DNA of 64,000 bases from Flavobacterium sp. ENC (GTDB lineage Bacteria; Bacteroidota; Bacteroidia; Flavobacteriales; Flavobacteriaceae). Below, piece by piece: positions 1 through 64,000 of the stretch (its first letter is position 1; the number at the start of each line of letters is the position of its first letter). Made by a program: the position numbers and the translations under genes. The notes under the pieces were generated by a model that saw only the letters and a list, made by a program, of their open reading frames with translations, was not told where the DNA came from and made no database searches. Location of the stretch: contig NZ_JAJMOY010000004.1 of the NCBI RefSeq assembly GCF_020991415.1, positions 372,001-436,000 of the forward strand, read 5' to 3'.

Positions 1-2016
1 GCGTATATGCCTTTGGTGATTGCCGGATTTATACTGGTTTTTCAGAAAAAATACATTTGGGGAGGTTTACTCACCATGTTTGCGGTGGCATTGGAAATTA
101 ATGCGAACCACTTCCAGATGACCTATTATTTATTGATTTTCCTATTAATCCTTTCCGGTTATTTTGCTTTTAACTTCCTTAAAGAAAAAGAATACAAGCC
201 GCTTTTAATCTCGTTGGGTGTTTTGGCAGCAGCTGGAATTTTTGCTATTGGCGCCAATGCCACTAATTTACTCGCAACAAGCGAATATGCTAAATTTAGT
301 ACCCGCAGCAATAGTGAACTGACCTTTAATCCGGACGGCACTAAAAAGGTCAATGAGAATGCACTGAGCCATGAATATATCACGGAATACAGCTATGGAA
401 TAGCAGAGAGTCTTAATCTGATTGCACCACGACTTTTTGGTGGTTCTAACCATGAAAATGTAGGAACCGACAGTCGTATGTATTCCTTTATGACGGAACA
501 GGGAGTACCATCTGAACAAGCACAGGATTTTGTATCGGGAATGCCTACCTATTGGGGCGACCAGCCGATTGTTGCAGCGCCTGCCTATATTGGGGTAGTG
601 GTTTTCTTTTTAGGTGTTTTAGCGTTGTTTATTGATGACAGAAAAATAAAATATGTTTTCCTTTCAGGGGCATTGGTGGCACTAGTGCTGTCATGGGGAA
701 AAAACTTCTCTTTGTTAACCGATTTTTTTATCGACTACGTTCCAATGTACGATAAATTCAGGGCAGTCTCCTCAATTCAGGTTATTCTTGAATTATGTTT
801 CCCTGTACTCGCTGTAATGGGACTGCAATCATTTTTTAAAGCGAAAGACGAGCCTAAACTACAGCAAAAGGCCTTGGTTCAGACCGGAGCTTTCGGACTT
901 GGAGTATTACTGATTTTGGTTTTTGCAAAAAGTATGTTTCATTTTACAGGAAGCAGCGATAGTTATTTCCTGGAAAGTTACGGACCAGGCTTTGTTGATG
1001 CGCTGAAAGAGGACAGAATGAGTTTGTATTCTGCAGATTTATTGCGTTCGGGGTTCTTTATCGTGGTTACTTTCGGAATTTTATGGTTGTTTATTAAAAA
1101 TAAATTTTCACAAAATACAACCTTGATCATTGTAGGCCTTTTGATGATTTTCGATTTGTTTTTTGTCGATAAAAAATATGTTTCCGCTAAAGATTTCGTG
1201 AGTCCTGTAGAAATTGCAGCGCCTTTTCAGGAAACACCTTCTGATGCTCAGATTTTAAAAGATACTACACATTACAGGGTTTTTGAGGTAAACGGTAATA
1301 TGTCCAGTGCGCGTGCTTCTTACTTCCACCATTCACTGGGAGGATACCATGCCGCAAAACCAAGAAGAATCCAGCAATTGTTTGATTACCAGATCGCCAA
1401 AAACAATATGGAAGTTCTGGATATGCTGAATGTAAAATATATCATCCAGACGGATAAGGAAGGAAAAGAATTCCCGACGGTTAATCCAAATACGAATGGG
1501 AATGCCTGGTTTGTCAGCGATGTAAGGCTTGTCAATAAACCGGACGATGTGATGAAAGCTTTAGATCACCTTGATACCAAAAAAGTGGCCGTTTTTAACG
1601 TTCGTGAACATGAAGGTAAATTCAGAAGTGCCCGCTTAAAGAAACAATGGGATACCACCGGAACGATTAAGGTGGTAGAATACAAACCCAATTATATCAA
1701 ATACCAGTCAGATAACGGAAAAGACGGTTTGGCTGTTTTCTCTGAAATGTATTATAAAAACGGCTGGAATGCTTATATCGATGGTAAATTAACCGATCAT
1801 TTCCCTGTGGATTATGTTTTAAGAGCAATGGAAATTCCCGGAGGAAAACATACTATTGAATTTAAATTCGAGCCAGAGGTAGTAAAAACAGGAAGTACAA
1901 TAACATTGATAAGCACAATAGGAATGTTGTTGTTATTGATTGGCGGGGTTTATTTTGAAAGATTCTACCACAAAGATTCACAAAGAATTCACGGAGATAC
2001 TCAAAAAAATATTTAA
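1..2016 (+). CDS. YfhO-family membrane protein, 5' end outside the window
   Basis: The reading frame is open from the first base, so the 669 residues from the ATG at base 7 are the C-terminal part of a longer protein (YfhO proteins are usually about 800 residues or more). Many hydrophobic helices fill the first half. A large polar, probably extracytoplasmic domain follows (about residues 390-630), then one last helix near 635-655. YfhO proteins are polytopic proteins linked in Gram-positives to glycosylation of surface polymers; the role in Bacteroidota is unproven. It precedes a glycosyltransferase and a flippase on the same strand, which suits a surface glycan cluster. The last 15-20 codons have the composition of an intergenic repeat (see findings). 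Family call is fairly secure; function is inferred. Confidence 0.8.
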   Translation, partial: AYMPLVIAGFILVFQKKYIWGGLLTMFAVALEINANHFQMTYYLLIFLLILSGYFAFNFLKEKEYKPLLISLGVLAAAGIFAIGANATNLLATSEYAKFSTRSNSELTFNPDGTKKVNENALSHEYITEYSYGIAESLNLIAPRLFGGSNHENVGTDSRMYSFMTEQGVPSEQAQDFVSGMPTYWGDQPIVAAPAYIGVVVFFLGVLALFIDDRKIKYVFLSGALVALVLSWGKNFSLLTDFFIDYVPMYDKFRAVSSIQVILELCFPVLAVMGLQSFFKAKDEPKLQQKALVQTGAFGLGVLLILVFAKSMFHFTGSSDSYFLESYGPGFVDALKEDRMSLYSADLLRSGFFIVVTFGILWLFIKNKFSQNTTLIIVGLLMIFDLFFVDKKYVSAKDFVSPVEIAAPFQETPSDAQILKDTTHYRVFEVNGNMSSARASYFHHSLGGYHAAKPRRIQQLFDYQIAKNNMEVLDMLNVKYIIQTDKEGKEFPTVNPNTNGNAWFVSDVRLVNKPDDVMKALDHLDTKKVAVFNVREHEGKFRSARLKKQWDTTGTIKVVEYKPNYIKYQSDNGKDGLAVFSEMYYKNGWNAYIDGKLTDHFPVDYVLRAMEIPGGKHTIEFKFEPEVVKTGSTITLISTIGMLLLLIGGVYFERFYHKDSQRIHGDTQKNI

Positions 2017-2067
2017 ATCTTTGCGAAACTTGGTGAGAACTTACTGAGTCTCTGTGAAACAAAACTG

Positions 2068-3351
2068 ATGGAACAAAAAAAACTCTTAATCATTACCTAC
2101 TATTTTCCCCCTGCCGGAGGTCCTGGTGTGCAGCGTTGGTTGAAATTTGTAAAATATCTGCCTGAATTTAATATTCAGCCCATAGTGTATGTTCCGGAAA
2201 ACCCAACTTATCCGATAGTGGATGAAGGTCTGGTCAGTGAAATTTCTGACCAGGTAATTGTGCTCAAGAATAAAATATGGGAACCTTACCAGCTGGCTTC
2301 TGTTTTTTCTAAAAATAAAACGAAAAAAATCAGTTCAGGAATTTTTCCCCAAAAGAAAAAACAGACCTTTTTAGATAAAACCTTTCTTTGGGTTCGCGGC
2401 AATCTTTTTATTCCGGATGCGAGAGTGTTTTGGGTAAAACCTTCAGTCGTTTATCTGGAAAAATACATCAGAGAAAATAATATTGATACCATTGTAACCT
2501 CAGGACCGCCACATAGCCTGCATTTAATTGGTTTGGAATTAAAACAAAAACTAAACATAAAATGGCTGGCAGATTTTCGTGATCCCTGGACAACCATCGG
2601 ATATCATAAAGCACTGCGATTATCTTCGTATGCAGCAGGCAAACATAAAAAACTAGAGCATAAAGTACTAAACTCGGCAGATACCATCATCGTTACGAGT
2701 AAAACTACTAAAACAGAGTTTGAGGCCATTACCAACAAACCAATTTCGGTCATTACCAATGGTTATGATGTCGAAAATGTCGAAAAGCAGGTTTTAGATA
2801 CCAAATTTACCCTGGCACATATCGGTTCTTTTTTATCCGATCGGAATCCTGAATTTTTATGGGAATCCCTGGTGGAATTATTAACTGAAATTCCGGATTT
2901 TAAATCTCATTTAGAGATTAAACTGATCGGTGCCGTAAGTCAGGAGGTACTGGACGCTATTGACCAGCATAAACTCGGGGATTATTTGAATCTTTTGGGC
3001 TATGTTTCGCATCGTGAGGCCATTGCGCATCAGAAGAAATCACAGGTTTTATTGCTGATCGAAATCAATTCGGAAGATACTAAGAGTATTATTCCGGGGA
3101 AATTGTTTGAATATATGGTATCAGAACGTCCGATAATTGCTATTGGGCCACAAGGATCTGATTTTGCTGCTATTGTAAAAGAAACGAATACCGGAGTATT
3201 TTTCGATTATTCTGAAAAAGCGAAGCTAAAAAGTGTAATTTTGGACTTTTATAATCAATTTCTGGAAGGGAAATTACAGTCTAATGGTATTGGTTTACAG
3301 CAATATTCGCGAAAAAATCTTACCGGACAATTAGTAGAATTGATTCGCTAA
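2068..3351 (+). CDS. GT-B glycosyltransferase (family 4-like)
   Basis: A 427-residue protein without signal peptide, so probably cytoplasmic. The N-terminus (YYFPPAGGPGVQRW) is the glycine-rich donor/acceptor loop typical of GT4-like enzymes. The motif DFRDPW lies near residue 170. The C-terminal Rossmann half has PGKLFEYM near residue 343 followed by RPIIAIGP, the usual nucleotide-sugar-binding E-x7-E-like region. It should transfer a sugar from an activated donor onto a growing glycan at the inner face of the membrane. It starts 51 bases after the YfhO stop and is followed 93 bases later by the flippase. Sugar specificity cannot be read from the sequence. Confidence 0.88.
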   Translation: MEQKKLLIITYYFPPAGGPGVQRWLKFVKYLPEFNIQPIVYVPENPTYPIVDEGLVSEISDQVIVLKNKIWEPYQLASVFSKNKTKKISSGIFPQKKKQTFLDKTFLWVRGNLFIPDARVFWVKPSVVYLEKYIRENNIDTIVTSGPPHSLHLIGLELKQKLNIKWLADFRDPWTTIGYHKALRLSSYAAGKHKKLEHKVLNSADTIIVTSKTTKTEFEAITNKPISVITNGYDVENVEKQVLDTKFTLAHIGSFLSDRNPEFLWESLVELLTEIPDFKSHLEIKLIGAVSQEVLDAIDQHKLGDYLNLLGYVSHREAIAHQKKSQVLLLIEINSEDTKSIIPGKLFEYMVSERPIIAIGPQGSDFAAIVKETNTGVFFDYSEKAKLKSVILDFYNQFLEGKLQSNGIGLQQYSRKNLTGQLVELIR

Positions 3352-3444
3352 ATAAACAATTTCAAAAGATAATAAAATTTCAAAAATCATACGCGTTTTA
3401 AAATCAAAATCTAAACGCTACAATCTAAACGCTGCAATCAAAAC

Positions 3445-4914
3445 ATGGGTATTGTCTTAAATCAGTCCTTCAAAAACACCATTATTACTTATATCGGCTT
3501 CGGTATCGGGGCTATCAATACACTTTATCTGTATCCGGTTTTTTTAGGAGCTACCTATTATGCTTTAACGAATTATATTCTTTCTGCAGCAAATGTTATT
3601 ATGCCTTTGTTCGCTATCGGAATGCAAAATACATTGGTTAAGTTTTATTCGCAATACAAAACGGAAGCAGAAAGAGAGCAATTTCTCTCCTTTACGGCAT
3701 TGTTTCCTATTTTAATGTGTATTCCGTTAGGTATTATTGGTTTGTTCTTCTTTGATGATATTACGGCTTTTGTTTCTAAAGAAAATCCTGTTGTAAAAGA
3801 ATTCATGTACCTGATTCCTTTTATCGGAATCTGCATGGCGTATTTTGAGATTTTTTATGCCTGGGCGAGGGTGCATATGCATTCTGTCTTTGGCAATTTT
3901 ATTAAGGAAGTCGGGCTAAGGTTATTTTCTACTTTTGCATTGGTTGGTTTGTATTTTAAATGGATTACACTTATTGAGTTTGTATATGTAACGGCGGTAA
4001 TTTATTTCATAGCCTTTATAGTGACGATGTTTTATGCTTTCTATGTCAAAAAACCGAATTTTCAAATCAACATCCCTAAGAATGTAAAAGATGTAATGGA
4101 GTATACGTTCTTTATTATTTTATCGGGAAGCGTAGCGAACTTGCTTTTGGATGGCGATAAACTGATGCTGAATCAGTATATGAAAATTGAGAACATAGCA
4201 TATTATTCGGTAGCAACTTATATTGCGCTGGTCATTTCGGTTCCAAGCCGGGCCATGCATCAGATCGTATACCCAATTACCGCAAAATTAATGCATGAAA
4301 ACAAACATGATGAACTGAATTCACTGTACAAAAAAACTTCCATAAACCTTCAGTTTGTGGGCGGTTTCGTGATGTTGTGTATTTTTGTAAATATCAATCA
4401 GTTGTATGAATTGGTACCTAAAGAATACAGCGGGGGAATTCCAGTTGTATTTATGATAGGGATTTCTAAGTACTTCGATCTGATTTTAGGGAATAATAAT
4501 GCTATTATTTTTAATACTAAATATTACCGAATGGTCTTGTATTTAGGATTATTGCTAGTGTTTTTAACCTTTGTTTTAAACATGATTTTTATTCCAATTC
4601 AGGGTATTTTAGGTTCTGCATTTGCTACTTTATTGTCCATCACGTTATACAGTCTGGCCAAATTGCAGTTTGTCGTTAAAAAACTTCATTTGTATCCGTT
4701 TACAAAACAGACTGTACATTCGATTCTGATTACATTTGCTTTATTTCTGGTGTTTTATTTCTGGGAATTCCCTTTTTATCAGCTGATCAGTATTGCGTTG
4801 AAATCTGTTTTGGTAACGATTCTTTATATTTACCTGAATTATAAATTCAATATCTCTCCCGAGATTAATCAGGTAATCAGAGGATTGTCAAAAAGAATTG
4901 GAATTAAGATTTAA
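3445..4914 (+). CDS. Polysaccharide flippase (Wzx/MATE-like)
   Basis: A 489-residue, almost entirely hydrophobic protein with 12-14 predicted membrane helices in two bundles. This is the pattern of oligosaccharide flippases (polysaccharide biosynthesis protein family, MOP superfamily). Such proteins move lipid-linked glycan units across the inner membrane. The charged loop with DGDKLMLNQY near residues 236-245 is typical of the family. It is the third gene of the YfhO-glycosyltransferase-flippase run. The leader (3385-3444) carries repeated AATCTAAACGCT words. ATG start as given. Confidence 0.87.
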   Translation: MGIVLNQSFKNTIITYIGFGIGAINTLYLYPVFLGATYYALTNYILSAANVIMPLFAIGMQNTLVKFYSQYKTEAEREQFLSFTALFPILMCIPLGIIGLFFFDDITAFVSKENPVVKEFMYLIPFIGICMAYFEIFYAWARVHMHSVFGNFIKEVGLRLFSTFALVGLYFKWITLIEFVYVTAVIYFIAFIVTMFYAFYVKKPNFQINIPKNVKDVMEYTFFIILSGSVANLLLDGDKLMLNQYMKIENIAYYSVATYIALVISVPSRAMHQIVYPITAKLMHENKHDELNSLYKKTSINLQFVGGFVMLCIFVNINQLYELVPKEYSGGIPVVFMIGISKYFDLILGNNNAIIFNTKYYRMVLYLGLLLVFLTFVLNMIFIPIQGILGSAFATLLSITLYSLAKLQFVVKKLHLYPFTKQTVHSILITFALFLVFYFWEFPFYQLISIALKSVLVTILYIYLNYKFNISPEINQVIRGLSKRIGIKI

Positions 4915-5408
4915 CGCCATTTTACTGAAATAATGGCCCGCGGGAATTTTATGGTTCCTATTAAAAACATTTTTGAAAGAAATAACTTTCAAAATATTGA
5001 TTATCTGTTTTTCACTATACCAAAGCATTGCCGATTCATTTAATATCAGGTGGATCCGGATGATTTCACTGTGTTATAACGCGTTAAGGAACCAAACACA
5101 ATACTAATTGCTGGAAATGATCTGAAATGCAAGTGAAACTCCTGTCTCTAATTTTTAAAATAAAAATGCTAAGTTGTTGACATTGTGATTTAATCAATAA
5201 TTTTAACATTTTTTTTTTTTGATATTTGATTAATAAAAATTAAATTTATGTAAGAATTTGATAGTGCTTTTATTGTCTTGCTTAAAATATTTTAGATAAT
5301 GCAATAAAAGTGACTTTATGATGTTTAACTTAATATGGAAATCCCTATCCATATTAGAAATAATTAACACTTATATAATAGTATTTGGATTAAATTAATT
5401 TGCTGGTT
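4915..5408. other. AT-rich intergenic region of about 490 bases
   Basis: No convincing gene. It holds a run of 12 T (5209-5220) and a perfect 9-bp inverted repeat, taatatgga (5331-5339) / tccatatta (5348-5356), about 50 bases before the next gene. The arms could bind a dimeric regulator or form a weak hairpin. A 36-codon ORF from 4933 has no other coding support. Confidence 0.5.
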
Positions 5409-5708
5409 ATGAAAAACAATAAACTGAGTCAGGAACAAAGTTTTCAGGTATTTTCCAATATGATATCAAAGAAGGTTCATAATGGATTTACATTAGAAGA
5501 GAGAAACGATGAATTGCTTTTTGCGGTTCTCTCAAAGGGAGGGAAAGTAGTTAATCATGGTTTAAATTTTATTATTTTTTGTCTTACGCTGGGATTATGG
5601 TCTTTTGCATGGTTGTACCTTACAATAGAAGCGTCAAAACAGAAAAAAATACTAGTTGCAATTGATGAAGATGGATTGCCTTTTGAAGACAGGTGCTTAG
5701 TAGCTTAA
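5409..5708 (+). CDS. Small membrane protein of unknown function (99 aa)
   Basis: The frame is also open from a TTG at 5400, but the ATG at 5409 (MKNNKLSQEQ) is the better start. A soluble charged N-terminal half is followed by one long hydrophobic segment (about residues 52-74, NFIIFCLTLGLWSFAWLYL) and a polar tail. I do not recognise the family. It stands alone: a long AT-rich leader precedes it and a strong bidirectional terminator follows. The coding call rests on the uninterrupted frame, the plausible membrane protein and the terminator directly after it. Confidence 0.6.
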   Translation: MKNNKLSQEQSFQVFSNMISKKVHNGFTLEERNDELLFAVLSKGGKVVNHGLNFIIFCLTLGLWSFAWLYLTIEASKQKKILVAIDEDGLPFEDRCLVA

Positions 5709-5724
5709 TTAAGAGCTATTTAAA

Positions 5725-5765
5725 AATAAAGCGGCCAGAATTTCTATAATTCTGGCCGCTTTATT
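5725..5765. terminator. Bidirectional rho-independent terminator
   Basis: Perfect 18-bp stem (5725-5742 with 5748-5765) around a 5-base loop, flanked by A-rich and T-rich runs so that it can end transcripts from both strands. It lies between the convergent small membrane protein gene and uvrA. Confidence 0.9.
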
Positions 5766-5785
5766 TTTTTATGGGATAAAGGATT

Positions 5786-8581
5786 TTATAATTTGTCTTT
5801 TAAATAAACTCCCGTAACCGATTCTTTTACTTTTGCCACCTCTTCCGGAGTTCCTGTGGCTAACAAATGTCCTCCGTTTTCACCTCCTTCAGGTCCCAGG
5901 TCAATAATCCAGTCGGCACATTTGATAAGGTCAAGATTGTGTTCAATTACAATTATCGAATGGCCTTTTTCTATTAAGGCATCAAATGAAGCCAGTAATT
6001 TTTTAATGTCGTGAAAATGCAAGCCTGTCGTAGGTTCATCAAATACAAACAACGCTTTGTCTTTTGTTGCTCCTTTTACGAGAAAAGAAGCCAGTTTAAT
6101 ACGTTGTGCTTCACCTCCGGACAGCGTAGAAGACGATTGTCCCAACTGCACATATCCTAATCCTACATCCTGCAGCGGCTGTAGTTTTTGAGTGATTTTT
6201 GCCTGTTTGTTTTTTTCGAAAAAGGCAATGGCATCATCAATCGTCATGGTTAGAATGTCATTGATGTTTTTGTCATCGAAAGTAATTTCTAAAATTTCTT
6301 TTTTAAAGCGTTTGCCGCCACAAGTTTCGCAAGGCAGCTGAACGTCGGCCATAAAGACCATCTCGACGTTTATAGAGCCTTCTCCCTTACAGGTTTCGCA
6401 ACGACCTCCATCAACATTAAAAGAAAAATGTTTGGCCTGATAGCCTCTTATTTTAGATAGTTTTTCTTTGGCATACAAATCACGAATATCATCATAAGCT
6501 TTTATGTATGTAACAGGATTAGATCTGGAACTTCTTCCAATCGGATTCTGATCCACATATTCAATGTGTTTTATCTGAGAAAAGGATCCTTTTATTTCGG
6601 TAAACTGGCCCGCTTTTTCTGCGGCATTTTCAAGTTTTTTCTGCATGGCAGGAAACAGGATTTTCTTGATCAGCGTACTTTTTCCGCTACCGGAAACTCC
6701 TGTAATCACAGTTAATACATCCAATGGGAAAGTAACATTGATGTTTTTCAGGTTATTTTCCCTGGCACCAATAATTTCAATATGATTTTTGAATTTTCTT
6801 CTTTTTTTAGGAACCGTTATTTCTAAATCCCCATTTAAATATTTGGCCGTTAAAGAGTCCAATTTTAATATTTCATCGTAAGTACCCTGAGCTACAAGAT
6901 GCCCTCCGTAAGTACCGGCTTCCGGACCTATATCGATAATCATATCGGCAGCTTTCATGATGTCTTCGTCGTGTTCTACAACGATAACCGTATTACCTAA
7001 ATCACGAAGCGAAAGCAGCACTTTTATCAGTCGTTCGGAATCTTTCGGGTGAAGGCCAATACTTGGCTCGTCTAAAATATACATAGATCCCACCAGGCTG
7101 CTCCCCAAAGAGGTAGCCAGGTTGATTCGTTGTGATTCTCCTCCCGAAAGCGTGGCAGAGTTTCTGTTTAAAGTAAGGTAATCCAGACCCACTTCTGTCA
7201 AAAACGACAGGCGATTATTGATTTCGATCATTAAACGTTTTGCGATTTGCTGTTCGTAAACGTTTAGGTCAATATTTTTGAAAAAAGTAACCAGATGTTT
7301 AATCGGTAAATCGACTAAATCGGAAACTGTTTTACCATTTATTTTTACGTACGATGCTTCTACGCGCAAGCGTTTTCCGCGACAGGCGTGACATTTTGTT
7401 TTGCCACGGTAACGGGACAACATGACCCGATTCTGAATCTTATAATTTTTTTCCTCAAGTTCCCTGAAGAAATCATTAAGTCCCTGAAAATACTGATTTC
7501 CTTTCCAGATTAGATCTTTTTGTTCTTCTGATAATTCGAAAAAAGGCTTGTGAATCGGGAAATCAAATTTGTAAGCATGTTTGACCAGTTCATCCTTGTA
7601 CCAGCTCATGCTGTCGCCTCTCCACGGGTAAATAGCGCTTTCGAAAACAGAAAGCGACGTATTCGGAACCACAAGGTCAGCATCAATTCCGATAATATTA
7701 CCATATCCCTCACAAACAGGGCAGGCACCATATGGATTATTGAAACTGAACAAGTGAACATTCGGTTCTAAAAACGTAATACCATCCAATTCAAAATTAT
7801 TAGAATAGGAAAAACGTTTGTCTGAATTTAATTGCTGTAAATAACAAATTCCTTTTCCTTCAAAAAAAGCAGTCTGTACGGCATCTGCCAGACGGTTATA
7901 GAATTCTTCCTCTTCTTTGACCACGATTCGGTCTATAATCAGGAGTATATCTTTATTGTCCAGCTGGTGAAGATCAGCAGATTCAAATTCATCCAGACGA
8001 ACCATTTCGTTATTGACTAAAATACGGGCAAAACCTTGTTGTAAAAGTACTTTTAGTTTGTCTTCCAGTTGTCGGCCTTCTTCCAGGTGAATCGGGGCCA
8101 GTAAAAGCCATTTGCTGTCTATTGGCAGTGTTTTGACATCTGAAACGACATCCGAAACGGTGTTTTTTTTAACTTCCTGACCTGAAATTGGCGAATACGT
8201 ACGGCCAATTCTGGCAAACAAAAGTTTCATATAATCGTAAATCTCAGTCGAAGTCCCGACGGTAGATCTTGCATTGGTCGTGTTTACCTTTTGCTCAATG
8301 GCAATAGCCGGAGCGATTCCTTTGATATATTCTACTTTGGGTTTGTCTAGACGCCCCAAAAACTGACGTGCGTAAGAAGACAGGCTTTCTACGTAACGAC
8401 GCTGCCCTTCAGCATATAAAGTATCAAATGCCAGACTTGATTTTCCGGATCCGGAAAGCCCTGTAATGACAACAAGTTTGTTTCTGGGAATAGCGACATC
8501 TACATTTTTTAAGTTATGTACTTGTGCTCCTTTAATGATAATATTATGTTTCGGGTCGAGTGTAGAAAGGTCAATTTGCAT
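5786..8581 (-). CDS. uvrA: Excinuclease ABC subunit A (UvrA)
   Basis: UvrA is the damage-sensing ATPase dimer that loads UvrB in nucleotide excision repair. This 931-residue protein has the full family layout: Walker A GLSGSGKS at 41-48, a first zinc module (CPVC...CHAC), the first ABC signature LSGGESQR with [10 protein letters not shown], a second Walker [10 protein letters not shown], a second zinc module (CETC...CETC), the second signature LSGGEAQR and FDEPTTGLH. The frame is open four codons further to a TTG at 8593, but a TAnnTTTG element sits at 8600-8607, so the transcript probably begins near 8594 and the ATG at 8581 is chosen. Single gene, divergent from the PUL regulator. Confidence 0.97.
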
Positions 8582-8599
8582 AAAAAAAGTCAATTTCTA

Positions 8600-8607
8600 C
8601 AAAAGTA
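8600..8607 (-). promoter_or_regulatory. Putative uvrA promoter, -7 element
   Basis: TACTTTTG on the minus strand matches the Flavobacterium -7 consensus TAnnTTTG. No clear -33 TTG at the usual spacing. It implies a leader of about 12 bases before the ATG at 8581. Confidence 0.45.
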
Positions 8608-8777
8608 ATCAATTTTGAATTGAGTTTTGTTAAAGCCATTGTTCCAAATTTTAACTAATTGTTCTAAAATTGCCATCTTTTCGGCATTGCTCTTTTTTTT
8701 ACTAAAAATTGGTTATTTCAATATAAAATACGCTATTTTAGAACTGTTTTTATACTAAATTAATACTACGGCTCAAT

Positions 8778-11579
8778 TTGAAAACTACATTTTCTATCCT
8801 TTGTTTTTTGATGAATGTATTCCTGTTTTCTCAGGAACTTCCGCCAATTGTAAAATACCCGTCAACGGTTTACGGGGCCGGGAACCAAAGCTGGATGATC
8901 TCGCAGGATGAACAGAATTATCTGTATTTTGCCAATAACGAGGGCCTTCTGGAATATAACGGAACCAATTGGAAATTATACCCGACTCCAAATGAAACGA
9001 TCATGCGTTCGGTGAAAGTAATCGATAATAAGATTTATACCGGATGTTACATGAATTTTGGCTACTGGACGAGACAAGCCAACGGGAAGTTAAAATATAC
9101 ATCGTTAAGTGATACCATCAAAACTAAAATTCTGGACGATGAGCAGTTTTGGAACATTTTAAAATACGATCAGTGGATTTTGTTTCAGTCCCTGAACAGA
9201 ATTTACATTTATGATACCAAAACGAAAAACTTCAAAATTATTTCCCCTAAAAACGGGGTTATAAAGTCGTTTAGCACCAAATCCTCTATATATTATCAAA
9301 CCATAAATGAAGGACTTTTTGAAATAGAAGCCGGAAAAGGGAAACTGATTTCCGATCATCCTGTTTTAAAAAAATATACCATTGTCAATGTTTTTAGCCT
9401 TGATGACAGTTTGCTGATCCAGACCCAGCTCGACGGATTTTATAAACTTTCGGGGACAACTTTAACACCATTTCGAACCGCTGTCGATACGGAATTAAAA
9501 TCCAGTTTTGTATACAGCAGCCAGCGTCTTCAGGATGGTAGTTATGCACTGGGGACCGTTTCTAACGGTGTTTTTATTTTGTCAAAGGAAGGCCAGCTGA
9601 AATATCACATTTCACAAAGTAAAGGCCTGAGCAATAACACAGCCTTATCCTTGTTTGAAGATAAAGATCAGAATGTATGGATTGGCCTTGATAACGGAAT
9701 TAATTGCATCAACCTTCAGACGCCTGTACATAGTTTTACCGATGATACAGGAGTTTTAGGAACGGTATATGCTTCGATCGAATACAACGGAATATTGTAC
9801 GTAGGAACGAATCAGGGGTTGTTTTGCAGGAAATACCAGAGCAATGAAGATTTTCAGTTTATAAGAGGTACAAAAGGTCAGGTCTGGTCCCTGTTTGTTT
9901 ACGATCATACGCTTTTTTGCGGACATGATTCGGGAACTTTTATTATTGATAAAACAGCAGCAAGAAATATTTTTTCAGGTTCCGGTACCTGGAAATTTGA
10001 GCGGGTTCCTAATGCTGAAAATCAATTGTTGCAGGGAAATTATTATGGAATTTCAGTTCTGGAAAGGACAGGGAAAGAGTGGAAGTTTAAAAACAAAATA
10101 AAAGGATTTGATTATTCGTCGCGTTATTTCGAAATCACCAAGGATCTTGAAGTGTATGTCAGCCATGAATACAAAGGGATTTTCAGGTTAAAACTGGATA
10201 AGGGGCTTTTAAAAACCAGTGGATTCTATTCGTATTCCTCTCCGAAAAAAGGAAAAAATGCAAGTCTGACCAAATTCAATAATTCGATTTATTACGCCTG
10301 TAAAGAGGGGATTTTTAAATTAAATTCAAAATCGAAACAATTTGAAAAAGATACATTACTGAGCTCTATTTTCGAGAAAGATGAATATACATCCGGTAAA
10401 TTAATTGTAGATGACGCTAACCGGATCTGGCTTTTTTCCAAAAACTATATTCACTATTTCTCTGCCAGTAAACTTAGTAATCAGTTAAAGCAAAATATCA
10501 TTCCGATTCCGTCGTCTTTAACCAATTCGATGCTCGGTTTTGAGAATATCAGGCAGATTTCAAAATCAACCTATTTAATAGGAACTACAGATGGTTATTA
10601 TATTTTAAATATTGATGATTTAAGTTTTAAAAACTACAGCGTTTCAATTGCTGAAATTTCGATCAATAAGCAAAATGAAACCTTAAACGATGTCGCTTTA
10701 AACGAAGAAGGAAGTTTTAAATCGAACGAAAATAATATCACTTTAAACTACACGGTTCCGGAATACAATAAGTATATCAACACGGAATACCAATATCTTT
10801 TGGAAGGATTTCAAAATGACTGGAGTGAATGGAGTACAAAATCATCGGTTAATTTTAAAAATTTATCACCCGGAAAATATACTTTCAGGGTACGCGCCAA
10901 ATATGCCAATACCATTTTGCAAAATAACGCTGTTTACACCTTTGTGGTTTTAAAACCCTGGTACCTGACGAATCTGGCCTGTTTTATTTATTTTCTCCTG
11001 ATACTCGTTCTGGCTTACTTCATCAATAAGGCGTACCGTAATTTCTATCAGAAACAGAAAGAAAAATTAATTGAAGAAAATAATCTTTTATTAGAGATAA
11101 AAGAGCTGGAAAATGAACAACAGCTTATGAAATTGCGAAACGAGCAATTATCGCAGGATGTTGATAATAAAAACAGGGAACTGGCCGTTTCAACGATGAG
11201 TTTAAACAGTAAGAATGAGCTTCTGGCTTTTATTAAAGAAGATTTAAAGAAAACTACACAGGACGACAGCAAAAATATCAAATCGGTGATCAGGACCATC
11301 AATGATAATATTACAGAAGAAGATTCGTGGAAAATCTTTAAAGAAGCATTTGACAGTGCCGATAAGGATTTCTTAAAACGAATCAAACAATTACATCCCC
11401 TGTTAACACCAAATGACCTCCGTCTTTGTGCGTACCTTCGACTGAATCTTTCGTCAAAAGAAATTGCTCCTTTATTTAATATCTCCGTTCGAAGTGTGGA
11501 AATAAAAAGATATCGTTTGCGTAAAAAAATGGATTTACAGCACGAAATCGGTTTAGTGGAGTATATTCTGGCTGTATAG
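8778..11579 (+). CDS. Membrane-spanning sensor-regulator: propeller, Y_Y_Y and LuxR-type HTH
   Basis: 933 residues. A signal peptide (1-19, ending FLFSQ) leads into a long periplasmic region of repeated beta-propeller blades (two-component regulator propeller type). Next come a Y_Y_Y domain (about 670-728, with the YQYLLEGF and FRVRAKY strands), one membrane helix (about 732-754), a coiled coil (755-820) and a C-terminal helix-turn-helix (876-933, LSSKEIAPLFNIS). There is no histidine kinase or receiver domain, so a bound glycan signal would have to reach the DNA-binding domain directly across the membrane. The start is TTG: it gives a complete signal peptide, and the next ATG would shorten it to eight residues. 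Directly upstream of susC, so very likely the regulator of this PUL. Confidence 0.85.
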   Translation: MKTTFSILCFLMNVFLFSQELPPIVKYPSTVYGAGNQSWMISQDEQNYLYFANNEGLLEYNGTNWKLYPTPNETIMRSVKVIDNKIYTGCYMNFGYWTRQANGKLKYTSLSDTIKTKILDDEQFWNILKYDQWILFQSLNRIYIYDTKTKNFKIISPKNGVIKSFSTKSSIYYQTINEGLFEIEAGKGKLISDHPVLKKYTIVNVFSLDDSLLIQTQLDGFYKLSGTTLTPFRTAVDTELKSSFVYSSQRLQDGSYALGTVSNGVFILSKEGQLKYHISQSKGLSNNTALSLFEDKDQNVWIGLDNGINCINLQTPVHSFTDDTGVLGTVYASIEYNGILYVGTNQGLFCRKYQSNEDFQFIRGTKGQVWSLFVYDHTLFCGHDSGTFIIDKTAARNIFSGSGTWKFERVPNAENQLLQGNYYGISVLERTGKEWKFKNKIKGFDYSSRYFEITKDLEVYVSHEYKGIFRLKLDKGLLKTSGFYSYSSPKKGKNASLTKFNNSIYYACKEGIFKLNSKSKQFEKDTLLSSIFEKDEYTSGKLIVDDANRIWLFSKNYIHYFSASKLSNQLKQNIIPIPSSLTNSMLGFENIRQISKSTYLIGTTDGYYILNIDDLSFKNYSVSIAEISINKQNETLNDVALNEEGSFKSNENNITLNYTVPEYNKYINTEYQYLLEGFQNDWSEWSTKSSVNFKNLSPGKYTFRVRAKYANTILQNNAVYTFVVLKPWYLTNLACFIYFLLILVLAYFINKAYRNFYQKQKEKLIEENNLLLEIKELENEQQLMKLRNEQLSQDVDNKNRELAVSTMSLNSKNELLAFIKEDLKKTTQDDSKNIKSVIRTINDNITEEDSWKIFKEAFDSADKDFLKRIKQLHPLLTPNDLRLCAYLRLNLSSKEIAPLFNISVRSVEIKRYRLRKKMDLQHEIGLVEYILAV

Positions 11580-11651
11580 GAAAGTCATAATGACCTGAAA
11601 ACACCTATACATCACCACAACATTAACGTTTTATTGTGCTTTTTACACTTA

Positions 11652-11672
11652 AATGTTAACAAAATTAACATT
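11652..11672. promoter_or_regulatory. Candidate operator upstream of susC
   Basis: Perfect inverted repeat aatgttaa / ttaacatt with a 5-base spacer, a 21-bp palindrome of the size bound by LuxR-type HTH dimers. It lies between the regulator gene and the putative susC promoter. Assignment to that regulator is inference. Confidence 0.4.
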
Positions 11673-11762
11673 CATAATTTGTTGTAAAATGCGGGTTCTT
11701 TTGTTATATCCTGAATTTTAAATCTATTTTTTTATGATGTATGTTTTTTGTTGAGGTTAATT

Positions 11763-11795
11763 TTGATTTATTCTTAAAAGGATAAGATAAATTTA
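11763..11795 (+). promoter_or_regulatory. Putative promoter of the PUL operon
   Basis: TTG (11763-11765), 22 bases, then TAAATTTA (11788-11795), one mismatch from TAnnTTTG. Spacing is within the 17-23 reported for Flavobacterium promoters. The predicted start lies about 20 bases before the susC ATG. Confidence 0.5.
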
Positions 11796-11819
11796 GCTTT
11801 CAATAAAAACTAACTAATT

Positions 11820-14800
11820 ATGAAATCTAAATTATTACTAATGGTATTGTTACTGTTTACATCTTTTGCATTTTCGCAGAATGTTGATGTAACCGGAACC
11901 GTACTGGATGGCTCAGGTTTATCATTGCCGGGCGTGAATGTAAAAGTTAAAAGTTCATCGCAAAGTACAACCACAGACTTTGACGGATCTTTTAAATTAT
12001 CAGGTCTCCCGAAAGGAACCACACTTGTTTTCAGTTATATTGGTTTTCGAACACAGGAAGTTGTGGTTTCGGGCACTAAGATTACCGTAAAAATGACCGA
12101 TGATGCCAGATCACTGGATGAGGTAGTCGTGATTGGTTACGGTAGCCAGAAAAAAAGGGACCTTACCGGTGCCGTAAGTATTGTGGACAGCAAAACGATT
12201 GAAGCTTTAAAACCTGTAAAAGTAGAACAAGCTTTACAGGGCACTGTTTCAGGAGTAAATGTAACCAGTCAGTCAGGAGCTCCGGGTGCCGGCTTAGATA
12301 TTCGTATACGTGGTATTGCTACCAATGGAGAAAACAGGCCAACGGCTATCATTGATGGTTACGTAGGAGATCTAAGTTTACTGAATCCGAACGATATCGA
12401 AACTATCACGGTTTTAAAAGATGCACAAGCTGCCATTTATGGAACTATCGGAGCAAATGGAGTTATTTTGATTACCACTAAAATGGGGAAAAGAAATTCA
12501 AAAGCAAAACTTTCCTATAATGCTTATTCAGGATTTCAGGAAACATCACGAAAACTTCCTACGCTAAATGCTACAGAATATGCTCTTTTATTAAATGAAA
12601 GTTATGCCAACGGAGGGAAACCAATTCCTTACCCAAATGCCACAGGCTTAGGAAAAGGAACCAACTGGCAGGATGAAGTTTTTGGAAAAGGAGTGCCTAT
12701 TATCAATCACGATCTGTCTATTTCAGGAGGCTCAGAAAAAATTAACTATTCGGTTAGCGGATCACATCTGGATCAGGAAGGTATTGTTGGCGGAGATAAA
12801 TCAGGTTTCTTAAGAAATACAGCCAGAGCAGCTATTGGTGCTGATGTAACAGACAAACTAAAGTTTAAAAGTAATGTTATCTATACTTATTTTTCAAGAA
12901 AAACACTGAATGAGAACGGACTTGGATCTGTTTTATTCAATGCCTTAAACATACCTGCAACTATAAGTCCATATGATGCAAAGGGAGATTATACACTTAT
13001 ACCACTTAATGGTTTAGGAAATGAAATTATTAATCCTTTGGCACAAATTGCCAATACTTATAACACTTACAACTATAAAAAAATCAGCGGGAATTTTGGT
13101 TTGGATTACAAGATTTTCCCGGGTTTTGTGCTTTCAGGTGCTATTGGATTTAACAGTTCAAACAGTGAATCCAAAACGTTTGGAAAACAAATCAGTTATG
13201 GAGGTAAAGTATTTGATGTAAAACAAAGTTCTGTAACACAGGGAGCTGTTAACGACAATGATTACTCGTTTGACCTTTATGGTACTTACACTAAAAAACT
13301 GGGAGAGAGCCATAATTTCACAGGAACGGTAGGAACAACAATTTTTAAAACCTGGGGTAACGGACTTTCCGCTACAGGTTACGATGTGCCTTATAACTCC
13401 TGGGAATTTGCCGATCTTAAATTAATCACAACGATAGCAAAAGTGTTGACTAACGGTTCTTATGATTATGATCAGAGAAGGTTATCTTATTTTGGAAGAT
13501 TGCAGTACGATTATAAAGGTAAATATCTATTGTCTGCCATGATAAGACGCGATGCCTCAACAAAATTTGGTCCGGATAATAAAATAGCCTATTTCCCTTC
13601 TTTTACCGGAGGATGGGTAGTTTCCGATGAAAATTTCTTCGGGCAGCCCAAACTAATTAATTTCCTGAAATTCAGAGCCAGTTACGGTACTTTAGGGAAT
13701 GACCAGATTGGGGATTACCGCTATTTAGGTCAGCTTTCAGGAGAAGCAACCTATGTTTTTAATGATGAATTGGTCAGCGGAAGAGCGGAAGGCGTTTTAC
13801 CAAATCCGGATGTGAAATGGGAAGAAGCCAAGAAATTTGATGTCGGTGTTGATATGAAATTACTGGATAATAAAGTTTCAGTAGTAGCGGATTATTTTAT
13901 CGATACCAGAAAAGATTTATTAATTCCTGGTATTGCAGTTACCGGTATTGGCGGTATTGGAGCTCCGGGTGCGGGTGCGCCAACCATAAATGCGGGGACG
14001 GTTCGAAATTCAGGTTTCGAATTTGCGATAGATTACAAAGAGAAATTTTCGGATGCTTTTTCAATGAGCGTCGGCTATAATGTAACCTTCCTTAAAAATG
14101 AAGTGCTGGAAGTAAAAAATGAAACGCATTACATCGAAAGAGGTGCTTTTTCTGTAGGACAACAGGCGCCAACCAGAATGGAAGAAGGAAAACCAATCGG
14201 ATATTTTTACGGATATAAAACAGACGGAATTTTTCAAAATCAGGCCGAAGTGGATGCACATCCTTCGCAGCTGGCTTTAGGTGCGAATGCAGCTCCCGGA
14301 GATTTGAGATTTGTAGATGTAAATGGGGATGGTGTCATAGACAGTAAAGACAGAACCAATATTGGAGACCAGATTCCTACTGCTACCATGGGATTCAATT
14401 TCCAGATGAATTATAAAAATTTAGATTTTGGAGTGTATACGTATGCTTCACTGGGGAATGACTTAATTAGAAATTACGAGAGAAATCTTTCGGATGTCAA
14501 TCATCTTAATTACGTTTTAGACCGATGGACGGGTGAAGGAACTTCTAATTCAACGCCGAGAGTCACTACAGGAGCTACAGCAAATAGTGTTTTTTCTGAT
14601 TATTACGTAGAGGATGCTTCATACTGGAGAATACAAAATGTACAGATTGGATATACATTAGATCCTAAAATAGTTCAAAAGGCAGGAATTACAAAACTAC
14701 GATTATATGTAGGGGCGAATAATCTGTACACCTTTACAAAATACAAAGGTTTTGATCCTGGAGCATCTACCGGAGATCCAATCGCCGGAGGAATCGATTA

Positions 14801-14855
14801 CGGGTTTTATCCAATACCAAGAACCTATCTTTTAGGATTAAATCTTAACTTTTAA
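11820..14855 (+). CDS. SusC/RagA-family TonB-dependent outer membrane transporter
   Basis: SusC proteins are outer-membrane barrels that import oligosaccharides with energy from TonB; the SusD lipoprotein forms a lid. This one has 1011 residues: signal peptide (1-20), a carboxypeptidase-regulatory-like domain (about 23-98), a TonB-box-like stretch (DEVVVIGYG, about 99-107), a plug domain with RIRGIAT and VLKDAQAAIYG, and a 22-strand-type barrel ending in aromatic F (GLNLNF), the usual beta-signal. First gene of the operon with susD, 11 bases before it. The substrate is inferred to be a beta-glucan from the GH16 genes downstream. Confidence 0.96.
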   Translation: MKSKLLLMVLLLFTSFAFSQNVDVTGTVLDGSGLSLPGVNVKVKSSSQSTTTDFDGSFKLSGLPKGTTLVFSYIGFRTQEVVVSGTKITVKMTDDARSLDEVVVIGYGSQKKRDLTGAVSIVDSKTIEALKPVKVEQALQGTVSGVNVTSQSGAPGAGLDIRIRGIATNGENRPTAIIDGYVGDLSLLNPNDIETITVLKDAQAAIYGTIGANGVILITTKMGKRNSKAKLSYNAYSGFQETSRKLPTLNATEYALLLNESYANGGKPIPYPNATGLGKGTNWQDEVFGKGVPIINHDLSISGGSEKINYSVSGSHLDQEGIVGGDKSGFLRNTARAAIGADVTDKLKFKSNVIYTYFSRKTLNENGLGSVLFNALNIPATISPYDAKGDYTLIPLNGLGNEIINPLAQIANTYNTYNYKKISGNFGLDYKIFPGFVLSGAIGFNSSNSESKTFGKQISYGGKVFDVKQSSVTQGAVNDNDYSFDLYGTYTKKLGESHNFTGTVGTTIFKTWGNGLSATGYDVPYNSWEFADLKLITTIAKVLTNGSYDYDQRRLSYFGRLQYDYKGKYLLSAMIRRDASTKFGPDNKIAYFPSFTGGWVVSDENFFGQPKLINFLKFRASYGTLGNDQIGDYRYLGQLSGEATYVFNDELVSGRAEGVLPNPDVKWEEAKKFDVGVDMKLLDNKVSVVADYFIDTRKDLLIPGIAVTGIGGIGAPGAGAPTINAGTVRNSGFEFAIDYKEKFSDAFSMSVGYNVTFLKNEVLEVKNETHYIERGAFSVGQQAPTRMEEGKPIGYFYGYKTDGIFQNQAEVDAHPSQLALGANAAPGDLRFVDVNGDGVIDSKDRTNIGDQIPTATMGFNFQMNYKNLDFGVYTYASLGNDLIRNYERNLSDVNHLNYVLDRWTGEGTSNSTPRVTTGATANSVFSDYYVEDASYWRIQNVQIGYTLDPKIVQKAGITKLRLYVGANNLYTFTKYKGFDPGASTGDPIAGGIDYGFYPIPRTYLLGLNLNF

Positions 14856-14866
14856 TTGTTATCAAA

Positions 14867-16366
14867 ATGAAAAAATATACGCACCTATTCCTTTTAACAG
14901 GAATACTGTTTTCGACAGTTTTTAGTTCTTGTTCAGATGATTTTGTAGAAACCAAACCTAATTATTCTATTGATTCTGAGAACTATTTTAACTCAAAAGA
15001 AGACTACGATCAGGCATTAGTTGCCACTTATGATCTTTTGCAATCTACTTATGTAAATGTTTTGCTTGGTGAAATCGCTTCGGATAATACTTTAGCCGGA
15101 GGTGAAAGCCCTACCGACGTTGTTGGTTTCCAGCAAGTAGATGATATGATACATACACCGGTTAACAGCAACTTACATGATATCTGGAACTGGATGTTTG
15201 CCGGCGTACAAAGGGCCAATTATATTCTTGAATTTAAAGACAAGACTAATTTTGAAGGAAAAGCACAACTCCTTGCAGAAACCCGCTTTCTTAGAGCATA
15301 CTACCATTTTGAATTAGTAAAATGGTTTGGTGGTATCCCTTTGAAGGGAGATGCAAGGTTTAAGCTTGGAGATGAAACCAAAATTCCACGTTCGTCTGTT
15401 GCAGAAGTGTATGCTTCAATAGAAGCTGATTTAATCTATGCAGTAGCTAATTTAGCTCCGACAACGACTCAAAAAGGAAGAATTACAAAAGGGGCTGCAC
15501 AAGCCTTGTTGGGAAAGGCTTATTTGTATCAGAATAAATTTGCCCAGGCAGCTACGACTTTACAGGCTTTAATCAATACCGGATCTTATTCGCTGGTGAC
15601 AGATTACAATTCAATATTTGAAATGGCAGGAGAGAACGGACCAGAATCTGTTTTCGAAGTACAATACACCGATATCGAAGGTGCAGGATTTGGATGTTTA
15701 CAATGTAGTGAAGGAAATGTGGCTGTTGGTTTCAGTGGCGTAAGAGGTTACGACGGACCGCTTTTTACTTCAGGATTCAGTTTTAATATTCCAACTCAGG
15801 AAAGTGCCGATGCCTTCCAGGCAGGTGATAAACGTAAAAATGTAGCCATATTAGATATAAATGCATGGGCACTGGCTAATGCAAATTATGATAATGGGAA
15901 CGGAATTAAATTTGGAAAAGGGAATGAAGATACCGGTTTCTTTAACAGAAAATACCTGCCAAGAAAAAGAAGTGACGGGGCTCAGGGGGATTTAAATTTA
16001 ACGAACCCGAATAATTACAGAGCCATTCGATATGCTGATGTTTTACTGATGGCTGCAGAAGCTTACAACAGAGGCGCGATTGATGACGGAAAAGCCAAAG
16101 AATACCTGAATCTGGTAAGAAGACGTGCTTTTGGAGATCTTAATCATGATGTAAACCTTACCGGAGCTTCTTTGACAGATGTCATTTTAAATGAAAGAAG
16201 AGTAGAACTTTTCGGAGAAGGACAACGTTTCTTTGATCTTGTCCGAACTGGAAAAGCAGCAGGAACCATACCTGGTTTTAAAGCGAATAAAAACGAATTA
16301 TTTCCCATTCCTATTGAAGAGATTCAGTTTGCTGGCGGAAACTGGGCACAAAATCCCGGATATTAA
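14867..16366 (+). CDS. SusD/RagB-family surface glycan-binding lipoprotein
   Basis: 499 residues with a lipoprotein signal ending at Cys22. The residues after it are SDDF, an acidic motif of the kind that exports lipoproteins to the cell surface in Flavobacteriia. The helical, TPR-like SusD fold is visible in segments such as ETRFLRAYYHFELVKWFGG (about 142-160) and the C-terminal NERRVELFGEGQRFFDLVRTG (about 443-463), both family hallmarks. It should close over the SusC barrel and bind the oligosaccharide. 11 bases after susC and 12 before the next gene. Confidence 0.95.
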   Translation: MKKYTHLFLLTGILFSTVFSSCSDDFVETKPNYSIDSENYFNSKEDYDQALVATYDLLQSTYVNVLLGEIASDNTLAGGESPTDVVGFQQVDDMIHTPVNSNLHDIWNWMFAGVQRANYILEFKDKTNFEGKAQLLAETRFLRAYYHFELVKWFGGIPLKGDARFKLGDETKIPRSSVAEVYASIEADLIYAVANLAPTTTQKGRITKGAAQALLGKAYLYQNKFAQAATTLQALINTGSYSLVTDYNSIFEMAGENGPESVFEVQYTDIEGAGFGCLQCSEGNVAVGFSGVRGYDGPLFTSGFSFNIPTQESADAFQAGDKRKNVAILDINAWALANANYDNGNGIKFGKGNEDTGFFNRKYLPRKRSDGAQGDLNLTNPNNYRAIRYADVLLMAAEAYNRGAIDDGKAKEYLNLVRRRAFGDLNHDVNLTGASLTDVILNERRVELFGEGQRFFDLVRTGKAAGTIPGFKANKNELFPIPIEEIQFAGGNWAQNPGY

Positions 16367-16378
16367 AAAACACGAATT

Positions 16379-18001
16379 ATGAAAAAAATACATTTTATTA
16401 TAAGTCTTTTCGTTTTAGCCGCTCTTATAGGCTGTGCAAACGATGATGGCAGTGATATTGATTTAGACGGAGTAAGTGCGCCAACAAATATTTCAGCGCT
16501 AACAACAGTAACGCAGGATAATACCGGAAAGGTAACTTTTATCCCGAAAGGAGAAGGCGTAACACAATATAAAATCAATTTTGGTGATGGCAGTACCCCG
16601 TCGCCTTATGTAGGGCCCGGAGAAGTAATTTTGCATACTTATGCTGAAGGCGTGTATCATGCCAAGATTACAGCAATGGGAATTAACGGAAAAACAACCG
16701 AAGTCGACAAGGAAGTGGTGGTTTCTTTCAAAGCTCCGGAAAACTTAGTGGTGGTTATTACAAATGACCTCGCGATTTCTAAAAAAGTAACCGTTAAAGC
16801 AACCGCAGATTTTGCCTTGTTTTATGACGTTTATTTTGGAGAACCCGGAAAACCGGATCCAATTTCGGCAAATGATGGTGAATCTGTTTCGTATACGTAT
16901 CAGAATGCCGGAGTTTATACCATCAGGGTAGTTTCTAAAAGTGCTGCCATTCAGACTACAGAATATACGGCAGAGTTTGAAGCAAAGCTTATTCTAAATC
17001 CAACGGCATCTGCTCCAACACCTCCGAACAGACAGGCGGGAGATGTGATTTCTATTTATGGTTCTAAATACACGAATGTTGCCGGAACGAATTATTTCCC
17101 GGATTGGGGTCAGGCAGGCCAGGGCAGCAGCTGGGGCGAGTTTGATCTGAATGGAGATAAGATGTTGAGTTATATTAAATTAAGTTATCAGGGAATTGCA
17201 CTGGCAGATAATACTTCTATAGATGTTTCCGGTATGGATTTTATTCACCTGGATGTCTGGACCGCAGACGTGCAGAAACTTGAAACTTCTTTAATTAGTA
17301 AAACAGCCGCGAACGGAGAAAGACCGGTTACAAAAGATCTTGTTGCCAATCAGTGGACCAGTATCGATATTCCTATTTCGGCCTTTACAAGCCAGACCGG
17401 ATTCACTGTGGCGGATATTTTTCAGTTGAAACTGGTAGGAACACCCTGGGCTGCAGGAACTGTCTTTATAGATAATATTTATTTCTACAAAGAACCTGCC
17501 GAGTCGATTGCAATACCTCTTGATTTTGAATCTTCTGCCCTGACGTATGCCTGGGGTGGTTTTGGAAATGTTGATGCAGCTATTGTTACAAACCCAAATA
17601 AAACGGGAGCAAATCTATCTGATAAGGTTTTAAAACTGGATAAGAAAACAGGTGCAGAAGTTTGGGGCGGAGCAAGTTTAAATCTTGAAAGTACCTTAGA
17701 TTACACCAAAGGAACTACGGTAAAAGTAAATGTATGGTCACCAAAAGTCGGAGCCGATATTTTATATAAAATGGAAGTTTCAACCTCTCCAAAAGACGGA
17801 AACGGAAATCCAACTGTTTTTATAGAAGTGCATGCCGCAACAACAGTAGCCAATGCATGGCAGGTGCTGACTTATGATTTAACGACTGCACCCGGTTTTA
17901 GTACAGCTAACAAATATGACAGAGTAATTTTATTCCCTGACTTTGGACAAACGGGAACAGGGGCAACCTATTACTTTGATGATATAAAACAATCCAATTA
18001 A
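16379..18001 (+). CDS. PKD-domain surface lipoprotein, SusE-like position
   Basis: 540 residues; lipoprotein signal with Cys19 followed by ANDDGSD, an acidic surface-export signal. A PKD domain spans about 36-115, with a second Ig-like domain about 120-205. The remaining 330 residues look like two all-beta carbohydrate-binding-type sandwiches, each with a conserved tryptophan-rich start (YFPDWGQAG; LTYAWGGFG) and a closing strand that reads FIDNIYFYK or YFDDIKQSN. In PULs the gene after susD usually encodes a surface glycan-binding protein, and that is the likely role here. No catalytic motif seen. Operonic with both neighbours (12 and 11 bases). Confidence 0.8.
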   Translation: MKKIHFIISLFVLAALIGCANDDGSDIDLDGVSAPTNISALTTVTQDNTGKVTFIPKGEGVTQYKINFGDGSTPSPYVGPGEVILHTYAEGVYHAKITAMGINGKTTEVDKEVVVSFKAPENLVVVITNDLAISKKVTVKATADFALFYDVYFGEPGKPDPISANDGESVSYTYQNAGVYTIRVVSKSAAIQTTEYTAEFEAKLILNPTASAPTPPNRQAGDVISIYGSKYTNVAGTNYFPDWGQAGQGSSWGEFDLNGDKMLSYIKLSYQGIALADNTSIDVSGMDFIHLDVWTADVQKLETSLISKTAANGERPVTKDLVANQWTSIDIPISAFTSQTGFTVADIFQLKLVGTPWAAGTVFIDNIYFYKEPAESIAIPLDFESSALTYAWGGFGNVDAAIVTNPNKTGANLSDKVLKLDKKTGAEVWGGASLNLESTLDYTKGTTVKVNVWSPKVGADILYKMEVSTSPKDGNGNPTVFIEVHAATTVANAWQVLTYDLTTAPGFSTANKYDRVILFPDFGQTGTGATYYFDDIKQSN

Positions 18002-18012
18002 AAGAAGAAATC

Positions 18013-19677
18013 ATGAACAAAAAAATAATCATAAAGATAGTATCCTTATTTGCGATTCTCTTGATGACGGGTTGTCAAAAAGATGATTTTACGTTCGGAT
18101 CATTAGAGGCACCGGCCAATCTTGAGGTGACTTTTGATATAGTAGGTAAAACAGCCCAGGCTCCTTATGGAGACGGAACAGGAAAGGTGAACTTTAAAGC
18201 AACAGCCGATAATGTAATCTCTTATAAATATGTTTTTAGTGACGGTGGTGTAGATAACGCACCCAACGGAATGACTGAAAAAAGGTTTAACAAGACAGGA
18301 ATAAACAAATATACTGTTACCGTTATTGCCTATGGAAAAGGTGGTGTATCGACCAATATAACAACTGAACTTGAGGTTTTTAGTGACTTTAGAGATGATC
18401 AGGCTGTACAGTTTTTAACAGGCGGAACATCTAAAAAATGGTATTGGGCCGCTTCAGAAGCTGCACACTTAGGGGTAGGACCAAACGATAGTAATGCAGA
18501 GAAAAACTGGATTCCGGATTATTATAAAGCGGCTCCTTTTGAAAAAGCAGGTTCTCCGACAAGCAGCTGTTTATACGAAAATGTACTGACATTCTCTTTA
18601 GTGGGTGAACAATTGAAATTTGAACTGGATAACGGCGGTGCTACTTTCTTTAATGCTTCTTTCGAAAGTGTCGGAGGCGGAAGCTCAGGTTCTGATGCCT
18701 GTCTGCCCTACAATACAGGCGGGGTTAAAACAGTTTTATTAGGGCCTTCAGAATCAGTAGTGATGAAGAATCCAAATCACGCACAGCAAACCAGAGGAAC
18801 CATGCTGAATTTCTCTGATGGAGGTTTTATGGGTTATTATATCGGACAAAGTTCATACGAGATTTTATCGATCACAGAAAACAGAATGACGGTAAGAGCA
18901 GTAATGGGAGGGAATTCATCTCTGGCCTGGTATCATACCTTTACCACGACACCGCCAAACCAGAATCCGCCAACTACAGATTATACCAATCTGGTATGGT
19001 CAGACGAGTTTAATACAGATGGCGCTCCGGATGCTTCAAAATGGGTATACGATTTAGGAAATGGCGATAATGGATGGGGAAATAGTGAAAAACAAAACTA
19101 TACCAATTCTGCCAGCAACGTAATTGTACAAGGCGGAAACTTAAAAATAACGGCTAAAAAAGAAGCTTCAGGCGGATTTAATTATTCATCAGCCAGATTA
19201 AAATCAGAAGGTAAATATGATTTTACGTATGGTAAAGTGGAGATTCGTGCGAAACTTCCAATAGGAGGAGGAACCTGGCCGGCAATCTGGATGCTGGGGG
19301 CCAATTATGCCACCAATGCCTGGCCTTCCTGTGGTGAAATTGATATTATGGAACATGTAGGGAACAGTCAGAACCTCATTCACGGCACACTTCATTATCC
19401 CGGACATTCAGGAGGAAACGGCGATACCGGTTCTAAAACCATTCCGAATGTTTCTACAGAGTTCCATGTTTATAAAACCATCTGGTCACCGGCATCGGTA
19501 AAAATTTATGTAGATGACGAATTAATTCATTCTGTTGTGAATGAGGCTTCCCTGCCATTCAATAAGGATTTCTTCCTGATTTTGAATGTCGCCATGGGAG
19601 GTAATTTTGGAGGCAATATTGATGCTGCTTTTACACAATCTTCTATGGAGATTGATTATGTAAGGGTCTATCAATAG
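18013..19677 (+). CDS. GH16 endo-beta-1,3-glucanase (laminarinase-like), surface lipoprotein
   Basis: 554 residues. The lipoprotein signal ends at Cys21 and is followed by QKDD, a textbook surface-export motif. Then come a PKD-like domain (about 30-130), a middle domain of about 170 residues often seen in Bacteroidota glucanases, and a GH16 catalytic domain (about 325-554). The catalytic motif is EIDIME at 442-447 (nucleophile Glu442, acid/base Glu447). Substrate-cleft motifs GTWPAIWMLG and HGTLHY match the laminarinase branch. It should cut beta-1,3-glucan at the cell surface to feed SusCD. Last gene of the tight operon; an imperfect hairpin follows. Confidence 0.93.
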   Translation: MNKKIIIKIVSLFAILLMTGCQKDDFTFGSLEAPANLEVTFDIVGKTAQAPYGDGTGKVNFKATADNVISYKYVFSDGGVDNAPNGMTEKRFNKTGINKYTVTVIAYGKGGVSTNITTELEVFSDFRDDQAVQFLTGGTSKKWYWAASEAAHLGVGPNDSNAEKNWIPDYYKAAPFEKAGSPTSSCLYENVLTFSLVGEQLKFELDNGGATFFNASFESVGGGSSGSDACLPYNTGGVKTVLLGPSESVVMKNPNHAQQTRGTMLNFSDGGFMGYYIGQSSYEILSITENRMTVRAVMGGNSSLAWYHTFTTTPPNQNPPTTDYTNLVWSDEFNTDGAPDASKWVYDLGNGDNGWGNSEKQNYTNSASNVIVQGGNLKITAKKEASGGFNYSSARLKSEGKYDFTYGKVEIRAKLPIGGGTWPAIWMLGANYATNAWPSCGEIDIMEHVGNSQNLIHGTLHYPGHSGGNGDTGSKTIPNVSTEFHVYKTIWSPASVKIYVDDELIHSVVNEASLPFNKDFFLILNVAMGGNFGGNIDAAFTQSSMEIDYVRVYQ

Positions 19678-19706
19678 ATTGTTAATTAATTAGTAAGAAT
19701 GAAAAG

Positions 19707-19733
19707 AGAAGGTCAGTGTAAGGCTGGCCTTCT
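19707..19733 (+). terminator. Hairpin between the two GH16 genes
   Basis: 10-bp stem with one G-T pair (19707-19716 with 19724-19733) followed by TAATTTT. The T-run is weak, so it may reduce rather than end transcription into the second GH16 gene. Confidence 0.5.
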
Positions 19734-19760
19734 TAATTTTAGTAATTTTAAAACGATACT

Positions 19761-20519
19761 ATGAAAAAAGTAGTTGTACTATTATTCATCAGTAGTTTTT
19801 GTTTTGCACAAAAAGTCAATCGAAAGCTTATCTGGGAAGAAAATTTTAATAAAAAGAAAATAAATGAGTCCTTCTGGAACTTCGAGCTTGGCGACGGCTG
19901 CCCGGACTTATGTGGCTACGGTAATAATGAAAGGCAAATTTATACCAAAACCAATCATATACTAAAGGACGGAAATTTAATTATAGAAGCCAGAAAAGAA
20001 GGAACTACCTATACTTCGACAAAAATCACAACAAAAGGAAAGAAAGAATTTAAGTATGGACGAATAGAAGCAAGGGCAAAACTGCCTGTCGGACATGGTT
20101 TGTGGCCTGCATTCTGGATGTTAGGCGCCAATATTGATGAAGTGAAATGGCCCAAAACAGGAGAAATTGATATTTTGGAATACATAGGCAGGGATCCTCA
20201 CATGGTTTACACCACTCTGCATACCCAGGACAGTCACGGGAATACAATCAATACCAAAAGAACAGAATTCCCAACAATTGAAGAAGGATATCATGTATAT
20301 GCCATAGAATGGTCGAAAGATAAAATAGAGTTCTTTGTAGACACTACTTTGGTCTATACTTTTAACCCTCAGGTGAAAGACGAAAATACCTGGCCCTTTG
20401 ACAAACCATTTTACATTATTATCAATTTAGCAATAGGTGGAAATTTTGGCGGACCTGATGTAGACGATGCTGTATTGCCGCAAAAATATTATATAGATTA
20501 TGTTCGTGTCTACGAATAA
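19761..20519 (+). CDS. GH16 beta-glucanase with ordinary signal peptide
   Basis: 252 residues, close to the size of a bare GH16 domain. A type I signal peptide (1-16, ending CFA) puts it in the periplasm or outside rather than on a lipid anchor. The catalytic motif EIDILE is at 135-140 (Glu135 nucleophile, Glu140 acid/base), with GHGLWPAFWMLG before it, again the beta-1,3(-1,4)-glucanase branch. 83 bases after the lipoprotein GH16, with a hairpin between, so it may be expressed at a lower or different level. Probably finishes oligosaccharides imported by SusCD. Confidence 0.92.
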   Translation: MKKVVVLLFISSFCFAQKVNRKLIWEENFNKKKINESFWNFELGDGCPDLCGYGNNERQIYTKTNHILKDGNLIIEARKEGTTYTSTKITTKGKKEFKYGRIEARAKLPVGHGLWPAFWMLGANIDEVKWPKTGEIDILEYIGRDPHMVYTTLHTQDSHGNTINTKRTEFPTIEEGYHVYAIEWSKDKIEFFVDTTLVYTFNPQVKDENTWPFDKPFYIIINLAIGGNFGGPDVDDAVLPQKYYIDYVRVYE

Positions 20520-20545
20520 CGACTAAAAATGCTATAAATAGTACT

Positions 20546-20606
20546 AAAAAAAGAAGGCGTAACTTGTTTAAATTAAGTAGTTTAAGTTGTTTTGTCTTCT
20601 TTTTTT
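20546..20606 (+). terminator. Terminator of the PUL operon
   Basis: A7GAAG (20546-20556) pairs with CTTCT7 (20596-20606), with a shorter internal stem AACTT/AAGTT, and the stem runs into a T-run. The rest of 20520-20851 is AT-rich leader of the sigma factor gene. Confidence 0.7.
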
Positions 20607-20715
20607 AAATGTTAAAACGCTCCCGTTATTTGGTAATTTTAAAGACTTTACGTGTATTTTTTAATTTTAATTTACATTAATTACCATTTTATTATTAATT
20701 ATTTGTTGTTTGTAT

Positions 20716-20747
20716 TTGCTTTTTAAAATAAATATTTGTTAAATTTG
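20716..20747 (+). promoter_or_regulatory. Putative promoter of the ECF sigma gene
   Basis: TTG (20716-20718), 21 bases, then a perfect TAAATTTG (20740-20747). Matches the Flavobacterium consensus in sequence and spacing and gives a leader of about 100 bases. Confidence 0.6.
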
Positions 20748-20851
20748 AACAGATATTAACAAAACCATAAAAAAGATCCGCCTATTACATAAAATTACTT
20801 TTTAGAAAAAAATTACTCCAAATTTTAAACAGAAACTAAAAAAGTAGTATT

Positions 20852-21436
20852 ATGGCTGATCTGCATATTCCAGACGCTCTATTAGTAAAAAATTATGTTG
20901 AAGGCAATGAAAATGCTTTAGCGACATTAATTAAAAGACACGAGTCTAAGATATATGGATTTATATATTCAAAGATTGCTGATAGAGATATTTCAAACGA
21001 CATTTTTCAGGATACTTTCATCAAGGTAATCAAAACACTTAAAAGTAACTCCTATAACGAAGAAGGTAAATTTCTGCCCTGGGTGATGCGTATTTCCCAT
21101 AATTTAATTGTAGACCACTTCCGCAAAAACAAAAAAATGCCGATGTACAGAGAAACAGAAGAGTTTTCTATCTTCTCTGTGATGTCTGATGATTCCTTAA
21201 CCATCGAAAATAAGATGATTTTTGATCAGGTTGAAGTAGATCTTAAAAAAATAATTGAAGAGCTTCCTGAGGATCAAAAAGAGGTTCTTGTGATGCGTAT
21301 GTATCAGGATATGAGCTTTAAGGAAATATCAGAACTGACCGGCGTAAGTATCAATACCGCATTAGGAAGAATGCGTTATGCATTAATGAATCTGAGAAAA
21401 ATAATTGACAAACATCAAATTATTTTAACCAACTAA
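20852..21436 (+). CDS. ECF-type RNA polymerase sigma factor
   Basis: 194 residues. Region 2 spans about 25-95 with the core-binding and -10-recognition segment (DIFQDTFIKVIK, FLPWVMRISHNLIVDHFRK). Region 4 spans about 130-185 with a helix-turn-helix (MSFKEISELTGVSINTALGRMRYAL). There is no sigma region 3, as usual for group 4 sigma factors. No anti-sigma gene is adjacent, so control by a partner membrane protein is not evident; the small ORF 50 bases downstream may be linked. The promoter class it serves is unknown. Confidence 0.93.
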   Translation: MADLHIPDALLVKNYVEGNENALATLIKRHESKIYGFIYSKIADRDISNDIFQDTFIKVIKTLKSNSYNEEGKFLPWVMRISHNLIVDHFRKNKKMPMYRETEEFSIFSVMSDDSLTIENKMIFDQVEVDLKKIIEELPEDQKEVLVMRMYQDMSFKEISELTGVSINTALGRMRYALMNLRKIIDKHQIILTN

Positions 21437-21486
21437 TACTATTTTGAGTATTAGCCCGTTATACTATTATAAAACACTTTCATGGT

Positions 21487-21630
21487 ATGGCGAAAATTTA
21501 CTCTAAAAAAGCATTAGCTTCTAAAAACTTAAAACCAAAAAAAGAAGTCGTTTCTTTTTTATTAAATTACTCACAAGCGTTGACGGTTGTGAAAACAAAA
21601 GGAAAAAGTTTTGATATTATAGCTAATTAA
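21487..21630 (+). CDS. 47-residue ORF after the sigma factor gene
   Basis: ATG at 21487, stop at 21630, product MAKIYSKKALASKNLKPKKE and onward to KSFDIIAN. It is strongly basic at the N-terminus (nine lysines in the first 20 residues) with a short hydrophobic middle (VVSFLLNYSQAL). It begins 50 bases after the sigma factor stop and ends about 65 bases before a good terminator, so it fits in the same transcript. Reading-frame composition is coding-like. Function unknown; a basic sigma-associated peptide is only a guess. Confidence 0.6.
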   Translation: MAKIYSKKALASKNLKPKKEVVSFLLNYSQALTVVKTKGKSFDIIAN

Positions 21631-21696
21631 ACAGCCCGCTGCTATGGTCGGATGTTTATTTCGAAAGAAAAACCAAATGGTCGTTTTGGTTGAAAG

Positions 21697-21737
21697 CTCA
21701 CTATTTGTATGCAAGTACAGATAGTGAGTTTTTTTTT
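21697..21737 (+). terminator. Terminator of the sigma factor operon
   Basis: 12-bp stem with one wobble pair (21697-21708 with 21717-21728), 8-base loop, then nine T. A smaller hairpin (21671-21677 with 21685-21691) lies just before it. Confidence 0.88.
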
Positions 21738-22098
21738 GTCTAAAATCGGATTCATTGATTTGCTTCTCCTAAATACATAAGAATTATAATACTTTACATT
21801 AATAAATAAAATTATTTATAGTCAAACAGGAACGTTATTTGTAGTAAATAACTTTTTATTTTTGTTTGTAATGTAGGTTATTGGTTATTTTATACGGAAC
21901 GTTATCTTTTAGTTAAAAAATTGTTTGTATTTAATTTGTCTATTCAGTTTTTAATTTTATTTTAGTTAAAAATAAATTGTTTGTAATAAATAATTAATAA
22001 AAAGGTATTTATAGTTTAAATATTGTTAAAATGATATGTTTTTTGTAGATATGTCTAAGAAGTAGCCACAGATCTTTAACCCCCTTAAAATATTTAAT
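21738..22098. other. Very AT-rich region with short direct repeats
   Basis: No gene seen. Two direct repeats stand out: ggaacgttat at 21829-21838 and 21896-21905, and ttttagttaaaaa..ttgtttgta near 21907-21929 and 21960-21985. They may be regulatory or leftovers of a duplication. Confidence 0.4.
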
Positions 22099-22337
22099 AT
22101 GATAAAAAACTACACTAATTAATTTGTTCAGTTTGATAAACTTTTGAATCCGGTATCGGAATTAGAAGAAAATGCAATTTTGCTTAAAGAAAAATTCCGG
22201 ATCAAAATCCTGCTTTATCCGGAGATAAAAAACATGTACTCAAAATCCTGAGAACTTTAAGCGTGCTGTTTTTTGCGAAAATTGCTCAGGAAATTAACAC
22301 CAAAAACTATTTAACCATCAAACCTAAGTTCAAATGA
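22099..22337 (+). pseudogene. Possible decayed short gene, disrupted by a stop and a frameshift
   Basis: From ATG 22099 the frame hits TAA at 22120, then stays open for 42 codons (FDKLLNPVSELEENAILLKE) to TGA at 22249. Adding one A to the A5 run near 22193 would shift reading into a second open frame (IPDQNPALSGDKKHVLKILR and on to TIKPKFK) that ends at TGA 22335-22337, overlapping the ATG of the TPR gene. The joined product would be about 80 residues. Both halves read like protein. No family recognised. Confidence 0.35.
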
Positions 22338-23395
22338 AAATGAAATATATAATACTATCAATAGTATTGATAAATGTTGGCATGCATGCTCAAAATGCAC
22401 AAATTAAAGAAGCTCAGTCTGTTTTTGAAAAAGGTAATCCACAAAATGCAATAGCGATATTGAATAAAACAGAATATATGATCCTTAATGCACCTGATGA
22501 AGACAAATCTGATTTTTATTTTCTGAAAGGAAATGTATTAAAGGATTTAGCAACTAAAGATATAGACGCGGCCAATAACTTTACCCTCGCTTCACAAGCC
22601 TATCAGGATGTGATGTTATATGAAAATGAATCCGGAAAATATAAATCCAGTGTAAAAGCCGGTACAGCCTTAAAACAAATGAAATCGAGCCTTGTAAATG
22701 GGGCAATGAATGATTTTAAGGCAGGTAAGTTTAAAGAAAGCGCAGAAAAGAGCTTTAAGGTGTATTTGTTTGATAAAAAAGATACCCTGAATTTGTACAA
22801 TGCAGCTGCTGCCTCTGTAAATGCAGAAGATTATGATTCTGCTATTAAATATTACGAACAGTTGAAAAAGATTAACTTTTCCGGAAAAGGGATTCTTTAT
22901 TATGCTACAAATAAAAAAACAAAAGAAGAAGATACCTTTATTTCACCAAAAGCCAGACAATCGGCTATTGACGCCGGGCTTTATGAGAAACCGAGAACAG
23001 AATCTGTTCCTTCAAAAAAAATAGAAGTCAATAAAAACCTGGCTTATTCGTATCTGGAGAAAAAAGATTACGTCAAAGCAGAAACAACATACAATAGTAT
23101 TCTGGAGATAGATCCTAATTGTGTTGATGCTTACGTTAATCTGGCGTACTTAAAACTGGAATTAAAAAAGGCCTTAGCGGAAGAAATTTCAGCTTTAGGA
23201 ACCAGTCCGAAAGAAATGCAGCAATACGATAAACTAAACGCTAAAAAAGATGATATTGCCAGAAGTGCCATTCCTTATCTTAAAAAAGCACTTCTTATTG
23301 AGCCTAAAAATGAATCTGTTGCAAAAACACTTTTAGGTGTTTACAGATCACTTGATATGACAGCGGAATACAATTCCTTAAAAGCGGGAATGTAG
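22334..23395 (+). CDS. Tetratricopeptide-repeat protein with signal peptide
   Basis: 353 residues; signal peptide 1-19 (ending GMHAQ), so periplasmic or outer-membrane associated. Helical pairs with TPR spacing occur across the chain, clearest at about 150-182 (LYNAAAASVNAEDYDSAIKY) and 230-285 (NLAYSYLEKKDYVKAETTYN). It should be a protein-interaction scaffold; no partner can be named. The start overlaps the stop of the decayed ORF before it, which may once have been coupled to it. A hairpin terminator follows. Confidence 0.85.
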   Translation: MKMKYIILSIVLINVGMHAQNAQIKEAQSVFEKGNPQNAIAILNKTEYMILNAPDEDKSDFYFLKGNVLKDLATKDIDAANNFTLASQAYQDVMLYENESGKYKSSVKAGTALKQMKSSLVNGAMNDFKAGKFKESAEKSFKVYLFDKKDTLNLYNAAAASVNAEDYDSAIKYYEQLKKINFSGKGILYYATNKKTKEEDTFISPKARQSAIDAGLYEKPRTESVPSKKIEVNKNLAYSYLEKKDYVKAETTYNSILEIDPNCVDAYVNLAYLKLELKKALAEEISALGTSPKEMQQYDKLNAKKDDIARSAIPYLKKALLIEPKNESVAKTLLGVYRSLDMTAEYNSLKAGM

Positions 23396-23414
23396 GTTGT
23401 TGAGGTTAAAGTTA

Positions 23415-23450
23415 CAAAGGTGCAAAGGTTTCTTTGCGCCTTTGATTTTT
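23415..23450 (+). terminator. Terminator built from a CAAAGGTGCAAAGG repeat
   Basis: 12-bp stem with one wobble (23415-23426 with 23433-23444), 6-base loop, then ATTTTT. The stem sequence is the same word that fills longer repeat tracts at 34011-34130 and 40262-40530. Confidence 0.8.
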
Positions 23451-23510
23451 AGGAATACAATAAAATAAAGCGTAACGGAAATTCTGTTGCAATTATTACT
23501 TTATTTGGAA

Positions 23511-24164
23511 TTACTTCACCTTACTCATTTCATTGATAATCGATTTCTTTCCAATCGTTCTCGTAATGATATCTTTTTCTAAACTCCAGCCACGGGCAGG
23601 GGAGTATTCACGACCGTACCAGATAATTTGTAAATGCAAATCATTCCATAATTCTCTTGGGAATAATCTTTTGGCATCTTTTTCTGTTTGTACCACATTC
23701 TTTCCATTCGAAAGATTCCATCTGTACATCAATCGGTGAATGTGTGTGTCAACCGGAAAAGCAGGAACTCCAAAAGCCTGTGACATAACAACACTTGCTG
23801 TTTTATGACCAACGGCAGGCAATTCCTCCAGTGCCTCAAAACTCTGCGGTACTTTTCCGTCGTGTTTGTCAATAAGGATATGCGATAAACCATAGATTCC
23901 CTTAGATTTCATCGGAGACAGTCCGCAAGGGCGAATAATTTCCTTAATTTCTTCCACGGACATTTTTATCATATCGTACGGATTATCAGCCTTCGCAAAA
24001 AGGATGGGTGTAATTTGATTCACGCGGACATCAGTACATTGTGCCGATAATAAAACAGCGATCAATAAGGTATAAGGGTCTTTGTGATCAAGAGGGACAG
24101 GTATAGTAGGGTAGAGTTCTTTTAACGTATTTATAACAAATTGTACGCGGGCTTCTTTATTCAT
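23511..24164 (-). CDS. nth: Endonuclease III (DNA glycosylase/AP lyase), no Fe-S cysteines
   Basis: Endonuclease III removes oxidised pyrimidines and nicks the abasic site. This 217-residue protein has the helix-hairpin-helix LPAVGHKTA with catalytic Lys121 and the VDTHIHR motif with catalytic Asp139, equal to E. coli Lys120 and Asp138. The C-terminal region that holds the [4Fe-4S] cluster in E. coli (Cys-x6-Cys-x2-Cys-x5-Cys) has no cysteine: it reads HLQIIWYGREYSPARGW. The cluster must be absent, which is known for some members of the family. Convergent with the TPR gene. Confidence 0.93.
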   Translation of the reverse strand: MNKEARVQFVINTLKELYPTIPVPLDHKDPYTLLIAVLLSAQCTDVRVNQITPILFAKADNPYDMIKMSVEEIKEIIRPCGLSPMKSKGIYGLSHILIDKHDGKVPQSFEALEELPAVGHKTASVVMSQAFGVPAFPVDTHIHRLMYRWNLSNGKNVVQTEKDAKRLFPRELWNDLHLQIIWYGREYSPARGWSLEKDIITRTIGKKSIINEMSKVK

Positions 24165-24329
24165 TTCCGTATTTTTAATCCCGTAAAAATAATGAATTAT
24201 AAGTTAAAAGCAGGAAGTTATGTGTTATGCGTTATGAGTTTTAAATATAATCCAAAAACAATAATCTTTATTCTCTACTCTATATTCTTTACTCTAAAAT
24301 CTAAAATCAACAATCTAAAATCAATATAA

Positions 24330-24782
24330 ATGATAACATTAAAAAAAGGCGATAAAGCCCCGCAGTTTTCAGGAACAGACCAGGATGGAAAAGTACATAC
24401 ACTGGCAGATTATGCCGGGAAAAAATTAGTTGTTTTTTTCTATCCAAAAGCAAGCACACCGGGCTGTACAGCAGAGGCATGTGACTTACGGGATAATTTC
24501 GAGCGCTTTAAAGCGAATAACTATGAACTTCTGGGTGTAAGTGCCGACAGTCAGAAAGCACAGGGGAAATTCAAAGACAAATACGAATTTCCTTTTCCGT
24601 TAATTGCCGACGAAGATAAAACGGTAATTAATGCTTTTGGAGTTTGGGGCCCTAAGAAATTCATGGGAAAAGAATACGACGGAATCCACAGAACCACTTT
24701 TGTAATTGATGAAAACGGAATCATAGACGAAGTGATCGAAAATGTAAAAACAAAAGAACACGCAGCGCAGATTTTGAAATAG
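24330..24782 (+). CDS. bcp: Thioredoxin-dependent thiol peroxidase (Bcp)
   Basis: A 150-residue peroxiredoxin of the BCP/PrxQ group that reduces hydroperoxides with thioredoxin, in the cytoplasm. Peroxidatic Cys46 lies in TPGCTAEAC and the resolving Cys51 five residues on, the PrxQ arrangement. Length is normal for the family. The leader (about 24270-24329) has repeated TCTAAAATCAA words and the start is the ATG directly after them. It ends before a large repeat-filled intergenic region and a shared bidirectional terminator. Confidence 0.95.
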   Translation: MITLKKGDKAPQFSGTDQDGKVHTLADYAGKKLVVFFYPKASTPGCTAEACDLRDNFERFKANNYELLGVSADSQKAQGKFKDKYEFPFPLIADEDKTVINAFGVWGPKKFMGKEYDGIHRTTFVIDENGIIDEVIENVKTKEHAAQILK

Positions 24783-25074
24783 TTTTTTTTGTTTAAAGTT
24801 TCATGTTTCAGGTTTCATGTTTCAGGTTTTATCCTGGCGTGTAATTTTAACCGCAAAGCACGATAAGAAACCGCAAAGTTCGCAAAGCTGGATGAACACC
24901 AAGCTTTGCGAACTTTGCGTATTTAAATAGCTACTATAAAAAAAAAAGACCTTACGCTAAAATCTTACGCATTTGAAAACATGAAACACGAAACAAAGAA
25001 AACCTAAAACAAAATAAACCTGAAACAAAGAAAACCTGAAACCTGAAACAAAAAAAAAACCTGAAACAAAAAAA
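24783..25074. repeat. Repeat-filled intergenic region
   Basis: No gene. It contains tttcatgtttcaggt repeats at the left (24798-24832), a perfect 18-bp inverted repeat built from CGCAAAGTT and CGCAAAGCT (24872-24889 with 24902-24919, 12-base loop), and a right-hand array of gaaacctgaaaca-like words (24975-25070) that is complementary to the left repeats. The whole could fold into a long imperfect hairpin between bcp and the convergent gene. Confidence 0.75.
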
Positions 25075-25110
25075 AATCCCAAAAAAGAAATTTTCTTTTT
25101 TGGGATTTTT
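25075..25110. terminator. Bidirectional terminator between convergent genes
   Basis: Stem 25075-25090 with 25092-25107 (aatcccaaaaaagaaa and its complement, with effectively a tetraloop), flanked by A- and T-runs. Serves bcp and the minus-strand gene ending at 25119. Confidence 0.85.
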
Positions 25111-25118
25111 TTTAAATC

Positions 25119-26579
25119 CTAAGTGTTTTGTTCTAATTCTTTCTCGGGGTGATAGCCGAAAAGGTGGTGTTCTTTTATGATTTCTGCAACTCCGGAAGGC
25201 AGCATAGGTTCCCAGCCGGATTTTCCCTGACTGATCATTTTCAGGACTTCACGTGAGAATACATTTAATATTTCGTGGTTGTAATCTACAATATCGACTA
25301 CTTTTCCATTGAATTTAAAGAATTTATATAATTCCTTCATTCTCGGATGTACTTTTAGATTGTCAGACGTAATAATCTCTCCATTATCACCCAACATCGG
25401 ATACAAAAAGACTTTCATATCGCGGTAGAATAATTTTCCAAAAGCTTCCAGGATTCCACCACTCAGGTGACGGTAATATTTCTCGTCAAAAATATCAATC
25501 AAGTTATTTACCCCCATTGCTAATCCCATTCTGGCTTTAGTATAATTGGCAAAATATTCCACTACTTTATAATATTCCTGGAAATTAGAAATCATAACCG
25601 TTTGCCCTAATGAACAAAGTAATTCTGCCCTGTCCATGAAATCACGTTCGTCAATTTCACCGTCCGAACGTAAATTGGAAAGGGTAATTTCAAAAACGAC
25701 CAAAGTATTGTCTTTTTCAACCTTGTTTTCATCAAGAAACATTTTTAATGATTTCTCGTACATGTCAAGGTTTACATTTGTAACAGGACGAAAACTTCCT
25801 CTGAAAGCAAGGAGATTTTTTTTGTATAAAACGGCAGCCGGTAGAACATTTTTCCCTTCAGGATTAAACATTACGGCATCTGTCATTCCGTTTTTAACCA
25901 GTTGTAAACTCATCAGACGATTATCAACATCTGCAAAACGAGGTCCTGAGAAGTTAATGGTGTCAATTTCGAGTTGGTCTTTGTCTAAGTGATCGTATAA
26001 GTAACGAAGTAATCGTTTTGGATCGTTGTATTTGTAAAAAGCACCGTAAATTAAGTTTACACCTAAAATCCCGAGTGTTTCCTGTTGCAGTCTTGCGTCA
26101 GTCTCTTTAAAACGAATGTGAAGAATAATTTCGTTGTAAGCCTCGTCCGGTTCTATCTGGTATCGGATTCCAACCCAGCCGTGACCTTTAAATTGTTTTG
26201 CAAAATCTATAGTGGCAACAGTGTTGGCGTAGCTAAAGAAAAGTTTGTTGGGGTGTTTTTCGCGGCTCAGACGTTCTTCGATAAGTTCGCCTTCGAAAGT
26301 TAACATCTTTTTAAGCCTGTTTTCTGTTACGTACCTTCCGTCGCCTTCAATTCCGTAAACAGCATCACTAAAATCTTTGTCATAGGCAGACATCGCTTTT
26401 GCAATTGTTCCCGATGAACCTCCGGATCTGAAAAAATGCCTGACTGTTTCTTGTCCGGCGCCGATTTCAGCAAATGTTCCGTAAATATTCTCGTTTAAAT
26501 TAATGCGTAACGCTTTGTCTTTTATAGAAGGAATCTGTTCGATGACCTTGTCACCTTTGAGTTTTATTTCTGTACCCAT
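25119..26579 (-). CDS. Conserved protein of unknown function (486 aa)
   Basis: A cytoplasmic-looking protein, no signal peptide or membrane helix. Recognisable stretches are NIYGTFAEIGAGQETVRHFF near the start and AMGVNNLIDIFDEKYY later. I recall homologues in Flavobacteriia carried in databases as a nicotinic acid mononucleotide adenylyltransferase, but I see no nucleotidyltransferase HxGH motif, so that label should not be trusted. It is a single-gene unit: a TAACTTTG -7 element (26602-26609, minus strand) lies 23 bases before its ATG and a terminator follows. Conserved and expressed by inference; function unknown. Confidence 0.75.
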   Translation of the reverse strand: MGTEIKLKGDKVIEQIPSIKDKALRINLNENIYGTFAEIGAGQETVRHFFRSGGSSGTIAKAMSAYDKDFSDAVYGIEGDGRYVTENRLKKMLTFEGELIEERLSREKHPNKLFFSYANTVATIDFAKQFKGHGWVGIRYQIEPDEAYNEIILHIRFKETDARLQQETLGILGVNLIYGAFYKYNDPKRLLRYLYDHLDKDQLEIDTINFSGPRFADVDNRLMSLQLVKNGMTDAVMFNPEGKNVLPAAVLYKKNLLAFRGSFRPVTNVNLDMYEKSLKMFLDENKVEKDNTLVVFEITLSNLRSDGEIDERDFMDRAELLCSLGQTVMISNFQEYYKVVEYFANYTKARMGLAMGVNNLIDIFDEKYYRHLSGGILEAFGKLFYRDMKVFLYPMLGDNGEIITSDNLKVHPRMKELYKFFKFNGKVVDIVDYNHEILNVFSREVLKMISQGKSGWEPMLPSGVAEIIKEHHLFGYHPEKELEQNT

Positions 26580-26601
26580 TTTATTTTAAATAGATTTGTT
26601 A

Positions 26602-26609
26602 CAAAGTTA
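26602..26609 (-). promoter_or_regulatory. Putative -7 element for the 486-aa protein gene
   Basis: TAACTTTG on the minus strand, perfect to TAnnTTTG, 23 bases upstream of the ATG. Divergent from a second element at 26644-26651 on the plus strand. Confidence 0.45.
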
Positions 26610-26643
26610 GCAAATTAGGCTTCTAATGAAAGAGAAATAATCC

Positions 26644-26651
26644 TATTTTTG
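26644..26651 (+). promoter_or_regulatory. Putative -7 element for the metallo-hydrolase gene
   Basis: TATTTTTG, perfect to TAnnTTTG, 18 bases upstream of the TTG start at 26670. No clear -33 TTG. Confidence 0.45.
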
Positions 26652-26669
26652 TAAAAAAATTAAGTTCAA

Positions 26670-27434
26670 TTGAAGATCTATTTTTTAGGTACTGGTACTT
26701 CCCAAGGCATCCCAATTATTGGGGTCGACCATCCTGTTTGTAATAGCACTGATGCTAAGGACAAAAGGCTCCGCGTGTCCATCTGGATCACTTGGGACAC
26801 ACATTCGTATGTCATAGATTGCGGGCCTGATTTCAGGCAGCAGATGCTTTCCTGCGGATGCCGCAAGCTGGATGCTATTTTATTTACCCATGAACATGCC
26901 GATCATACGGCAGGTTTAGACGATATCCGCCCTTTTAATTTCAGGCAGGGTGAAATTCCTGTTTATGCACATCAGCGCGTTATAGACAATCTCAGAAGGC
27001 GTTTTGAATATGTTTTCGAAACCGTAAATAAATATCCGGGTGCTCCAAGCGTAAAAACTATCGAAGTTAAAAACGATGAGCCTTTTGCTATCGGTGATAA
27101 AACAGCAATTCCGGTAAATGTCATGCATGGCGACCTGCAGGTTTTCGGATATCGAATTGATGATTTTGCCTACCTCACAGACGTGAAAACCATTCACGAA
27201 ACCGAAGTTAAAAAGCTGAAGAACCTGAAAGTTTTGGTTGTCAACGCTTTGCGTGTAGAACCTCATGATACCCACTTCAACTTGCAGGAAGCCCTTGATT
27301 TTATTGATTTGGTAAAACCTGAAGTGGCTTATTTAACACACATCAGCCATGTATTGGGTTTTCACGAAGAAGTGCAGCGACAGCTTCCTGAAAATGTTTT
27401 TCTGGCTTACGATAATTTAGAAATTACAATTTAA
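26670..27434 (+). CDS. Metallo-beta-lactamase-fold hydrolase (PhnP-like)
   Basis: 254 residues. The N-terminus KIYFLGTGTSQGIP is the first strand of the fold, and the metal motif THEHADH (His74, His76, Asp78, His79) is complete; a later His lies in NVMHGD. The group resembles PhnP-like phosphodiesterases, but no C-P lyase genes are near, so the substrate is unknown. The start must be the TTG at 26670: the in-frame codon three upstream is a stop, and the next ATG would remove the fold's first strands. 12 bases before the next gene. Confidence 0.87.
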   Translation: MKIYFLGTGTSQGIPIIGVDHPVCNSTDAKDKRLRVSIWITWDTHSYVIDCGPDFRQQMLSCGCRKLDAILFTHEHADHTAGLDDIRPFNFRQGEIPVYAHQRVIDNLRRRFEYVFETVNKYPGAPSVKTIEVKNDEPFAIGDKTAIPVNVMHGDLQVFGYRIDDFAYLTDVKTIHETEVKKLKNLKVLVVNALRVEPHDTHFNLQEALDFIDLVKPEVAYLTHISHVLGFHEEVQRQLPENVFLAYDNLEITI

Positions 27435-27446
27435 TTATATTACAAA

Positions 27447-27950
27447 ATGAAAAAATCCTTAATGCTTTATCTTTTTATCCTTGCGATATTAATGAATGTT
27501 TTTACCTATATGTTTTACAGCCGAGAAGTAAAATTCGGGCAGGAACGATATGATAAAACAACCAAAAAGCTAAGAGACAGCATAAATATGGTAACGACAA
27601 AACTGACAGAGGCGAATTATTTTTCCCTTGAAAACAACGAAAATGCGCAGAACTATTTTGATAACAGCGCTTCCGGTGGAAAAGTTATTCTCTACGAAAA
27701 ATTAATTCCGGTGGTAACCGAAAAATTACTGGATTACAATTCCAATCCAAACGGAAATCCGTACACAGGACAGGACAAAATTGAAGGTAAAAAATTCATC
27801 ATCAATAAAGTTAAAATACTAAACCACAGATGGATTATTGCAGATTACAGCAATGGCGAATATTGGGGAGAAGTGTTATTGAAATACTTTGTTGCTGATG
27901 ATGAAAGTATTAGTTTTGAGGTAAACCAGTCTTTGCTGTACCAGAAATAA
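27447..27950 (+). CDS. Conserved membrane-anchored protein of unknown function (167 aa)
   Basis: An N-terminal hydrophobic stretch (5-23, LMLYLFILAILMNVFTYMF) without a clear cleavage site suggests a membrane anchor with the rest in the periplasm. A helical region (30-65) is followed by a compact alpha/beta segment with YGEYWGEVLLKYF-like strands (NGEYWGEVLLKYF near 138). I do not recognise a named domain. 12 bases after the metallo-hydrolase gene, so co-transcribed. The 3' side is a palindromic repeat. Confidence 0.7.
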   Translation: MKKSLMLYLFILAILMNVFTYMFYSREVKFGQERYDKTTKKLRDSINMVTTKLTEANYFSLENNENAQNYFDNSASGGKVILYEKLIPVVTEKLLDYNSNPNGNPYTGQDKIEGKKFIINKVKILNHRWIIADYSNGEYWGEVLLKYFVADDESISFEVNQSLLYQK

Positions 27951-27958
27951 AGTTTACA

Positions 27959-28053
27959 GTTTTCAGTCGCAGTTTTCAGTCTGAATACTGAGACTGAATA
28001 CTGAGACTGAACACTGAGACTGATTACTGAGGCTAAAAACTGCGACTGAAAAC
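27959..28053. repeat. Palindromic repeat of the CAGTCTCAG type
   Basis: Perfect 18-bp arms (27959-27976 with 28036-28053) enclose three tandem 13-bp units actgagactgaa(t/c) from about 27986. Lies between convergent genes and could act as a bidirectional terminator. The same words recur at 42251-42315. Confidence 0.8.
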
Positions 28054-28065
28054 CGCGACTAAGAA

Positions 28066-28710
28066 CTACAAAGCCAGCCACTTCTTAAAATCAAAGAAAT
28101 TCTGAGGTGCAACCCCGTGACCAACAGGATATTCCTTGTAAGTAACCGGAATATTTAATTTTTCTAAAATTGAAGGTGTTTTTCTCGCCCAGTCAATCGG
28201 AATGACCTGATCGACAGTTCCGTGAGAAGCAAATATTTTCAGGTTTGTAAAGTCATTTTGTTCAAAACCTTCCCTGATGATTTCTTCATTAAAATAACCA
28301 CTCATCGCAACTACTTTCTGAATTTTTTCAGGATAAGAAAGCGCTACTGCATAACTCAGAATAGAACCCTGACTGAAGCCAATTAAAGTTACATTAGCGG
28401 GATCGATAGGATAATTCGCTACTAATTCATCGATAAATCCAGCGATTACATCACGTGACGTTTTAGCTTGTTCGTTATCTGAAAATTTGTTCTGATCTGC
28501 ATCAAAATTAATAGCGTACCAGGCGTATGCACCATATTGCAAATCATAAGGCGCTCTTGCTGAAATCACATAATAATTGTCCGGCAGTTCTGTTGCAAAC
28601 GAAAACAAATCAGCCTCGTTGCTGCCATAACCGTGTAATAAAAGTAAAACGGGATTTTTGTCTAAGATAACTTTTGGTTCCTGTATTTTATATTCTAAAG
28701 ATAGATTCAT
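28066..28710 (-). CDS. Serine esterase (phospholipase/carboxylesterase family)
   Basis: 214 residues, an alpha/beta hydrolase of the carboxylesterase/acyl-protein-thioesterase type. Catalytic triad visible: Ser113 in GFSQGS, Asp167 in GTVDQVIP, His198 in GHGVAP. The oxyanion loop LLLHGYGSNE is near 23-32. No signal peptide, so cytoplasmic. Natural substrate unknown. Downstream of the DUF4870-like gene on the same strand, separated by 94 bases that include attgtgaattgtga repeats (about 28720-28752). Confidence 0.87.
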   Translation of the reverse strand: MNLSLEYKIQEPKVILDKNPVLLLLHGYGSNEADLFSFATELPDNYYVISARAPYDLQYGAYAWYAINFDADQNKFSDNEQAKTSRDVIAGFIDELVANYPIDPANVTLIGFSQGSILSYAVALSYPEKIQKVVAMSGYFNEEIIREGFEQNDFTNLKIFASHGTVDQVIPIDWARKTPSILEKLNIPVTYKEYPVGHGVAPQNFFDFKKWLAL

Positions 28711-28804
28711 TTTTTTAATTGTGAATTGTGAGTTGTGAATTGTAAATTTTCAACCTTGATAAAAGAGTTATTGGAATTTGGAATTTAAAAAAGTTGGAAT
28801 TTTC

Positions 28805-29131
28805 CTATCCGATGGATCTAAACCATTTCTGAAAAAGATTTCCAACCAAAGGAATCGGTCTTGTCTGTCCCTGAATAGCACTAAAAATGCCGTACGTCCA
28901 AAGAATTGAAATACAAATCCACATTGGGAAAGTGATGAAAAAGCTGTCGAAATTGCTGATAATAGCTCCAAATGAAATGAAAGCCAGCGATAAACCCAAC
29001 GCCTGACGAATGTGAAAAGAGGCAAAACTATTTTTATTTTCAGAGTTCATGGACATTGCAATTAAAACGCCAATTATTAAGATGTAACTGGTAATGGCAA
29101 TTGATTTTCCCTCTTCGATCGAATTATTCAT
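28805..29131 (-). CDS. Small membrane protein, DUF4870-like
   Basis: 108 residues from the ATG at 29131, which lies four bases after the stop of the upstream dihydroorotase-like gene; the frame is open to a TTG at 29152 but that would overlap it. Three hydrophobic helices (about 12-30, 44-60, 68-88) separated by FASFHIRQALGLS, the conserved loop of the DUF4870/Tic20-like family. Function unknown. Translationally coupled to the upstream gene. Confidence 0.75.
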   Translation of the reverse strand: MNNSIEEGKSIAITSYILIIGVLIAMSMNSENKNSFASFHIRQALGLSLAFISFGAIISNFDSFFITFPMWICISILWTYGIFSAIQGQTRPIPLVGNLFQKWFRSIG

Positions 29132-29135
29132 GTGA

Positions 29136-30392
29136 TTATTTTGTGATAACAAGTTGATTTTGATTTAAAATTCCATAAACAGCACCTTTTATTTCTGTTC
29201 CTAAAAATGCAGAATTTTTAGATTTGGAAAGAATATTTTCTTTTGTAAAAGTGGATTTTCCTTCGGTGGTGAAAAACGTAAAATTAGCTTTGGAACCTTC
29301 GGCAACTGTATTGTTTTCAATTCCAAAAACAGTTTTTCCTGAAGTCAGTTTTTCGATTACCGTTTCTAAAGGTAAAACGGTCAGTAAGGCTCCAAAAGCA
29401 CTTTCGAGTCCAATGGTACCATTTTTAGCCGTATCAAATTCCATTTTCTTGAACTCAATGTCAATCGGATTGTGATCTGAAGTAATCATATCGATTGTTC
29501 CATCCAAAACAGCATCAACAAGGGCAATTCTGTCCGCTTCAGCGCGTAGAGGCGGCGTAACTTTATATCGGGTGTCAAAACCTTCTAATTTTTCATCATT
29601 TAAAACCAGATGGTGGACGGCAACACTGCAGGTAACGTTGAGGCCTTTTGCTTTCGCCTCCTTAATCATAGCAGCAGATTTTGCTGTAGAAATAGTCGGT
29701 ATATGAAGTTTTCCTCCGGTATATTCCAGTAAAAACAAATTTCGGGAAATTTCTAATTCCTCGGCTAAGTTAGGAATTCCCTTTAAACCTAAGCGGGTAG
29801 AAACAATTCCTTCATTGGCAACACCATTTCCTTTTATGTTGGCATCCTGTGAATACGAAATGACCAAACCATCGAAATCCTGCACATATTGCAAAGCTAT
29901 TTTAAGAAGGTTGGCATTGTCAAGGCTTTTAATATAATCCCCAAAAGCAACAGCTCCTGATTTTTTCATGTCAAATAATTCCGCCATATCTTTTCCTTCA
30001 CTGGCTTTGGTCAAAGCTCCGATCGGGAAAAGTTCCGTGGCAAAACCATTTGCTTTGCTTTTTACAAAATTGATCTGTGACTGATTGTCGATAACCGGGA
30101 AGGAGTTGGGTTGCAGTGCAATGCCCGTAAAACCGCTTTTCGCAGCAACATTCAATCCGTTTGCAATCGTTTCCCTGTCTTCATAACCTGGTTCTCCAAA
30201 TGAAACACTGCTGTCAAACCAGCCTTGGGAAAGATGCAAATTATCGAATTTCACTTCGATGGTATCCTCAATATCAAGAATTGAAGGTCCTATTTTTTCT
30301 ATAATACCATCTGCAATTAAAAGATCAACGGTCTTGTTGTGAAAAGAACTTGTGGAGTCGATAATTTTGGCGCTTCTGATGATTATTTTCAT
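29136..30392 (-). CDS. Dihydroorotase-like protein lacking metal ligands
   Basis: 418 residues of the amidohydrolase fold, class I dihydroorotase family. In active enzymes the HxH metal pair sits in DMHVHFREPG; here the same place reads DSSVSFGEPG, so both histidines are serines (62 and 64). A later His ligand in the HxSTxxA strand is also changed (LHIPTIST). SDHNP near the C-terminus is partly kept. It is therefore probably catalytically inactive as a dihydroorotase. Pseudo-dihydroorotases that support aspartate transcarbamoylase assembly are known in other bacteria; that role is a possibility here. First of a three-gene minus-strand run. Confidence 0.82.
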   Translation of the reverse strand: MKIIIRSAKIIDSTSSFHNKTVDLLIADGIIEKIGPSILDIEDTIEVKFDNLHLSQGWFDSSVSFGEPGYEDRETIANGLNVAAKSGFTGIALQPNSFPVIDNQSQINFVKSKANGFATELFPIGALTKASEGKDMAELFDMKKSGAVAFGDYIKSLDNANLLKIALQYVQDFDGLVISYSQDANIKGNGVANEGIVSTRLGLKGIPNLAEELEISRNLFLLEYTGGKLHIPTISTAKSAAMIKEAKAKGLNVTCSVAVHHLVLNDEKLEGFDTRYKVTPPLRAEADRIALVDAVLDGTIDMITSDHNPIDIEFKKMEFDTAKNGTIGLESAFGALLTVLPLETVIEKLTSGKTVFGIENNTVAEGSKANFTFFTTEGKSTFTKENILSKSKNSAFLGTEIKGAVYGILNQNQLVITK

Positions 30393-30442
30393 ATGTAGAG
30401 AATTTATTTTATTCTAAAAATTGTATTTATAGCTCCCTGTTT

Positions 30443-30528
30443 TGTCATTTCGACGAAGGAGAAATCGCATCAAATATTCCTTGCAGTGCGTTCTCAGCCT
30501 GTGTGATTTCTCCTTCGTCGAAATGACA
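30443..30528. repeat. Long inverted repeat (GTCATTTCGACGAAGGAGAAATC)
   Basis: Perfect 24-bp arms (30443-30466 with 30505-30528) around a 38-base loop. Lies between two minus-strand genes. Looks like a dispersed palindromic element, possibly also a terminator. Confidence 0.85.
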
Positions 30529-30542
30529 ATCGTGTGCAAACT

Positions 30543-32471
30543 TTACTTTACAAACTTGATAATTGCCATTTCCAATGCTAAAAATAACAGGGCAAAGATA
30601 ACAAACCATTTCCAAATCTGGCTGTCAGTCCGCTCAGTTTGTAGCGTGTTAAAAATAGTCGAAAGGGTATCGGCCGTTTTAAAATCCGAAATCACATTTG
30701 TATTGGCATGGCTTAAGTCACTTTCGCTTCGTTTGTAATTGAAACTCAGATTTTCTACCCAGTTTTTTTTATCAAAAGCACTATAATTTCCGGCTGTTTC
30801 AGGGAAATCATTAAATACTAATTTTACCTTATTATTCAATATCTGCTGGATCGGAATAAAGGAATCGTCATTTCCTTTTATTTCTAAAATGGCATCTTTT
30901 GTCAGTAAAACATCAACGAAATAAGGCTGATTGTTTCCAATTGTCAGTGCATTAACTCCGGTTTTTTGATTGTTTTGTCCCATTTTGTAAAAGAGAGGAA
31001 CAATTAAAGGCGACTGCTGAAAGTTTGAATTCACACTATTAAGAGGTGCCGAAAAAACAGAAACTGACGAAACCGGATTCTGAACCATGGTCAGGAATAC
31101 ACTTTGGTCTTCATAAGATAAAACTGCCGGATAAGGATTTGAAATTTCAAAGGATTGCGCAGTTTTCGGGTATTGAAAATTCGTAATTTTATTTTCAAAA
31201 ACACCTGAGAACAAAGGATGGTCAAAGTTAATTTTAGTAATCAGCTTACTGGTATTCTGAAGGCTTTTAAACTGAATTTTTCCAAAATTGCCCAGAAAAG
31301 TATTCAGATTGCTAAGCGAACTTTTTTCGGAAGGTATGATGACTAAATTCCCGCCTTTTGATACAAATGCTTTCAGGGTTGTCTGTAAAGCCTGAGGCAC
31401 TTCCTCCAGTTCATTTAGAACAATAGTATTTTGTTTTTCTAAACTGTTGTAATCCAGATTGCTGAGCGAATAGTTGTTATAGCTGAACTCGGCCTGCGTA
31501 TAAATTCTCGATAAGAACTTACTTTTTTCCGGATCTCCAATGCTGATTACATTTGTTTTCTTTGTTTTTGAAATACTAAAATAAAGCTTGTTGTCATAAC
31601 TCAAACCATTGTCTTCAATGGTTACGTAACCGTGAAAAGCTTCCTTGGGGATTGTAAAATTGATTTTCTTTTTCTTGTTGTCAAAATTGATGATGGTCTT
31701 TGCAATCAGTTTGTTCTGATTGTAAAGGGCCATCGAAACTGGTTTAAAATCCTCGCCGTAAGCCGATAAATTTACACTGATTTCATAAAAATTTTCCAAA
31801 GTCTGATTGATGAAAACACTGTCAATCGATATGTTGTTTTTTTGTTCCGCCTCCGGAATTATAAAATAAGGCTGCTCTTCGGGATCAATATTTTTTATAT
31901 CTTTTTCAGTCAGGCCAACCGCATCGGTAATAACAACAATATCTTTTTTATGGGCCGATTTATGCGCTTTTATTTTGGCAATTATTGCCGAAAGTTCAAA
32001 CGGAGTTGCGCTGTATTTGAGATTTTGCAGAGCACTTTTGGATGATTTAATATCGGTATTCCAATAGTTTTCAGTATTGGTAAGCAACGAAAATTCTACT
32101 GTTTCCGGGGTGTTTTCGAGTAATTCCTGAACGGCACGTTTTAATAATTCACCCTTTTTTCCTTTTGCCTGCATACTAAAGGAATTGTCAAGGACAATAT
32201 ACATTTCGTTCGAGACATTTTTACTGTCTTTGGCTTCAAAAAAAGGCTGGGCAAAGGCAAAAATGGCAAAAGCCAATAATAGGAGACGCGTAGCCAGTAA
32301 TAACCTTTTCTTGATTTTAGAGCTTTTACGGGTCTGAATGGAAAGTTCTTTCAGGAAGCGAACGTTAGTAAAATAAGAGGTTTTAAAACGTCGTAATTGA
32401 AACAAATGCACCAAAACTGGAACAATCAATAAAAACAGAAAGTATAGAATTTCGGGGTGTTTAAAATGCAT
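30543..32471 (-). CDS. BatA-type membrane protein with von Willebrand A domain
   Basis: 642 residues. The N-terminus (HPEILYFLFLLIVPVLVHLFQLRR) is the BatA/aerotolerance N-terminal domain, with helices at 8-24 and 57-76. A vWA domain follows with a MIDAS-like motif DNSFS (Asp95, Ser97, Ser99). A long beta-rich periplasmic region fills 230-610 and a last helix 620-640 ends the chain. Bat proteins are linked to stress tolerance in Bacteroidota, usually in a batA-E operon with a MoxR ATPase, but here the gene stands alone. The exact role is unknown. Confidence 0.83.
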   Translation of the reverse strand: MHFKHPEILYFLFLLIVPVLVHLFQLRRFKTSYFTNVRFLKELSIQTRKSSKIKKRLLLATRLLLLAFAIFAFAQPFFEAKDSKNVSNEMYIVLDNSFSMQAKGKKGELLKRAVQELLENTPETVEFSLLTNTENYWNTDIKSSKSALQNLKYSATPFELSAIIAKIKAHKSAHKKDIVVITDAVGLTEKDIKNIDPEEQPYFIIPEAEQKNNISIDSVFINQTLENFYEISVNLSAYGEDFKPVSMALYNQNKLIAKTIINFDNKKKKINFTIPKEAFHGYVTIEDNGLSYDNKLYFSISKTKKTNVISIGDPEKSKFLSRIYTQAEFSYNNYSLSNLDYNSLEKQNTIVLNELEEVPQALQTTLKAFVSKGGNLVIIPSEKSSLSNLNTFLGNFGKIQFKSLQNTSKLITKINFDHPLFSGVFENKITNFQYPKTAQSFEISNPYPAVLSYEDQSVFLTMVQNPVSSVSVFSAPLNSVNSNFQQSPLIVPLFYKMGQNNQKTGVNALTIGNNQPYFVDVLLTKDAILEIKGNDDSFIPIQQILNNKVKLVFNDFPETAGNYSAFDKKNWVENLSFNYKRSESDLSHANTNVISDFKTADTLSTIFNTLQTERTDSQIWKWFVIFALLFLALEMAIIKFVK

Positions 32472-32519
32472 TCTGGCTTAGATTTACTTCACTACGTTTG
32501 ATTTCGTGAAGATACTGGT

Positions 32520-32527
32520 CAAAAATA
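32520..32527 (-). promoter_or_regulatory. Putative -7 element for the BatA-type gene
   Basis: TATTTTTG on the minus strand, perfect to TAnnTTTG, about 49 bases before the ATG. No clear -33 box. Confidence 0.35.
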
Positions 32528-32560
32528 CAAATTTTTAGTTAAACGAAATACGGAATGTTT

Positions 32561-32790
32561 CTTAAACCATATAAGTCATGTAAGTTCATATAATTTTTTC
32601 ACCAACAAATAACATTAAACTATAATCGCTTAAATACTTAAAGGGTTTAAAATGCAGTTACGGCTTGAAAAATATAAATTTATACCGATGTAGCTTAAAC
32701 CATATAAGTCATGTAAGTTCATATAATTTTTTCACGAACAAACATCATCCGCTTATTATCTCTTAAATTACTTATACGGTTAAAAGGAAG
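32561..32790. repeat. Two direct copies of a palindromic repeat
   Basis: A 49-bp block, cttaaaccatataagtcatg and onward, occurs at 32561-32609 and 32694-32742 with about one base difference. Each copy is followed about 30 bases later by a degenerate inverted partner (cttaaattacttatacggttaa type), so each unit is a roughly 100-bp palindrome. Fills most of the 422-base divergent region 32472-32893. Confidence 0.85.
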
Positions 32791-32893
32791 GTATTTGAAA
32801 AATGTAACTTTTGAAAATTCATTTGTAACAAAAAAAGAACTTCCAAAAGAGAATATTGAGTATTTTAGCTAATTCAAAAAACAAATCAAAAAT

Positions 32894-34006
32894 ATGAAAA
32901 GATTATATATGCTTCTTTTTTCAACTTTAGTCTTTACTGCTTTACAGGCTCAGAATAAATTCAATTTACTGGTAGGAACCTATACCAACACTTGTGAAAG
33001 TAAAGGAATTTATGTGTACGAATTTAATGCAGCTACGGGTGAATTTAAATTGAAAAACAGCTCAGAAAACGTATTAAGTCCAAGTTATTTGTCTGTTTCT
33101 GCAGATAATAAATTTATTTATGCGGTGAATGAAAACGGAACTCAAAGTACTGCAAGTGCTTTTGGGTATAATGCCAAATCTGGAAAACTTACCTTTTTAA
33201 ATAAAAATGATGCTATGGGAGCTGATCCGTGTCATTTGATTAACGATGCTCAGAATGTAATTGTAGCGAATTATTCAGGAGGAAGTATTGCTGTATTTAA
33301 GAAAAATGCCGATGGAAGCATAACGGAGGCACAACAATTAATTCAGCATGAAGGAAAAGGTCCAAATGCCGCGCGTCAGGAGAAAGCACACGTTCATATG
33401 GTTGTTTTTTCACCGGATAAAAAGTTTGTTTTATCGAATGATCTAGGTGAGGATAAGATTTTTATTTACAAATACAATCCAACGGCTAAACATGAAATCC
33501 TAACACTAAAAGGAACAGTTGACGTAAAAGCAGGAAGCGGCCCGAGACATTTGACTTTTAGTAAAGACGGAAAATTTGTATATCTGGTTCAGGAATTAGA
33601 CGGGACACTAACAAGTTTTAGTTATGATAAAACAGGAAACTTAAAAGTAATCGGAGCAACGAGTATCCTCGCCAAGGATTTTAAAGGAGGTACAGGTGCC
33701 GCTGCTATCAAAATTTCGCCTGACGGAAAATTTTTATATGTAACTGATCGTGTAGACGCCAACAATATTTCGGTTTATAAAATCCTAAAAGACGGAAAAA
33801 TAGAGCTAGTTGAACAAATAAGCACCTTAGGAAAAGGACCAAGGGACTTTGCTATTGATCCAACCGGAAATTACCTTTTGGTAGGCCATCAGTACACCAA
33901 CAATATCATAATCTTTAAAAGAGATAAAACCACAGGAAAACTGACAGATACAGGTAAAAAAATAGAACTGTGTTCGCCGGTTGGATTGGTTTTTACGAAA
34001 ATATAA
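32894..34006 (+). CDS. Lactonase-family beta-propeller protein
   Basis: 370 residues. Signal peptide 1-19 (ALQAQ), so exported. The rest is a seven-bladed propeller of the 6-phosphogluconolactonase (YbhE/Pgl-type) family: NLLVGTYTN at the first strand, DPCHL and GSGPRHL, and repeated SPDGKFLYVTDR-type strands. Family members with a signal peptide cannot act on cytosolic phosphogluconolactone, so the true substrate, perhaps another lactone, is open. Single gene; a repeat-built terminator lies 3' to it. Confidence 0.88.
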   Translation: MKRLYMLLFSTLVFTALQAQNKFNLLVGTYTNTCESKGIYVYEFNAATGEFKLKNSSENVLSPSYLSVSADNKFIYAVNENGTQSTASAFGYNAKSGKLTFLNKNDAMGADPCHLINDAQNVIVANYSGGSIAVFKKNADGSITEAQQLIQHEGKGPNAARQEKAHVHMVVFSPDKKFVLSNDLGEDKIFIYKYNPTAKHEILTLKGTVDVKAGSGPRHLTFSKDGKFVYLVQELDGTLTSFSYDKTGNLKVIGATSILAKDFKGGTGAAAIKISPDGKFLYVTDRVDANNISVYKILKDGKIELVEQISTLGKGPRDFAIDPTGNYLLVGHQYTNNIIIFKRDKTTGKLTDTGKKIELCSPVGLVFTKI

Positions 34007-34010
34007 GTTG

Positions 34011-34130
34011 TTAAGGCTCAAAGGTACAGAGAGACAAAGGTTCAAAGGCTAAAAAATAAAGGCTCAAAAGTGAAGAAGGATAAGTTAAAAAAAACTTTGA
34101 ACCTCTGCACCTTTGAGCCTTTGAACCTTA
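34011..34130. repeat. CAAAGGTTCAAAGG-type repeat between convergent genes
   Basis: Left words ggctcaaaggtacagag (34015-34031) pair with ctctgcacctttgagcc (34103-34119), one mismatch in 17, with further aaaggttcaaaggct copies between and a poly-A/poly-T edge. Probably a bidirectional terminator for the lactonase and helicase genes. Confidence 0.8.
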
Positions 34131-34138
34131 AAAAAAAA

Positions 34139-35491
34139 CTATTTATTCTTATCTTTTCTCTTCTTATCCCTCGTTTTCAGCATATTTCTGTTAACAGAAC
34201 CATGTGTTTTCTTTTTGGTTTTGGAAGGACCTCCAAGGTTTACTTTTTTATTCTTTTTATCTTTTTCGTGGAAAGCACCATCTCCGTTAAGTTTTTGTTT
34301 TTTCATTAAAAACTTAATCGGCTGCTTGTCTTTTTCAGGTTCAATCAGCTTAGAAGAAATCTCTACTTCTTCCGGGAAATCAGCAATTGAAAGTTCCTGG
34401 TTCATTAGGACTTCCACTTCCACTTTGAATTCTTCTTCACGTGGCGTGATAAAGCTAATGGCAGTTCCCGTAGCATCTGCACGACCGGTACGTCCAATTC
34501 GGTGCATATATAATTCAGGGAATTCCGGAAGTTCAAAGTTGATAACATGTGAAATGTTCGAAATATCCAGACCTCTGGCCATAATATCAGTCGTAATCAG
34601 TCCGCGAAGGTTGCCTTCCTGAAATTCAGCCATCGTGCTCAAACGGTAATTTTGCGATTTATTGGAGTGAATTACCCCAAACTGACCTTCAAAATCTTCT
34701 TCGATACGAGTATGAAGCATATCTGAAATCTTTTTATTGTTCACAAAAACCAAAACACGTTCCATGCTTTCGTTTGTTTCCAATAAATGTTTCAGTAAGT
34801 TCACTTTAGTATTAAAGTTCGGAACATTATAAGTAATCTGTGTAATATTTTCAAGTGGAGTTCCTGAAGCAGCTAGTGTAACCTCTTCCGGAAAATCAAA
34901 AAAGTCATTCAGGACCGCATCGACTTCATCCGTCATTGTGGCGGAGAATAAGATGTTTTGACGTTTGGTTTTCATCATCGCCAAAAGTGCTGTCAATTGT
35001 GTTCGGAAACCTAAATTCAGCATTTCATCAAACTCATCAATTACTAATTTTTGAGTTTCATCAAAACGAATTACGGCATCCAAAGCCAAATCCATCGTAC
35101 GCCCGGGAGTTCCGACTAAAATATCAACTCCTTCGTAAACGGCTTTTTTCTGTGTATTGATATTGACACCACCAAAGATACCAAGTGTCTTAACCGACAT
35201 GTATTTGGTTAATTTCTCTATTTCTTCTACTACCTGAACAACTAATTCACGGGTAGGAACCAGTACAACTATTTTTGGCGTATTGGTTGGGGTAAATTTA
35301 TATAATTTTAAAAGAGGCAGTAAATAGGCAAATGTTTTACCGGTACCGGTCTGTGCAATTCCCATCATATCGCGACCTGACATAATCACAGCAAAGGATT
35401 TTTCCTGAATTGGAGTTGGTGTAACAAAACCCAATTCGTCGATTGCTTTTTGTAGTGATTTTGGAAGATTGAATTTTTCGAAAGTGCTCAT
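34139..35491 (-). CDS. DEAD-box RNA helicase
   Basis: 450 residues, ATP-dependent RNA unwinding. All motifs are visible: Q motif TPTPIQ, Walker A AQTGTGKT (46-53), PTRELV, GTPGR, motif II DEFD (152-155), SAT, ARGLDI and HRIGRTGR. Motif II has Phe in place of the usual Ala, a variant seen in Bacteroidota helicases. The last 70 residues are lysine-rich (MKKQKLNGDG onward), a typical RNA-binding tail. A TACATTTG -7 element (35509-35516) sits 18 bases before the ATG. Single gene. Confidence 0.94.
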   Translation of the reverse strand: MSTFEKFNLPKSLQKAIDELGFVTPTPIQEKSFAVIMSGRDMMGIAQTGTGKTFAYLLPLLKLYKFTPTNTPKIVVLVPTRELVVQVVEEIEKLTKYMSVKTLGIFGGVNINTQKKAVYEGVDILVGTPGRTMDLALDAVIRFDETQKLVIDEFDEMLNLGFRTQLTALLAMMKTKRQNILFSATMTDEVDAVLNDFFDFPEEVTLAASGTPLENITQITYNVPNFNTKVNLLKHLLETNESMERVLVFVNNKKISDMLHTRIEEDFEGQFGVIHSNKSQNYRLSTMAEFQEGNLRGLITTDIMARGLDISNISHVINFELPEFPELYMHRIGRTGRADATGTAISFITPREEEFKVEVEVLMNQELSIADFPEEVEISSKLIEPEKDKQPIKFLMKKQKLNGDGAFHEKDKKNKKVNLGGPSKTKKKTHGSVNRNMLKTRDKKRKDKNK

Positions 35492-35508
35492 TTACATTAA
35501 ATTTTGTG

Positions 35509-35516
35509 CAAATGTA
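35509..35516 (-). promoter_or_regulatory. Putative -7 element for the helicase gene
   Basis: TACATTTG on the minus strand, perfect to TAnnTTTG. Implies a leader of about 12 bases. Confidence 0.45.
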
Positions 35517-35570
35517 CGTTAAAATGATGGTTTTTTTGTTGATTTTCTATTTATATACCATTTTGCCGCT

Positions 35571-35660
35571 CTGAGCGAAGTTGAAGAGCATGCCAATTGG
35601 AACCGGGCTTCGACTTCGCTCAGCCTGACATTCGCTGAAATTAGCCTGACGGATGAAAGG
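35571..35660. repeat. Single copy of the CTGAGCGNAGTCGAAG palindrome
   Basis: Arms 35571-35586 and 35608-35623, 16 bp with one G-T pair, followed by a TTCGCTGAAATTAGCCTGAC tail. Same family as the triple array at 52131-52395. Confidence 0.8.
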
Positions 35661-35668
35661 TTTAAATG

Positions 35669-36433
35669 TCAGAATCCTTCGAAAACACCAAGTCCAAAAA
35701 GGGCAAAATCGTATTTTACAGGGTCTTGGGCGTCCATTTCCCTTAGCTTTTGGTCTAATTCAGCCAAAGCTTTTCCATCATTTTGTTTTCGGGTCAAAAT
35801 GCCCAGCTTTCGGGCAACATTACCGGAATGAACATCTAAAGGGCAGGATAGGGCCGCTGGTGAAATAGTTTTCCAGATTCCCAGGTCAACTCCTTTTGTG
35901 TCCTGGCGTACCATCCAGCGCAGGTACATGTTAATTCTTTTGGCAGCTGAATTGTTTAGGGGATCCGAAATGTGTTTTTGAGTTCTCGGAAGGTGATCTG
36001 TTTCAAAAAAGATCTTTTTAAATTCATGAATGCTTTTCTGCAGGCTGTCATTTTCCTGGTTTTTGGCAAAAACAGCTTCAAGGCCATTGTGGTTTTTATA
36101 AATATGCTGCAACCCTTTTACAAAACCTGCGAAATCATTTCCGTTAAAAGTTCTGTGAACGAAATTTTCAAGTCTTGCCAAATCTTCATCAGAATGGGAC
36201 ATGATAAAATCGTATGGTGCATTGCCCATTAATTCCATCATGCTATGCGAGTTTTTAATAATCATTTTACGATTCCCCCAGGCAATGGTCGCGCTCAGAA
36301 AACCGGCAATTTCGATGTCTTCTTTTTGAGTAAACAAATGCGGAATCTGTACAGGATCACTTTCAATAAAATCCTGATTGTTGTATTGAATGACTTTTTC
36401 GTCTAAAAAATCCTTAAGTTCAGTTTGATTCAT
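35669..36433 (-). CDS. TIGR02757-family protein (DUF2400)
   Basis: 254 residues; the order FIESDPVQIPHLF, FLSATIAWGNRKMI, MNMYLRWMVRQD-like (INMYLRWMVRQD) and the end segment FALFGLGVFEGF are the conserved blocks of this Bacteroidota/Spirochaete family. Function is unknown. The helical pattern and the DVHSGNVARKLG segment recall HhH-GPD DNA glycosylases, but I would not assign that. Its start overlaps the end of the LIC_10190 gene by 14 bases, so the two are translationally coupled. Confidence 0.85.
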   Translation of the reverse strand: MNQTELKDFLDEKVIQYNNQDFIESDPVQIPHLFTQKEDIEIAGFLSATIAWGNRKMIIKNSHSMMELMGNAPYDFIMSHSDEDLARLENFVHRTFNGNDFAGFVKGLQHIYKNHNGLEAVFAKNQENDSLQKSIHEFKKIFFETDHLPRTQKHISDPLNNSAAKRINMYLRWMVRQDTKGVDLGIWKTISPAALSCPLDVHSGNVARKLGILTRKQNDGKALAELDQKLREMDAQDPVKYDFALFGLGVFEGF

Positions 36434-38120
36434 TTGATATGTTTTTGGCGTAAAAGCCGTCTTTTAAATTAGTGGTCCGCATTTGAGGTATTATTTTATA
36501 GTAAACCTCAAAATACTTTAGCTGGTCTTTATTGACACAAGGTAATTTTCCGTTGCCCGTTCCCCAGAAAAACGTATTGTTTAATGGAGATTGGTATTGC
36601 AGGTTGCCATTTTTTATACTTTGATAATCGAAGTCGAATTTGCTGTTTTGATGCGGAAAAATTATTTCGTTTACAGAAAAGGTACTGTTGTTTTTTAAAT
36701 GAACATTGGTGGTAAGTACACTTAAATTAAAAGGGATCATCAGGATTGTTATTAAAATACCGGTGGCGAAGTAGAGAGAAATAACAATTTTTCGTTGTGA
36801 ACGGAGTAGTGTGGCTGCAATTAGAAAAGTAAATAATAATATAGCATTCATAAAAAAACGATACTGAGGAGACGATACAAACAATACGATCATTTGAAAA
36901 AACAATATTGCGTAAAGGATCCAAAAAGGTTTTTTATTGAAAAACTTAAAGATAAAAACCGGAGTAATTACAAGAAGGACTAAAACTAATGTATTGAACA
37001 GGCCATGTAATCCCGGTCTGAAAATCCATATTTTAAAAATTTCAAAGATTCCCAAACTGTCAAATTGAGTTTCCGTTAATGAAAAAGCCGCTGTTTTGGT
37101 TTCATCATAATAAAAATGAGCCATGGCAGACGGAATCTGAAAATCGAAAGAAAATGGACTGGTTAGCGCAGGAAATAAAGGATAACCACTAATGATAGTA
37201 TTTTTTATGAGAAAAAGAACTAAAACCACAAGGCCTATGAGCACTGGTTTTGCCAATTTGGGAAGCAGAACTTTATAATCTTTGACGAATAAAACCATCG
37301 GAATTAAGACCAGAACAATAGAAGTTGTCTTTATAAATACAGCAAAGAAAACGAGTAAGGCAATGAGATTAAATGTTTCAGTATCCGGATTTTTATAGTT
37401 TTCAATGAACTTAAAAAAGAGAATCAGCGATAAAATATAAATGGGTAAATCGGGAGACGGTGTGCTGATAAAAGAAAAGAAAAAGATATTCGCCAAAGGC
37501 AACAGCCCAATAATGAGATGATTACTTTCTTTGTTTTTGAAATATGCATTAAGATGACGAAAAGCATAAATATTGCCCAATAAAAGAAAAAATCCGCTTA
37601 GGTCATTAAAATTGGGATACAAAAAAGAAAAGCTGAATACACTTTGAGCAATATGCCAGCCGCTGGTTTGTGCTAAGAAAATATGCAGATTGGCAAGTCC
37701 TTTTACAAAACCATATTCGTTTATCCATTTTATGGTTTGGATATAATAGGATTCATTATCGATTATATAGGGAATTGAGGCACATTGGGCCAAAATTAAA
37801 AGTGTAGTACTAAAAAATATTGCTTTTAAGGAAAGTGTCAGAGCCTGTAATTCCTGAAAAAGTGATTTGTAAATGAGGTGAATTTCATTTTTAAACCTAA
37901 CATAAATTCCAATATTGAGAACTAAAAGAAAGACATGAAATTCAATATTAATTCTCCCGAAAATTGCCCAGAAACCGGCAAGCAGCGTAGTGGTAAAAAG
38001 GCCAAGAATGGAGTAGATAACAAAATCTGAATTCTTTATTTCGGCTGTTTTACCGGTATAAAAACCAATATTTATGGTTGTGAAAACCATATAAATCCAG
38101 CTTAAAAGAATTAAAATCAT
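36420..38120 (-). CDS. LIC_10190-type polytopic membrane protein
   Basis: 566 residues with 12 or more predicted helices. The region after the second pair of helices has DNESYYIQTIKWINEYG (about 118-134), which recalls the acidic first loop of GT-C glycosyltransferases and PMT-like proteins; SSPQYRFFMNA near 415 recalls their later loop. So a lipid-linked-sugar glycosyltransferase is plausible but unproven. The last 80 residues form a soluble tail. One base after the ABC ATPase gene and overlapping TIGR02757, so a three-gene operon. Confidence 0.75.
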   Translation of the reverse strand: MILILLSWIYMVFTTINIGFYTGKTAEIKNSDFVIYSILGLFTTTLLAGFWAIFGRINIEFHVFLLVLNIGIYVRFKNEIHLIYKSLFQELQALTLSLKAIFFSTTLLILAQCASIPYIIDNESYYIQTIKWINEYGFVKGLANLHIFLAQTSGWHIAQSVFSFSFLYPNFNDLSGFFLLLGNIYAFRHLNAYFKNKESNHLIIGLLPLANIFFFSFISTPSPDLPIYILSLILFFKFIENYKNPDTETFNLIALLVFFAVFIKTTSIVLVLIPMVLFVKDYKVLLPKLAKPVLIGLVVLVLFLIKNTIISGYPLFPALTSPFSFDFQIPSAMAHFYYDETKTAAFSLTETQFDSLGIFEIFKIWIFRPGLHGLFNTLVLVLLVITPVFIFKFFNKKPFWILYAILFFQMIVLFVSSPQYRFFMNAILLFTFLIAATLLRSQRKIVISLYFATGILITILMIPFNLSVLTTNVHLKNNSTFSVNEIIFPHQNSKFDFDYQSIKNGNLQYQSPLNNTFFWGTGNGKLPCVNKDQLKYFEVYYKIIPQMRTTNLKDGFYAKNISNESN

Positions 38121-38121
38121 T

Positions 38122-39000
38122 TTAAGATAATATTTGTCCGTCTGACATGATAAGTTTTCGGTCGGCCATATTGGCTAACTCTTCGTTGTGAGTGACAATC
38201 ACAAAAGTCTGACCGAATTCGTCGCGAAGCTGAAAAAATAACTGGTGCAGGTTTTCAGCAGAATGGGTATCCAGGTTTCCTGAAGGTTCATCGGCAAAGA
38301 TAACATCAGGTTTATTGATCAGGGCTCTTGCAACAGCAACACGCTGCTGCTCCCCACCCGAAAGTTCGTTGGGCTTGTGATGGATACGATGTGATAGTCC
38401 TAAATATTCTAAAATCCTTTTGGCTTCTTTTTCGGTTTCTGATTTTGATTTATTCGCCATAAAAGCAGGGATACAAACATTTTCCAACGCTGTGAATTCA
38501 GGCAATAATTGGTGAAACTGAAAAATAAACCCCAAATTTAAGTTTCTGAAACCCGATAAGATTTTGTCTTGTTTACTTTTCTTCTTAAAATAATTTCTGT
38601 AAAAAACAGCTGCTAAAAGCAAAGGCAAAAATAAAACGGCAATTGTAACTTGTCCGAAAAGATCATTTTCTATTTTATTTCTGAAAAACAATAAAAAGAT
38701 TATCAATAAGAAAGTGTAAATGCTTGTTATCCAGGTAATAATTTTAAAAGTTTTCTCCTCTTTGGCATTGTCTGTTTCTACACCCTGAAGTTCTAAAATG
38801 TTCTGGCCGTTTATAGATAAGGATGATGCTGTATTTACTTCCGGTTTGTCAAGTGTGCCTAAAATTTGCAGTAATGTTGTCTTTCCGGCTCCGGATGCGC
38901 CAACAATTGAAACAATTTCTCCTTTTTTAATATGCAAATCAACTCCTTTTAAAACCTCAAGCTGATCGTAGAATTTATGTATATTTTTTGCGTGTATCAT
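38122..39000 (-). CDS. LolD-like ABC transporter ATPase with inserted transmembrane hairpin
   Basis: 292 residues. ABC core: Walker A GASGAGKT (34-41), Q-loop FIFQFHQ (158-164), signature LSGGEQQ (213-219), Walker [10 protein letters not shown] (233-241), H-loop His271. The sequence around the Q-loop ([13 protein letters not shown]) is typical of LolD/MacB-type ATPases, which are about 225-235 residues. The extra length lies between Walker A and the Q-loop, about residues 75-148, and holds two hydrophobic helices (about 88-106 and 116-134) with lysine-rich flanks. The frame is continuous. No partner permease gene is adjacent. See findings. Confidence 0.88.
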
Positions 39001-39168
39001 TATTGAAACTGTTTTTACAAAGAAACAAAGATTCTGCTGAAATCGTAAGCTGTTCTAACAGAATTTTAGGAACAATATTTGATTGTAGGTTACGGACAAT
39101 TTGTAAATGTAAAATGTCTGATCTGTAACAAGTTGGTTTTTAAAGAAAATTGCACTAAATTTAGGAAT

Positions 39169-39456
39169 ATGAAAGAAGAAGTAATCGCAAAAGACGAAAA
39201 AACGAAAAAGCTGCTGTTGGGTTTGCTTTTTGATGCAATGGGAATGTTGACTTTTACAATCCCTCTTGTCGGGGAATTTGCCGATGTGGTCTGGGCACCT
39301 CTTGCCGGTTTTTTGATGACTTATATGTACAAAGGAAGAGTGGGAAGAGTAGCAGGAATTTTGACTTTTGTAGAAGAAATTCTACCCTTTACCGATGTAA
39401 TTCCGTCGTTTACACTGACGTGGCTTTATACGTACTACATCCAGAGAAAGAGATAA
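39169..39456 (+). CDS. Small membrane protein of unknown function (95 aa)
   Basis: Start chosen at ATG 39169 (MKEEVIAKDEKTKK); the frame runs open upstream to 39079 but those codons are not membrane- or signal-like, and TAAATTTA (39155-39162), one mismatch from TAnnTTTG, lies between. Two or three hydrophobic segments (about 16-36 and 38-55), with GEFADVVWAPLAG between them, then a short amphipathic tail. Conserved-looking but I cannot name the family. Convergent with the next minus-strand gene, 7 bases apart. Confidence 0.7.
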   Translation: MKEEVIAKDEKTKKLLLGLLFDAMGMLTFTIPLVGEFADVVWAPLAGFLMTYMYKGRVGRVAGILTFVEEILPFTDVIPSFTLTWLYTYYIQRKR

Positions 39457-39463
39457 AAATAAT

Positions 39464-39766
39464 TTAATCTTTAAATAAAAAACCGAGCCCCATACTTTTG
39501 AGCATTTTCTTTTCAAAGTTCCAAAAGAAACGGAACTGGCCGAAAATGGTTCCTATTGCTACCAACAAAACCTGATAAATAGGGAAGATGATAATCAGCC
39601 TGATTAGGGTAAACCACCCGCCAAAATCTTCTTTGGTGATTCCCAGCCAGACACAAAACGGCTTGGATAAATAGGCAGATGCCGATCCGGTGATGGCAAA
39701 AACAATAAATATAATAATGAGTTGGAAGTTTGAGGTGATTCCCCAACGTTGTTTTAATTTATTCAT
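39464..39766 (-). CDS. Small membrane protein, DUF6787-like
   Basis: 100 residues: a short basic N-terminus (MNKLKQRWGI), helix 15-33, a loop with WLGITKEDF, a second helix 52-72 and the end FWNFEKKMLKSMG. I believe this is the DUF6787 family, found beside DUF6146 in Flavobacteriia, but cannot confirm it. Function unknown. 32 bases after the DUF6146-like gene on the same strand, so probably co-transcribed. Confidence 0.65.
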   Translation of the reverse strand: MNKLKQRWGITSNFQLIIIFIVFAITGSASAYLSKPFCVWLGITKEDFGGWFTLIRLIIIFPIYQVLLVAIGTIFGQFRFFWNFEKKMLKSMGLGFLFKD

Positions 39767-39798
39767 TTTTATTTATAATGATTACAAATATAACAACA

Positions 39799-40230
39799 TT
39801 ATCTGGAAGGAACATAACCCCAAAGTTTTTGTTTGTAAGTATTTTGAAAATAAATCATATAATTATAAATGAGGTAATTTACCTCGTATCCATAGTTGAT
39901 TGCCGGGTTATAATTGATATTCATTTCATATAAACTCGGGCTGTAACGTTGCGGCTGTAAAACACGATTGTTCCATTCGTTTATATATAAAATATTTTTC
40001 GACTCCAGATAGCTTTGCGAGTAATAATTTCTCGGATAAGCCCTTGAAGCGAGCCAGGTACTAAAACCGTTATCAATGATAATCACTTCGTATTCTAAAG
40101 AGTCATTGGCAATGCGTACCGTATCGTTTAGAGCTATGCCATTATTTACCGGCTCACTTACAGTGGTTTTGGCAGTGGAGCAGGCTATGATGGTCCCTAA
40201 AATTACAAGGATGTAAACAAAGTTTTTCAT
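39799..40230 (-). CDS. Lipoprotein, DUF6146-like
   Basis: 143 residues. Lipoprotein signal with Cys17 (TIIAC); the next residues are STAKT, without the acidic surface-export signal, so it should face the periplasm. The mature part has YEVIIIDNGFSTWLASRAYP and then alternating Tyr/Asn-rich strands. I assign it to DUF6146 from this pattern. Function unknown. Precedes the DUF6787-like gene. Confidence 0.68.
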   Translation of the reverse strand: MKNFVYILVILGTIIACSTAKTTVSEPVNNGIALNDTVRIANDSLEYEVIIIDNGFSTWLASRAYPRNYYSQSYLESKNILYINEWNNRVLQPQRYSPSLYEMNINYNPAINYGYEVNYLIYNYMIYFQNTYKQKLWGYVPSR

Positions 40231-40261
40231 GACTTTTAATTTGAATATAAAGTTACGGAAA

Positions 40262-40540
40262 AAAAAGGTACTGAGATACTAAGTTTCTGAGGTACTAAGA
40301 TTTGGAGGTGCAAAGGTACTAAGGTTCAGAGGTGCAAAGCTACAAAGGCACAAAGGTTCAGAGGCACAAAGGTTCAGAGGTGCAAAGGTTCAGAGGTGCA
40401 AAGGTTAAGAAGTACAAAGACTGAGTGTTAAAAATAATAAAGCTGTTTGTCTTAGACAAACAGCTTTATATGTTTTGAAAATCGCAGAGAAAACCTTAGC
40501 ACCTCTGAACCTCAGTACCTTTGCACCTTTTAAAAAAAAC
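40262..40540. repeat. CAAAGGTTCAGAGG tandem array with a terminator inside
   Basis: Left part 40262-40420 is a degenerate tandem array; around 40350-40400 a 16-bp unit (caaaggttcagaggtg) repeats about three times. Right part 40496-40534 is the inverted partner (accttagcacctctgaacct type). Fills the whole gap between two minus-strand genes. Confidence 0.85.
40437..40469 (-). terminator. Terminator of the DUF937 gene
   Basis: Perfect 15-bp stem (40437-40451 with 40455-40469) with a 3-base loop, followed on the minus strand by a T-rich run. Lies inside the repeat-filled gap. Confidence 0.85.
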
Positions 40541-41101
40541 CTATCTTCCAAACAGCTTACCGATAAAACCGGAAATACCGCCTTTGGTTTTAGTGATTAC
40601 AATGACATCGGCTACGTCCACTTTTCCGTCGGCATTTTGGTCTAAGCCAAACTGCATTCCGTATTTAGAGATTGTGTCCATAATTCCGGATGCCTGCCCG
40701 CTGTTTCCGGAAATAGCTGAAATGATATCTGAAATTTGAAAACTGCTGTCGTTTGGATCTTTTGCTTTATTGACCAGTGAATTTAATACCTGCGGAATAA
40801 TACTGGCAGCAACTCCTGAAGAATCTGCATTGCTTAATCCGAATTTTTCACCAAGACTACCGGTTAGTTGTTGCGTTATCTGCTGTACAACAGGATTGGA
40901 GTTGTCTATTGGAGTACTTCCGTTAAATAAAGCGGCCAATTGTTCTGAACCGCCTTCTGAAGCAATTTTCTGTAGTCCCGCAAAAATGGAGTTGCCTGCT
41001 TCGGCTACTACAGCTTCATTATGTTCGTTTGGGACCGCACTGTTATTGACAACTGCATCGCCTCCGTATTGTTGCACTAATTGTGTTAATTGTTCAAACA
41101 T
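40541..41101 (-). CDS. DUF937-family protein
   Basis: 186 residues. The N-terminus MFEQLTQLVQQYGGDAV and the GLQKIASEGGSEQLAALF segment are typical of DUF937. No signal peptide. Residues 154-165 (DQNADGKVDVAD) look like an EF-hand or dockerin-type calcium loop at the C-terminal side, with DxNxDGxVDxxD spacing, followed by a glycine-rich end. Function unknown; calcium binding is inference. 104 bases after serA on the same strand, so possibly read from it. Confidence 0.78.
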   Translation of the reverse strand: MFEQLTQLVQQYGGDAVVNNSAVPNEHNEAVVAEAGNSIFAGLQKIASEGGSEQLAALFNGSTPIDNSNPVVQQITQQLTGSLGEKFGLSNADSSGVAASIIPQVLNSLVNKAKDPNDSSFQISDIISAISGNSGQASGIMDTISKYGMQFGLDQNADGKVDVADVIVITKTKGGISGFIGKLFGR

Positions 41102-41205
41102 GACTTGGATTTTTTAGATTGGTAACTTCAAAATTAATAAAAAAAGAAAAGGGATTTATTAAACAGCGTTAATAAATCCCTTTTAAAATATTTAATTACA
41201 GTTAA

Positions 41206-42156
41206 TTAGCTTAATAAAGTAATGATTTGTGAAGCTAACTCCGTACCAATTCTGTCTTGTGCTTCTCCTGTTGCAGCCCCGATGTGCGGCGTCAATGAAA
41301 TTTTAGGGTGCATTAAGATTGTCATTTCCGGTTTTGGCTCGCTTTCAAAAACGTCCAGTCCTGCAAATGCCACTTTTCCTGAATCCAGCGCTTTTACCAA
41401 TGCTACTTCATCAATTACACCACCACGGGCACAATTTACGATTCCGACACCGTCTTTCATGATTTCAAATTCTTTCTCTCCAATGATATAACCATTCTGA
41501 GCAGGAACGTGTAACGTAATAAAATCAGCTTCTTTAAATAAAGATTCTAATGATTGCGAAACGATTGTTGTCGTAATAGACTGACCGTCAAAAAATTCCA
41601 CTTTTATATCTACTGTCGGAATAAAACTATCCGCAGCGATTACTTTCATACCTAAGCCCAGTGCCATTTTTGCAGTAGCCTGACCAATACGTCCAATACC
41701 AACAATTCCAAGTGTTTTTCCTCTTAATTCAATACCGTTTGCATAGGCTTTTTTCAGGCCGTCAAAGTTAGAATCTCCTTCAAGAGGCATATTTCTGTTC
41801 GAATCATGTAAAAATCGAACACCTGAAAACAAGTGTCCAAATACTAATTCAGCAACAGATTCTGATGAAGAAGCCGGTGTGTTGATTACGTGAATTCCTT
41901 TGCTTTTGGCATAATCAACATCAATATTATCCATACCAACACCACCACGGCCAATGATTTTAAGCCCCGGGCAGGCATCAATAATATCTTTACGAACTTT
42001 AGTCGCACTACGCACTAAAACTACGCTTACGTTGTTTTCGTTTACAAAATTAGCCACTTGTTCCTGTGCCACTTTTGTAGTTATAACTTCAAATCCACCT
42101 TTTTCTAAAGCTAGAATTCCACTTTTTGAAATTCCGTCATTGGCTAATACTTTCAT
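41206..42156 (-). CDS. serA: D-3-phosphoglycerate dehydrogenase, short form
   Basis: First step of serine synthesis: oxidises 3-phosphoglycerate with NAD. 316 residues, lacking the C-terminal ACT domain of long forms. NAD-binding motif GIGRIGQATAK (about 155-165), catalytic-domain motifs ARGGVIDE and TPHIGAATGEAQ with the catalytic His. 2-hydroxyacid dehydrogenases look alike, but serC directly upstream on the same strand makes serA the natural call. Without an ACT domain it should not be serine-inhibited by that route. Confidence 0.92.
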   Translation of the reverse strand: MKVLANDGISKSGILALEKGGFEVITTKVAQEQVANFVNENNVSVVLVRSATKVRKDIIDACPGLKIIGRGGVGMDNIDVDYAKSKGIHVINTPASSSESVAELVFGHLFSGVRFLHDSNRNMPLEGDSNFDGLKKAYANGIELRGKTLGIVGIGRIGQATAKMALGLGMKVIAADSFIPTVDIKVEFFDGQSITTTIVSQSLESLFKEADFITLHVPAQNGYIIGEKEFEIMKDGVGIVNCARGGVIDEVALVKALDSGKVAFAGLDVFESEPKPEMTILMHPKISLTPHIGAATGEAQDRIGTELASQIITLLS

Positions 42157-42250
42157 TATATGTTTATGTGTTTATTTGGTTAATTGTTTAATCGTTAGAT
42201 ACAAGAAATTAACCTATGTTATAATTTTTTCTTTTTGATCAGGAGGTTAG

Positions 42251-42315
42251 TCTCAGTCTCAGTTTCAGTCTCAGTTTTCAGTTCTCAATTAACTGCAAAC
42301 TGAGACTGAAAACGG
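42251..42315 (-). repeat. CAGTCTCAG palindromic repeat between serC and serA
   Basis: Arms ttcagtctcagttt (42264-42277) and aaactgagactgaa (42297-42310) with a 19-base loop. Same vocabulary as 27959-28053. As hairpin it may act as attenuator or terminator of serC. Confidence 0.75.
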
Positions 42316-42319
42316 CAAA

Positions 42320-43390
42320 CTAAACTTTAGACTCCAAAGCTTTCATTACATCCACTAATACCTGAACGCTTTCGATCGGCATTGCGTTGTAAATAGAAGC
42401 TCTGTAACCACCAACAGAACGGTGTCCTGGCAATCCTGAGATATTGGCTTCTTTCCAGAGTGCATCAAAAGTTGCAGCGTGATCCGGATTGTTCAGTAAG
42501 AAAGTAACGTTCATTTTAGAACGGTCTTCCACTGCAGCAGCGCCTTTGAATAATGGGTTTCTGTCGATTTCAGCATACAGTAAATCCGCTTTCGCATCAT
42601 TTAATTTTTCGATTGCTGCAACACCACCATTACTTTTAATCCATTGTAAGGTTAGTAAAGAAACGTAAACTGCAAAAACAGGAGGCGTATTGTACATACT
42701 TTCTGCTTTGATATGTTTCGCATAGTCTAACATGCTTGGAATAGTTCTTCCGCTTTTCTCCAGGATTTCTTCTTTAACAACAACCAAAGTCGTTCCTGCA
42801 GGTCCCATATTTTTCTGGGCTCCGGCATAGATTAAATCAAATTTGGAGAAATCTAAATTACGTGAAAAAATATCCGAACTCATATCGCAAACAACAGGAA
42901 TAGTAGTTGTTGGGAATTCTTTCATCTGAGTTCCGAAAATGGTATTGTTACTGGTACAGTGAAAATAATCTGCATCAGCCGGTATTTCGTATCCTTTCGG
43001 AATATGATTGTAATTTTCTTCTTTTGAAGTAGCTACGACAACAGTTTCTCCAAAGTTTTTAGCTTCTTTGATGGCAGCTGTTGCCCAGGTTCCTGAATCT
43101 AAGTAAGCGGCTTTTCCGTTTTCTTTCATCAAATTGTAAGGAGCCATTAAGAATGCAGTACTGGCACCGCCTTGTAAAAATAAAGCCTGATATCCTTTTC
43201 CTTCAAGTCCTAATAATTCTAAAGCAAGCGATCGGGCTTCATCCATTACAGCAACAAAATCTTTGCTTCTGTGCGAAATCTCAAGGATAGACAGTCCTGA
43301 ATCATTGAAATTTAAAATGGCTTTTGATGCTTTCTCAAAAACTTCCTGTGGTAAAATACTTGGTCCTGCGCTGTAGTTGTGTTTTTTCAT
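42320..43390 (-). CDS. serC: Phosphoserine aminotransferase
   Basis: Second step of serine synthesis, a PLP enzyme that also acts in pyridoxine synthesis in some bacteria. 356 residues from the ATG at 43390; the frame is open 15 codons further but MKKHNYSAGPS is the standard SerC N-terminus. The PLP lysine is Lys193 in AGAQKNMGPAG. Substrate-binding GGAST (74-78) and HRSVGGYRAS near the C-terminus are present. Upstream of serA with a 163-base gap that holds a palindromic repeat. Confidence 0.95.
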   Translation of the reverse strand: MKKHNYSAGPSILPQEVFEKASKAILNFNDSGLSILEISHRSKDFVAVMDEARSLALELLGLEGKGYQALFLQGGASTAFLMAPYNLMKENGKAAYLDSGTWATAAIKEAKNFGETVVVATSKEENYNHIPKGYEIPADADYFHCTSNNTIFGTQMKEFPTTTIPVVCDMSSDIFSRNLDFSKFDLIYAGAQKNMGPAGTTLVVVKEEILEKSGRTIPSMLDYAKHIKAESMYNTPPVFAVYVSLLTLQWIKSNGGVAAIEKLNDAKADLLYAEIDRNPLFKGAAAVEDRSKMNVTFLLNNPDHAATFDALWKEANISGLPGHRSVGGYRASIYNAMPIESVQVLVDVMKALESKV

Positions 43391-43482
43391 GATATAGTTA
43401 ATAGACGAAAATTTTAAAAACGCAAATTTCGGCAATAGGAGCTGAAAAAGCGATAAATTATTCGAAATAATTAAACAATTTT

Positions 43483-44556
43483 TTACTTTGTTGTTAACAA
43501 AAACGTTATAGTATCTACGTTATCTGCATAATCCCACAATTGCGGATTTTGGGTCTGTCCAAAGGGAATATTGTTTTTGCCGGAATCGGTGCTTACGATA
43601 CACTGAATTTGTTCAGCATCAGCTTCAAGACGTTTTTCAAGCTCTTCGCGATTTTCGTAAAATTCATAGAAAACACTCGAAATAGGAGAGGCGTAACTGG
43701 AGTCTTCTTTCAGTGTCAGAAAGCCATTGTCGAGCAATTTGAAATTGCTCATCAGAAATACGGCTTTATTATAGTCGTAATTATTAGCATATTTTTCATA
43801 GTGAATAACGTCCTGATATTTGAAAATGGCTTCAAAAAAAGCATCAAATTTATAGCCTTTCGGAACAAAAAGTTTCGAAACATTGCGACAGCCCAATCCG
43901 AAATACCTGAAAATATCTTCGCCTAAATTTTCCAGTTGTTCTTTGGTTTCATTCCCGTCTAAAACGGCCACCGAATTTCTGTTTTTACGGATGATAGAAG
44001 GCTTGTCTTTGAAATAATATTCAAAATAACGTGCTGTATTGTTACTTCCGGTAGCGATTACGGTATCGAAATTTTCTAATTTTCCTTCTACAAAAGTGAT
44101 TTTATCCGAAAATTCCGGGTTAACGGCAATGATGTATCTGGCTAAAAAAGGCAGCAGATGCTGGTCGTTTGAAGATGTTTTTACGAGTGCTTTATGTCCG
44201 CTTATCAGAACCGATAAAAAATCATGAAAACCAACCAATGGAATATTTCCGGCCAGAATCAGCGCCACATTTTTCGCCTTTTCTTTATTCTCATCCAGTT
44301 CAAAGGAATAGCGGGAGAGCCATTTCGTGAGGTTTTCTTCGGTTAAAGCATCTGCCCAGGACTGAAGCGCAAAATATACCTGTTCGGGAGTATACCATCC
44401 ATTATGAGATTGCGACAAATGAATCAGCTTTTCGAAATCATCAAAAAATAAATCGTTGTGTAAAACATCCGATTTTTTAGTTGTATTGTTTTCAGAAAAT
44501 TGTTTTAAGAATTTGCCTAATTCAACAAAAACACTTTTTTTTGTTTCTAATGTCAT
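43483..44556 (-). CDS. Acyl-CoA reductase (LuxC-like)
   Basis: 357 residues of the LuxC/acyl-CoA reductase family, aldehyde-dehydrogenase-like fold. LAGNIPLVGFHDFLSVL (101-117) is the family's nucleotide-binding region. Cys223 in GLGCRNVSKL matches the catalytic cysteine. It would reduce an acyl-CoA (or related thioester) to the aldehyde; no luciferase genes are near, so its role is not light production. Upstream of serC on the same strand and divergent from ferredoxin through overlapping promoters. Confidence 0.85.
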   Translation of the reverse strand: MTLETKKSVFVELGKFLKQFSENNTTKKSDVLHNDLFFDDFEKLIHLSQSHNGWYTPEQVYFALQSWADALTEENLTKWLSRYSFELDENKEKAKNVALILAGNIPLVGFHDFLSVLISGHKALVKTSSNDQHLLPFLARYIIAVNPEFSDKITFVEGKLENFDTVIATGSNNTARYFEYYFKDKPSIIRKNRNSVAVLDGNETKEQLENLGEDIFRYFGLGCRNVSKLFVPKGYKFDAFFEAIFKYQDVIHYEKYANNYDYNKAVFLMSNFKLLDNGFLTLKEDSSYASPISSVFYEFYENREELEKRLEADAEQIQCIVSTDSGKNNIPFGQTQNPQLWDYADNVDTITFLLTTK

Positions 44557-44561
44557 AATGT

Positions 44562-44592
44562 TTGTTTATGAATAGTTTTGATTGTAATTTTG
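44562..44592 (+). promoter_or_regulatory. Putative ferredoxin promoter
   Basis: TTG (44562-44564), 20 bases, TAATTTTG (44585-44592). Matches the Flavobacterium consensus fully. The leader is about 115 bases and rich in TTAAAGC/TAAGC repeats. Confidence 0.6.
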
Positions 44593-44594
44593 CA

Positions 44595-44602
44595 CAAAAA
44601 TA
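44595..44602 (-). promoter_or_regulatory. Putative -7 element for the acyl-CoA reductase gene
   Basis: TATTTTTG on the minus strand, perfect to TAnnTTTG, two bases from the ferredoxin -7 element on the other strand. Confidence 0.5.
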
Positions 44603-44714
44603 AGTTTTTTTAGCGTTAAGCGGTAAGCTTTATGCAATAAGCTTTAATTTTTGAAAAATAATATTTTAGAAATAGCTTAAAGCCTAAAACTTAAAGCATA
44701 AAATAATATAAAAG

Positions 44715-45065
44715 ATGGCAATAATTATAACCGACGAATGTATTAACTGCGGAGCTTGTGAACCAGAGTGCCCAAATACAGCAATTTATGAAGGAGCTGA
44801 TGATTGGAGATATAAAGATGGAACAGCCCTTTCAGGAAAAATAATCTTACCGGACGGAACTGAAGTAGATGCAGATGATGCACAAACTCCAATTTCTGAT
44901 GAAGTATATTATATCGTTCCGGGAAAATGTACGGAATGTAAGGGGTTTCATGATGAACCTCAATGTGCTGCCGTATGTCCTGTAGATTGTTGTGTGCCGG
45001 ATGATAATCACGTAGAAGACGAAGAAACGTTGCTGGCGCGTCAGGCGTTTCTGCATAACGAATAA
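44715..45065 (+). CDS. 2[4Fe-4S] ferredoxin, Alvin type
   Basis: 116 residues, an electron carrier. Cluster I ligands Cys9, Cys12, Cys15, Cys19; second set Cys72, Cys75, Cys84, Cys88 and an extra CC pair (92-93), with the wider C-x8-C spacing that marks the Alvin-type group. A long acidic insert (30-70) separates the two. The partner enzyme is unknown; the divergent acyl-CoA reductase is a neighbour only. Strong terminator after the stop. Confidence 0.93.
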
Positions 45066-45091
45066 GAGCTGATATAATCGATAAATAAAAG

Positions 45092-45120
45092 AACCTGAGT
45101 AGTTTAACTCAGGTTTTTTT
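45092..45120 (+). terminator. Terminator of the ferredoxin gene
   Basis: Perfect 9-bp stem (45092-45100 with 45107-45115), 6-base loop, then seven T. Confidence 0.88.
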
Positions 45121-45222
45121 ATGCCTCAACCTGTAAGTATTTCTTATTAAATTCGGATTTAATGTTTTATTTTTGTTAATTTGATTGATTTTTTAACACT
45201 TGTTTGATAATATAAGCAGCCT

Positions 45223-46386
45223 ATGAAGGGACTACTAATTTTGTTTGTTGTATTTTTCAGTGAAAGTATTTTTGCTCAGAATACAGAATATTCTATTGTT
45301 GTAAAGGATATAGAGACACAGCTTCCTATTGAGAATGCAACTATTGTAATTATGAAAACCAAACAAATTTTATTAAGCAATGAGGATGGTAAAGTTACAT
45401 TCATGTTAACAGGAGGCTCGAATGTCCAGGTTTCTGAAACCAATTATGAAAATTTAACCATTCGCTGGGCAAGTCTGAAAGAAAATGAATTTACGGTTTA
45501 TTTAAAAAGTAAAGACAATAAGCTGGATGAAATTGTGCTGTCTAAAGAATCTCCTCAGAAAATCCTCCGGAAAATTGTCCTGAATTCGCGCGCAAAACTA
45601 GCAATGCCACATCGGTTAAAAGTCTATGTAAGGGAATTTTTTATGCTGAACAATCAATATTCCTACTACAATGACGGACTGGTGAATTTTCAGTTTGGGG
45701 TCAGCCAGAAAAAAGTTTCCACGACTTTATTAGTAGAGCAAAACCGGTCTTATGGGTTGCTGGAAAAGGATATAAGTGCTGATTTAAAAGGATATAATTT
45801 GAATAATATCATGGAAAATTATTCTAACCTGAGCTATTTTGATCCCATTTTAAATTCCAAAGCAAAAAAAGAATACGATTTTATAACCAAAGGACATCCG
45901 ACAAATAAAGATTATTATGTGATGAATGTTACGCCGCTGGATAAATCTAAAACAGCAGTTGATAATTTTGAAATTGTTTATGATCCGTTAAAAAAAATAA
46001 TACTGGAGTACTCCATTATCGTAACTCCGGGAACCTTAGCTGCAACAGTAGATAAAGCTGCTGTTGGCTCCAAGAATGTAACCCGGTCAACAGTAAAAGT
46101 AAGTTACAGGCTTGATGGTCCCGATTATTACGTATTGAGTTCGAATGAAGAAATCGCATATGATCTCGTTTTGAAAGATCAGGTTAAAAATATTCAGGTT
46201 CGCAATAATTTTATCACGACCAATTTCAATAAACAGAAATTCACATACAGTCAGAGTGATGTTTTTAAAGATAAGACACTTTTTAATAAAAAGAATAAAG
46301 TCCTGACCAATTACTGGAATATTTCGGGATTTACGCCTACTGATGAGGAAAAAGTATTGATAGATTCCTTAGAATTTAAGATGTAA
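45223..46386 (+). CDS. Exported protein with carboxypeptidase-regulatory-like domain
   Basis: 387 residues; signal peptide 1-18 (ESIFAQ). Residues 22-100 form a CarboxypepD_reg-like beta-sandwich (DIETQLPIENATIVIMKT, LSNEDGKVTF, then LDEIVLS). The rest, about 280 residues, is beta-rich without recognised domain. Proteins of this shape are common in Bacteroidota as outer-membrane or periplasmic parts; no peptidase active site is seen. Single gene, shared bidirectional terminator with the methyltransferase. Confidence 0.75.
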   Translation: MKGLLILFVVFFSESIFAQNTEYSIVVKDIETQLPIENATIVIMKTKQILLSNEDGKVTFMLTGGSNVQVSETNYENLTIRWASLKENEFTVYLKSKDNKLDEIVLSKESPQKILRKIVLNSRAKLAMPHRLKVYVREFFMLNNQYSYYNDGLVNFQFGVSQKKVSTTLLVEQNRSYGLLEKDISADLKGYNLNNIMENYSNLSYFDPILNSKAKKEYDFITKGHPTNKDYYVMNVTPLDKSKTAVDNFEIVYDPLKKIILEYSIIVTPGTLAATVDKAAVGSKNVTRSTVKVSYRLDGPDYYVLSSNEEIAYDLVLKDQVKNIQVRNNFITTNFNKQKFTYSQSDVFKDKTLFNKKNKVLTNYWNISGFTPTDEEKVLIDSLEFKM

Positions 46387-46388
46387 AA

Positions 46389-46414
46389 AAAAACTGACTT
46401 GCAAGTCAGTTTTT
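46389..46414. terminator. Bidirectional terminator
   Basis: Perfect 12-bp arms (46389-46400 with 46403-46414), directly before the methyltransferase stop. Ends the convergent plus- and minus-strand transcripts. Confidence 0.85.
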
Positions 46415-47161
46415 TTATGGCTTTTTCTTTGCTACAATAACATATGTATCGTAAGCATAGGTTTTTCTGTCGATCGTTTTTAGTATTTCGAAATTATTAA
46501 GGTACAGGAACAGCTCGATTTCATTGAGGGTAAAAACACGAACGGTTGAAAAATCATTTTCAATAATTTCTTTTTTGCCATTTACAACGGTGTAATATTC
46601 GGCACTCCAGTCTAACATAAAATTTTCCAGGGAATGATTCACGTCCCAGTGGCTATCTCTCTTGTAATTCACATTTTCGTACGCTGCCTCATGTGTGATT
46701 AGTACGTTTTCCGTGATGAAAGGAATAAAGCGGTTCGCGTCGATAAAATCAAAAATTATAATACCATTATCATTGGTGTTTTTGTAAAGCGCATCAAAAG
46801 TTCTGTTGATATCGCTGTTGGTGATGAGATAGCTGGTAGATCTTCCTGTAATTAAAATAGCATCTACCGGATTTTCAAGTTTGAAATCGCGCATATCACC
46901 TTGTATGAAAGAACAATTTTTGTTTCGTTCTTTAGCGATTTCGATCATACTTTCACTATAGTCAAGGCCGAGGTAATTTTGTTTGTTTTCGTCGAATCGT
47001 TTGGCGAGGTTTCCGGTACCGCTGCCGATTTCTAAAACAGACGAACAGTTATTTTCCTGAAGGAGGTTATTATAAAAAGCATACTCTTCGTCATAATTGA
47101 CAAAAGTCTGGTACATCGCATCGTAAATCGCGGCCATTTTGCCATCATATAAATTTGCCAT
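46415..47161 (-). CDS. Class I SAM-dependent methyltransferase
   Basis: 248 residues, cytoplasmic. SAM-binding motif I is VLEIGSGTGN (about 40-49), with GLDYSESMIEIA (motif II) and GDMRDFKLENPVDAIL (motif III-IV) in the usual order. The later half has strands of the type seen in small-molecule methyltransferases. Substrate unknown. Last minus-strand gene of a pair with the TonB receptor, but a terminator separates them. Confidence 0.87.
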   Translation of the reverse strand: MANLYDGKMAAIYDAMYQTFVNYDEEYAFYNNLLQENNCSSVLEIGSGTGNLAKRFDENKQNYLGLDYSESMIEIAKERNKNCSFIQGDMRDFKLENPVDAILITGRSTSYLITNSDINRTFDALYKNTNDNGIIIFDFIDANRFIPFITENVLITHEAAYENVNYKRDSHWDVNHSLENFMLDWSAEYYTVVNGKKEIIENDFSTVRVFTLNEIELFLYLNNFEILKTIDRKTYAYDTYVIVAKKKP

Positions 47162-47194
47162 AACAATTTGGTTTTTAAGTATAAAATTATAAAA

Positions 47195-47220
47195 AAAGGG
47201 CTGTCCTAAGACAACCCTTT
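47195..47220 (-). terminator. Terminator of the TonB receptor gene
   Basis: 11-bp stem with one mismatch (47195-47205 with 47210-47220), tetraloop CTAA, followed on the minus strand by a T-run. Confidence 0.8.
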
Positions 47221-47243
47221 CAATTATTTGAACAAAGCTGAAC

Positions 47244-49934
47244 TTAGAATTTATAGTTTAATGATAAGTTAAACATAGTTCCTAACTGGCTGAAATGCGA
47301 ACCATCGTAAGAAGTGGTAGGATAACGACCATTAAAAGTCAATAAATTATATTGGTGCTTTCTTTCAGCAGGGTCTGCCAATAAAGCTTGCCCATCTGCA
47401 TTTTTTGCTACAAATTCCCATTCCGGTAAAACATTAAAGATGTTGTTTACGTTTAAAGCGATCGTGAATTTTTCTGTAGCATTAAAATTGATACCTAAAT
47501 CTGTAACAACTTTAGGAATAAATCGCGTATCTAAATCAGGATTATAGTCAGTCGGTGGTTTAGAACTGTCAAATGTTGCTATACCATCCTGGTGAAAGCT
47601 GGCTTCTCCGAAATAAGTATTGTTTAAAGAGAATCCAAATTTGCCAATTTCATAATTAGCACCTAAGATCCATTTTGTTTTTGGTCTTGAAGTAAAAGTC
47701 AAAGCGTCCAGAATTGGTCCAAATGAGTTGTTGGTAACAGGAGAAATTCTTTCGTTTTGAAAGGTAATGTTTCCGGATAAATTAAAACCTAATTTTCCTT
47801 CTCCAATTCCGATATTATTGTAGCTTGTTACCACATCCAAACCAGATGTTCTGGAATCAAAGGAGTTAGAAAACCAGGCCACGTTACCAAACGGAGTGTC
47901 TTGTCTGTCTCCCAGTACAATTCGGTCTTCTACTTTGATGTTATAATAATCTACAGTTACATTTAAATTTTTGAAAGGTTTTGCACCAAGACCAACCGTA
48001 ATATTCGTTGATTTCTCAGGAGACAAGGAAGGAATTCCCAACTGACGCGCCTGAGGAGAAACGTTACTGATAATTCCACTTACCTGAATTCCCTGTCCGG
48101 CTACGAAAGAGTATTGAGATTTTTGCGTGTAAATCTGGTGTAAAGTTGGAGCTCTGAAACCAGTTGATACAGATCCTCTTAAAGTAATTTTGTCATCAAG
48201 GAATTTATATCTTGTACTTGCTTTCCAAACGGTTGCCCCGCCAAAATCGCTATATTCCTCATGACGAACTGTTCCGTTAATCAAAAAATCTTTTGTGATA
48301 TCAAAAGCAACATCTAAATAAACACCTACATTATATCTGTTCCATTTTCCGGAATTTTCAGGTCTGTTTCCTGCAAAAGAATCCGCTCCTGTTCCGTCCC
48401 ATGATGCTTTAACGCCTTCAATAACTTCAAAATTTTCAGATCTGAACTCAGACCCAAATCCGATACTGATTTGGTCTGATACAATCTTAGAAATATCAAT
48501 ATTTCCAACGACATGATTAAAAGAAGTTCCACCCGGTTTAAAAGAGATTGGGCTATTCTCTCTGTATACATTTTCACCGTTTTCATCAAGAGTAGCAGAT
48601 CTGTTGACAGAGTTGTTTACCGTGTACAATTGTTTGTTGCCACCAACAGTTATACTCGCATCCGTATTCCAGCCATTTTTAACATTTTTGAAACCCAGTG
48701 TACCGTTATAATCAAATAAGTCACCTTCAAAAGTTGGTACATATCCTTCATAAACTCTATCGGCACCAGTCCCTTTCCCGAAAAAATCAATAAGGTAAGG
48801 ATCATCAGCCAAAGTTCTCCAATACGGTGTTCTGTAGTTGGCAAATGATTTTACCTTTTTATACACATAAGCAGCGTTATAGTACAATTTTGTATTGTCG
48901 CTGATGTCATTACCACCATTAATTAAAAATTTTGCAGCAGCTGTTTCCGGTGAACCATTAATATTTCCTGCGTCAGGATGTTTGGCCAGAAAAGCCTGAA
49001 CGTCTGCCAGATTAGCGCCAAAATCCCCAGCATCTCCTTCTGCATCAACATTTCCTGGTCTGTTGGCCATTTTTACTTTAGAAAAGTCAATCGTATAATT
49101 CAGGAAACCTTTTTCTCCAACAGTTGTACCCTGGTTTAAACTTGCACCCAGCATTTCTCCGTCACCTTCAGAAGTTATTCCGCTTCTTACTGTTAAAGAT
49201 CCATCTGTGTTGTTTTTCTTTAAAATAATATTCATTACCCCGGCAATCGCATCAGAACCGTATTGGGCAGAAGCTCCGTCACGAAGAATCTCTACTCTTT
49301 CGATCGCGTCTGTCGGGATGGCAGAAATATCAGCTCCTGTTTCCCCACGTCCCGGAGAAGTCTGTACATAAAGCAAAGAACTTAAGTTTTTACGCTTACC
49401 ATTAATAAGGATCAAAGTTCTGCTTGGCCCCATGTTTCTGATTTCATACGGATCCAGTAATGAAGTGGCATCATTTACAGGAGTTTGTACCGTATTAAAA
49501 GAGGGAATTTTGTATTGCAGCGCCTTGTCAAATGTGGCTTGCCCGGTGGAAGTTAAATCCTTTGAGGACAATACATCAATTGGTAATGCACTCGTCGTAT
49601 TACTTCTTGCGGCTGTTCTGGATCCGGTCACAACAACTTCATCAAGATTTTGTCCGCCTTCTTCAGATAAAGCAACATCAATTTGAGAGGCATTTGCCAG
49701 CCTGGTAACGCTGTTGTAGCCTACATAAGTAAAAATTAGGGATGCGCCTTCTTTTACTGTTATTTTATATGATCCGTCAATATCGGTGGATACACCGTTG
49801 GTAGTTCCTTTTTCAACAATGTTCACTCCAGGCAGAGGGGTACCTGTATTGTCTTTTACTACACCTGTTACCTGCTGTTGTGCAAAAATGATGACGGTGT
49901 TAAAGAGAAATAATAGTAATGCAATTTTTTTCAT
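47244..49934 (-). CDS. TonB-dependent receptor with carboxypeptidase-like N-terminus
   Basis: 896 residues: signal peptide (1-18, ending FAQ), a carboxypeptidase-regulatory-like domain (20-95), LDEVVVTGSRTAARS (TonB-box-like, about 97-111), a plug domain with RNMGPSRTLILINGKR and IERVEILRDGASAQYG, and a barrel ending NLSLNYKF. It has no SusD partner, and the plug resembles the vitamin/siderophore-type receptor group, so the ligand is a small molecule of unknown nature. Single gene, monocistronic by the terminator after it and the AT-rich leader before it. Confidence 0.93.
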   Translation of the reverse strand: MKKIALLLFLFNTVIIFAQQQVTGVVKDNTGTPLPGVNIVEKGTTNGVSTDIDGSYKITVKEGASLIFTYVGYNSVTRLANASQIDVALSEEGGQNLDEVVVTGSRTAARSNTTSALPIDVLSSKDLTSTGQATFDKALQYKIPSFNTVQTPVNDATSLLDPYEIRNMGPSRTLILINGKRKNLSSLLYVQTSPGRGETGADISAIPTDAIERVEILRDGASAQYGSDAIAGVMNIILKKNNTDGSLTVRSGITSEGDGEMLGASLNQGTTVGEKGFLNYTIDFSKVKMANRPGNVDAEGDAGDFGANLADVQAFLAKHPDAGNINGSPETAAAKFLINGGNDISDNTKLYYNAAYVYKKVKSFANYRTPYWRTLADDPYLIDFFGKGTGADRVYEGYVPTFEGDLFDYNGTLGFKNVKNGWNTDASITVGGNKQLYTVNNSVNRSATLDENGENVYRENSPISFKPGGTSFNHVVGNIDISKIVSDQISIGFGSEFRSENFEVIEGVKASWDGTGADSFAGNRPENSGKWNRYNVGVYLDVAFDITKDFLINGTVRHEEYSDFGGATVWKASTRYKFLDDKITLRGSVSTGFRAPTLHQIYTQKSQYSFVAGQGIQVSGIISNVSPQARQLGIPSLSPEKSTNITVGLGAKPFKNLNVTVDYYNIKVEDRIVLGDRQDTPFGNVAWFSNSFDSRTSGLDVVTSYNNIGIGEGKLGFNLSGNITFQNERISPVTNNSFGPILDALTFTSRPKTKWILGANYEIGKFGFSLNNTYFGEASFHQDGIATFDSSKPPTDYNPDLDTRFIPKVVTDLGINFNATEKFTIALNVNNIFNVLPEWEFVAKNADGQALLADPAERKHQYNLLTFNGRYPTTSYDGSHFSQLGTMFNLSLNYKF

Positions 49935-50068
49935 GGTTAATCTTTTTTGGTTAATCTTATTAATGGTTTGTTAAATATTGAGATAAAAGTAGGTTTATTT
50001 AACAAAACATTATAAAAAAGTTTAATTTTTTTTAAGAATTATCGCAAAAAAACATATATCGTCATTTT

Positions 50069-50102
50069 TTGTATAGTTACGAGCTATTAAATCTTATATT
50101 TG
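50069..50102 (+). promoter_or_regulatory. Putative ychF promoter
   Basis: TTG (50069-50071), 23 bases, perfect TATATTTG (50095-50102). Predicts a long leader of about 155 bases. Confidence 0.55.
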
Positions 50103-50192
50103 CAAAATTTTAGCGTTAAAATGTAGCATTTTGACAAAATTTAAAGGATAACAAAAAATAAGGATAATACGATTAAATCAGTACTAAGCAAT

Positions 50193-50240
50193 TGGGCTAT
50201 AGCTCAATAAAATTGGTAGCTGAGGCGATCAGAGTCAACT
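50193..50240 (+). other. tRNA-like 5' fragment in the ychF leader
   Basis: tGGGCTA TA GCTC AA..ATTGGTAG reads like a tRNA acceptor strand, positions 8-9 and D-arm, with three extra A in the D-loop. No anticodon arm, T-arm (GGTTCRAATC) or 3' acceptor follows, so it is not a working tRNA. Could be a relic or a structured leader element. Confidence 0.35.
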
Positions 50241-50262
50241 AAAAAAACAAATTTATCTACAG

Positions 50263-51357
50263 ATGAAAGCAGGAATTGTAGGATTACCAAATGTTGGAAA
50301 ATCAACATTATTTAATTGTTTATCTAATGCAAAAGCGCAAAGTGCGAACTTTCCGTTTTGTACTATCGAACCTAATATTGGTGTAGTAAACGTTCCGGAT
50401 CCGAGAATCAATAAATTGGAAGAATTGGTAAAACCAGAGCGCGTACAGATGGCAACAGTTGATATTGTCGATATCGCAGGTTTGGTAAAAGGTGCCAGTA
50501 AAGGCGAAGGTCTTGGAAATCAATTTTTAGGAAACATTAGAGAGTGTAATGCTATTATTCACGTATTGCGTTGTTTTGATAATGATAATATTGTTCACGT
50601 TGACGGAAATGTAAATCCGATTCGTGACAAGGAAACAATTGATATCGAACTTCAGTTGAAAGATTTGGAAACTGTTGAAAAACGTTTGGAGAAAGTAAAC
50701 CGTGCCGCTAAAACAGGAAACAAAGAAGCACAAACTGAAAAAGCACTTTTAGACAGGATCAGAGAGTCTTTATTACAGGCTAAATCGGCACGTACTGTTG
50801 TACCTCAGGGGAATGACGAGGAAGTTTTAATGGAATCTTTTCAGCTGATTACAGCAAAACCGGTATTATATGTTTGTAATGTGGATGAAAATTCAGCCGT
50901 AAACGGAAACAAATATGTAGATCAGGTTCGTGAACTGGTAAAAGACGAAGATGCTGAAGTAATCATCCTTTCAGTAGGAGCAGAGGCCGATATTACCGAA
51001 TTAGAAAGCTACGAAGAGCGTCAGGTTTTTCTTGAAGATATGGGATTAACAGAGCCGGGAGCATCCGTTTTAATTCGTGCCGCTTATAAATTACTAAAAC
51101 AACAAACGTACTTTACCGCTGGTGTAAAAGAAGTTCGTGCCTGGACCATCAATATTGGAGCTACAGCACCACAGGCTGCCGGAGTGATCCATACTGATTT
51201 TGAGAAAGGTTTTATCCGTGCAGAGGTAATTTCATACGAAGATTACGTTCAGTACGGTTCAGAAGCAAAAGCAAAAGAAGCAGGAAAATTCAAAGTAGAA
51301 GGAAAAGAATATGTTGTAAAAGATGGTGATGTTATGCATTTCCGTTTTAACGTATAA
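50263..51357 (+). CDS. ychF: Redox-regulated ATPase YchF
   Basis: 364 residues, the normal length. An Obg-family P-loop protein that prefers ATP; it binds ribosomes and is linked to stress responses. G1 GLPNVGKS (7-14), G3 DIAGLVKGASKGEGLGN with the expected coil, NVDE in place of NKxD (as in ATP-specific YchF), and a C-terminal TGS-like domain (about 280-364) ending DVMHFRFNV. Only 12 bases before the next gene. Confidence 0.96.
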   Translation: MKAGIVGLPNVGKSTLFNCLSNAKAQSANFPFCTIEPNIGVVNVPDPRINKLEELVKPERVQMATVDIVDIAGLVKGASKGEGLGNQFLGNIRECNAIIHVLRCFDNDNIVHVDGNVNPIRDKETIDIELQLKDLETVEKRLEKVNRAAKTGNKEAQTEKALLDRIRESLLQAKSARTVVPQGNDEEVLMESFQLITAKPVLYVCNVDENSAVNGNKYVDQVRELVKDEDAEVIILSVGAEADITELESYEERQVFLEDMGLTEPGASVLIRAAYKLLKQQTYFTAGVKEVRAWTINIGATAPQAAGVIHTDFEKGFIRAEVISYEDYVQYGSEAKAKEAGKFKVEGKEYVVKDGDVMHFRFNV

Positions 51358-51369
51358 TTTTTTTTCTGT

Positions 51370-52068
51370 ATGAAAAAATATTTAATTGCTGTAATCTTCA
51401 TTACTCCTATAATAAATTGTTTTAGCCAAAAAATGAAAATTGGATTAGATGGTGGAGCCACTTATTCAAGTTTTAGAGGCAGCGAAATTATCGATGATGT
51501 TAAATCAGGATTTGGTCGAGTTGTCGGCTTGTCTTTCGAATATTTTTTAGCGCCTAATTTTTCATTAAAATCTAATTTGAATTTAGAGCAGAAAAACAAT
51601 AGTTACACGGGAGTCACCAGTAGTATTAGCTATGATAATGAAGCATTGCCCATTAGAAAATCTCTTCAAACAAAAAATAAAAATACATACGATTATATTT
51701 CGTTGGCAACAATGGCAAAATATTATTTTGGCCCAGATCATTCTTTTTTTATTAACGGGGGGGGGGTTTATGCTCACTTAAATAAGGATAAAACTACAAC
51801 TGAAACTAAGGAAATAGAATTTGTAAATCCAGAACCAACACAAAGAAGTAACTATCCTTTAGCGGAATCATTTAATCATAGCGACTATGGAGTGACATTA
51901 GGTATTGGAAAATCATTTATTATTAATGATAAATGCGGACTTTCGATCGAATTTAGAGATAATTTAGGATTAAGTAATGTCATTGAAGATACTATGAAGT
52001 ATTCTACTACTGGAGATATAAAAACGAATTCAGTTAATCTTCTTTTAGGATTTGAAATGAATCTCTAG
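51370..52068 (+). CDS. Outer membrane beta-barrel protein with an internal G10 tract
   Basis: 232 residues; signal peptide 1-18 (NCFSQ). The rest alternates as membrane strands: LDGGATYSSF, SFEYFLAPNFSLKSNLNLEQK, TMAKYYFGP, FFINGGGVYAHL, and the ending LLLGFEMNL, as in PorT/outer-membrane-beta-barrel proteins. Codons 130-133 (GGGV) are encoded by ten consecutive G (51757-51766). One G more leads to TAA about six codons on, one less leads to TAA about four codons on, so slippage would switch the protein off. 12 bases after ychF, so co-transcribed with it. Confidence 0.82.
   Translation: MKKYLIAVIFITPIINCFSQKMKIGLDGGATYSSFRGSEIIDDVKSGFGRVVGLSFEYFLAPNFSLKSNLNLEQKNNSYTGVTSSISYDNEALPIRKSLQTKNKNTYDYISLATMAKYYFGPDHSFFINGGGVYAHLNKDKTTTETKEIEFVNPEPTQRSNYPLAESFNHSDYGVTLGIGKSFIINDKCGLSIEFRDNLGLSNVIEDTMKYSTTGDIKTNSVNLLLGFEMNL
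51757..51766 (+). repeat. G10 homopolymer in a coding sequence
   Basis: Ten consecutive G within an outer membrane protein gene in an AT-rich genome. Tracts of this length are prone to slipped-strand change. Confidence 0.9.
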
Positions 52069-52082
52069 ATAATAATAATATA

Positions 52083-52114
52083 AAAAACTGCTGTAAAGAT
52101 TCAGCAGTTTTTTT
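52083..52114 (+). terminator. Terminator after the beta-barrel gene
   Basis: 11-bp stem (52083-52093 with 52102-52112), 8-base loop, T-run. Confidence 0.88.
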
Positions 52115-52130
52115 ATGCTCCGAAATTACC

Positions 52131-52395
52131 ATTGTCCGGCTGAGCGTAGTCGAAGTCCTTTTTAGTTTTGCGAGCCTTCGACTACGCTCAGGATGACAAC
52201 TTTTTATCAAGATTTATTAGTGCCCGATTGTCCGGCTGAGCGGAGTCGAAGCCCTTTTTAGTGTAGTGAGCCTTCGACTCCGCTCAGAGTGACAACTTTT
52301 TATCAAGAACTATTAGTGCCCGATTGTCAGGCTCAGCGGAGTCGAAGTCCTTTTTAGTTTAGCGAGCCTTCGACTCCGCTCAGGATAGCAGTCTT
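52131..52395. repeat. Three tandem 96-bp palindromic repeats
   Basis: Units start at 52131, 52227 and 52323, spaced exactly 96 bases. Each has 15-bp arms (52141-52155/52176-52190; 52237-52251/52272-52286; 52335-52347/52368-52380). In unit 1 the arms carry a T-A pair where units 2 and 3 carry G-C, a compensatory change. Fills most of 52069-52477; no gene there. Confidence 0.9.
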
Positions 52396-52477
52396 TTTTA
52401 AAAGAGTAATTTGTGGAATACAATAAGATTTGGTATGATTTTAGTTTCAGGGAATTAACCTTAGACCAAAAAGTTCC

Positions 52478-53152
52478 ATGAAAAAAATCATTTTAATTTT
52501 ATTTGTTACCAGTATTGTAATAGCGTGTAAAAAAGAAGATGCTCCAGCATGTGAAGATTGTCTGGCTTTTTATTTCGAGCATCCTCAACCTATTAGTTTT
52601 TCCGAATTACAGGGTTTTCCAAATAGATTTAAAGGCTTATATATAAGTAAGGATTCAACTTTTATAAAAATTGAAGAAAATCGGATTTTAAGAGAATATT
52701 TTTTTAAATATAGAATTCATAAACGTCTTTTGGATTCTTTAAAAGCAGAATATAATATTGTTAATAATCAATTAATAAATCGAGAGACTAAAGAAAAGTT
52801 TGCTTTTTATAAAAAGGGAGATTCTTTGGAACTGGTAACTAACCATATTGATACTCTTTTTAGATTCTCGTACAATCAAAAAGCCAAGAGAATTAAAAAT
52901 CAATTGGTTTTAAGCACGAGAGATTCAGTGTTCTGGAGAATAGAAGTTTTATCTTTAGAGAATAAAATCATCAAATTTAAAAATATTTATGAGCGAGAAG
53001 ATTTAAAGAAACTTGATTCGGTAACAGCCATTAAAGGGAAAATGCTGGATTCGACTTCCTATTTAATAAAACCAACACCGCGTGAATTTAGAAGTGTATT
53101 AAGGATTAAACATTTAGGAACGGATCAGGAATATAAAAAGGTTTCACAATAA
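52478..53152 (+). CDS. Lipoprotein of unknown function (224 aa)
   Basis: Lipoprotein signal with Cys17 (IVIAC) followed by KKEDAP, an acidic surface-type signal. The mature chain is charged and mixed alpha/beta, with a short CEDC pair (25-28) and repeated IKIEENRIL/LKKLDSV-type strands. I recognise no domain. Preceded by the triple palindrome and followed 84 bases later by a BrkB-type gene. Codon use is like that of neighbours. Confidence 0.68.
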   Translation: MKKIILILFVTSIVIACKKEDAPACEDCLAFYFEHPQPISFSELQGFPNRFKGLYISKDSTFIKIEENRILREYFFKYRIHKRLLDSLKAEYNIVNNQLINRETKEKFAFYKKGDSLELVTNHIDTLFRFSYNQKAKRIKNQLVLSTRDSVFWRIEVLSLENKIIKFKNIYEREDLKKLDSVTAIKGKMLDSTSYLIKPTPREFRSVLRIKHLGTDQEYKKVSQ

Positions 53153-53266
53153 AAGTCAGGAATGTAAATACAGCATGGGAAAAATGTAAAATTTCCAAAA
53201 AAAGCAAGAATTCAGATTTTTAATTATTGCTTAAATTTGAGACACTATCTAAAAATAAGAACTATC

Positions 53267-54217
53267 GTGAAAGTTAAAAATTTATTATCCAAATCCTGGT
53301 TTCTTCTCAAGAACGCCTTCTTGGAATTTAATGATGATAATGCAATTAAACTTAGTGCTGCGTTGTCCTATTACACCATATTTGCCTTACCGCCCTTATT
53401 GATTATCATTATCACTATCTGCGGTTTTTTCTTTGGTGAAGATGCCGTAACAGGACAATTATACGGACAAATTAACGGCATGGTAGGCAACGGTGCCGCA
53501 ATTCAGATTCAGGAAGCAATAAAAAATGTACAACTTTCAGGAAATAATGTTTTCGCCACCACATTTGGAATTGTAATGCTGTTAATCGGTGCCTCCGGGG
53601 TTTTTGCGGAAATACAGAGTTCCATCAATTTTATTTGGGGACTTCGCGCCAAACCGGATAAAGGCGTTAAAAAATTCATTCAGAATCGTCTGATGTCTTT
53701 TTCGATGATTGCCTCGGTTGGTTTTTTAATGCTGGTCAGCCTTTTTGTCAATACAACGCTCGATTTAGTAAGCACACGCCTAAAAATGTACTTTCCAGAA
53801 AGCACGGTTTATTTATTTTATGTAGTCAATATTTTTATTGTACTGGGAAGTATTACACTTCTATTTACCATTATTTTCAGAACATTACCGGATGGAAAAA
53901 TAAGATGGAAAGACGCCTTTATAGGTTCAACTGTTACGGCAGTTCTTTTTATGATTGGTAAATTTGCAATAGGCTTTTATTTAGGCAGCTCTACAGTAGC
54001 TTCTGTTTACGGAGCAGCGGGTTCTGTAATAATTATTCTGGTTTGGGTGTATTATTCGGCAATTATTCTGTATTTTGGAGCAGAATTTACCAAGGTGTAT
54101 GCAAAATCATACGGAGGGAAGATTTATCCGAATGAATACTCGGTAGAAATCAAAAAAGAAATTTTTGAGATTGACGAATCCGGAAAAAAAGAACCGGCAA
54201 AAAAAGAACAAATATGA
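53267..54217 (+). CDS. YihY/BrkB-family membrane protein
   Basis: 316 residues from the GTG at 53267. The frame is open to a TTG at 53237, but that codon lies inside TAAATTTG (53232-53239), a perfect -7 promoter element, so the transcript would begin after it; I prefer the GTG, not firmly. Six predicted helices, with LSAALSYYTIFALPPLLIII first and GAAGSVIIILVWVYYSAIIL near the end, the conserved blocks of this family (once called RNase BN, now regarded as a membrane transporter of unknown substrate). Overlaps the next gene by four bases. Confidence 0.86.
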   Translation: MKVKNLLSKSWFLLKNAFLEFNDDNAIKLSAALSYYTIFALPPLLIIIITICGFFFGEDAVTGQLYGQINGMVGNGAAIQIQEAIKNVQLSGNNVFATTFGIVMLLIGASGVFAEIQSSINFIWGLRAKPDKGVKKFIQNRLMSFSMIASVGFLMLVSLFVNTTLDLVSTRLKMYFPESTVYLFYVVNIFIVLGSITLLFTIIFRTLPDGKIRWKDAFIGSTVTAVLFMIGKFAIGFYLGSSTVASVYGAAGSVIIILVWVYYSAIILYFGAEFTKVYAKSYGGKIYPNEYSVEIKKEIFEIDESGKKEPAKKEQI

Positions 54218-54738
54218 AAATTATAGCCTTTGGAGGAAGTAACAGCAGACATTCGATCAACAAAAAATTAGCGACTTATGCTGCTGGTTTATTTGAAAAT
54301 GCAGCAGTTGAAGTTTTGGATTTAAACGATTATGCAATGCCTTTATTCAGTGTTGATCTGGAAAAAGAAATCGGTCAGCATGAACTTGCAAAAGCATTTC
54401 TTGACAAACTGGAGCAAGCAGATATTTTAGTAGTTTCACTGGCGGAGAATAACAATAATTATTCGACAGCTTTTAAAAATATATTTGACTGGAGTTCCAG
54501 AATTAACAAAGAAGTTTTTCAGCAAAAACCAATGTTATTACTGGCCACCTCTCCGGGATCAAGAGGCGGAGCCTCAGTTCTTGAAATCGGACGTAATGCG
54601 TTACCAAGATACGGTGCTCAGATAAAAGGCACTTTTTCATTACCGGCTTTTAATGCAAATTTTGATTTAGAGCAAAATAAAATCTCGAATGTGGAGCTGG
54701 ATAAAGAATTAAAAGATATTATTAAATCTAGTTTTTAA
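54214..54738 (+). CDS. NAD(P)H-dependent FMN reductase
   Basis: 174 residues, flavodoxin-like fold. The FMN phosphate loop is GGSNSRHSINKK (8-19) and the second flavin loop is SPGSRGGASV (about 111-120). Such enzymes reduce flavins, quinones or azo and nitro compounds with NAD(P)H; the true substrate is unknown. Its ATG overlaps the BrkB stop (ATGA), so the two are translationally coupled. Confidence 0.88.
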   Translation: MKIIAFGGSNSRHSINKKLATYAAGLFENAAVEVLDLNDYAMPLFSVDLEKEIGQHELAKAFLDKLEQADILVVSLAENNNNYSTAFKNIFDWSSRINKEVFQQKPMLLLATSPGSRGGASVLEIGRNALPRYGAQIKGTFSLPAFNANFDLEQNKISNVELDKELKDIIKSSF

Positions 54739-54741
54739 TCC

Positions 54742-55722
54742 ATGACTATAAAAAAGATTGCCTTTCTGTTCCTCTTTATGAATTGTGTTTTTCTGCATTC
54801 TTCTTACTCACAAAAGTATAATGATGTTGATAAAATAGTTTTAAAATATCCAAAACACTTCAAAACTACGGAAGCGTTAGCGGAAAGAATCCAAAAAGAT
54901 TTTACTTCAGAACGGGATAAGGCACGTGCTATTTACAGCTGGATTGCTTTTAACATAAAATACGATTACGCTTCTTTTTTAAATCCACCGCGAACGCAGG
55001 GATTCAGCTATTCCACGGAGGCCGAAAAACAAAGAAAGATCCAACAGCTGAACGATAAACTGATTCAGAAGGCTTTTACTGCCCAAAAAGCAGTTTGTGA
55101 AGGATTTACAGCTTTGTATCAGCATTTGGCCGGCTTAACAGGACTAAAATGTGAAATAGTAAAGGGAGATTCAAAAACCAGGTTAGCAGATATTGGCAGA
55201 AAAGATACGTCGTCCAATCATGCGTGGAATATGGTTTTGATTGATAAAAAATGGATACTGGTAGATGTTACCTGGGGACAGGGATATTATGACAGCAGCA
55301 AAGGAAGAATGATTAATGACTTTGCGCCCATTTATTTCGACACCGATCCGGATTACTTTTTTCAAAAACATTTTCCGGATTCCGGAACTTATCTGGGACA
55401 AAAATTAAGCAAGGAAGATTTTCTTAACGGCCCTCTGATTTATAACATTACAATCGAGGGAGACCATAAAATTACGGAACCCAATTCCGGGCTTATTGAA
55501 GTTAAAAATGGCGAAAATGTTACTTTTCGAATAAAAAACATTTCAAAAACAGCCCAGTTTTTTTACCTGAATAAAAAGAACCAGCCGGTCAGAATTGAAA
55601 ATGCAAAAGAAAGAAAAGGCAGCCTGGAATTTCAGGTCACTTTTGATAAAAATATAGGGCAGTTTATTACTTTTTATCTTGGTGAAAGCAGTATTGTTTC
55701 CTTTAAAGTCATCATGAAGTAA
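54742..55722 (+). CDS. Exported transglutaminase-like protein
   Basis: 326 residues; signal peptide about 1-22 (SSYSQ). A transglutaminase-like (papain fold) domain spans about 45-200 with the triad Cys119 (AVCEGF), His160 (SNHAWN), Asp175 (VDVTWG). The C-terminal 120 residues are an all-beta domain of unknown kind. Bacterial members act mostly as proteases or peptidases, less as cross-linkers. Three bases after the FMN reductase gene, so in its operon. Confidence 0.86.
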   Translation: MTIKKIAFLFLFMNCVFLHSSYSQKYNDVDKIVLKYPKHFKTTEALAERIQKDFTSERDKARAIYSWIAFNIKYDYASFLNPPRTQGFSYSTEAEKQRKIQQLNDKLIQKAFTAQKAVCEGFTALYQHLAGLTGLKCEIVKGDSKTRLADIGRKDTSSNHAWNMVLIDKKWILVDVTWGQGYYDSSKGRMINDFAPIYFDTDPDYFFQKHFPDSGTYLGQKLSKEDFLNGPLIYNITIEGDHKITEPNSGLIEVKNGENVTFRIKNISKTAQFFYLNKKNQPVRIENAKERKGSLEFQVTFDKNIGQFITFYLGESSIVSFKVIMK

Positions 55723-55804
55723 TTAATAGATTCTCAATTTTCTTCTTTTATCGAATTGGCGTATCTTAGCAAGAACCGATTTGAATAATTAATACAGTAG
55801 GGCT

Positions 55805-56980
55805 ATGGAAACAACATTTCTGAAATCAATTTTAGATAATGATTTCTATAAATTTACGATGCAGCATGCCGTAATCAGGCTTTTTCCAAAAGCAAAAGTA
55901 CGTTATGCTTTTATCAATCGTGGAAAACATGTTTTTCCGCCGGGCTTTGCTGAATTGCTTCGAAAATCGGTTGATGGCATGGCTGATTTACGATTGACAA
56001 AAGAAGAAAAACGCTATCTGTCGCACCATTGCCCTTATCTCGACCCTACTTACCTGGATTTTTTACAGGGTTACGCTTATGATCCCTCCGAAGTGGAAAT
56101 AATACAGGAAGGGTCCGAAATAAAAGTGACTATTGAAGGATTTTGGTACCGCACCATTTTATGGGAAGTGCCTCTGATGTCCTTAATTTCGGAACTTTTT
56201 TACAAAGCAAATCATTTGATCCGTTTAAATGATGAAGCCATCAAAAGTCATACGAAAGACAAAATCGACAACTACAATAAACTCGGTGTCCCTGTTTTGG
56301 AATTTGGTACCAGACGCCGCCATTCTTACGATGTACATGTTTTAGTCAATGAAACTTTAAATGCTTTTGGGAACCAAAGCTTCATCGGAACGAGTAATGT
56401 ACATTTTGCCATGGTGAACAATAAACGTCCGTTAGGCACACATGCTCATGAATGGTTTATGTTTCATGCCGCCCAATACGGTTTCAAAATGGCCAATTTT
56501 ATGAGTCTGGAACACTGGACGCAAGTATACGGCGGAGATCTCGGAATTGCGCTGACGGATACCTATACCACGGATATATTTTTCAACCAATTTGATAAAA
56601 AGTACTCCAAACTTTTTGATGGCGTTAGGCACGACAGCGGTGATCCGGTAGAATTTGCGCAAAAAGTAATTGCGCATTACAACAAAATGGGAATCGATCC
56701 CAAATCAAAAAGCATTGTTTTTTCGGATTCACTCAATTTCGATAAAGTAAAAATCATATCCGATTTTTGTAAAGATAAAATCAGGATGTCTTTTGGAATA
56801 GGAACTAATTTTACCAACGATGTGGGCCTGCCGCCGATGAATATGGTGATCAAATTAACCGAAACCAAACCTGACAATGTGCACTGGCAGGGAGTCGTGA
56901 AACTTTCAGACGAAAAAAATAAAAATACGGGAACGCCCGAAATGATTGCCTTGGCAAAACAAGTACTCGGAATCAGATAG
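55805..56980 (+). CDS. pncB: Nicotinate phosphoribosyltransferase
   Basis: 391 residues, the usual length for the bacterial enzyme. It makes nicotinate mononucleotide from nicotinate and PRPP for NAD salvage. Family blocks visible: LDNDFYKFTMQHAV (11-24), EFGTRRRHSYDVH (168-180) that binds substrate, GTSNVHFA, GTHAHEW with the histidine phosphorylated in the catalytic cycle, and RHDSGDP near residue 279. Single gene with its own leader. Confidence 0.95.
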   Translation: METTFLKSILDNDFYKFTMQHAVIRLFPKAKVRYAFINRGKHVFPPGFAELLRKSVDGMADLRLTKEEKRYLSHHCPYLDPTYLDFLQGYAYDPSEVEIIQEGSEIKVTIEGFWYRTILWEVPLMSLISELFYKANHLIRLNDEAIKSHTKDKIDNYNKLGVPVLEFGTRRRHSYDVHVLVNETLNAFGNQSFIGTSNVHFAMVNNKRPLGTHAHEWFMFHAAQYGFKMANFMSLEHWTQVYGGDLGIALTDTYTTDIFFNQFDKKYSKLFDGVRHDSGDPVEFAQKVIAHYNKMGIDPKSKSIVFSDSLNFDKVKIISDFCKDKIRMSFGIGTNFTNDVGLPPMNMVIKLTETKPDNVHWQGVVKLSDEKNKNTGTPEMIALAKQVLGIR

Positions 56981-57141
56981 TGTTTTTTTGTTTTAAAACT
57001 GATTTCTTCTATTTTTAAAGCTTGTATTTTTTTAAAATCAATTTAAATAGAATTCAAAGCTGTTATTATTTATAACAAAAAGAAAATACGCTTTTATTTT
57101 TTACGCAGAAATGGTACATTAGCCAAAAATCCAATTCATTT

Positions 57142-59016
57142 ATGCTAGAGCAAAATCAATATACCGAAGATAATATTCGATCACTCGATTGGAAAGAACA
57201 TATCCGTATGCGTCCCGGAATGTATATCGGGAAATTGGGAGATGGATCTTCGCCGGATGATGGTATTTATATTCTTTTAAAAGAGGTTTTAGACAACTGT
57301 ATCGATGAGTTCGTTATGGGCTCCGGAAAAACTATTGAGGTGACTATCAAGGATAAAACGGTTTCGGTTCGGGATTACGGACGTGGAATCCCGTTGGGAA
57401 AAGTAGTCGATGTAGTTTCGAAAATGAATACAGGAGGAAAGTACGATTCCAAGGCTTTCCAGAAATCAGTTGGTTTAAATGGTGTCGGAACGAAAGCAGT
57501 AAATGCCTTATCGAATTATTTTCGGGTAGAATCAGTTCGTGATGACAAACAAAAAGGAGCGGAGTTTTCTGCGGGAAATTTAGTTTTAGAAGAGGATATA
57601 ATTGATACTACGAAGCGAAAAGGGACAAAAGTGACCTTTACGCCGGATGAAACGATCTTTAAAAATTACAAATTCCGTATGGAATATGTGATTAAGATGG
57701 TGAAGAACTATTGCTACCTGAACAATGGTCTGACCATTATATTCAATGGCGAAAAATACATTTCTGAAAACGGTCTTAGGGATTTATTGGAAGAAACCAT
57801 CAGTGCAGAAGATCTGGAATATCCGATCATTCACCTGAAAGATCATGATATTGAGATCGCTTTAACCCACAGTAAAACACAATACAGCGAAGAATACCAC
57901 TCTTTTGTCAACGGTCAGAATACCACACAGGGAGGAACGCACTTAGCGGCTTACAGAGAAGCCATCGTAAAAACCATTCGGGAGTTTTACAATAAGAATT
58001 TCGAAGCCTCTGATGTTCGAAAATCGATTGTGAGTGCCATCAGTATTAAGGTAATGGAACCGGTTTTTGAATCACAGACCAAAACCAAATTGGGGTCAAC
58101 CGATATGGGATCCGATGACGGAACACCGGCAGTCTCCGTTCGTACTTTTGTAAATGATTTCGTGAAGAATAAGCTAGACAATTATTTACATAAAAACCCT
58201 CCGACAGCTGAAGCGTTACTGCGTAAAATTTTGCAGGCCGAAAGAGAACGTAAAGAACTGTCCGGAATCAGAAAACTGGCGACAGATCGTGCCAAAAAAG
58301 CCAATCTGCACAATAAAAAATTAAGAGATTGCCGCGCGCATCTTCCGGATACCAAAAATCCGAGAAATTTAGAAAGCACGCTTTTTATCACCGAGGGAGA
58401 TTCGGCTTCCGGATCGATTACCAAATCGCGTGATGTGAATACGCAGGCCGTTTTCAGTTTGCGTGGTAAGCCTTTGAACTCGTACGGAATGACCAAAAAA
58501 ATTGTGTACGAAAATGAAGAATTCAATTTACTGCAAGCCGCCTTGGACATCGAAGACGGACTGGAAAAATTACGCTACAACAATATCGTAATCGCAACCG
58601 ATGCCGATGTCGACGGAATGCACATTCGTTTGTTGCTGATTACATTTTTCCTGCAGTTTTTCCCGGAATTAATCAAAGAAGGGCATTTGTATATTTTACA
58701 GACACCGCTTTTCAGGGTTCGTAATAAAAAAGAAACGATCTATTGTTATTCCGATGAAGAACGAAGAGAGGCGATTGAAAAACTAAAACCAAAACCGGAA
58801 ATCACCCGATTTAAAGGTTTGGGAGAGATCTCACCGGATGAGTTCAAGAACTTCATTGGAGAAACGATTCGCCTGGACCCGATTATGATGGATAAAAATA
58901 CTTCTATCGAGCAATTATTATCCTTTTATATGGGGAAAAATACGCCGGACAGACAGGATTTTATTATTAAGAATCTGAAGGTGGAGTTGGATACGATTGA
59001 GGAAGCTGCTATTTAA
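57142..59016 (+). CDS. parE: DNA topoisomerase IV subunit B
   Basis: 624 residues, the ATPase half of topoisomerase IV that decatenates replicated chromosomes. GHKL ATPase motifs [13 protein letters not shown] and [20 protein letters not shown] motif TEGDSASGS with Glu418, and DADVDG (487-492) for metal binding. Shorter than GyrB, and the partner A subunit downstream lacks the GyrA box, so parE is the better call. A small lipoprotein gene lies between it and parC. Confidence 0.93.
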
Positions 59017-59058
59017 GAAAAGAAAATCTTAGTCAGTGACTGAGGTTTTTGAAATATA

Positions 59059-59085
59059 AAAATCCGAATCATTGACTCGGATTTT
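59059..59085 (+). terminator. Weak hairpin after parE
   Basis: 9-bp stem (59059-59067 with 59077-59085), 9-base loop; the only T-run is the end of the stem. May reduce read-through into the lipoprotein gene. Confidence 0.45.
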
Positions 59086-59153
59086 GGAATTTTAAATTGA
59101 CCCTATCACTGACATGAAATAGGTTCTTTAAGATAAGAAATTTAAATAATTAT

Positions 59154-59762
59154 ATGAAGAGAATATTTTTTTTGATTACCGCTTTGATTTTAGTTTCCTG
59201 TAAAAAAGAAAAAGCCGAAACTCCAATGGAGAAAGGAGTTCCAGTTATAAGATCAATAAGTAAAGTGATTAAAAAAAGAGATTTTCCTTTAAAGAATTTT
59301 TCAAAAATTGAATTGGTTTCTTATTATAACAGAATTTATTGGGATACTATTAAGCATAAAGGAGAACAACCGTCAAGAAAAGTATTAGTAGACAATTATA
59401 AATTAACTTTTGATAGTACAATGATACAGGAAAGAGTTACTTTGAATAAAATTCAGGAAAAAGAACTTTTGAATGTAATGGTTTGCGATACTTGTATTCC
59501 CGAAGAAATTTCCTCAGCGTGTTACAATCCCAGACACATGATTTTGTTTAGAGATGATAAAAACAGGATTATTGGATATAACGAATTTTGCATAAGTTGT
59601 AATGGGGCCAGAAGTTCACCTAATCTTGATGGATTTCAAAAATATTGCTTGTACGATATGGGTGATTTATTTAGAAAATTCGGAATTAAGCTTTTTGTTG
59701 ACGATGATGATGAACAAAAAGAGTATGAGATTTTAAGAAAAAAAGGTTATTTAAATTATTAG
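59154..59762 (+). CDS. Lipoprotein of unknown function between parE and parC
   Basis: 202 residues; lipoprotein signal with Cys16 (LVSC) followed by KKEKAET. The mature chain has a cysteine-rich stretch (VCDTCIPEEISSAC, then CISCNG and KYC), which could bind metal or form disulfides, and an acidic end (DDDDEQKE). No family recognised. It is on the parE-parC strand with 137 and 36 bases to its neighbours, odd for a topoisomerase operon. Same CKKE start as the 52478 lipoprotein but no evident similarity beyond it. Confidence 0.68.
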   Translation: MKRIFFLITALILVSCKKEKAETPMEKGVPVIRSISKVIKKRDFPLKNFSKIELVSYYNRIYWDTIKHKGEQPSRKVLVDNYKLTFDSTMIQERVTLNKIQEKELLNVMVCDTCIPEEISSACYNPRHMILFRDDKNRIIGYNEFCISCNGARSSPNLDGFQKYCLYDMGDLFRKFGIKLFVDDDDEQKEYEILRKKGYLNY

Positions 59763-59798
59763 CATAAGTAAAAATACTGAAATAAATTCAGCATAAAA

Positions 59799-62516
59799 AT
59801 GAAAGACGAAGAAGACGATAACATAATTCCAAACGATGACGGAAATAATTCAGAGGAGAATCAGCCTGATGAAAATCAGGACGGAGACGACGATGAAATT
59901 ATCAACGTAGATGCTAAAAATTTCGAAGGACAGCATTTTTACGAAAACCAGGAAGAAGAAGGAGAGGACGTTATTACGAAAGTAACGGGCATGTACAAAG
60001 ACTGGTTTCTGGATTATGCTTCCTATGTAATCTTAGAACGTGCAGTTCCGGCTATTGAAGACGGTTTTAAACCCGTTCAGCGTCGTATTATGCACTCTTT
60101 GAAAGAATTAGACGATGGCCGTTATAATAAGGTTGCCAATGTTGTAGGGCACACCATGCAGTATCACCCACACGGAGATGCGAGTATTGGGGATGCGATG
60201 GTGCAAATTGGACAAAAAGATTTATTGATTGACTGCCAGGGAAACTGGGGAAATATCTTAACAGGTGACGGAGCAGCTGCCTCGCGTTACATCGAGGCAC
60301 GTTTATCTAAATTTGCTTTGGAGGTTTTGTACTCTCCAAAAATTACCGATTGGGGTGTTTCGTACGATGGCCGTCGTGCAGAACCCAACAACCTTCCGGT
60401 AAAGTTTCCGTTGCTTTTGGCACAGGGAGCCGAGGGAATTGCAGTGGGACTTTCGACTAAAGTGTTACCGCACAACTTCAATGAGTTAATCGATGCTTCG
60501 ATCAAGATTTTAAAAGGAAAAGCTTTTACCTTATATCCTGATTTCATGACACAGGGTATCGCTGACGTGTCCAACTATAATGACGGACTTCGTGGCGGAC
60601 GTGTGCGTGTGCGTGCTAAAATTGCCCAATTAGACAAAAATACACTGGTCATTACGCAAATTCCGTTTTCGACCAATACCACGACTTTGATTGACAGTAT
60701 TTTGAAAGCCAACGATAAAGGTAAAATCAAAATCAAGAAAATCGAAGACAATACAGCAGCAGATGTTGAGATCTTAATTCATCTTTTTCCGGGCGTTTCT
60801 CCGGACAAAACAATCGACGCTTTGTTTGCTTTTACTGCCTGCGAAACTTCTGTAGCGCCTTTAGGTTGTGTAATTGAGGACAACAAACCGCTGTTTATCG
60901 GAGTTTCTGAAATGTTGAAAATTTCGACACACAGAACGGTTGATTTGCTTCGTCAGGAATTAGAAATCCAGTTAGAAGAATTAAAAAACAAATGGCATTT
61001 CTCTACATTAGAGAAAATCTTCATTCGTGAAGAAATGTACATCGATTTCAAACTGTATTCAGACAGGGAATCGCTTTATAAATACTTATATGATCGATTT
61101 GAGCCTTTCAAAAAATCATTCGTCAGGGAAATTACAGATGAGGATTTACAAAGACTGACCCAGATTCCAATGATTCGTATTACCCGTTTTGACTCTGACA
61201 AAGCCGATGATTTTATCGCGAAGTTAGAAGACGAAATGAAGGAAGTCGAGCATAACTTAGAGCATTTGACTGATTTTGCGATTGCTTATTTTACCAAATT
61301 AAAAGAGAAATACGGAAAAGGCCGCGAACGCCAGACCGAACTTCGTGTTTTTGATAATGTTGAAGCTACAAAAGTAGTGTTGCGTAACACAAAACTATAC
61401 GTAAACCGCGAGGAAGGTTTTGTTGGAACCAGTCTGAAAAAAGACGAATACCTGACCGATTGTTCTGATATTGATGATGTAATTGTGTTTTTGCGTGACG
61501 GAAAAATGCTGGTGACAAAAGTCGACGCCAAAACGTTTGTAGGGAAAGATATTATACACGTTGCTATTTTTGATAAAAGCGATAAGCGTACCATTTACAA
61601 CATGATCTATCGTGATGGAAAATCCGGGCCTTCTTATATCAAACGTTTCAACGTTTCGGGTGTAACACGTGATAAGCCGTATGATTTAACCAATGAAACG
61701 GCAGGTTCACAAGTGGTTTATTTTTCGCATAATCCGAATGGGGAAGCAGAAGTAATCACGATTTTATTACGTCAGGTCGGAACGATCAAAAAATTGAAAT
61801 TCGATATTGATTTCGCCAAATTAGCGATTAAAGGACGTGCCTCTAAAGGAAATTTAGTGACTAAATATCCAATCAAGAAAATCGAACTGAAGGAAAAAGG
61901 AATTTCGACATTGCTGCCAAGAAAAGTTTGGTTTGATGATACGGTAAAACGTTTAAACGTTGATGCCAGAGGAGAATTACTGGGTGAATTTAAGCCAAGT
62001 GACAAAATTCTGATTATCAACCAAAGCGGAAAACTGAAGGTTATTATTCCGGAATTATCAACTCATTTTGATGAAGATATGATTGTTCTGGAGAAATTCA
62101 ATCCGAAAAAACCAATCTCGGCCATTTATTTTGATGGTGAAAAAGAGCGCTATTACCTGAAACGTTTTCTGGTGGAAACCGAAAAAGAAGAGAGCTTTAT
62201 TACAGAACATCCGAATTCGCAATTAGAAATCGTATCGACAGATTATCGTCCGGTGGCGCAATTAATTTTCGCCAAAGTAAAAGGAGTCCAGAAAGAAGAT
62301 TTACATATAGATGTGGAAGACTTTATAGCTGTAAAAGGCTTTAAAGCACTGGGAAATCAACTGACAGCCGATAAGTTAAAACAAGTCAATTTACTGGACC
62401 CACTGCCGTATGAAGAACCCGTTGAAGAAGTTCCGGAAAAACCGGAATTAGAAGAGGATGATTCAGTGGAAACCGAATTAGACGACGACGGCCAGATTGG
62501 ACTGGTTTTGGAATAA
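59799..62516 (+). CDS. parC: DNA topoisomerase IV subunit A
   Basis: 905 residues, the DNA-cutting half of topoisomerase IV. A very acidic N-terminal extension of about 60 residues precedes the core (DWFLDYASYVILERAVPAIEDGFKPVQRRI-type start). The catalytic tyrosine is Tyr164 in ASRYIEARLS, with HPHGDASIGDA upstream. The C-terminal domain has beta-pinwheel-like repeats, but I see no GyrA box (QRRGGKG), in line with topoisomerase IV. The last 30 residues are also acidic. Follows the lipoprotein gene by 36 bases; terminator after the stop. Confidence 0.93.
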   Translation: MKDEEDDNIIPNDDGNNSEENQPDENQDGDDDEIINVDAKNFEGQHFYENQEEEGEDVITKVTGMYKDWFLDYASYVILERAVPAIEDGFKPVQRRIMHSLKELDDGRYNKVANVVGHTMQYHPHGDASIGDAMVQIGQKDLLIDCQGNWGNILTGDGAAASRYIEARLSKFALEVLYSPKITDWGVSYDGRRAEPNNLPVKFPLLLAQGAEGIAVGLSTKVLPHNFNELIDASIKILKGKAFTLYPDFMTQGIADVSNYNDGLRGGRVRVRAKIAQLDKNTLVITQIPFSTNTTTLIDSILKANDKGKIKIKKIEDNTAADVEILIHLFPGVSPDKTIDALFAFTACETSVAPLGCVIEDNKPLFIGVSEMLKISTHRTVDLLRQELEIQLEELKNKWHFSTLEKIFIREEMYIDFKLYSDRESLYKYLYDRFEPFKKSFVREITDEDLQRLTQIPMIRITRFDSDKADDFIAKLEDEMKEVEHNLEHLTDFAIAYFTKLKEKYGKGRERQTELRVFDNVEATKVVLRNTKLYVNREEGFVGTSLKKDEYLTDCSDIDDVIVFLRDGKMLVTKVDAKTFVGKDIIHVAIFDKSDKRTIYNMIYRDGKSGPSYIKRFNVSGVTRDKPYDLTNETAGSQVVYFSHNPNGEAEVITILLRQVGTIKKLKFDIDFAKLAIKGRASKGNLVTKYPIKKIELKEKGISTLLPRKVWFDDTVKRLNVDARGELLGEFKPSDKILIINQSGKLKVIIPELSTHFDEDMIVLEKFNPKKPISAIYFDGEKERYYLKRFLVETEKEESFITEHPNSQLEIVSTDYRPVAQLIFAKVKGVQKEDLHIDVEDFIAVKGFKALGNQLTADKLKQVNLLDPLPYEEPVEEVPEKPELEEDDSVETELDDDGQIGLVLE

Positions 62517-62521
62517 TAAAG

Positions 62522-62548
62522 AAGAGCTCCTTTTCAGGAGCTTTTTTT
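62522..62548 (+). terminator. Terminator of parC
   Basis: Stem around AGCTCCT/AGGAGCT (62525-62531 with 62536-62542), extended by three A-T or G-T pairs, then a T-run. Confidence 0.85.
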
Positions 62549-62610
62549 AAGACTTAAAATCATGTAAGTTGTGAAGTTTTGAAATGGATTGATATCTCTA
62601 AATATAAAAT

Positions 62611-63978
62611 ATGAAAAGAATATTTACACTATTATTTATTTGTTTGAGTTTGCAAATTTTTGGTCAGTGCTGGAAAAGTATTGACGGAGCCATAGGACAT
62701 ACTATTGCCTTAAAATATGATGGTACTCTTTGGACTTGGGGTGATAACTGGGCAGGCCAATTGGGAGACGGAACAATCGTAAATAAAAGTGTACCGCGAC
62801 AAATAGGAACTGATACAGATTGGGAGAAAATTGCTGCAGGCGGAAGTTATTCTATTGCCATAAAAAAAGATGGTACCTTATGGACATGGGGAAGTAATAC
62901 TTATGGTCAGTTAGGGAATGGCACAACCACGAATGTAACGGTACCCACAAAAATAGGAAGTGATACCAATTGGACTTTTGTCAGCGCGGGAACATATCAT
63001 ACTATTGCACTTAAATCAGATGGTACTTTATGGGCATGGGGAAGAAATAATTACGGTCAATTGGGGGACGGAACAACGATTAATGGAAGTATACCCAAAA
63101 AGTTGGGGATAGATACGAATTGGCGAACTATTTCTACGGGCGATGGTCATGTGATGGCCATTAAAACCGATGGTACGCTTTGGACATGGGGATATAACTG
63201 GGCAGGTCAATTGGGGAATAATACCTATACAGATCAAAAATTCCCGCTTCAGGTAGGAAGTGCTACTGACTGGCAAACCGTCACAGGAGGATATTATTTT
63301 ACTCTTGCCATAAAAACAAATGGCACGCTTTGGGCCTGGGGAAGTAATTCTAACTATGAGTTAGGAGATGGTACTCTTGTAGAAACGAGGCGAGTACCTG
63401 CACCAATAGGAACTGATACCGATTGGAGCAGCATTAGCGCGGGAGCCTACCACGGTGTTGCAATGAAAACAGATGGAACAATTTGGTTGTGGGGAGATAA
63501 TTACTACGGACAATTAGGGAATGGAACAAAAAATTACGGACGCGTACCCGCTAAGCTGGAAGAGGCTAACGACTGGCAAAGCATTAATACAGGTACTGTA
63601 CACACGCTTGTCATTAAAAAAGATGGCTCTCTTTGGGGATGGGGGCAAAATTTCTACAGACAGTTAGGCGTTCCTTCGGGACTTGAAAGAAGGGTTCCGG
63701 TTGAAATTGTGTGTGGCGTAAGTTTGGGAGTTGATGATTTTGACCTTACCAGTAACACAACGGTTTATCCTAATCCTGTGAAGGATACTTTCAGGGTAAA
63801 ACATTCAGGTACTATCAAGACAATGAAAATTTATGACATTAAAGGGACAGTGGTAAAAAATATCACGGAAAATTTTGATGGCGAGATGAATATTTCAAAT
63901 TTGCAAAAAGGAATTTATATTCTAAAGTTTGTGGATGATAAGAACAAGGTTTTTAGTAGCAGGCTAATTAAGGAATAG
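62611..63978 (+). CDS. RCC1-repeat protein with T9SS C-terminal sorting domain
   Basis: 455 residues. Signal peptide 1-18 (QIFGQ). Seven RCC1 repeats follow, each about 51 residues with a DGTLWTWGxNxxGQLG core, enough for one seven-bladed propeller; repeats 5 and 7 are the most divergent. A type A T9SS sorting domain ends the chain (about 385-455: VYPNPVKDTF, MKIYDIKGTVV, LQKGIYILKF), so it is sent through the type IX system and anchored or released at the surface. Bacterial RCC1 proteins are poorly known; a binding role is inferred. Confidence 0.9.
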   Translation: MKRIFTLLFICLSLQIFGQCWKSIDGAIGHTIALKYDGTLWTWGDNWAGQLGDGTIVNKSVPRQIGTDTDWEKIAAGGSYSIAIKKDGTLWTWGSNTYGQLGNGTTTNVTVPTKIGSDTNWTFVSAGTYHTIALKSDGTLWAWGRNNYGQLGDGTTINGSIPKKLGIDTNWRTISTGDGHVMAIKTDGTLWTWGYNWAGQLGNNTYTDQKFPLQVGSATDWQTVTGGYYFTLAIKTNGTLWAWGSNSNYELGDGTLVETRRVPAPIGTDTDWSSISAGAYHGVAMKTDGTIWLWGDNYYGQLGNGTKNYGRVPAKLEEANDWQSINTGTVHTLVIKKDGSLWGWGQNFYRQLGVPSGLERRVPVEIVCGVSLGVDDFDLTSNTTVYPNPVKDTFRVKHSGTIKTMKIYDIKGTVVKNITENFDGEMNISNLQKGIYILKFVDDKNKVFSSRLIKE

Positions 63979-64000
63979 CTTGATTATAAACAAAATCTTT

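Follow-up and report, generated by a model that had tools for sequence, protein, structure and literature searches.

Within ABC transporters, no part is as conserved as the nucleotide-binding domain (NBD), whose Q-loop couples ATP to the permease. LolD and other free-standing ATPase subunits are considered to be soluble and peripheral and, to our knowledge, the rule is that membrane helices are supplied only by the permease. The closest relatives of solved structure, by sequence, of the protein described here are the LolDs of LolCDE and LolDF (TIGR02211; 2pcj, 7arh, 9rlc and others), which have the same NBD motifs and the same whole core fold. They differ from it in two respects: our protein has a two-helix hydrophobic hairpin of around 72 residues before the Q-loop, and its gene lies apart from permease genes in the loci read, including one where the protein has no insert. 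MacB has a homologous NBD with type VII architecture and, according to passages of PMC5985334, carries ATPase and membrane helices in one polypeptide, but there four helices and a periplasmic domain follow the NBD, whereas here the NBD itself contains two helices and the presumed permease is another protein. Among the titles and abstract openings of the literature matches listed, no mention was found of a free-standing ABC ATPase, LolD or other, with a membrane segment inside it, and the main text of a paper dealing with LolA/LolB in Bacteroidota does not contain the word "LolD" (PMC11885536).

The window analyzed is a stretch of 64,000 nucleotides from Flavobacterium sp. ENC, and all the features given below are on its minus strand unless indicated. 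The LolD-type ABC ATPase is encoded at 38122..39000, a frame of 292 amino acids with an ATG start and no internal stops, as defined by the open reading frame, its Pfam and NCBIfam matches and a locus shared with its orthologues. Five motifs are present within this single frame: Walker A (GASGAGKTT, residues 34–42, 38875..38901), the Q-loop with Gln161 (38518..38520), located 18 residues past the end of the insert, the ABC signature (LSGGEQQ, residues 213–219, 38344..38364), Walker B with the catalytic Glu (VIFADEP, residues 233–239, 38284..38304) and the H-loop with His271 (38188..38190). All of them are invariant across 19 aligned proteins bearing the insert (hereafter bearers), and the complete set of ABC ATPase motifs announced by the original prediction was borne out. 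The assignment as an ABC ATPase NBD is also supported by Pfam PF00005 (104 bits for a cut-off of 25), and both Pfam ABC_tran and NCBIfam LolD (TIGR02211) match the protein in two stretches split by the insert.

TIGR02211 is the top family for this protein, with 248.1 bits (first of 190 NCBIfam families, 25 of them shown, and thus ahead of MacB, FtsE and YbbA), a score below the curated equivalog cut-off of 307.75 bits, which is also missed by three Flavobacterium orthologues without the insert (263–268 bits). Because the cut-off is missed, we call the protein "LolD-type" and infer its role in lipoprotein release; judged from its sequence, it is presumably the Flavobacterium LolD, acting with LolC/E-type permeases as the ATPase for the extraction of outer-membrane lipoproteins. 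The same genome encodes a paralogue of 228 amino acids (locus L082, 1276–1962, plus strand), a stand-alone LolD/MacB-type ATPase for which MacB is preferred over LolD (277.7 vs 242.7), with no permease within the 3.4 kb seen. In the three paralogues examined out of seven, no hydrophobic segment was present (maximum 0.97).

When compared with insertless orthologues, the inserted stretch is found to cover about 72 residues (approximately 72–143, 38572..38787, with ends defined to 1–2 residues), between the strand that follows Walker A and the short helix that precedes the Q-loop, in agreement with the 60–75 residues expected. The two hydrophobic stretches originally placed at 88–106 and 116–134 were confirmed with a slight shift, the best 19-residue windows being residues 87–105 (38686..38742; Kyte-Doolittle mean of 2.39) and 114–132 (38605..38661; 2.35), which correspond to predicted membrane helices 1 and 2. 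Basic flanks had also been claimed, and in this protein only the C-terminal side is clearly basic, with a net charge of +5 in the 15 residues after the hairpin and −1 in the 15 residues before it; the charge of the loop is 0. In four bearers compared, loops of 0 or −1 and C-terminal flanks of +4 to +6 were found, with N-terminal flanks of −1, −1, +2 and +3, the value of −1 corresponding to two Flavobacterium bearers.

To a set of 171 LolD-type proteins collected from loci, that of the window included, 57 contributed with and 114 without the insert; 154 of the 171 are distinct, and 47 of these are bearers. Two segments with 19-residue means above 1.6, separated by a short loop, were detected in every one of the 47 distinct bearers (lowest mean 1.67), whereas no 19-residue stretch exceeded a mean of 1.52 in the 114 insertless proteins. 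Thus, the insert is conserved together with its hydrophobicity in several species, as the original prediction had asked to be checked. Moreover, Tyr95 and Pro126 are invariant in the 19 aligned bearers. A possible direct repeat flanking the insert was noticed by eye in the protein sequence. Separately, five insertless Flavobacteriaceae LolDs (L020, L034, L049, L056 and L060) are 7–10 residues longer than the usual 42 in the interval from Walker A to the Q-loop, so this stretch tolerates length changes.

AlphaFold2 models were made in the absence of membrane or partner. That of the window's protein (34 aligned sequences, mean pLDDT 82.9) showed an intact NBD plus two helices, 76–110 and 114–155, with pLDDT block means of 83–95 for residues 81–140, and its second helix runs on into the pre-Q-loop helix. 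For the protein of A. aquimarini (22 sequences, mean pLDDT 80.9) the helices were predicted at 69–106 and 113–139, with a break between the latter and the pre-Q-loop helix, and the hairpin was less certain (pLDDT blocks of 67–78). The core of the first model superimposes on LolD 2pcj with a Z of 28.7 and an rmsd of 1.6 Å over 215 residues, leaving 77 residues unmatched, and the LolD fold was recovered by both structural alignment and Foldseek; nevertheless, the scores of the type VII NBDs of YbbA, YtrE and MacB differed from that of 2pcj by no more than about one Z unit, and LolD cannot be told from them by its fold alone. In the model, the hairpin leaves the fold at a loop, and both the continuous frame and the intact core around the insert described in the original prediction are upheld by the absence of stops and by the predicted NBD.

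Based on hydropathy, on the flank charges of the four bearers and on these models, we infer that the two hydrophobic helices most probably form a hairpin spanning the inner membrane, whose short loop would face outwards and whose basic stalk, in the cytosol, would connect with the helix entering the Q-loop. The helices could instead pack on the NBD, on a second LolD or on LolC/E, forming a soluble or peripheral arm that does not cross the membrane, a proposal that is consistent with LolD-type NBDs functioning without any membrane segment, with the second AlphaFold2 helix running straight into the pre-Q-loop helix, and with segment 2 being mostly unfavourable on the biological scale (unfavourable in 40 of 47 bearers, around zero in one and favourable in six). 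However, segment 1 is favourable on that same scale in 44 of 47 bearers and almost free of D, E, K, R, N, Q and H (mean 0.05 of 19 positions), the mean hydropathies of the segments are around 2.4 and 2.1, and a near-neutral short loop followed by a basic C-terminal flank, as found in the four bearers, is typical of a membrane hairpin and would be unlikely in an exposed arm. Hence we consider a soluble arm quite improbable.

The genes neighbouring lolD were also studied. In the window, in F. chilense (with insert) and in F. circumlabens (without it), lolD is grouped with a DUF2400/TIGR02757 gene and a DEAD helicase gene, and the A. aquimarini locus has a TIGR02757-like gene at a greater distance. 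In the flanks of these four loci no ABC permease gene adjoining lolD was found, so that in none of them does lolD lie beside lolC/lolE or lolF as in LolCDE or LolDF. The claim that no permease gene is adjacent therefore stands for an ABC permease, but a polytopic membrane protein gene of the LIC_10190 family does adjoin (36420–38120), starting one base past the lolD stop codon. Of 80 named loci, 23 have a LIC_10190 homologue downstream of lolD, and no link with the insert was seen (4 of 18 bearers, 19 of 62 non-bearers); at the F. circumlabens locus it was not found.

The insert had also been interpreted as a fusion that might tether the ATPase independently of a permease. As an insertless orthologue occupies the same locus, what we observe is an insertion into LolD and not a fusion. 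The LolDs of F. circumlabens and F. shii, of 220–221 amino acids, share the locus and 90% and 88% protein identity, respectively, in the aligned parts, but have no comparable hydrophobic segment and carry another allele around the insertion site. Independence from a permease also lacks support, as the F. circumlabens locus is likewise devoid of a permease and two LolC/E-like permeases are present in bearers and non-bearers. In all four genomes examined (two bearers and two non-bearers), the two strongest LolC/E (TIGR02212) matches are permeases encoded by frames of 400–422 amino acids with four hydrophobic segments, although all score below the TIGR02212 curated cut-off. Between bearers and non-bearers of these four genomes they are 79.5–87.9% identical, without gain or loss of any segment. 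Beside those of the window's genome, no ATPase gene was seen in the short flanks available, one of them cut off by the end of a contig. We rejected a fusion with a new permease or a new transporter, given the insertless orthologue in the shared locus and the LolC/E-like permeases encoded elsewhere. A role in defence was also considered and rejected: the PADLOC matches were to ATPases of defence systems, and were read as generic ATPase similarity.

The distribution of the insert was analyzed at several taxonomic levels. Among the best 80 of at least 579 relatives in genome contigs, 18 were bearers: 16 Flavobacterium, A. aquimarini and one "Bacteroidia" MAG, which is among the 66 genomes of the A. 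aquimarini genus. A profile of the insert (A1) matched 52 of 398 Flavobacterium genomes (E ≤ 0.001), with 48 strong matches (E ≤ 6e-26, in open frames of 292–352 amino acids) and four weak ones; 32 of the 48 strong loci were read and encode LolD with the insert, the other 16 being assigned from the match and the length of the frame alone. In the Aquimarina genus, LolD was matched in 63 of 66 genomes (E ≤ 1e-50); five of these match over the whole bearer length and are thus bearers, and in the other 58 the match starts only at residue 143–148, as expected without the insert. In 397 family and 295 class genomes, strong A1 matches were restricted to the genome of the window and one further Flavobacterium. 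Weak matches elsewhere (E of 4e-6 to 8e-4, four in the genus, eight in the family and four in the class sample) are taken as chance hydrophobic similarity.

An insertless LolD used as query matched 376 of 393 family genomes (E ≤ 1e-60), with one match per genome among the matches listed, and none of the approximately 150 listed was split as the insert would require. A further 61 family genomes were re-examined: the two known bearers plus the 59 other genomes whose best E value was weaker than 5e-95; all were matched, the split pattern being present in the two known bearers only, and two genomes (G478 and G581) showed a partial LolD match over short frames. The remaining genomes, around 165, have matches stronger than the split ones of the bearers (4e-88 and 2e-87), which argues against an insert in them. 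In a sample of the phylum, LolD was matched in 147 of 148 genomes and, among the matches listed, was split in the same two genomes only. Rare bearers elsewhere are possible, since the family sample missed those of Aquimarina.

The insert is a real, conserved variant. The original prediction would have been contradicted by its absence from close relatives together with a sequencing or assembly error. It is indeed absent from F. circumlabens, the nearest named relative, which is the one fact in line with an assembly or frameshift artefact, but the pattern looks like a presence/absence polymorphism and not like an error. The insert is found in 53 genomes (48 of 398 and 5 of 66), some of them single-contig, and is subjected to purifying selection, as described below; given this conservation, an artefact can be practically discarded.

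To follow the history of the alleles, a tree of the LolD core was built from 154 rows leaving out the insert columns. In this weakly resolved tree the Flavobacterium bearers fall in one group of 58 rows, 42 with and 16 without the insert (SH-aLRT 87, not starred), and the Aquimarina bearers are placed among Aquimarina; six insert changes are needed, three of them forced by starred branches. The tree of the DUF2400 gene, for 78 loci, requires seven changes, five of them forced. On that of DUF2400 plus the DEAD helicase, for which 27 of 81 rows had both genes, there are four changes, three forced, and two bearers have a non-bearer as sister with a support of 100: the window's strain with F. circumlabens, and F. 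hydatis with F. shii.

Identity between sisters was then followed along the loci. In 90-base windows, the genes of our strain and F. circumlabens are 87–97% identical upstream, falling to 72–80% in the region of the insert, where a single window returns to 91%; past lolD, the LIC_10190 gene distinguishes the two loci. Between F. hydatis and F. shii, identity is 66–86% around the insert and 86–96% in most neighbouring windows, a drop that is not unique, as one upstream window falls to 69% and a few flanking ones to 76–82%. Among pairs with DUF2400 identity above 86%, which share rows, the mean shortfall in identity around the insert relative to DUF2400 was 0.103 for three discordant pairs, compared with 0.009 for 29 concordant pairs; one discordant pair (0.038) falls among the values of the concordant pairs, which reach 0.071. 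In the region of the insert, the four alleles nearest to that of F. hydatis all belong to bearers and the four nearest to that of F. shii all to non-bearers, even though the DUF2400 genes of these two species are each other's nearest; for our strain and F. circumlabens no clean split of this kind was found. Comparison of these sequences supports that alleles with and without the insert were probably exchanged by homologous recombination in the F. hydatis/F. shii pair, and is suggestive of such exchange outside it.

The selection acting on the insert was measured in 42 distinct Flavobacterium bearers (861 pairs), with 17 close pairs taken separately. Mean pN/pS over all pairs was 0.08 for the core and 0.33 for the insert, with values of 0.36 for segment 1, 0.58 for segment 2 and 0.09 for the basic C-terminal flank; in the close pairs, it was 0.03 for the core and 0.17 for the insert. 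The mean was below 1 in every part of LolD tested. The 19-residue segments differ between proteins by a mean of 8.5 (segment 1) and 11.5 (segment 2) amino acids, and yet in 41 proteins their hydropathies, 2.26 and 2.07, are above the 1.68 and 1.32 of neutral simulations with an equal number of changes. None of 200 simulated sets attained the observed mean hydropathy, an optimistic figure because rows were treated as independent. These data show that the insert is under purifying selection, constrained as a hydrophobic protein. This constraint does not by itself mean that the cell gains from it, as selection to avoid harm would look alike.

It may therefore be asked if the hairpin enters the membrane as a near-neutral passenger of a permissive surface loop, swapped by recombination and bringing no gain. 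The difference between sister species described above, the much faster evolution of the segments than the core, most marked in segment 2 over all pairs, and the likeness of the permeases in two bearer and two non-bearer genomes would fit with such a passenger. The low pN/pS in every part, above all in the basic flank, and the excess of hydrophobicity over the neutral simulations are against it, with the reservation just made regarding harm. On balance we regard a passenger as unlikely, without its weight being negligible.

Attempts to find the origin of the insert in a known domain or mobile element gave nothing. No match was found by tblastn of the insert of our protein against plasmids and phages (E ≤ 0.01), and none of 268 pattern matches of A1 in viral contigs was confirmed. 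The insert profile had two matches in the PDB at E ≤ 1, the best at 0.094, and the weak matches in Pfam were largely to membrane families, the five of the first member all being under the cut-offs.

A relationship between the hairpins of the two genera was also investigated. The Flavobacterium insert HMM scored 10.8–17.2 bits on the five Aquimarina inserts, reaching 29.8 bits on 302 control hydrophobic hairpins and 31.5 bits when the Aquimarina inserts were shuffled with their pattern kept (2000 shuffles), so by these scores their similarity does not exceed that of control hairpins. Nonetheless, both have the same insertion point and a common LQ entry. Along short stretches, Aquimarina bearers agree upstream of the insert with Flavobacterium bearers at 0.52 vs 0.04 with Aquimarina non-bearers over 3 residues, and at 0.57 vs 0.48 over 12 residues, but downstream of it the values are 0.61 vs 0.64 over 13 residues. 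The insertion point, the LQ entry, the invariant Tyr95 and Pro126 and the upstream residues count for a possible common origin of the two hairpins.

Taken together, the explanation that we favor, and consider fairly probable, is that LolD is here a subunit anchored in the membrane by a hairpin of its own, next to LolC/E, with membrane insertion, topology, contact with the permease and benefit all putative. The predicted helical hairpin, of around 72 residues and in frame, sits in the loop just before the Q-loop, making the tethering of LolD to the membrane plausible. With LolD anchored in this way beside LolC/E, the hairpin could stabilize the complex or influence how the NBD moves and, as the insert lies on the stretch entering the Q-loop, an effect of such an anchor on coupling is plausible. 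Counting against this explanation, close relatives live without the insert, so that it is dispensable for basic function. A broader proposal, which we hold only tentatively, is that a core and probably essential ABC ATPase was turned into an integral membrane protein by a hairpin in its NBD, by the Q-loop, with the allele spreading between species through recombination within lolD and either reaching a second genus or arising again at the same loop.

If true, this would be a transporter motor anchored in the bilayer that supplies helices of its own, and a conserved membrane hairpin inside a free-standing NBD, by the coupling element, would run counter to the rule by which permeases alone provide them. 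The two sister pairs, the window's strain with F. circumlabens and F. hydatis with F. shii, would offer a natural comparison of the effect of an anchored motor on lipoprotein sorting, which matters in Bacteroidota because these bacteria depend on many surface lipoproteins.
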